IMG/VR virus record: IMGVR_UViG_3300025818_000196
Coordinates: 1-23,540 of that record
Origin: a virus
Direction: 5' to 3' (one strand)
DNA length: 23,540 nt
In this document: positions 1-23,540 of the stretch, one piece after another
Numbering within the stretch: the stretch's first letter is position 1
How the letters are laid out: every line of letters starts with the position of its first letter
Notes under the pieces: model-generated
The model's database searches: none
Seen by the model: only the letters and a program-made list of their open reading frames with translations
What the model was told of the DNA's origin: nothing
Translations under genes and position numbers: made by a program

Positions 1-302
1 AAATGTACCTTCCGCTGGTCTATCGCGCAATGCGCCAAGATATCGAATTGGTCCAGCGTTGGCAGCACCTTCTTGAAGCGACCGCAGCCGTTCTGAAACT
101 GATATGCGTTGCGCCGCTGCTCTCTAATCCGCAGGTTGCCGCTCTTCACCTGCACACGCATGAACGTGTCGCCCTCATTATTCCACGCGACCAAATCCAC
201 TGCATCCTGCTGCGCCGGTGAGACGCGCCAGCCAAGGCCGAGGATTGCAGCCGCCGTGATGTACTCCCCCATCAAGCCGGTCGTCGTGGCGGATCCTGTC
301 AC
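1..302 (-). CDS. PD-(D/E)XK-type nuclease, N-terminal part (runs off the left edge)
   Basis: Partial gene: about 100 residues read from a GTG at 302-300 with no stop before the window ends. The start overlaps the stop of the upstream gene as GTGA, and AAGG lies about 7 nt before it, so I chose GTG over an internal ATG at 272 that has no ribosome site. The N-terminus has the order expected of the PDDEXK_5-like fold: G-x-x-GEY (E13), a D in DAVDLV (D36), then VQVKSG (Q51-x-K53), followed by FDILAHC near residue 87. That family includes intron endonucleases and resolvase-like enzymes that cut DNA with metal ions. The role here is unknown; Holliday junction resolution or host or rival DNA cleavage are possible. 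The fold call is from motifs only, and the missing C-terminus could change it. Confidence 0.62.
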   Translation of the reverse strand, partial: MTGSATTTGLMGEYITAAAILGLGWRVSPAQQDAVDLVAWNNEGDTFMRVQVKSGNLRIREQRRNAYQFQNGCGRFKKVLPTLDQFDILAHCAIDQRKVH

Positions 303-730
303 AGCCTGCCTTGCTCATGCAGTATCAGAAGCACCAACCCGGTCAGGACCGCCAGACAGCCGACGATAAACGCCGCGATGATGGAGCCGTCGATAATCTT
401 GCGGCGCTTCTCTGCGGCTGCGATCTCTGCCTCACGTCTGGCCACCCGCGCCTTTGCCTGAAATTTTTGCCAGTCATGCCACAGCCCCGGCCTGCCGGCG
501 TAGATCATGATCTGCTTCAACTCGTCTTCCTGCTGCCGGATCTTCTCCAGCGCCAGAAATTCTTCAAGGTCAGAGCCGCCGCCCTTCTTCTGCGCCTTGC
601 GTTGCAGGCTTTCCTTTGCGCCCACAAACTGCGCGACCGCCGACGCAGCGTCAGCGATCTCCTTGCCATTGCTGATGGCAGTCTTCAAAATTCCGAAGGC
701 CGCGTTGGCTGCGGCAATTTCGGCCAGCAC
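299..730 (-). CDS. C-terminally anchored membrane protein with coiled coil, lysis-region candidate
   Basis: 143 residues from a GTG whose G is shared with the preceding stop (TAGTG), so translation is probably coupled to the 26-residue ORF just upstream. Residues 1-50 are Ala-rich and helical, 55-110 are highly charged and probably coiled-coil, and 115-137 form one clear membrane segment (IIAAFIVGCLAVLTGLVLLI). The basic KRRK just before the segment predicts a cytoplasmic N-terminus and a short outside tail. No enzyme motif is visible. Position next to a holin-like protein suggests a lysis role such as holin, antiholin or spanin-like factor, but it has no signal peptide or lipobox, so a classical spanin is unlikely. 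Function is inferred from context only. Confidence 0.72.
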   Translation of the reverse strand: MLAEIAAANAAFGILKTAISNGKEIADAASAVAQFVGAKESLQRKAQKKGGGSDLEEFLALEKIRQQEDELKQIMIYAGRPGLWHDWQKFQAKARVARREAEIAAAEKRRKIIDGSIIAAFIVGCLAVLTGLVLLILHEQGRL

Positions 731-810
731 TAGCGCCTCGTCACAAGGACAAGGATCGCGATGAGCAGGCCGACCTGTAATAGGTCAATCAGCGGTATCG
801 CCACCATCAT
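730..810 (-). CDS. 26-residue single-pass membrane peptide overlapping the holin-like gene
   Basis: A very short ORF, MMVAIPLIDLL followed by QVGLLIAILVLVTRR, starting at ATG 810 (or the second ATG at 807) and ending TAG at 730. It is almost entirely one hydrophobic helix (residues 3-24) with a basic Arg-Arg end. It starts inside the 3' end of the 785-970 gene in another frame, overlapping it by 26 bp, and its TAG shares a base with the GTG of the next gene (TAGTG). The only upstream ribosome signal is a weak GGGG, so it may be translated by coupling. It fills what would otherwise be a 54 bp gap. It could be a small lysis regulator, or only a reinitiation bridge to the next gene. Confidence 0.5.
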   Translation of the reverse strand: MMVAIPLIDLLQVGLLIAILVLVTRR

Positions 811-970
811 ATCGCCCCGTCAGTTTCTTGATCGTTTCGGTTTCCCAAATTCGGATCAGCACCCAGACGCCGGTAAACAGCGCCACAATATTCGGAGCCA
901 TATCAAAGTAGGCCGCAGCGGTCCCAGTTCCGGCGGCCACATCAACTAGAATTTTCTGTTCTTCTGGCAT
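785..970 (-). CDS. Small holin-like membrane protein
   Basis: 61 residues from ATG 970, which overlaps the upstream stop as TGATG. A GTG one codon earlier (973) is also possible, and the GAGGGGG site sits 5 nt from GTG and 8 nt from ATG. There is one membrane segment at about residues 24-41 (MAPNIVALFTGVWVLIRIW), then a charged C-terminus that includes KKLTGR. Size, single helix and position after the tail fibre genes match small holins of T7-like phages (the gp17.5 position), which pore the inner membrane at a set time. There is no sequence signature specific to holins, so the name rests on topology and location. Confidence 0.62.
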   Translation of the reverse strand: MPEEQKILVDVAAGTGTAAAYFDMAPNIVALFTGVWVLIRIWETETIKKLTGRYDGGDTAD

Positions 971-1398
971 CACGCAAACCCCCTCGCTGGCGTTGCTGGC
1001 GGTGTAATCGTGTGACCACCATCCTCAAGATGCTGAATGAGAGTGTCGGCTTTGTCTGACAGCTTGCGGAGGTTAGCGTGGTAGCCCGGCACAGCCGCCA
1101 TCTCAGGGTAGCTGTTGCCCTCGTCGTCAGTCAGGGTGTTGCCTGTCGGCGCATAGATGCTGCCAATCTCGTCCACCCGCACCCAGCTTGTGGCCCTGAT
1201 GACATCATTGTCGTCTTCATCCTGCGTGATGATGCTGTGAGGATACACCGTCTCGCTGCCGGTCACATTGCCGTCATCGTCATAGGTGTCGCGTGTCTCG
1301 CTTGGCCCTTTCAGTGCTGCAATCAAAGCGGCTCGGTCAGCTACCTTGATGTACCAGTCAACCTGAGGCGGCGGGGTGTTGTCGAGGTCATCAGTCAT
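970..1398 (-). CDS. Uncharacterised acidic protein after the tail fibre
   Basis: 142 residues, not recognised. It starts at ATG 1398, overlapping the end of the large fibre gene by 8 bp, and ends in a TGATG overlap with the holin-like gene. The protein is acidic, with Asp-rich stretches (TYDDDGNVTG, TQDEDDNDV), a probable mixed alpha/beta core, and a helical region near residues 100-125 (HANLRKLSDKADTLIQHLED). The tail ends in a Pro/Thr-rich stretch. No membrane helix or signal peptide is seen. Its place between the fibre and the lysis genes suggests a fibre-associated or assembly protein, but nothing in the sequence proves this. Confidence 0.75.
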   Translation of the reverse strand: MTDDLDNTPPPQVDWYIKVADRAALIAALKGPSETRDTYDDDGNVTGSETVYPHSIITQDEDDNDVIRATSWVRVDEIGSIYAPTGNTLTDDEGNSYPEMAAVPGYHANLRKLSDKADTLIQHLEDGGHTITPPATPARGFA

Positions 1399-4216
1399 CG
1401 CACATATTCTTCAGCTTTGTTTCATCATTCATAGCTATCGGGAAATATTGCAGACGCTTAATATGGCCTGACATAATCCCAGTATTAGAGCCGCCAATCA
1501 GGCAGTTGCCTATGTCAAGCGTATCCACAGACACATCTATGTCATTTACATGCCCGTCATCTGCAAAGCTGTCCGCTGTAGCAACAGAGCAAAACGTGTC
1601 GCTTGCCCTTTGCTCATAGGATGCCGCAACTATGTCAAACGCAGGGGTGATTGTTGGGTTGGCCATAGTATTAAAATTGCTAGAGTCTCGAACCATTGAG
1701 TCTATTGTTGTTGTGCTTTGCAGCCTCAAGCCCCAGCCTGTAGATGATGCGCCGCCACGGCTGAACCACCAAGGGCCACGGCTGTTAGTTTCCTGCGTAT
1801 CAAACGCAACAACCATAGTGCCTTGGTCTGGCCTGTACTGCTCGAATGGATAGAGTTCTCGGACGCTTATGTTGTCAACCACATACTCGTCTGTGTCAGC
1901 AAACGTGCTTCTGCGGCTAATAGCAATTTGTGTGGATGTTGTTGTGGCAGTGAAGTCGAAACTAACTGTGCTACTGCCTGACGTTATATTGGCACTGCCA
2001 AGCCCACCCGAAAATGAACCAGAGTAAGCAACCAAGTTCACTCCATCACCAGAGTTCACCGTAAAATCTGCTGAAGCCCTGTATCTCCGCCCGATGACTG
2101 TTGGGGTTCTTTGTGTATCTTGATACAGCAAAGCGGAACCTGTGGCAGTGGAGCATGTCAAAGTTGCGCCGGATGAAGAAATAGAAGCAGTGACGCCAGC
2201 AGAAGAGCTTAATGTCCACCCGCTCGTGTCAGTGTCAAACGTGCCGTTCGTCACAAGCTCAGTTCCGCCGGTAGTCGGCCCCATCACCGCGACATCTGCG
2301 TTGCGGGTGGCAGTGCTGCCGGTGGTCTGGATGTAGCTGGTGGGGAAGGAGCCTTCTTCTAGCTGCGCACCCCAGACAAAGCATGTGTCTGTGCCAAAGT
2401 CGGTAAAGAAAAACCTATGCCGCAACGATGTGCCAGTGTTGGTCGTTGTTGTAACTCGCAGCCTATACCAACCATTGCCAAAATCTTCGACAGAGCCTGA
2501 TGTGTTGGTAAAGTCACCATCGTCATTTGTGCTGCTTACAGAACCATCTGTAATGTCAAAAACAACTCGTCCACGATTGGTGCTGTTGCCGTCATCAATC
2601 GTCAACGTAATGTTTTGTTCATCGCCTGTTTTGGCAAAAAGAGTGGCGGTGTAAGTTTTAGCAGAAGCTGCTTTTGTAAACGAGTCTGACAAAATTGCGT
2701 TTGTACTGGTCGCCACAAGTTTTGTGCCTGTGGTAGTGCCATCAGGAGCAAGGACATCATCCCCTGTAACAGTCACCCCAGAGCCACTCCAAGATGCCGC
2801 GCTAAAGTCCTCGCTGTCATCAACAAGATTAGTCCGCGCCTCCTCAATCAGCAGCCCCTTCGGCGTGGCTCCCTCGCCGTAGTACGGCGCACCCTCAGTG
2901 CGGTGGTAGATGCTGGCCGTGCTGCCGACCTCTAGCTGTGCGCCATAGTAATACAAGCCGTAGTCCGGTGAGGCCAAGTCGTTATAGAGATAAGCAAGTA
3001 TCCAAGTCGTCGGGCTAAAGGTTGCAATGGTGTCAGTGATTGAGCATCTAAACCAGCCATTGCCTACATCCTCAATAGTCGCGTCATCCAGCAGACTGTC
3101 TTGTTCTTCAATAACGCCAGTGTCTACGTTGAACCTAGCGTTTCTAAAATCATTGTTAGGTGAGCGTAGCTCTAGCTTTTGCCCACTGAATTGCTTGGCG
3201 TATATAGACAGAGTGTACTGCTTGCCTTCGGTTAAATACTGTTGCCAGTTAGTTGCAGAGAACGCGTAAATGTAGCTTGAGCCGCCAACAGCACTCTCCA
3301 GATGCAGATAAACGCCGTCTGTTCCCCCAAAGGGGTTTTCGACAGAAGACTGTTCAGCAATAGTGGAGCGACCAAGGCCATAATAAGTGCCGTCATCAAG
3401 GTCTGTGGTCTCAAGCAAGTTCTGCTCCTGCGCCGCCGACATGAACCACGAAGGGTCGTGGTCGAGCCGTGCCGCATAGGCCGCGCTGCCTTCGGTTTTG
3501 ATGTAGGGGTTGCCTACCGGCAGGGTGGTGTGTTGGGAGAGTTGCGCACCCCAGACAAAAATTCCTGACGAGCCATCACCAGTTGCAACAATGAATGTGC
3601 TGGTGCTTTCTGCAAGATAAACGACACCCCAAGCTGTTGCGCTTGAACCTATGATGCCGCTAACCGCAACCCTATACCAACCATTGCCAGCGTCAGTTAC
3701 GCTAAAAGAGCCATCGGTAGCGCCATTGCCAACCACAAGAGAACCTGTCGAGCCGTCAGACAAGTCTATGCCAATACGAATTGATTCGTATGGTGAGGTG
3801 TTGTTAATCAAAGACACATGAGCATGTGTCAGGTCATCAGCCTTTAGGTAAACGCTAAAAGTATGTTTTTGCCCGGCCCCAATGCTTACATTTTGAATTG
3901 CGAAATGAGACGTAGAACTTGTGCTGTCTAAGTACAGCTTATCAGCAGTGAGCGTTCCAATCGGAGACGTTGTTGCGTCAGTTGTTACATTTGAGCGAGT
4001 AGGACTCCAAGTAGTGCTGAAATCCTCAGACTGCAAAAGTAAGTTATGCGGCGACTTCTTGACCAAGCCGTCGCTGTCCACGAACCACGCATTGTTGCCA
4101 CGGCTAAAATCGATGCGACTGTCAGGCGCACCGTTCGAGCCAATCTGTGAGGCAGCAAAGTTCAGGTCGAGGACAGGTTGCTCGACGCTCTTGCGTAGTC
4201 CGACGTTTCTCAGCAT
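1391..4216 (-). CDS. Large multi-module tail fibre / host-binding protein with lectin-like C-terminus
   Basis: 941 residues. After a short N-terminus (1-57, with the fibre linker element FSRGNNAWFVDSDGLVKKS) come three related carbohydrate-binding-like beta-sandwich modules. Each opens with an N-L-hydrophobic motif (58, 266, 463), has a GNGW[YF]R strand (177, 385, 580) and closes with [VY]-x-GAQL (221, 423, 614). A fourth module of a different type begins at ELVTNGTF (653). The last part, about 800-941, looks like a concanavalin A/LamG-type lectin with SGHIKRLQYFP near the end. This is the usual build of phage receptor-binding fibres that touch surface glycans. The ATG shares one base with the upstream stop (TAATG). 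Linkers between modules are GC-rich while module interiors are more AT-rich, which points to module exchange. No lyase active site is recognised. Confidence 0.82.
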   Translation of the reverse strand: MLRNVGLRKSVEQPVLDLNFAASQIGSNGAPDSRIDFSRGNNAWFVDSDGLVKKSPHNLLLQSEDFSTTWSPTRSNVTTDATTSPIGTLTADKLYLDSTSSTSHFAIQNVSIGAGQKHTFSVYLKADDLTHAHVSLINNTSPYESIRIGIDLSDGSTGSLVVGNGATDGSFSVTDAGNGWYRVAVSGIIGSSATAWGVVYLAESTSTFIVATGDGSSGIFVWGAQLSQHTTLPVGNPYIKTEGSAAYAARLDHDPSWFMSAAQEQNLLETTDLDDGTYYGLGRSTIAEQSSVENPFGGTDGVYLHLESAVGGSSYIYAFSATNWQQYLTEGKQYTLSIYAKQFSGQKLELRSPNNDFRNARFNVDTGVIEEQDSLLDDATIEDVGNGWFRCSITDTIATFSPTTWILAYLYNDLASPDYGLYYYGAQLEVGSTASIYHRTEGAPYYGEGATPKGLLIEEARTNLVDDSEDFSAASWSGSGVTVTGDDVLAPDGTTTGTKLVATSTNAILSDSFTKAASAKTYTATLFAKTGDEQNITLTIDDGNSTNRGRVVFDITDGSVSSTNDDGDFTNTSGSVEDFGNGWYRLRVTTTTNTGTSLRHRFFFTDFGTDTCFVWGAQLEEGSFPTSYIQTTGSTATRNADVAVMGPTTGGTELVTNGTFDTDTSGWTLSSSAGVTASISSSGATLTCSTATGSALLYQDTQRTPTVIGRRYRASADFTVNSGDGVNLVAYSGSFSGGLGSANITSGSSTVSFDFTATTTSTQIAISRRSTFADTDEYVVDNISVRELYPFEQYRPDQGTMVVAFDTQETNSRGPWWFSRGGASSTGWGLRLQSTTTIDSMVRDSSNFNTMANPTITPAFDIVAASYEQRASDTFCSVATADSFADDGHVNDIDVSVDTLDIGNCLIGGSNTGIMSGHIKRLQYFPIAMNDETKLKNMCDD

Positions 4217-4530
4217 TAGGCCATCTCGGTTACATACAGGGTTCCGTCTGCGTTGGCTCGGATAGCGGCAATCTTGTCGCCCTCGTCAGCCTTGAAATAC
4301 TCCACCTGATTTGCCGGCAGGTAGGCTGTGCTGGTCGTCGCAGTCGGGCTGGTGCCAAAGATGATGTGGCAGTCAGTCGTGCTGACGACGCGCACTGTAG
4401 TCGTGCCATTGGCAAAGGCGGTGCTGTTCGCCGCGCTGCTGCTGGTGACGCTGATGGTCTGGGTGGATCCGAGCGGCAGTGCTTGGATCTGCTCAGACTT
4501 GTTAAAAGTTCTCGCTAGTTCGGTTGCCAT
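4216..4530 (-). CDS. Small beta-rich structural protein between the two fibre genes
   Basis: 104 residues, rich in Ser, Thr and Ala, with alternating hydrophobic residues typical of a beta barrel or sandwich (TQTISVTSSSAANS, VRVVSTTDCHIIFG, LYVTEM). A strong GAGGAG lies 8 nt upstream of ATG 4530, inside the end of the tail fibre gene, so it is well translated. It ends with a TAATG junction to the large fibre gene. No enzyme motif is seen. Such proteins in T7-like phages are often virion parts such as fibre adaptors or caps; that role here is inferred from position. Confidence 0.75.
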   Translation of the reverse strand: MATELARTFNKSEQIQALPLGSTQTISVTSSSAANSTAFANGTTTVRVVSTTDCHIIFGTSPTATTSTAYLPANQVEYFKADEGDKIAAIRANADGTLYVTEMA

Positions 4531-4535
4531 TTTTG

Positions 4536-5735
4536 TTACTCCTCTATGTAAACCAACTTCTCGCCACTAATCTGTTCAAGAACACGCAGCGCCTTCAGCA
4601 TGTCCACATTGATTGTCTTGCCGTCTCTTTGCGAATAGTAAGACCAAGCCAAATCTTCAGAAGCACCGGCTGGGATTAGATCAAAGTTGTGCGGGGAAAG
4701 TGTTGTTACGTTGCCAGCCTCATCCCTAACCTTCAGCTCAGAGCTACTGCTGACATCTTCAGCGAACAGCAAGACGCCACTTGTTAGTGACGCGCCCGGC
4801 GTCCCGCCATTAGTGATCCCCAGTGCGCCATTTGGCAACTGCAAAATGCCGCTACCATTCGGCTCAATCTTAATGTCGCCATTAATAGTGGTGCCAGAAA
4901 TTACATTGTTGCTGATATTGATTGCATCAATCACAACCTCACCAGTCCCATTTGGCGACAAGTTAATGTTGCCATTAGTGTCGGTGCTGCTAATGGTGTT
5001 GCCATTGATGTTGATGTTGTCCACATCAAGATCAGTATTGATAATTACTGTGCCGGTGCCATTTGGCGATAAGTTGATATCGCCATTGCTGTTGCTGCTG
5101 CTGACTGTGTTAGCGGTCAAAGCAAGGTTTGTGCCTGTGAGCAGCTCAGTCCTCGCCGCCGCAAGGGTTGCGGAGCCTACGAATGTATCCATCGCCGCGT
5201 TGACTGGCGTGTCGGTAGTACCAGACGCCGCAATGGGGTTGCCGTCAGTGTTAAAGGAAAGATACTTGCCTGCGCGCGTTGCCTTGGCCGGCAGTGTCAT
5301 GTCCAGTGTGCCGCCATCATCCACATGCGCCGGGTCGTACACCGGCGCTTGCAGACTGCGCTTCTGCTCCTCTGCCACCTGCTGGTCAAAGATTGTCAGC
5401 GCGTCGAGCTGCTCGTTGAGGCTGGACGCCAGCAAGTCGCCGGCAGTCACAAAGTCGGTGACGCGCTCAATGTCGCGCGCGCCGACGATGACGATCTGAT
5501 CAGACGCGGTCGGCGTGGATGGCACCGACCCGCCAGTCACGATGGTGACCGACCCGGTGCCGTTGGCATTGATGGTGACGGTGTAGTCTGTGGTAATCGT
5601 CAGCAGCGTGGCATTGAAATATACCGCCACGTCGTCACTGTTCAGCACCTCGAAGGTGAAGGCATACGGCCCCAACCCGGCAGAACCGGTGAACACGACG
5701 CGGCGCGTCACTGCGTTGATATTGTAGTCAGCCAT
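4536..5735 (-). CDS. Tail fibre protein with T7 gp17-like N-terminus and SPNGTG repeats
   Basis: 399 residues. Residues 1-135 resemble the N-terminal domain of T7 gp17 that anchors the fibre to the tail: YAFTFEVLNSDDVAVYF, then a D-Y-x-V strand pattern, IVIVGARDIERVTDF, and a helix ending EEQKRSLQAP. Residues 209-304 hold three tandem repeats of about 30 residues, each with NG[DN]I[NK][LI], SPNGTG or a variant, and VIN/ISN strands, probably a trimeric beta-helical shaft. The C-terminus (about 333-399) ends in a helical stretch, INVDMLKALRVLEQISGEKL. AAAGGA lies 9 nt before the ATG. It is well supported as the tail-proximal fibre. The receptor-binding part may be supplied by the larger fibre downstream. 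Confidence 0.85.
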   Translation of the reverse strand: MADYNINAVTRRVVFTGSAGLGPYAFTFEVLNSDDVAVYFNATLLTITTDYTVTINANGTGSVTIVTGGSVPSTPTASDQIVIVGARDIERVTDFVTAGDLLASSLNEQLDALTIFDQQVAEEQKRSLQAPVYDPAHVDDGGTLDMTLPAKATRAGKYLSFNTDGNPIAASGTTDTPVNAAMDTFVGSATLAAARTELLTGTNLALTANTVSSSNSNGDINLSPNGTGTVIINTDLDVDNININGNTISSTDTNGNINLSPNGTGEVVIDAINISNNVISGTTINGDIKIEPNGSGILQLPNGALGITNGGTPGASLTSGVLLFAEDVSSSSELKVRDEAGNVTTLSPHNFDLIPAGASEDLAWSYYSQRDGKTINVDMLKALRVLEQISGEKLVYIEE

Positions 5736-5757
5736 TGCCTGTCATCCTTTGCGTCGG

Positions 5758-5787
5758 ATTATACACTATTCACTGCCTTTTTAGAAC
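5758..5787 (-). promoter_or_regulatory. Possible sigma70 promoter before the tail fibre gene
   Basis: A perfect TATAAT lies on the minus strand at 5763-5758, in the 34 bp gap between the large internal virion gene and the tail fibre gene. The -35 match is weak at any normal spacing (GTTCTA at 18 bp or TTCTAA at 17 bp), and the predicted leader would be only about 16 nt. It may give the fibre genes extra transcript, or be chance in an AT-rich gap. Confidence 0.28.
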
Positions 5788-8628
5788 ACGCTCCCGCAGC
5801 GATGGATATTCCATCAGCAATGCGTTGCGGCCTATTTCTTTGTAGCCATTTGCAACATTCCGCAACACAGTCAGCTTGTCCTCTTTCAATTCAAGACTGT
5901 TATATGCGTCCGAATAAATAGTCATCTCCATTGCCTCAAGAAACGACGGCTTGCCCGGCACCTTCTTATTCATCGCCTCAATCATGTAGTTGTATTGCTC
6001 TGCATTAAGCAAAACACCGCTGATCTTCTTGCTCGGCATTGCAATGCCGTCACCCAAAGACATCAGCTCTTTATCGACGCCAGCATACTTAGAATTGGTG
6101 ATGCGGATCGGCGACCACATCTCGTAGTTTAGGCCATCACCCTGCGTGCGCTTCTCGCCCCACAAGTTGAGGGATGGCGGCACCTTGTCACTGAACAGCG
6201 GGTTACGCGCATACGCTTTTTGCAGGGCAGTGTAAAAACCCTGCATGAATGGCGGCAGCTCGGTGATGGGTACGCCGGCAAGGTCACCCGCTGGCAGCAT
6301 CGTGTTGGATGCGTATGGATCCAGACGCCGCTCAATGGTTGCACCCATAGAGGACACAGTCGGCAGGGCAGACAACCCGGCAGTCGTGAGGCGCTCAGTC
6401 ATGAACCGTTGAAGTTTTTCAAACTTCATCTCATTGTCGGTGCCGCTCAACAGCGCAGCCAGCTCAGACGCGCCTTGAAGGAACGGCATTTCCATCGCGT
6501 AATTGTAAAGGCCCAACCCACCAGCGGTGGCCACGCGCGTGATGCCATCCATATCTTCTTCATGCTGCGCGTAATATGCAAAGTCGGCAGACATTGCCAG
6601 CATGCCGGACAGCGGGTCTAGACGCGAATAGGTGACGCCTTTGTATTCACCATTATCCATTCGGATATTAATTGTGTACGGCTTGATGCCCAGACGGTCC
6701 ATAGCCTGACGCGCCTGCGGGTCTGTCGGACCCGCGCCCATAATGATGACATCATTGCGCGGCCCAGATAGGCCGGCAGACATATAGGCAAAGCTGGCCA
6801 TAATCCCACTGCCCAGCGTAAACTTGGCGAGTGCCATATCTGCCCGGCGGCCACCTGCTCTTACATCTGCGATAAATTTAGGGTGTGCCATAACTAAAGG
6901 CGATCTGGCTCCAACCTCTTTGACCACATTGGTCGGTGTCCTGAAGAACGGCACGCCAAAAATTTTGACCGCAGGGTGGCTCATTGCCCCCTGCGCGCTT
7001 CCCAGCCAGCCATCCAAATCACCTTGAAAAGTTAGCTCACGCGCCGCCTCTCCGGCTGTCTCCATCACTGTGTCTGGCGGGTCGTTCAGGATCCGCGCGT
7101 GTTCCGCTGCGGCTGCTGCGTTGGCTTCCTCTGCGGTCTTGCCGCCCAGCATCATCTCGTCATACAGCGCCAGCGAACGGGACAGCGCCTGCTTCTTCAC
7201 CGACGCGCGGTAGGCGATGCCCTTGAAAAACTCATCCTCCGCCAACAGGAAGCGGCCAGACATGCGCACCGCAGTGCCGAGTGTGTTAACAGCTCCGGCG
7301 CTGTAATTGCCGTCCCGGAATTGTCTGAAGATCTCGGTCATGTCGCCAGTCGTGCCAATGGCGCGCCGGTTGCGGACATCGATCTTGGATGAAAACTTGG
7401 AGACAACGTCGCCCGGCTCTTCTGTTACAAAAGACTTGCCGGCCACGATCAGCGCGTCATTGAAGCTGGCCCTGATGCTGTCGAGCTGGATCAGCCCCTC
7501 GCGCACATAGACGCGCTCTGGGCCGCCAATGCCAAGCGATGTGCGTGCAGCGCCAATGCCACCAGCCAGCATTTCCTCGACGCCCTTATACATGCTGAAC
7601 ATGCCATTGCCGGCCACGTTCACCATATGCGTCGTGGGCGCAGACAGAATGGAATTGATGTAGATCTCGGTCAGGACATCGCCGCCCTTGCTAAACAGAC
7701 CCTGCACCACCTGTGGGCGGGACGCCGCTGGGATGGCAAGGTACATCTCGCCGAGATGCTCAACATCGACGCCCTCTTGCTCCAAGATCTTCATCAGCTC
7801 ATCGCCGCGCCGCACATCGACGCCGACCTTCTGTGCCTGCTGCATAGCGTAAAGCAAGCGCCCGGCCTCACTGGTTGAGCCTGACAGATTGGAGTATAGC
7901 GTGAACTCCATCGTCATATATTGCGCGGCATTGGCAAAGAGCTTGCGGCGCGTCTCAGGGTCACTAGCAGCTTGTGCATCCTCAAACGCCTTGGCTGTCT
8001 GCCGCGTCAGATCTCGCGCCAAGATGAGGCCAGCCAGCACATCCTCTGCCGTCTCGCCTTTGCCGGGTTCGCGTGTCAGCCACTTTTGCAGGACGCGGTC
8101 GGTGCCTTGCTGCTCGGCCAACTCAAGCAGGCTGTCATAGTTGAGTGTGCCGCGACGTGCGCTCTCGAACAGATCCTTGTTCAGGTTCTTGACCTGCTGC
8201 ATGTAGCCGGCGAGATCAAAGTCGCCAGACGCAGTCATGATGGCCGGCAGGTTCAAGCCCTTGGTGTAGTCACTTTCGAGGATCTCATCCAGAGCCGCAA
8301 TGTCTGCCGGATCTGCCTGACGCACCACAGTAGCGCCGCCGATGGTTTGCACTGGCTCTGCCGGCACACCCGGCGTCATGCGCTTCTCAGCCGCTTTGAC
8401 ACGCTCCTTGGCCTTGCCCATCAGCTTGCCGCCAAGCGCGAACACATCATCAAGACCCGCCACCTGCACAGGCTCTGCCTCTGTGGTGGCAATAGGCTCC
8501 GCGCCCTCAATAGCCTCAATGGCTGGCGGCGTCTCTGCCTGCGGCACGTCACCGGGCGCAACCATAGACTGCTGCTCCAGCTCCGCAGCAATCTGCATCT
8601 CGTCCAGATCTTCAGTGATGCGCGCCAT
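5770..8628 (-). CDS. Large internal virion protein (DNA ejection machinery)
   Basis: 952 residues, the longest product in the window. It is mainly alpha-helical, with an acidic Pro/Ala-rich N-terminus (1-60), long helical regions, and amphipathic or hydrophobic Gly/Ala/Met-rich stretches such as GSGIMASFAYMSAGLSG that could insert into membrane during DNA delivery. There is no lytic transglycosylase signature that I recognise. The ATG shares a base with the stop of the gene before it (TAATG). Position after tail tube A/B and two helical proteins, and before the tail fibre, matches the large internal core protein slot (T7 gp15/gp16). The protein is much shorter than T7 gp16 (about 1,300 residues). 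Function is by synteny and composition. Confidence 0.75.
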   Translation of the reverse strand: MARITEDLDEMQIAAELEQQSMVAPGDVPQAETPPAIEAIEGAEPIATTEAEPVQVAGLDDVFALGGKLMGKAKERVKAAEKRMTPGVPAEPVQTIGGATVVRQADPADIAALDEILESDYTKGLNLPAIMTASGDFDLAGYMQQVKNLNKDLFESARRGTLNYDSLLELAEQQGTDRVLQKWLTREPGKGETAEDVLAGLILARDLTRQTAKAFEDAQAASDPETRRKLFANAAQYMTMEFTLYSNLSGSTSEAGRLLYAMQQAQKVGVDVRRGDELMKILEQEGVDVEHLGEMYLAIPAASRPQVVQGLFSKGGDVLTEIYINSILSAPTTHMVNVAGNGMFSMYKGVEEMLAGGIGAARTSLGIGGPERVYVREGLIQLDSIRASFNDALIVAGKSFVTEEPGDVVSKFSSKIDVRNRRAIGTTGDMTEIFRQFRDGNYSAGAVNTLGTAVRMSGRFLLAEDEFFKGIAYRASVKKQALSRSLALYDEMMLGGKTAEEANAAAAAEHARILNDPPDTVMETAGEAARELTFQGDLDGWLGSAQGAMSHPAVKIFGVPFFRTPTNVVKEVGARSPLVMAHPKFIADVRAGGRRADMALAKFTLGSGIMASFAYMSAGLSGPRNDVIIMGAGPTDPQARQAMDRLGIKPYTINIRMDNGEYKGVTYSRLDPLSGMLAMSADFAYYAQHEEDMDGITRVATAGGLGLYNYAMEMPFLQGASELAALLSGTDNEMKFEKLQRFMTERLTTAGLSALPTVSSMGATIERRLDPYASNTMLPAGDLAGVPITELPPFMQGFYTALQKAYARNPLFSDKVPPSLNLWGEKRTQGDGLNYEMWSPIRITNSKYAGVDKELMSLGDGIAMPSKKISGVLLNAEQYNYMIEAMNKKVPGKPSFLEAMEMTIYSDAYNSLELKEDKLTVLRNVANGYKEIGRNALLMEYPSLRERVLKRQ

Positions 8629-9152
8629 TATTTAGCCCCTTTTGTTTTCTTTGCTGCCTTTTTTGCGGCGGCCTTTGGGACTGCTTTGGCAACACCAACA
8701 GCACCCGGCAGGCCAGTGACCTCGCCGACCATTGCTGCGTCCTTCATCAGGAATTTGTATTGCTCTGGGATGTCGAGCTTATCGATCTCACCAAAAGCAT
8801 ACTCGCGCCACGCCTCAGTGCCGTACTGCGCCTTGAACTCATCCGCAAATGATTGCAGCTCTGGCCCCGCCGCCATAGACAAAAGATCTGGCACCAGCCC
8901 GGCAATGCCGCTAAGGCCGCCCACCCCTAGACCGCCAACAGTGGCAGCGCCAGCGCCGGCAACCTTTGCCGGGTCGCCAGTCACGCCCAGCTCACGCATC
9001 GTCGGCGCATCGCCCTCAGTGTAAAAACCTTGCGCCTCTGGGATGAACACCTCGGAGTAGGTCATGCCGTCATCGCCGACAGTGGTTTGCAGCTTCACGC
9101 CACTCTCCAGCGCAAGCTGCGTGTTCAGCATTTCTTTTTCTAGCTGGTTCAT
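8628..9152 (-). CDS. Probable internal virion protein, Gly-rich with Lys/Ala-rich tail
   Basis: 174 residues. The centre (about 62-95) is a Gly/Ala/Leu-rich hydrophobic stretch (VGGLGVGGLSGIAGLVPDLL) that could be a membrane-active hairpin. Residues 100-130 are helical and charged, and the C-terminus is a Lys/Ala-rich basic tail (PKAAAKKAAKKTKGAK) suited to binding DNA or acidic membrane. Start ATG overlaps the previous stop as ATGA and its own stop overlaps the next ATG, so it is translated in the same coupled set as the ejection proteins. I do not recognise the family. Confidence 0.7.
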   Translation of the reverse strand: MNQLEKEMLNTQLALESGVKLQTTVGDDGMTYSEVFIPEAQGFYTEGDAPTMRELGVTGDPAKVAGAGAATVGGLGVGGLSGIAGLVPDLLSMAAGPELQSFADEFKAQYGTEAWREYAFGEIDKLDIPEQYKFLMKDAAMVGEVTGLPGAVGVAKAVPKAAAKKAAKKTKGAK

Positions 9153-10852
9153 TGCGTTGCCCCCAGCGTCGCGTTGATCTCATCAATTCTGTTGAGATTT
9201 TCCATAAATTTATCGTGTTTATGATTGGGGTTGCGCTTGCCTTCTGCCAAGGAAGCAGCCACGACTGCCGCCCTGTCGTCCCTATCAACGCCTACCAAAA
9301 TGTCGCTGAATACTTTGTTGACGCTATTTTTCAAGGTGGAAAGCTCACCCTTAAGCGCCTTTTGAGCGTTACCTTTGGCGATAAATGCTTCGGCAAGAGC
9401 AATGCGATCAACATTTGGATCTGCGCGCTCCGCTTTGATCAACTCGGACTGGAACCGCGCGACAGTCTGCATCGCCTCGGCACGCAGCCCGCCCTCATCA
9501 ATAACAAACATGCCACTGTCTGGGATGCCAAACTCGGCGCGCACCAACCGCATCGCGTCCTGATGCTCGGCGTTGTTTTGCGATTGTAGCGCACTAAAGA
9601 ACGTGCCAGACGATGTCTTGCTGAGACGCCGGCTATTGATGGCGTTTAGGATCATGTCCTCAGTCAGCTCACCTCTGGTGGAGGCAAGCTGCAAGTCATA
9701 CACGGTCTGCAAATCGTCGGTGCCGCCAGTTGCGAAGAAGGCATCGTAGTACGACTTGGCCTTGTCAGGATCTAGATCGTTCAAGGCCGTGTAGACGCGC
9801 ATCGCGTCGTCTTGGTTGCCAGTCCGCAAAACCTCATTGAACTCGCCGACAAGGCGGGTGATTTCTGCTTTGTTTTCTCGCTCGGTCACAGCCTCTTGCT
9901 GCGACAGGCGCGAATAGTAATCGCTCTCAGCTTGATTGATTGCTTTGAACGCATCACGCCTTTGCTCAGGCGTCATCAGCGCCATCACATTTTTGACGGC
10001 AACATCCTCAACCTTGCCGTCAATCCACTGCTGCCGGTGCTTCATCGGATCTTGCGCCGCCCAGTCTGTGACAACACCCACAAGCGCCTTATCCACGCCT
10101 TGGTTTAGGTCGCCCATATATTGAGCCAGCTTAGCATCGTCATCGATGATGTCGGCAAGCTGTATAATTTTCTGACGCTCAGACGTGACAATGTTGACAA
10201 TCTCGTCCGCGCTCTTTGTTGCCGCAGCGTAGACGCGGGGCTGGATATCATTGACAATCCCCTCCATCCCCTTGGTCGCATTAAACTCTGCCGCCTTCTT
10301 CTCTCGGTCGGCCATCAGCGTAGTGTGCGCTATTGCCGCGCTGTTGCCTACACTAGCCAGTGACGCGCGAAGCTGCGGGGCGGCAGCCGGCGATATATCA
10401 TACAGCGCGCCGCTGTAGCCATTGATGATGCCGTCGATCTCAGTCTCTAGCTGATCAACTGGCGTGAAATTAGTTTTGGCGTTGATGCGCGCCGTGGCGA
10501 TCTCGTCGCGCGCTGCCGTCTCAAGATTAACGCCGATGACCCGCAGTGCTGCCTCGCGTGCCGCGCGGTCATAGACAGTGCCAGTGCCACCCGGCATCAG
10601 CTCGGCGCGCTCTTCCTCGCTCTGCATATCCAGCAGCTCTTGCGCTGTCGGCGCATTGGTCGCGCCGTATTCAGCGCCTTCAATCTTGGCTTGTATCTCG
10701 GCCTCGCGGAATGCAACGCTGGCCATACGGTCGAGCTGCTGACCGATAGTCTGCGCCACCCGCGCCTGTGCGCGTGCTGTGCCGGCGTAGTCTACCGTTG
10801 GCAGGCTGGAGATACGCGCCCCCAGCGGCCTGTATCTAGGCAGTCGTGCCAC
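9149..10852 (-). CDS. Internal virion protein, long alpha-helical
   Basis: 567 residues from a GTG at 10852, overlapping the preceding gene by 17 bp. The basic N-terminus (MARLPRYRPLGARISS) is followed by an almost wholly helical, charged protein, rich in Ala, Glu, Asp, Lys and Arg, with heptad-like stretches and no visible enzyme motif. This is the pattern of the second internal core protein (T7 gp15-like position) that forms part of the ejected channel. It ends in ATGA overlap with the next gene. The start is the upstream-most in frame; a later ATG would remove the basic N-terminus. Function comes from order and composition. Confidence 0.72.
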   Translation of the reverse strand: MARLPRYRPLGARISSLPTVDYAGTARAQARVAQTIGQQLDRMASVAFREAEIQAKIEGAEYGATNAPTAQELLDMQSEEERAELMPGGTGTVYDRAAREAALRVIGVNLETAARDEIATARINAKTNFTPVDQLETEIDGIINGYSGALYDISPAAAPQLRASLASVGNSAAIAHTTLMADREKKAAEFNATKGMEGIVNDIQPRVYAAATKSADEIVNIVTSERQKIIQLADIIDDDAKLAQYMGDLNQGVDKALVGVVTDWAAQDPMKHRQQWIDGKVEDVAVKNVMALMTPEQRRDAFKAINQAESDYYSRLSQQEAVTERENKAEITRLVGEFNEVLRTGNQDDAMRVYTALNDLDPDKAKSYYDAFFATGGTDDLQTVYDLQLASTRGELTEDMILNAINSRRLSKTSSGTFFSALQSQNNAEHQDAMRLVRAEFGIPDSGMFVIDEGGLRAEAMQTVARFQSELIKAERADPNVDRIALAEAFIAKGNAQKALKGELSTLKNSVNKVFSDILVGVDRDDRAAVVAASLAEGKRNPNHKHDKFMENLNRIDEINATLGATQ

Positions 10853-11297
10853 CCGGACCTCCTATGCTTTGCTGCATCTGCAAGCCATATCCCAAGCTGC
10901 CAATGGCGCTGGCAAAGCCAGCCTGCCGGGCCGCCGTCGCCTGCATTGCATACTGCTGCTGTTGCATTCTGCCGCCGGCAAGCGCGATGATCTCGCCCTC
11001 CTGCGTCGTGTAAAGCTCCTGTGCGCCCTTGGCGACAGCATAGTCGCGCAACGCCTTGGCAGATCCGCTGAAGGGATCCACGCCGCCCATAGCCGCCTTG
11101 GCGGTGATTGTTGCTGATGTCTGAAGAATGTTGTCCAGAACGGCAACAGCGTTCTGCTTGTATTTGAGGCTTTCCTGCTTTGCTTGCAGTCGCGCATACG
11201 CGCCCTGCGCTTGCAAGCCACGCGCTTGCGTGCTTGCCGCTTGCAATGACATGAAAGCTGACGCCGCCATCAGCGGCATTGCTGCACCTGCACCCAT
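10836..11297 (-). CDS. Internal virion protein, T7 gp14-like
   Basis: 153 residues, Ala/Gln/Met-rich. The N-terminus, AAMPLMAASAFMSLQAAS, is a hydrophobic, possibly membrane-inserting helix, followed by a long Gln-rich amphipathic helix (GLQAQGAYARLQAKQES). A conserved-looking centre (AKAAMGGVDPFSGSAKALR) and a Gly-rich C-terminus follow. This size and pattern, immediately after tail tube B, matches the small internal virion protein (T7 gp14 type) that sits in the outer membrane during ejection. It starts at ATG 11297, one base after the previous stop, and overlaps the 567-residue gene by 17 bp. Confidence 0.74.
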   Translation of the reverse strand: MGAGAAMPLMAASAFMSLQAASTQARGLQAQGAYARLQAKQESLKYKQNAVAVLDNILQTSATITAKAAMGGVDPFSGSAKALRDYAVAKGAQELYTTQEGEIIALAGGRMQQQQYAMQATAARQAGFASAIGSLGYGLQMQQSIGGPGGTTA

Positions 11298-11298
11298 C

Positions 11299-13527
11299 CT
11301 ACTGTCCCGCGCTCACTTTGTAATCGATACCCAGCAGTGTCATTTTCAGCGGCACCGTCTGGCCGATGGTGATCTGCCCATCATAAGTATACCCCAGAAT
11401 ACCGTGCAATGTCTTGATGCCGGTAAATTCCTCAACCGAGCTGTCCAGAACACCGCCGCCAAAATTCCTGAACGGCACTAGCTTGCCATTGATCGTCAGC
11501 GCCTGCGTCTCGAACAGCTCGGCATTCACCTCGAAGATGCGCTTCTTAAAGCCCTTCAGAGAGCCGCTGGACAGGTTTGGCTCGACCGGCAGTGTCTTTA
11601 CCTCTGGGGTGAAGTTAATGCCCACCTGATAGCTGCTGGTGGCCGCTGTGGCGAATGTAACAGTGTAAGGCGATGCCGGCACCGTCTGGTCAGGCTCAAT
11701 GACGCCGTCGCGGATGATCTTGACCGTCTCAGCCTCTAGGTGATCCATCGTGACCGAGCTTGCAGCACCGCCAGTCTTGGCGCTGTCCAGCAGCACATCG
11801 GCGTCGAACAGCTCGACATAGTAGACATCCGAGCCGTTGATGGTGCGCTTGACCACAACATAGATGTCATCCACATCAACGCCGATGTTGACGAACTCGC
11901 CGTCGGTTGTCCACTCTGCCGGCGCGATCACGTTCTGGCTGCGCAGCAGCGTGTAGCACGCGATACTGCCATCATCGCCATTAACGATCATCAGGCGGTC
12001 GCCCTCGTCGGTAGACGTGGCGACGCGCACTGCCATCTCCTCTGGCGATTTCAGCAGGTGAGACGACAGCAGCGAGATCTTGGATGACGTGTAGGCTTGC
12101 ACGCTGTCGCTAAATACGAACTCTTGCAGCGCCTTGCCTTGCCGCTGGATGAACAGCGTGGATCCATCCACGTTCTGCAAGCGGATGCCCGGCTTCATGC
12201 CGAATGCCGTCTGCTGCTTCACAATCAGGTTGCTTGGCGTGATCGGCTCGTCCAGCGTCTGCGGGACAAAGAACTCGGCCCCGGTGGTGAAGACCTGCAA
12301 GTTGCGCCCAGAGAAGATGTCGACAATGGCGTTGAACGTGCCGGTGTCAAGCGTTGCCTCGACGCCGTCATCAGCCAAAGCCTCGCCCGGATTGAAATTG
12401 AAGAAATCAGAGACGCGGGATCCGAACAGTGTCGATGGCCGGCTCTTGGTGCCGCCAAAGAACAGGCGACCCTCGTGAAACGTCACGCTGCGCGGGTAGC
12501 CGCGCGTTGCCGACCAGACCTCCTCGTAGCCGTGTTCACTGTTCCAGTCGCCTGCCACAATGGCGTTGGTGTCAAAGAACGGGATATCTACATATGCTTT
12601 CACGCTTGTGGCGCTGACAAATTCAACGATCCTAGCCCGGCCAAATCCATTTTCAGCGGTAACGTATTCTCCGACAGCGGCAGAACTGAACGCTTTAATT
12701 TCGTAGTTTGATGTTGCATCGGGCGCAGTGTCCCACGCCGGGTAGACAGTCGCCACCTTGGTCGATGCGACGTAGTCCTCGACGTGGCGCTTCTGCCCGG
12801 ATCCTGTGCCGGCGGTGATCTCAATGAACATGCCATTCGGCTGGTCGTCAGCGGTAAAGCTGCTGGCCGCCTTCAGCGTGATCGTGTCAGCGCCGCCAGC
12901 CTGCGCCGACCCTGTGTCGGTGGTGACAGACGACGCGGTGATGGTGATGTTGCCGCTCACAGCAGACGGTGTGATGGTGTATTGTGGGCTGTGAACATCA
13001 AACTCAAACGCATACAGCGGCACATGATCAAACTCGATGACGCTGGCGGTCCAGTCGCTGTCTGTAGCGCCGCGCACGATCTTGGTCGGCGGCATGTCCT
13101 CGTGGACAATGATCACAGTGTCGGCGCTTTGTACCCAATTTATCTCAGGTATTTCATCTTGACCAAACTGATAGATGTTTAAGTAAAGATTGCCAGTGCC
13201 ATTAATATTTGTGATTTGCTGGCCGTTTTTATAAACGTACATCCTCGCATAATCTGGATAACCCTGCATTGGGAAGAACACCAGCATGTAACTGTCAGTT
13301 ACACTGAACTCAAAGGGGATCATCCGAACCCCATTGGCAGCAGTGCTGGGCAGGTCCGAAATAAACTTTGTGCCGTCGCGGCGCTTGGCACCGCCCTGCG
13401 GCTGGATGCTGACGTTGCGCGCTGTGGTCAGGCCAGACTTATACTGCGCGATGTCAGTACGCGCGCGCAGCTTCGGGTCTAGCTCACCGCTGGTGAAATC
13501 ATTCTGGATCTGAATGATGCGGCTCAT
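11299..13527 (-). CDS. Tail tubular protein B-like (tail nozzle)
   Basis: 742 residues, beta-rich. The N-terminus IQIQNDFTSGELDPKL, then YKSGLTTARNVSIQPQGGAK and RDGTKFISDL, is the common opening of podovirus tail tube B / nozzle proteins. Residues near 45-110 (RMIPFEFS, YMLVFFPMQGY) and ARIVEFVSATSVKAYVDIPF fit beta-propeller-like repeats. In T7 (gp12) the homologue forms the end of the short tail below gp11 and carries the DNA exit gate. The gene starts one base after the tail tube A stop. The length is near that of T7 gp12 (about 790 residues), so it looks full-size. Confidence 0.83.
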   Translation of the reverse strand: MSRIIQIQNDFTSGELDPKLRARTDIAQYKSGLTTARNVSIQPQGGAKRRDGTKFISDLPSTAANGVRMIPFEFSVTDSYMLVFFPMQGYPDYARMYVYKNGQQITNINGTGNLYLNIYQFGQDEIPEINWVQSADTVIIVHEDMPPTKIVRGATDSDWTASVIEFDHVPLYAFEFDVHSPQYTITPSAVSGNITITASSVTTDTGSAQAGGADTITLKAASSFTADDQPNGMFIEITAGTGSGQKRHVEDYVASTKVATVYPAWDTAPDATSNYEIKAFSSAAVGEYVTAENGFGRARIVEFVSATSVKAYVDIPFFDTNAIVAGDWNSEHGYEEVWSATRGYPRSVTFHEGRLFFGGTKSRPSTLFGSRVSDFFNFNPGEALADDGVEATLDTGTFNAIVDIFSGRNLQVFTTGAEFFVPQTLDEPITPSNLIVKQQTAFGMKPGIRLQNVDGSTLFIQRQGKALQEFVFSDSVQAYTSSKISLLSSHLLKSPEEMAVRVATSTDEGDRLMIVNGDDGSIACYTLLRSQNVIAPAEWTTDGEFVNIGVDVDDIYVVVKRTINGSDVYYVELFDADVLLDSAKTGGAASSVTMDHLEAETVKIIRDGVIEPDQTVPASPYTVTFATAATSSYQVGINFTPEVKTLPVEPNLSSGSLKGFKKRIFEVNAELFETQALTINGKLVPFRNFGGGVLDSSVEEFTGIKTLHGILGYTYDGQITIGQTVPLKMTLLGIDYKVSAGQ

Positions 13528-13528
13528 G

Positions 13529-14143
13529 CTAGTACCTGATGTCGGCTATGGGGAACTCTTGGATGTTTTGCGATGGTTGGCTTGCGCCGTCGATGTTGAT
13601 AGCAACGCGCATGAGGCCACCGCGCATATTCTCGGATGGCGATCCGTATGCCTTGCCGTGATAGTATTCTGCCTTAGTGATCTGGTCAGTGATCGGCTCC
13701 GCAAACTCTGCCGCCAATGCGGTGCGCAACAGTCGCACAAAATATGGCGGGAAGATGGCAGGCTCCGGGCGGAACTGATAATCGATCCACACCTCTTCCA
13801 GATTGGTGTAGACGCCGCCGGCATAGATCTCAAAGTCGCGCACAGGGCGGCCGCCAACAGAGCTGGTATTGAATACGGCGCGCGGGTTGCCGAGAATATC
13901 GCCCGGCAGTTGATACTTGTATTTCCATTCATTGATTGGCGCATCGGCAAGCTGTGCCAGCTTCACCTTCTTCAGCGTCCAGCTAAATGGATACTGCATC
14001 AGCAAGGTGTCGCGCACATCATCATAGAGGCGGTCAGCAACCTGAGCCTCGTCTGTGCCGGTAGCAAATGAAGAAAGCGGAGTAGCGCCTAACATAATCA
14101 AGGCGTCTGAGCAGATTGATAGTTTGGTATCGCCAGCCGCCAT
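13529..14143 (-). CDS. Tail tubular protein A-like (tail adaptor)
   Basis: 204 residues from ATG 14143. The opening, SICSDALIMLGATPLSSF, and the helix AQVADRLYDDVRDTLLMQYP followed by FSW are typical of tail tube A (T7 gp11 / P22 gp4-like), which joins the portal to the tail. I chose this ATG because GGAG sits 7 nt upstream; the frame is open for another 43 codons upstream, but that stretch reads through a terminator hairpin. A terminator lies directly before it (14155-14189), so this gene is probably reached by read-through or by unseen promoter activity. It is followed one base later by tail tube B. Family confidence is high. Confidence 0.86.
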   Translation of the reverse strand: MAAGDTKLSICSDALIMLGATPLSSFATGTDEAQVADRLYDDVRDTLLMQYPFSWTLKKVKLAQLADAPINEWKYKYQLPGDILGNPRAVFNTSSVGGRPVRDFEIYAGGVYTNLEEVWIDYQFRPEPAIFPPYFVRLLRTALAAEFAEPITDQITKAEYYHGKAYGSPSENMRGGLMRVAINIDGASQPSQNIQEFPIADIRY

Positions 14144-14149
14144 AGCACT

Positions 14150-14155
14150 ACTCCA
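14150..14155 (-). promoter_or_regulatory. Shine-Dalgarno site deciding the tail tube A start
   Basis: GGAG on the minus strand, 7 nt before ATG 14143 and directly downstream of the terminator T-run. It fixes the start at MAAGDTKLS rather than any of the upstream in-frame codons. Confidence 0.6.
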
Positions 14156-14189
14156 AAAAAAGAAAAGGGGGGGCAGCCGAAGCTGCCCC
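14155..14189 (-). terminator. Intrinsic terminator after the capsid genes
   Basis: On the minus strand GGGGCAGC (14189-14182), loop TTCG, GCTGCCCC (14177-14170), then CCC, TTTT, C and seven T. The 8 bp perfect stem, a stable TTCG loop and a long T-rich tail make a strong intrinsic terminator. It begins 7 bp after the stop of the 94-residue gene and ends just before the tail tube A ribosome site. Its place between capsid and tail tube A matches T7 Tphi. Confidence 0.85.
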
Positions 14190-14195
14190 GCCAGA

Positions 14196-14480
14196 TTAGT
14201 CGCTGTCAGTAACAGCGCCGATGACTGTGCCGTCAGACACGTCAACGACCCCAGAGGCATTTGATACAACAATGTGCATCGTCACAGTGCGGGTGCCGCC
14301 AGTCGAGCCGTGGACAATGATCATGTCGCCGACCTTCAAGGTGTCAGACATATCATTGAAATAGCCCGATGCGTCAACATCAGTGTGAGCCTCGGTTGTG
14401 GTGTAGCAATACAGGGCCGGCGTGTTGCCTGCCTTGGACTGGCCACCAAGCGGGGTGAAATCAGCAAGTACGAAAGCCAT
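14196..14480 (-). CDS. Probable capsid decoration or head fibre protein
   Basis: 94 residues, mostly beta-strand (ALYCYTTTEAHT, TLKVGDMIIVHG, TRTVTMHIVVSNASG, DGTVIGAV), rich in Thr, Val and Gly, without membrane helix or enzyme motif. AGAGGGG lies about 8 nt upstream and the gene is 15 bp after the capsid gene, in the same short capsid unit that ends at a strong terminator. High expected dose with the capsid protein, small size and beta fold fit a decoration or head fibre protein. I do not recognise a named family. Confidence 0.72.
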   Translation of the reverse strand: MAFVLADFTPLGGQSKAGNTPALYCYTTTEAHTDVDASGYFNDMSDTLKVGDMIIVHGSTGGTRTVTMHIVVSNASGVVDVSDGTVIGAVTDSD

Positions 14481-14495
14481 TGTCTATACCCCTCT

Positions 14496-15329
14496 CTACT
14501 CGGTTGCGGAGATCTTAACGATCCCCTCGTCATCGATTGCAATAGCGCCAGCCGAGAACATCGAAGACACGAGGAACGACGTTTTTTCAGGAACGTAGTT
14601 GATCTCGCTCTTCTGGTTCATGCCGATGCCAAGCCCGATTGCGTCGCGGTGGAATGCGAAGCAGGTGCGGGTCGATGGGAGCGGCAGGCCACCCTCGTCA
14701 CGATCACCAAGAGTGATGAACTTGAAGCCGAGGAACGTGTCGATCTCGCCAGTGCTGAGAGCCTTCACAGTAGCGAAATCGCTGCTGGTCAGCTCAGTCT
14801 CGTCAAGAAGCGCGGACAGGCCATTGGCATGAATGATCATGCAGCGACCCTCTGCTGGTACGTTGTTGGTGTCCAGAGCCTTCTTGGCTGCAAGCAGCTT
14901 TGCAAGGTTCATGTTGGTGCCGCTGCCGCCAATGTCGGTGCCGACAGTGGATGGCGACGATGCGGCGTTCAGCGCGTCAATGACGAGCTGGTCCATACGA
15001 CGACCAATAGCATTACCGACAACCTGAACAAGCTCACGGCGCTCGTCGAAGTTGACCTTCTGCTGGTTGAAGATGTCGCTGTATTCAGCAGCGATGTAGT
15101 CAGACATCGTTGCAGTGACCTGCGAATAGGTCACGTTCAGCGGAGTTACATCGGTCTGTGGAACCCGCACGGTGGCAACGCCTTTACCGATCTTCGGGAA
15201 CTTGACCTGATTGCCTTCGACATTTGTCCGCTCACGGGTGACGCCAGCCAGAGCGCGTGCGCCCTGATATGCCTGCTTCACCTCGGCATCGAACAACTGA
15301 ACGAAAGCGTTGGAAATGCCTATTGCCAT
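14496..15329 (-). CDS. Major capsid protein
   Basis: 277 residues. The N-terminal part (AIGISNAFVQLFDAEVKQAY, then KFPKIGKGVATVRVP, TATMSDYIAAEYSDIFNQQK, ERRELVQVVGNAIGRRMDQL) is the pattern of the HK97-fold capsid proteins of many environmental podoviruses; residues about 1-40 are probably the N-arm, with a helix near 95-125 as the spine helix. AAGGA lies 7 nt before ATG 15329 (GGAAGGA in full). It has its own promoter, a leader of roughly 125 nt and a downstream terminator, as expected for the most abundant virion protein. No slippery-sequence frameshift extension is visible at the C-terminus. Length is shorter than T7 gp10A (about 345 residues). Confidence 0.88.
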   Translation of the reverse strand: MAIGISNAFVQLFDAEVKQAYQGARALAGVTRERTNVEGNQVKFPKIGKGVATVRVPQTDVTPLNVTYSQVTATMSDYIAAEYSDIFNQQKVNFDERRELVQVVGNAIGRRMDQLVIDALNAASSPSTVGTDIGGSGTNMNLAKLLAAKKALDTNNVPAEGRCMIIHANGLSALLDETELTSSDFATVKALSTGEIDTFLGFKFITLGDRDEGGLPLPSTRTCFAFHRDAIGLGIGMNQKSEINYVPEKTSFLVSSMFSAGAIAIDDEGIVKISATE

Positions 15330-15336
15330 TTCTCAG

Positions 15337-15343
15337 TCCTTCC
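15337..15343 (-). promoter_or_regulatory. Strong ribosome binding site of the capsid gene
   Basis: GGAAGGA on the minus strand, ending 7 nt before ATG 15329. It is a strong match for a highly translated gene and supports this start. Confidence 0.65.
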
Positions 15344-15427
15344 ATTTCAAAAGTTAACACTGGTTCGCCAAGCAGGTGTCCATATAGGGCTGCGACTTGG
15401 GCATGTGCGCCACGCCCCCAAGCGGGG

Positions 15428-15456
15428 TTGACAGGTCGAAAGCGATTGTCTGTCAA
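15428..15456 (-). repeat. Inverted repeat at the predicted 5' end of the capsid transcript
   Basis: TTGACAG (15456-15450), 15 nt, then CTGTCAA (15434-15428): 7 bp perfect arms. It begins at the predicted start point of the capsid promoter (about 15454). It could be a 5' hairpin stabilising the mRNA, or an operator. The TTGACA itself has no -10 box at 16-18 bp, so it is not an additional promoter. Confidence 0.55.
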
Positions 15457-15461
15457 GGGGG

Positions 15462-15490
15462 ATTATAGGGAAAAAAGCGGAGGCTGTAAA
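15462..15490 (-). promoter_or_regulatory. Sigma70-type promoter for the capsid gene
   Basis: On the minus strand TTTACA (15490-15485), exactly 17 bp, then a perfect TATAAT (15467-15462), and a C-rich discriminator with start near 15454. The -35 box lies inside the loop of the preceding terminator hairpin and the spacer contains the 3' stem arm and T-run. It is the best promoter in the window and lies about 125 nt upstream of the capsid ATG. Sequence match only; a phage RNA polymerase could be used instead. Confidence 0.68.
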
Positions 15491-15499
15491 CGCCCCCGC
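15471..15499 (-). terminator. Intrinsic terminator after the scaffold gene
   Basis: On the minus strand GCGGGGGC (15499-15492), 7 nt loop GTTTACA, GCCTCCGC (15484-15477), followed directly by six T (15476-15471). The stem is 8 bp with one G-T pair and very GC-rich. It starts 7 bp after the scaffold stop at 15507. Its loop carries the -35 box of the capsid promoter. Confidence 0.78.
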
Positions 15500-15506
15500 C
15501 TCAAAG

Positions 15507-16310
15507 TCACATCGCGGTGTAGTCCGCAGTCCCATAGACCTGTTCAAAAGCCTTCTCGACTTTTGCGCGGAATGCCGGGTCGCTCTGATATTCAGGCTTG
15601 GCAACCATAGCCGACAGCTCTTCCTTGGATGGCGCGCCATCGACTGGCCCGACATCTACCGGGATCGGCTTGTCGCCGTAGTAGCTGCGCACCTTTTGCA
15701 GGGCGCGCATGCCTTGCGCTGTGCCGGCCATAATCTTGAACTCTTCAAAATCATCGCCGCCCCAGACGCCCTTGTTGACCAAGCTCTGCGCCCACGTCGT
15801 CATCGACTTGATGGTGGCATCAGCATTCGGGCCTAGCTTCTCGTACTCCTCTTTGTGAGAAATCGCAGCTTGTTCGCTTTCCGCGCCAGCCATTTCGATG
15901 AACTTGCCAGCCAGCTCGTTAAATGCCGCCTGACTAACGCCGTGCGTCTTCGCCCAGTCACGATAAGTGGCATACAGCTCATCATCCTCTGGAATGCCAG
16001 CCTCAGTAAAGATAGACTGATCATACTCATCCGGAACCTTATGCTGGCCCTGAGAAAACTTTTTCTGAAGCTCGTTGTAAGACTTGACCAGATTTTCAAG
16101 ATCCGGGCCTTCATCCTCATTCCAGAACTTATCCGGGTACCACTCTGGCCGCTCAAAGGTGATTTCTTCATCCTCTGACGCCAGTGTGACGCTATCAACC
16201 GATGGCTCGGTGTCTGGTTGCAAGTGTGAAATAGACTGCTCTTCTGCTTGCTGCTGGTTGTCGTCGCCTTCGACTTTGGCATCGGCCAGCAGCCCTTCAG
16301 TTTCGCTCAT
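15507..16310 (-). CDS. Capsid assembly scaffolding protein
   Basis: 267 residues, acidic. Residues 1-60 are a low-complexity acidic, Gln-rich start, followed by FERPEWYPDKFWNEDEGPDLENLV, a common opening of T7 gp9-like scaffolds, then helices (KSYNELQKKFSQG, SQAAFNELAGKFIEMAGAES) and a C-terminus with repeated Lys/Glu. In T7, gp9 forms the internal scaffold on which the procapsid is built and is lost later. Its start ATG overlaps the stop of the Bbp19-like gene (ATGA). It lies between portal and capsid genes, as in T7. The terminator directly after its stop separates it from the capsid gene. Confidence 0.84.
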   Translation of the reverse strand: MSETEGLLADAKVEGDDNQQQAEEQSISHLQPDTEPSVDSVTLASEDEEITFERPEWYPDKFWNEDEGPDLENLVKSYNELQKKFSQGQHKVPDEYDQSIFTEAGIPEDDELYATYRDWAKTHGVSQAAFNELAGKFIEMAGAESEQAAISHKEEYEKLGPNADATIKSMTTWAQSLVNKGVWGGDDFEEFKIMAGTAQGMRALQKVRSYYGDKPIPVDVGPVDGAPSKEELSAMVAKPEYQSDPAFRAKVEKAFEQVYGTADYTAM

Positions 16311-16576
16311 AGCTCTCTCGCTCTTTTGATACGCCGCTCGATTTCTCGGACCAGACTATTCTGGCCCTCTCTAGCATAGCCGTGGCTGGCATCCTCACCG
16401 GGATACCAAGTCGGCTGCTCTATCGTCAGTGATCGCAGATGGGTGAGCAGCTTTTGCCCATCGTCACTGCCGAAGACCCGCAGATAAAGACGATCAACGT
16501 CATCCTTATCCACCTGTTGTTTGTGCGCGATCTCAGGGTCTGCGGCTTGCAGACCTTCCCAACCGTCAGGGTTCAT
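16307..16576 (-). CDS. Small helical protein, possibly Bbp19-like
   Basis: 89 residues. The features DRLYLRVFGSDDGQKLLTHL in the middle and YAREGQNSLVREIERRIKRA near the end resemble the small Bbp19-type proteins described next to the portal in some podoviruses such as Bordetella phage BPP-1. The function of these is not known. The gene starts 4 bp after the portal stop and overlaps the scaffold start as ATGA. The family name is from recalled pattern only; an unrelated short helical protein is possible. Confidence 0.7.
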   Translation of the reverse strand: MNPDGWEGLQAADPEIAHKQQVDKDDVDRLYLRVFGSDDGQKLLTHLRSLTIEQPTWYPGEDASHGYAREGQNSLVREIERRIKRAREL

Positions 16577-16579
16577 TGA

Positions 16580-18139
16580 TTACATTCCTTCTGGTGCTGG
16601 TGCCGGCGCTTGGCCCTGAGCCTCTGCCTGTGCTTGCGCCTGCATCATTGCTGCCGCCTGCTCCATCATCTGCTGGCGCTCCTGCGGTGTGGTGCGCAGA
16701 TCTGCCGGGATGCCGAGCTTGTCAGCCACATAGTCCGGGATGCTGCCGGTCTTGACCGCCATCTGCCCCTCTGGGCCGAGCGCGGATGCCATCTGCACCC
16801 ACTGCATGATCTTCTCAATGTCGCCCATATTCTGCGCCTGAGCGATGGGGCTGATTGGCACCACCTTGACCTCAAGGCCATTGACCTTCAGCGGCATCTC
16901 AATCAGGCCGCGCTCATCCATCACATACAGGATCCGGGCAATCATCGGCACCATTGTCTCGGTGATGAGGCGACCAAAGGCACTGCCCAGATTGCTGGCC
17001 AGCTCCTTCATGCGCTCTGCGATTTCTGTGGCAGACCGGGCCGACATATTGTCTGGCGGCAGGGTGTCGTCCAGCAGGATCTTTTTGATGTTCATGCGCA
17101 GGTCGTTGATCACGATCTGGCTGACATTAAAGTCGCCGGAGCGCGGCATCTGCCGCAAGCTCTCACCCTGCGGACCACCGTTGCGCGCCACAGGAATGAT
17201 GGCACCCGGCGCGATGCGAATGGTCTGCGGGTTTAGGACGCCATCGTCTGCCGCCGTGTAGACGCCGGCAATCGACAGGCTGGCGTTCTTCAGGAGCAGC
17301 TCCAGCGTCTTGTTCAATGTCTTGATGTCGGGGATAGCCGTCACCAGCGGACCGCGCCCATAGACCTCGCCGGCCACTTTCATGTAGCGCGCGACGATCC
17401 ACGGCGATGATTTCATGCGGCGCATCAGAAGCTGGCTTTTGCCTTCCGGCCAGATGACGTGATAGCAGAAATCGCCCTGCTCAATGTCATACAGCGTGGC
17501 CTCCAGAAGCTCGATTTCCTGCGTCGGCTTGTCCGCGATCATGCGCTGCAAGCGATCCGGCAGCTCGGCGTCCTGCCAGTGCTGCTGGATGGCCTCGCCC
17601 TTCAGGCGCATGCGGCGGTAGACATTGTCCACCTTGCCGTGCGCGCCCTCTTCAATGGCGACCAGATACTGCGGGACAGCCGTGAAGCGGATTGGCGTCA
17701 TGTCGTCGCCGTCTTGGATCAGCATGACGGCAGTGCCGACTGACAGATCCAGCAGGAACTCGCCCATCGCCAGATCAAAATTGGACTGGCGCAGTACCGA
17801 AAACATTTTCTCAGCGTAGATATCCAGAGCCGCCTGCGCCTCAATGGCGCGATCCTGCGGGATGTCAGCGCCCGGCTCCAGCCGGCACCAGTTGGCGTAT
17901 GGCGGGAACAGGCCCGACTGGATGCGGTTGGCAAAACGCTGTACGGCATTGATGGCGGTGCTGTCGAACACGCGCGCCATCTTGTTTTGGCCGGGCGATC
18001 CACCACCCTCATAGTAGCCATCATACAGGTTACGCTGCGGCAGTCCGAACTCGTAGCAATCTTCATAGATCTGCCGCCAGTTGTCCTTTCGACGCTGCGC
18101 TGCGTCGTGACGCTTCATGATTTGTTCGACGCTATGCAC
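16580..18139 (-). CDS. Portal (head-tail connector) protein
   Basis: 519 residues from a GTG at 18139 with AGAGGAA 8 nt upstream, overlapping the DUF6321-like gene by 8 bp. The N-terminal half has the head-to-tail connector pattern of T7 gp8: RKDNWRQIYEDCYEFGLPQR, then DSTAINAVQRFANRIQSGLF and PPYANWCRLEPG near 59-90. Later it has FLLDLSVGTAVMLIQDGD and a helical clip/crown region. The C-terminus is Gln/Ala/Met-rich (QQMMEQAAAMMQAQ) and ends Pro-rich. The dodecameric ring is the DNA entry port in packaging and the seat of the tail. Length is near T7 gp8 (536). If GTG were wrong, the next in-frame ATG is at 18118. Confidence 0.9.
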   Translation of the reverse strand: MHSVEQIMKRHDAAQRRKDNWRQIYEDCYEFGLPQRNLYDGYYEGGGSPGQNKMARVFDSTAINAVQRFANRIQSGLFPPYANWCRLEPGADIPQDRAIEAQAALDIYAEKMFSVLRQSNFDLAMGEFLLDLSVGTAVMLIQDGDDMTPIRFTAVPQYLVAIEEGAHGKVDNVYRRMRLKGEAIQQHWQDAELPDRLQRMIADKPTQEIELLEATLYDIEQGDFCYHVIWPEGKSQLLMRRMKSSPWIVARYMKVAGEVYGRGPLVTAIPDIKTLNKTLELLLKNASLSIAGVYTAADDGVLNPQTIRIAPGAIIPVARNGGPQGESLRQMPRSGDFNVSQIVINDLRMNIKKILLDDTLPPDNMSARSATEIAERMKELASNLGSAFGRLITETMVPMIARILYVMDERGLIEMPLKVNGLEVKVVPISPIAQAQNMGDIEKIMQWVQMASALGPEGQMAVKTGSIPDYVADKLGIPADLRTTPQERQQMMEQAAAMMQAQAQAEAQGQAPAPAPEGM

Positions 18140-18431
18140 TGGCTTTGTTCCTCTTGCTGATTGCTGCGGCCTTCTTCTTCGCGTCGGCCTTGGAGCTAGC
18201 GCCCCAAGCGCGCAGCGACAAGAGCAGGCGCGTAGGCTTGCCGTCTTTGTATTCAGGTCCGGGCATGCCGCCCATACGCGCGAGGAAGCTGGCCCGGCGC
18301 GGATTGTCGCCAGACTTGACCGGGCGCTTCAGGTTCATGCCCTGCGCCTTTGCAGAGCGCCGGCCTGCCTCGTTGAGGCCACCTGATGGGTTCTTGCCGG
18401 CCTTGCGTTGCCAAGCTGGGGATCTAGCCAC
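18132..18431 (-). CDS. Small basic protein, DUF6321-like
   Basis: 99 residues, strongly basic (AWQRKAGKNPSGGLNEAG, NPRRASFLARMGGMPGPEY, KPTRLLLSLRAWGASSK, KKKAAAISKRNK). The pattern matches the DUF6321 proteins I know from environmental phages; the function is unknown, and nucleic acid binding is only a guess from charge. Start is GTG at 18431, 8 bp inside the end of the preceding 53-residue gene. The stop overlaps the portal GTG by 8 bp. It lies in a row of short basic proteins between terminase and portal genes. Confidence 0.77.
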   Translation of the reverse strand: MARSPAWQRKAGKNPSGGLNEAGRRSAKAQGMNLKRPVKSGDNPRRASFLARMGGMPGPEYKDGKPTRLLLSLRAWGASSKADAKKKAAAISKRNKASA

Positions 18432-18585
18432 GCGCCGCCCTCATGTTGTCGATCAGGTTTGGATAGGGACGCCCGGCCTTTTTAGCGGCGCGCATCGCTG
18501 TGCGCTTCTGCGCAGACGACAGCGACTTGGGCTTGCCCAGACCCTTAGGGCGCTTCTTGTCCCAGACCTGCTTAGGCTTTGCCAT
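18424..18585 (-). CDS. 53-residue basic protein
   Basis: Short ORF from ATG 18585 to TAG 18424. Sequence starts MAKPKQVWDKKRPKGLGKPK and continues SLSSAQKRTAMRAAKKAGRP, then YPNLIDNMRAARG. AAGGA stands about 8 nt before ATG, inside the 3' end of the gene before it. It overlaps that gene by 14 bp and the DUF6321-like gene by 8 bp, the same packed style as all its neighbours. About a third of residues are Lys or Arg. No known family recognised; DNA or RNA binding, or virion internal protein, is possible. Confidence 0.68.
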   Translation of the reverse strand: MAKPKQVWDKKRPKGLGKPKSLSSAQKRTAMRAAKKAGRPYPNLIDNMRAARG

Positions 18586-18739
18586 AGCCGGCATCCTTCT
18601 TCTTCGCCATCTTGCTCTTCATGCTGGCCCCGGTCATGCGACCGCCAGTCTGCTTGGCATATTCCTTGGCGGCCCTCATGCCAGCCTTGCTGTAGGCAAA
18701 GTGGCGGGTCTTGCCCTCTTTAGATACGACCTTTGGCAT
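18572..18739 (-). CDS. 55-residue basic protein
   Basis: Short ORF from ATG 18739 to TAA 18572, in a TAATG junction with the preceding gene (one shared base). It reads MPKVVSKEGKTRHFAYSKAG, then MRAAKEYAKQTGGRMTGAS and MKSKMAKKKDAGYGKA. It is Lys-rich at both ends, with a central amphipathic helix. It overlaps the next short basic gene by 14 bp. I do not recognise the family. Confidence 0.68.
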   Translation of the reverse strand: MPKVVSKEGKTRHFAYSKAGMRAAKEYAKQTGGRMTGASMKSKMAKKKDAGYGKA

Positions 18740-19296
18740 TATCCAGCTCCTAATGTGTCAGCAGTAAATCTGTCGCCACTCAGCAAGGTGCGTGCGCCGA
18801 GGCGGCGCAGACCGGCTGCACGCCGGCGGCGGTTCTCTTCTTCAATCTGCTGTGCCAGCGCCGAGCGGCGCACGACAGGTGGGGCGGGCGCGGCTGCCGG
18901 CTGATCCGGCTGTGGTGCGCCCGCGCCCATCTGAGCCGCCTGAGCGGCACCATCGCCGCGATTGGCCTCCTGCATAGCCAGACGGTCTGCCTCGCGCTGA
19001 CGGCCCGTGTAGCGGCCATTGGACATGACGCCGATGACCATACCATTCTCTCGGACAGGCGTGCCGCCGGCCTCGATCTGGCGGATGATGTTTTGGCGCA
19101 TCATTGATCCGATGCCGCCGCCAATGATCGCCGCAAGCGATGGGATCATTGGCTGCGCTTGTGCGCGCTCTTCACGCTCTTGCACGTTTTGGATGGCCTG
19201 TTGCCGGCTTGGGCTGCGACTGGCGGCCGACCTGCTGCGACCGCCACCAAAAGTAGCGCCGCCGGAGTATCTGCTTTCACCGCGTGGATCAGCCAT
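18739..19296 (-). CDS. Uncharacterised protein with Arg-rich coil and LLSGDR tail
   Basis: 185 residues, low complexity. The N-terminus is Ser/Gly/Arg-rich (RYSGGATFGGGRSRSAASRS), then a charged helix, a hydrophobic patch (MIPSLAAIIGGGIGSMM, about 50-66), a Gln/Ala/Pro-rich linker and a C-terminal helix rich in Arg (IEEENRRRRAAGLRRLGAR) that ends with TLLSGDRFTADTLGAG. The last 18 residues match the end of the neighbouring 74-residue protein (R-x-LLS-x-DR ... TLG). The hydrophobic patch might contact membrane or other proteins. The gene is 3 bp after that neighbour's stop. Function unknown; it may be a minor virion protein. Confidence 0.72.
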   Translation of the reverse strand: MADPRGESRYSGGATFGGGRSRSAASRSPSRQQAIQNVQEREERAQAQPMIPSLAAIIGGGIGSMMRQNIIRQIEAGGTPVRENGMVIGVMSNGRYTGRQREADRLAMQEANRGDGAAQAAQMGAGAPQPDQPAAAPAPPVVRRSALAQQIEEENRRRRAAGLRRLGARTLLSGDRFTADTLGAG

Positions 19297-19299
19297 AAC

Positions 19300-19524
19300 C
19301 TAGCCCAACGTCTCTTGGATGCCCATCTCGGCATCAGGTCTGTCCGGCGACAGCAACGAGCGGCGACCACCAATCATGCGCGCCCTACGGCGTGCCGCGA
19401 TCTGCGCCATCTTCTGGCGCTCCTGCTCGGTCAGGCGTTGCTCTTGCCGTTCCTGAGCCGCGACCACCTCCGGATCCGGCGGTGGTGGGGATGGAACTCT
19501 GGGGCTAATCAAACCACCCATCAA
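19300..19524 (-). CDS. Small charged protein with LLSPDR tail
   Basis: 74 residues. A Pro-rich start (SPRVPSPPPPDPEV) is followed by a Glu/Gln/Arg-rich helix (ERQEQRLTEQERQKMAQIAA) and an Arg-rich C-terminus RRRARMIGGRRSLLSPDR, ending ETLG. The tail resembles the end of the 185-residue protein next to it. Start ATG overlaps the stop of the GNAT-like gene by 4 bp. Family unknown, often found in this position in environmental podoviruses as I recall them. Confidence 0.72.
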   Translation of the reverse strand: MMGGLISPRVPSPPPPDPEVVAAQERQEQRLTEQERQKMAQIAARRRARMIGGRRSLLSPDRPDAEMGIQETLG

Positions 19525-19982
19525 AAATACCTCGCAAACATCATGTAGTCAGCGCCGTCTGCACCATAGTTTCGCAGGACGCCCTCGCGGGTGAATTTTA
19601 ACGCATCTGCCCACCGCATAGCAAGGTCATGTCGTGTATTTACAGTGACTTGCAACCGTTGCAGTTTCTCTTTGGACGCAATGTGGTTGATATATCGTTG
19701 TGCGCCCCTAGTGAGCGCAACCGGATGCGATGCAATCTGGTCGCCTGTCAGCATCCACATCTCGGCAACCTGATGCCACAGCTTCACATAGCCGAAGCAG
19801 CAGACGATCTTGCCGCCAACAATCGCGGTTTGCGCGTTGCCTGTCGCCTGATACTGGCGCAGCATCTCCCGAAAATTCGGCACGCTGTCAAAATAGTCCG
19901 CGTCAAAGGGGCGCAGATCCATCGCGTAGGCATGCCCCCAGTGGAACGGCACAAAACTGACGCCGGGATCGTTGGTGATCAT
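19521..19982 (-). CDS. GNAT-fold protein related to T7 gp13 (DUF2833-like)
   Basis: 153 residues. The centre has a strand-strand-helix pattern (TAIVGGKIVCCFGYVKLWHQ, then VAEMWMLTGDQI, near residues 53-83), and the end has KFTREGVLRNYGADG followed by DYMMFARYF. That end is the usual finish of acetyltransferase-like (GNAT) folds in the T7 gp13 group. T7 gp13 is needed for a proper particle; no enzymatic activity is established for it. I see no obvious acetyl-CoA P-loop (Q/R-x-x-G-x-G/A), so it may be a non-catalytic GNAT fold. Start overlaps the TerL stop as TGATG. Here it sits directly after TerL, unlike T7 where gp13 lies after the tail tube genes. Confidence 0.76.
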   Translation of the reverse strand: MITNDPGVSFVPFHWGHAYAMDLRPFDADYFDSVPNFREMLRQYQATGNAQTAIVGGKIVCCFGYVKLWHQVAEMWMLTGDQIASHPVALTRGAQRYINHIASKEKLQRLQVTVNTRHDLAMRWADALKFTREGVLRNYGADGADYMMFARYF

Positions 19983-21535
19983 CAGAACACGCTGAAGTCA
20001 GTGTTTGCCTTGAGCTGCTTGAACTGCTGGCTGAATTGACTGTTGCGCGTGATCGACCGCACCTCGCCGGCACCAAGCATCAAATAGCCAAACGCATCGC
20101 CAACGTGGCTGTGCTCATTCTTATTCGGCGCGTCGCGGAACCGCTCGTAGCCGGCACCGACGGCAATCCGCTTGAAGTGATAGCCGCCGGCCAGCGACTT
20201 GCGGGTGCGGGTGCATTTGCTGCTCACCACAAGGCCGGGCTTGCCGGCGACCATCCGGTTCATCGGCATAGCGCCAGCCTCGCGGCGCACCATAAAATCA
20301 TTAGAGCTGGTCGGCCTAGCGTGCAAGCCCAGCGTCCTCATATGCTCAAACGCCGTCACCTCGAAGATTTCGTCGCGCTTCACGCCGGCCGGGTCGCCCC
20401 AGATCAGCACGTCCGACTTCGGGAAGTGCTGCTGGATGTCCGACACCAAGTGATGACAGAACCGCTCCAAGCCCATATCAAACGCCACCAGCTCGTGGAC
20501 CACATGCCAGCGACCGTTCGCCATCTTCTGCCCAAACACAGCCGCAGGCGTCAAGCCAAAGTCCAAGCCAATATGGACAGGCCAGCCCGGCTCAATCTCG
20601 ACATCGCCAGACATCACGCTGTCAGAAAACTCCGGCCACACCGGCTTGCCGTCCTGCACGTAGACATACTGCGCGCCGGCATAGCACTGGATCCAATCCA
20701 GTGATTTGCCGGCAAGCTGCTGCTCGTAATATCCGGGCGGCAGATTATTCACATTCTCAGCGCGCGGGTTGTTGATCCAGTGCTTGCCAGCCGCGAAGAT
20801 ATTATCCTCATGCTCGGCAGTACCCTCAACAACACCGCCGGGCTGCTTGTAAAATTTCCAAGGATACTTGCCGCGAATGGGGTTCTTCTCAGCCAGACCC
20901 GGCCACCAGTGGTCACTGTCCATCGGGTTGGTGGACATCCACACGCCGCGCCAAGTGCAGCCGGCATTGGCCTTTGTCGGGTAACGACCGACACGCGATG
21001 TCAAACCGTCAACCACAGCCTTCGGCAGCTCCCGCGCCTCATCGATGAAGCCGCCAGTCAATTCCAGCGACAGCAGCTTCCTCACATCCCTCGGCTGATC
21101 CAACGCCAGAAAAATCACCTCACAGTCAACGCCAGCCGCACCGTCACGCGGCGGCAGCTTGATGTGGTGCGTAATAGGCGGCGACCAGCGCATCGGCCCC
21201 CAGACATTCTCAGGGAAGATCTCCTGCCACGTCTTGATCGTCGTAGTGCGCAATTCCGGGTAGCTGTTTCGTATTACTGCAAATCTGGTATAGCGGATAT
21301 TATCAATAGGCGACGGCTCCTGCTTCACTGCCCTCAACATAACCTCGGCTAATGAAGCAAACGTCTTGCCAGAGCCGACCGGCCCCATCAAGCCACGCAC
21401 AAAACTGTCGTCGTTCAAGAATTGCCATACCGTCGGACTGCCCGAAAAATCCAAATTCAAACCAGCCAACGCCTCGGTCGTCGGCTCCTTGCGTCTGCGT
21501 GGCGACCTGTCAGTCGCGCGTGATGACCTAGCCAT
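19982..21535 (-). CDS. Terminase large subunit
   Basis: 517 residues. The N-terminal ATPase has Walker A GPVGSGKT (51-58) and Walker B GGFIDEAREL (161-170, acidic DE pair), which power DNA translocation into the head. The C-terminal RNase H-like nuclease has GLDFG (D325), IWGDPAG (D381) and HVGDAFGYL (D480), three Asp residues in the order of metal-binding catalytic groups. Length is usual for podovirus TerL. The basic N-terminus is RSSRATDRSPRRRK. The ATG overlaps the preceding gene's stop by one base and the stop overlaps the gp13-like start. All key residues are present, so it should be active. Confidence 0.93.
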   Translation of the reverse strand: MARSSRATDRSPRRRKEPTTEALAGLNLDFSGSPTVWQFLNDDSFVRGLMGPVGSGKTFASLAEVMLRAVKQEPSPIDNIRYTRFAVIRNSYPELRTTTIKTWQEIFPENVWGPMRWSPPITHHIKLPPRDGAAGVDCEVIFLALDQPRDVRKLLSLELTGGFIDEARELPKAVVDGLTSRVGRYPTKANAGCTWRGVWMSTNPMDSDHWWPGLAEKNPIRGKYPWKFYKQPGGVVEGTAEHEDNIFAAGKHWINNPRAENVNNLPPGYYEQQLAGKSLDWIQCYAGAQYVYVQDGKPVWPEFSDSVMSGDVEIEPGWPVHIGLDFGLTPAAVFGQKMANGRWHVVHELVAFDMGLERFCHHLVSDIQQHFPKSDVLIWGDPAGVKRDEIFEVTAFEHMRTLGLHARPTSSNDFMVRREAGAMPMNRMVAGKPGLVVSSKCTRTRKSLAGGYHFKRIAVGAGYERFRDAPNKNEHSHVGDAFGYLMLGAGEVRSITRNSQFSQQFKQLKANTDFSVF

Positions 21536-21744
21536 TAATCCTCCGGCGAAAATGTTACAACCGTGAAGCCCTGATAACTCTCAGGCGCAACAATCAACAG
21601 CGCCATCTCGCACTCAGTGCAAAGCACGCAAGCCGTGCTGTCAAACACAACGCCGCGCGTCTCTTCCTCGCAATGCCCACATATCACCGGCTCCGGGAAG
21701 AACCGGCAGGACATGTAATCGCGCATGCTGATAACGTCACCCAT
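21535..21744 (-). CDS. Small cysteine-rich, probable zinc-binding protein
   Basis: 69 residues with six Cys: C13, the CGHC pair (C22, C25) and the CVLCTEC run (C39, C42, C45). The CxxC-CxxC spacing of 14 residues suits a zinc ribbon. The rest is beta-rich and acidic at the end. It lies between the small and large terminase genes, overlapping the former by 8 bp and the latter by one base. A role in packaging is possible by position only; the zinc is inferred from Cys spacing. Confidence 0.72.
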   Translation of the reverse strand: MGDVISMRDYMSCRFFPEPVICGHCEEETRGVVFDSTACVLCTECEMALLIVAPESYQGFTVVTFSPED

Positions 21745-22132
21745 CGTCTACATCCACAATCGTCGCCTTCGGGCCGGTGATGTTAATGCCAATCATGCTC
21801 GGCTTCTGATTGTCAGCATTCGGCTCCAACAGGCCGCGATGCTTCGCCAACAACCGCAACGCAGCCAACTTGTCGTGCATCTCAACCTCAATCACGTTGC
21901 CAAACTGATTGGGCGTAACCTTCACCTTCTTGATGCTGCGACGCGCGCGCTCAGGCAAATCAGCGGACGGCGTCAGCGTGACCTGCCCCATAGCGTCCCA
22001 CTGGATCACATCAGTCGCCTCACCAGCGCCGATGGCCTCCAGCTCCTGCACGACAGCCTCGCGCCGCTCCTCGTCCTGAGACGCAAGCGCGGCGCGCTGC
22101 TGTCTAATAGTCGGCGGTTTTTTCGCGCTCAT
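21737..22132 (-). CDS. Terminase small subunit, C-terminal domain type, without a clear HTH
   Basis: 131 residues. Residues 41-104 match the second half of Terminase_2-type small subunits: DVIQWDAMGQVTLTPSADLP, ERARRSIKKVKVT, and EVEMHDKLAALRLLAKHRGL, the last being the well-known 'KLxALxLLxKHxGL' oligomerisation signature. The first 40 residues are a charged helix rich in Arg, Glu and Gln, not an evident helix-turn-helix, so DNA recognition must differ or be supplied by a partner. The end (110-131) is beta-like. It starts with a 29 bp overlap with the DUF6378-like gene. Confidence in family is good from the C-terminal motif and from its place before TerL. Confidence 0.78.
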   Translation of the reverse strand: MSAKKPPTIRQQRAALASQDEERREAVVQELEAIGAGEATDVIQWDAMGQVTLTPSADLPERARRSIKKVKVTPNQFGNVIEVEMHDKLAALRLLAKHRGLLEPNADNQKPSMIGINITGPKATIVDVDDG

Positions 22133-22385
22133 GCAAACACTCCGATCCTACTGCCGCGTATCCAGCCAGATCCTTCCAGCTATCCTGATGATCGCGGTTA
22201 TGCGCCAGCCGCGCAATCTTCATTGCCGCCAAACACAGCGCGACCTGCTCAGGCTCAAATTCAATGCCCATTATTGCGGTCCACATAACCGCGATCCGCT
22301 CGTGATTTTCCCAAGGCGAACCATATTCCTCGCCGCGCTCCTCGACTGCCTCCTTGGCGGCGTCGAGCAAATCAAATCTATCCAT
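22104..22385 (-). CDS. DUF6378-like protein
   Basis: 93 residues from ATG 22385, chosen because AAGGA stands about 8 nt upstream; the frame stays open further but without a ribosome site. Conserved-looking parts are YGSPWENHERIAVMWTAI (21-38), KIARL (56-60) and HQDSWKDLAGYAA (66-78), the pattern of DUF6378 phage proteins. These are wholly helical, with acidic and His residues (E19, E20, E26, H66, D68, D72) that might bind metal, as in MazG-like nucleotide pyrophosphatases. That enzymatic role is a guess from resemblance. It overlaps the zinc-ribbon gene by 8 bp and TerS by 29 bp. Confidence 0.75.
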   Translation of the reverse strand: MDRFDLLDAAKEAVEERGEEYGSPWENHERIAVMWTAIMGIEFEPEQVALCLAAMKIARLAHNRDHQDSWKDLAGYAAVGSECLHEREKTADY

Positions 22386-22551
22386 TGCCTCTGTCCTTCT
22401 CCCGATACTCGATGATCTTAAGATTGCACACCGGGCAGTGGCGCTCAATGCGCAGCCCGTTGTCGCTGTGCTTATTCAGCGCCGCCTCACACTTGGGGCA
22501 AAGGTCCAGACGCAGAAAGTCGGCGTAGCGGCCATCGCCCTGCGTGATCAT
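22378..22551 (-). CDS. Zinc-ribbon protein, 57 residues
   Basis: Starts at ATG 22551. A longer in-frame reading to 22680 exists but lacks a ribosome site and runs over the GC-rich gap. The protein has CPKC (C18-C21) and HCPVC (C39-C42), spaced 18 residues apart, typical of a small zinc ribbon. The gene is the first of the late set after the terminator at 22671. A GGGGGA stands only 4 nt before ATG, and lies in a possible hairpin (see 22556-22572), so its expression may be restrained. The role is unknown. Confidence 0.7.
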   Translation of the reverse strand: MITQGDGRYADFLRLDLCPKCEAALNKHSDNGLRIERHCPVCNLKIIEYREKDRGNG

Positions 22552-22670
22552 AGCATCCCCCGGATGTGGGGAAAATTTTTTGTGGGACACCCCCCTACAG
22601 CGCGGAGGCCGGGAGGGGCAAGGGGTCGCCTTTTGCGCTGGCGCAGATCCGCGCCCTCGCAGCGTGCCGT
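22552..22670 (-). other. GC-rich gap between the early and late sets, no gene seen
   Basis: About 119 bp between the terminator and the zinc-ribbon gene. It holds G-rich and C-rich runs, a 5 bp GGCGC/GCGCC inverted repeat near 22639-22654, and an A6T4 tract (minus strand) near 22572-22581. I find no -10/-35 pair worth calling for the late genes on the minus strand. A phage-type RNA polymerase promoter could hide here. Confidence 0.4.
22556..22572 (-). promoter_or_regulatory. Possible hairpin covering the ribosome site of the zinc-ribbon gene
   Basis: On the minus strand TCCCC (22572-22568), 7 nt loop, GGGGA (22560-22556). The right arm is the Shine-Dalgarno-like GGGGGA placed 4 nt before ATG 22551. 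Folding would hide it. The stem is only 5 bp and there is no other sign of regulation. Confidence 0.32.
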
Positions 22671-22692
22671 ACAAAAGCAAACCGACGTTTGC
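22671..22692 (-). terminator. Intrinsic terminator after the winged-helix gene
   Basis: On the minus strand GCAAAC (22692-22687), loop GTCG, GTTTGC (22682-22677), then TTTTGT. The 6 bp stem is perfect and the T-run short, beginning 7 bp after the winged-helix stop at 22699. It ends the early/replication unit before the packaging genes. A competing GACG/CGTC pairing exists in the same place. Confidence 0.6.
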
Positions 22693-22698
22693 GTCGCG

Positions 22699-23406
22699 CT
22701 ACGCATCGGCGATGGCCCTTGCAACGTCAGCGAGAGCCGGCACCCCTGCCCTGCGCTCCAGCGCCTTGTCGCATACCACCAGCGTTGCTGCCGTTACGTC
22801 TGCCGGCTTGTGGCCCTCGACAGCGAGGCGGCGCGCCTGCGTGATCTCGTTGTCGAATAGGCGCACCTGCCCGGTCGCCTGCTGCACCGCGCGGATGTAG
22901 GCGTGGCAGATGGCCTCGGCTGTCAACTGGATCTCGGTTAACTCCGGGTCGGGCTGGCCGATCTGGCGGCGGTTGTGTGGGTTTGATTGACCATCCCCCA
23001 GACCCCCTGTTTCTTCTGGCCTCTCGTCTTGATCGCGCAGTAGCTGCAACGGTTTTGCAATGTGTATCTCTTCCCACGTTGGCAGCGGCTCGTCGCCATC
23101 CCACAGCACCTGATACCTGTTGCTCTTCCATCCGCTGATTGTCTCTTGGTAATCCTTTGATCGTAGCTGCCGCACATACTTGCGCCGCTTCAGCACCTTG
23201 AGCGCCTCGTGAATGCTCTTGCGTTCCTTGAACCCGCTGACCTCGCACAGTGTGACCATCGATGGCCAGCAGACGCCGGCCCTGTTGGTAAATGAACACA
23301 GCGCACCCAGCACGCGCAGCTCTCTGTCCTTGAGCTGGCGATCCACAAACGCCCTCATCGGCATCACCGACCAAGGTCGCTTGTTCTCAGAAAGGGATAG
23401 CGTCAT
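22699..23406 (-). CDS. Winged helix-turn-helix DNA-binding protein, replication-type
   Basis: 235 residues from ATG 23406, with GAGGAG 8 nt upstream. Residues 28-85 look like a winged HTH: LKDRELRVLGALCSFTN, then CWPSMVTLCEVSGF, KSIHEALKVLKRRKYVRQL. This is the arrangement of phage replication initiators and DnaD/helix-turn-helix proteins. Residues 100-160 are a variable, charged linker with a Gln/Arg-rich segment, and 165-235 form a helical C-terminal domain ending ADVARAIADA. It overlaps the preceding gene by 20 bp, whose product has an SSB-like tail, so both probably act in DNA replication. A transcriptional regulator is an alternative. Confidence 0.75.
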   Translation of the reverse strand: MTLSLSENKRPWSVMPMRAFVDRQLKDRELRVLGALCSFTNRAGVCWPSMVTLCEVSGFKERKSIHEALKVLKRRKYVRQLRSKDYQETISGWKSNRYQVLWDGDEPLPTWEEIHIAKPLQLLRDQDERPEETGGLGDGQSNPHNRRQIGQPDPELTEIQLTAEAICHAYIRAVQQATGQVRLFDNEITQARRLAVEGHKPADVTAATLVVCDKALERRAGVPALADVARAIADA

Positions 23407-23540
23407 CGATCAGCTCCTCTGTCTTTGTCTTCGGCCTGACACTCTCAACCACAGCGCCGGGGAACGTGTCCTTGATTTTGCCCAGCAGCGCACCAGCCTT
23501 GTCCTCTTCCATCTTGGCAATCATCATAGCCAATTCGTCA
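23387..23540 (-). CDS. C-terminal end of a gene with an SSB-like acidic tip (cut by the right edge)
   Basis: The last 50 codons of an ORF entering from the right edge, ending TGA at 23387. The visible part is helical (AMMIAKMEEDKAGALLGKIK, then DTFPGAVVESVRPKTKTE) and ends ELIDDAIPF. That final D-D-x-I-P-F is the tip of single-stranded DNA-binding proteins, the site where partner replication proteins bind. The OB fold itself is outside the window, so this could also be another protein that carries the same tip. It overlaps the winged-helix start by 20 bp. Confidence 0.6.
   Translation of the reverse strand, partial: DELAMMIAKMEEDKAGALLGKIKDTFPGAVVESVRPKTKTEELIDDAIPF

Follow-up and report, generated by a model that had tools for sequence, protein, structure and literature searches.

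A 38-bp element between the scaffold and capsid genes in a group of marine short-tailed phages probably acts both as an intrinsic terminator and as a sigma70-type promoter (probability about 0.82), by which the scaffold transcript would be ended and a separate capsid mRNA started. The -35 box of the promoter lies within the loop of the terminator hairpin, and this nesting is kept in most close relatives, whose hairpin stems have been replaced almost letter by letter while remaining paired. The element is real and conserved, and an accident is unlikely.

Gene context and anatomy of the element

The window, by which we mean the whole stretch of DNA analysed, is a 23,540-bp virus record with a block of virion genes on the minus strand, which encodes terminase, portal, a head-assembly or scaffold protein, capsid and tail proteins. 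Among named phages, the nearest capsid is that of the Methylophilales phage MEP301, with 67% identity to the window capsid, and the MEP301 equivalent of the scaffold gene is annotated as a capsid assembly protein. A megablast search of the capsid region against phages gave no match. A gap of 177 bp separates the scaffold stop codon (15509-15507) from the capsid start (15329), and the relevant features are as follows.

15507..16310, minus strand: scaffold or head-assembly gene upstream of the element (267-aa ORF; PHROG 1052, head assembly, E 1.8e-6)
15509-15507, minus strand: scaffold stop codon TGA, read in the sequence
15471..15502, minus strand: predicted intrinsic terminator with 11-bp stem, loop GTTTACA and T6 (fold; stem covariation in relatives)
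15499-15492, minus strand: 5' arm of the terminator, GCGGGGGC (8-bp core)
15491-15485, minus strand: hairpin loop GTTTACA, read in the sequence
15484-15477, minus strand: 3' arm of the terminator, GCCTCCGC (8-bp core, one G-U pair)
15476-15471, minus strand: T-run of six, directly after the stem
15485..15490, minus strand: predicted -35 box TTTACA within the terminator loop (sigma70 scan; TTTAC invariant in the 20-sequence alignment A2)
15484-15468, minus strand: promoter spacer of 17 bp, read in the sequence
15462..15467, minus strand: predicted -10 box TATAAT, 17 bp from the -35 box (sigma70 scan; spacing kept in relatives)
15358..15456, minus strand: structured leader RNA of the capsid mRNA, from the predicted transcription start (covariation; model R1)
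14496..15329, minus strand: major capsid protein gene downstream of the predicted promoter (PHROG 3437, major head protein, E 9e-57)
14170..14189, minus strand: hairpin with T-rich tail past the capsid gene and a 94-aa ORF (terminator-like in the scan)

Every anatomical detail of the original prediction, namely an 8-bp stem, the loop GTTTACA, six Ts and the boxes TTTACA and TATAAT at a distance of 17 bp, was recovered on the minus strand, and the stem extends to 11 bp if the flanking A-U and G-U pairs are counted. The hairpin folds with -19.7 kcal/mol (z = -4.5), which was equalled in none of 200 shuffles, and it shows the two hallmarks of an intrinsic terminator, a stable G+C-rich hairpin and a U-tract directly after the stem. 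A simple terminator scan did not list this hairpin (15502-15471), apparently because the extended stem takes up Ts of the tail as partners for the A and G beside it. The two hexamers with their spacing of 17 bp conform to a sigma70-type promoter and represent the top match of this type in the 15.5 kb scanned, agreeing at 11 of 12 positions.

From the observed anatomy, conservation and compensatory stem changes, we infer how the element would act. In the RNA, the hairpin and U-tract would end the portal/scaffold transcript. In duplex DNA, the same bases would provide the -35 box (loop), the 17-bp spacer (3' arm and T-run) and, adjoining them, the -10 box, from which host RNA polymerase would start a separate, abundant capsid mRNA 6-8 nt further on, at the 5' edge of the leader hairpin P1. 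The likely purpose would be separate high-level expression of the capsid within a compact intergenic space. An end of scaffold transcription at the point where the capsid transcript would start agrees with the gene order, and many relatives also have a hairpin behind the capsid gene. No phage-encoded RNA polymerase was seen among the eight window genes scanned, in a record which may be a fragment, and the gene is absent from the nearest isolate, MEP301 (PMC8024684).

Conservation of the nested arrangement

We collected 80 viral loci and 22 loci from genome contigs by capsid similarity and read the DNA upstream of their capsid genes, which yielded a usable set of 83 loci with 61 distinct elements, including the window. 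Four of the loci (L081, L083, L085 and L086) are phage relatives in contigs filed as Opitutae, Hyphomicrobiales, Flavobacteriaceae and Paracaedibacteraceae genomes. These are probably phage contigs binned with bacterial metagenome-assembled genomes, and since the labels also belong to unrelated phyla, they provide poor evidence for hosts.

An element was counted as nested if it had a stem of at least 7 bp with at least three G-C pairs, a T-run of at least four, and at least three bases of the -35 box in the loop. By this fixed rule, nesting is present in 30 of 37 distinct elements whose capsids are at least 80% identical, and L047 would be a 31st case with a shorter T-run. In the whole set, all 34 distinct nested elements have a spacer of exactly 17 bp, and all have a T-run of at least four, as the rule demands. 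The 3' arm and T-run together happen to measure about 17 nt, and the nested geometry should therefore be easy to keep once present. The stems themselves are very different (e.g. GCGGGGGC, CACGGCAGTTG, AGAGGGAACTG, AGCGCGGC and AGGCGGGG), and the loops hold TTTACA, TTTACC, TTGCGG, TTGCAT or TTGCAA.

Twelve relatives share a common hairpin axis and could be aligned pair by pair. All 96 of their 96 stem cells are paired, with two-sided changes in six of the eight pairs; shuffles matched these values 0-1 times in 500, and sliding the pairing partner abolished the covariation signal. The -35 box TTTACA is invariant in the same alignment. Because pairing is kept by compensatory change while the promoter boxes stay fixed, two constraints appear to act on the same bases. 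The comparison with related phages thus bears out the layout in most close relatives despite replaced stem letters, and strongly backs the full nesting of the -35 box in the terminator loop. It also argues against a protein-binding site, and an operator dyad is rejected, as the stem letters vary with compensation and only the pairing is kept.

The original prediction had regarded relatives that keep the proteins and not the element as evidence against it. Such relatives exist as a minority of the close ones (6 or 7 of 37) and as most of those below 80% capsid identity, whereas most close relatives retain the element. Non-nested relatives usually retain the promoter, and several have a separate terminator upstream. 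Among the close ones, the promoter of L010, L044 and L045 is kept and the terminator stands apart from it, further upstream, and L043, L051 and L031 are without a nested terminator. In more distant groups around L059-L067, a hairpin lies upstream and a -10 box resembling that of a promoter is present, but the two are not nested, and no nested element was found in the DNA upstream of the capsid genes of MEP301, Dunaliella virus SI2, a Vibrio phage and HTVC010P. Since only a minority of close relatives are without nesting and the promoter is usually kept, nesting is favoured and not needed. On the capsid tree, the nested state requires seven changes, and a second nested clade (L072, L073, L075 and L080) stands amid non-nested relatives with different stems, a different axis and the -35 boxes TTGCAA or TTGCGT, which suggests that nesting arose more than once.

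Alternative explanations for the nesting

Overlap of terminator and promoter might merely save space, with no functional link between them, and we give this explanation an even chance. Intergenic regions are shorter at nested loci (172-210 bp, median 178) than in non-nested close relatives (191-250 bp, median 225), and the non-nested relatives manage with a retained promoter, in several cases with a separate terminator. However, the roughly 45 bp saved in a genome of tens of kb represent a weak selective pressure, and the nesting has survived near-complete replacement of the stem and occurs in two clades that lie far apart and differ in their loops and axes.

A functional coupling could be added to the dual-function reading if a polymerase terminating at the T-run stayed on the DNA and re-initiated at the promoter, such that scaffold transcription feeds capsid transcription. 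E. coli RNA polymerase does stay on DNA after intrinsic termination and re-initiates nearby in vitro (PMC6978380, PMC6978322, PMC11347151), and a complex halted at 15471 would cover the spacer and the -10 box, judging from typical footprints. The earlier proposal that a polymerase paused at the terminator would sit on the promoter is therefore geometrically sound, and we retain it as a candidate derived from geometry. By the same footprints, a promoter-bound polymerase would cover the hairpin DNA, and the terminator would then be read only when the promoter is empty; terminating and promoter-bound complexes should not coexist on the element. A paused polymerase could, however, equally block the promoter, relatives with a separate terminator exist, and nesting is not required for re-initiation, which is reported to act over hundreds of bp. 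We regard such a hand-off as unlikely. Slightly less probable still is its full form, a device which releases the polymerase exactly on the capsid promoter for a restart, couples scaffold and capsid outputs, and heads each capsid message with a new leader RNA with P1 as its 5' end. As an explanation of the nesting, genome economy is no worse than polymerase hand-off.

The hairpin might also serve another role than termination, either as an operator dyad, as a DNA hairpin extruded for recognition by a phage polymerase, as in the early promoters of phage N4, or as a stabiliser of an RNA 3' end. A stable inverted repeat does sit on the promoter, but a T-run follows the stem in nearly all relatives, the -35 and -10 consensus with 17-bp spacing indicates a sigma70-type promoter, and the element lies just past the scaffold stop codon. 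We consider these roles improbable and retain the dual-function terminator and promoter as the preferred reading.

Consensus scans yield several promoter-like sites by chance. In a strict scan of all loci, which covered both strands of 834,850 bp, the 49 nested elements found all lay 100-220 nt before the capsid gene; Markov-shuffled sequence contained none. A further 1.9 Mb of viral contigs, which were fetched by RNA patterns and partly overlap the first locus set, gave 37 matches upstream of capsid genes and three more; of these three, two are copies of the element that happen to stand at contig ends, leaving only one that looks like chance. With these statistics, the conservation and the covariation, a coincidence of a hairpin with promoter-like hexamers is refuted for practical purposes.

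Probable capsid transcription unit and leader RNA

The hairpin at 14189-14170 is the probable end of the capsid unit, and 30 of 54 relatives have a similar hairpin some 300 nt past the capsid gene. Together with the predicted promoter (15490-15462), these hairpins suggest a capsid unit bounded on both sides, with its own promoter before and a terminator after the gene, as in T7-like phages; at the level of sequence, the window has both parts.

The predicted capsid mRNA begins with a structured leader of about 100 nt, which consists of a hairpin P1 with an AYAA/C internal loop, a CGC/GCG middle helix and a hairpin P3 mirroring P1; the two mirror-image hairpins carry a GGAYAACC / GGCCC internal loop. 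Copies are present at 15358-15456 (minus strand) in the window, at L070:4880-4977, L079:4895-4973 and L083:4864-4976, in L117, L136, L146 and L198, and in others. The distance from the -10 box to the beginning of P1 is 3-8 nt in all but one of the 41 leaders listed, which places the predicted transcript start at its 5' edge. P1 shows strong covariation; P3 is nearly invariant in the close group, and its pairing is therefore not probed by covariation there. Support is poor for a possible pseudoknot helix (columns 83-86/107-110), in which 74% of the cells are paired. The thermodynamic z-score of the whole leader was not significant, and the evidence for its structure comes from covariation and not from energy.

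The model R1, built from the close group, detected the leader directly before the capsid gene in 11 more distant relatives (E <2e-4), with weak matches in L090 and L091. A protein-blind search of viral contigs with a 19-nt P1 pattern returned many loci at which a capsid gene of the same superfamily, with as little as about 30% identity, starts on the same strand 70-355 nt further downstream, and about half of the matches (64 loci), with no capsid nearby, are probably due to chance. No Rfam family matched the window stretch even with E values up to 5 allowed, and in 11 relatives nothing reached the gathering cut-offs; a distant blastn search of the leader against phages gave only short chance matches, and a search against plasmids gave none. 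The leader is a candidate for a new RNA family, as it has no Rfam match and precedes capsids that are only about 30% identical.

Many distant relatives have the leader behind the scaffold gene and show neither a promoter nor a terminator there, from which it appears to be older than the fused element or independent of it. In L117, L131, L136 and L184, it stands directly after the scaffold stop codon, again with neither signal visible, and would lie inside a polycistronic message. Some distant leaders (L154, L174 and L142) repeat the GGAYAACC / GGCCC hairpin in additional tandem copies before the capsid gene, as if these were a repeated binding module.

Comparison with known systems

Filamentous phages have a central terminator beside the promoter of gene III, overlapping it between virion genes. 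There, the promoter lies upstream of or within the hairpin and its transcript escapes, which is the reverse of the order in the window; a literature search for this precedent gave no paper. Full nesting of a promoter in a terminator was not found described in a full-text literature search, a weak negative since most subscription papers lie outside its reach.

The terminator-promoter pairs and re-initiation described for E. coli (PMC6978380, PMC6978322, PMC11347151) resemble the window in their close spacing, by which a released polymerase could re-use the promoter, but in the window the -35 box is the loop and the spacer is the 3' arm with the T-run. In the T7-like phage LUZ100, the capsid gene has a local promoter and terminator (PMC10134795), and the capsid gene is set apart as its own high-level unit there as predicted here. 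The T7 type uses a promoter for the phage polymerase, whereas that of the window is of the sigma70 type, and the window has a second predicted terminator before the capsid gene, fused with the promoter.

The fused element is a new arrangement of known parts, and the leader RNA may be the more novel component. Rfam includes leader motifs of phage head genes, which are structured RNAs in the 5' region like the leader of the window, but no Rfam family matches the latter. Conserved far beyond this phage group, it is a candidate for a new class of phage element in capsid mRNAs. An overlap of regulatory signals is commonly written off as accidental; in this element, the shared bases are under visible double selection. 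If both functions are confirmed, the element would offer a compact insulator-promoter part of natural origin, and the recycling of polymerase after termination, so far shown mainly in vitro, could readily be tested on it.
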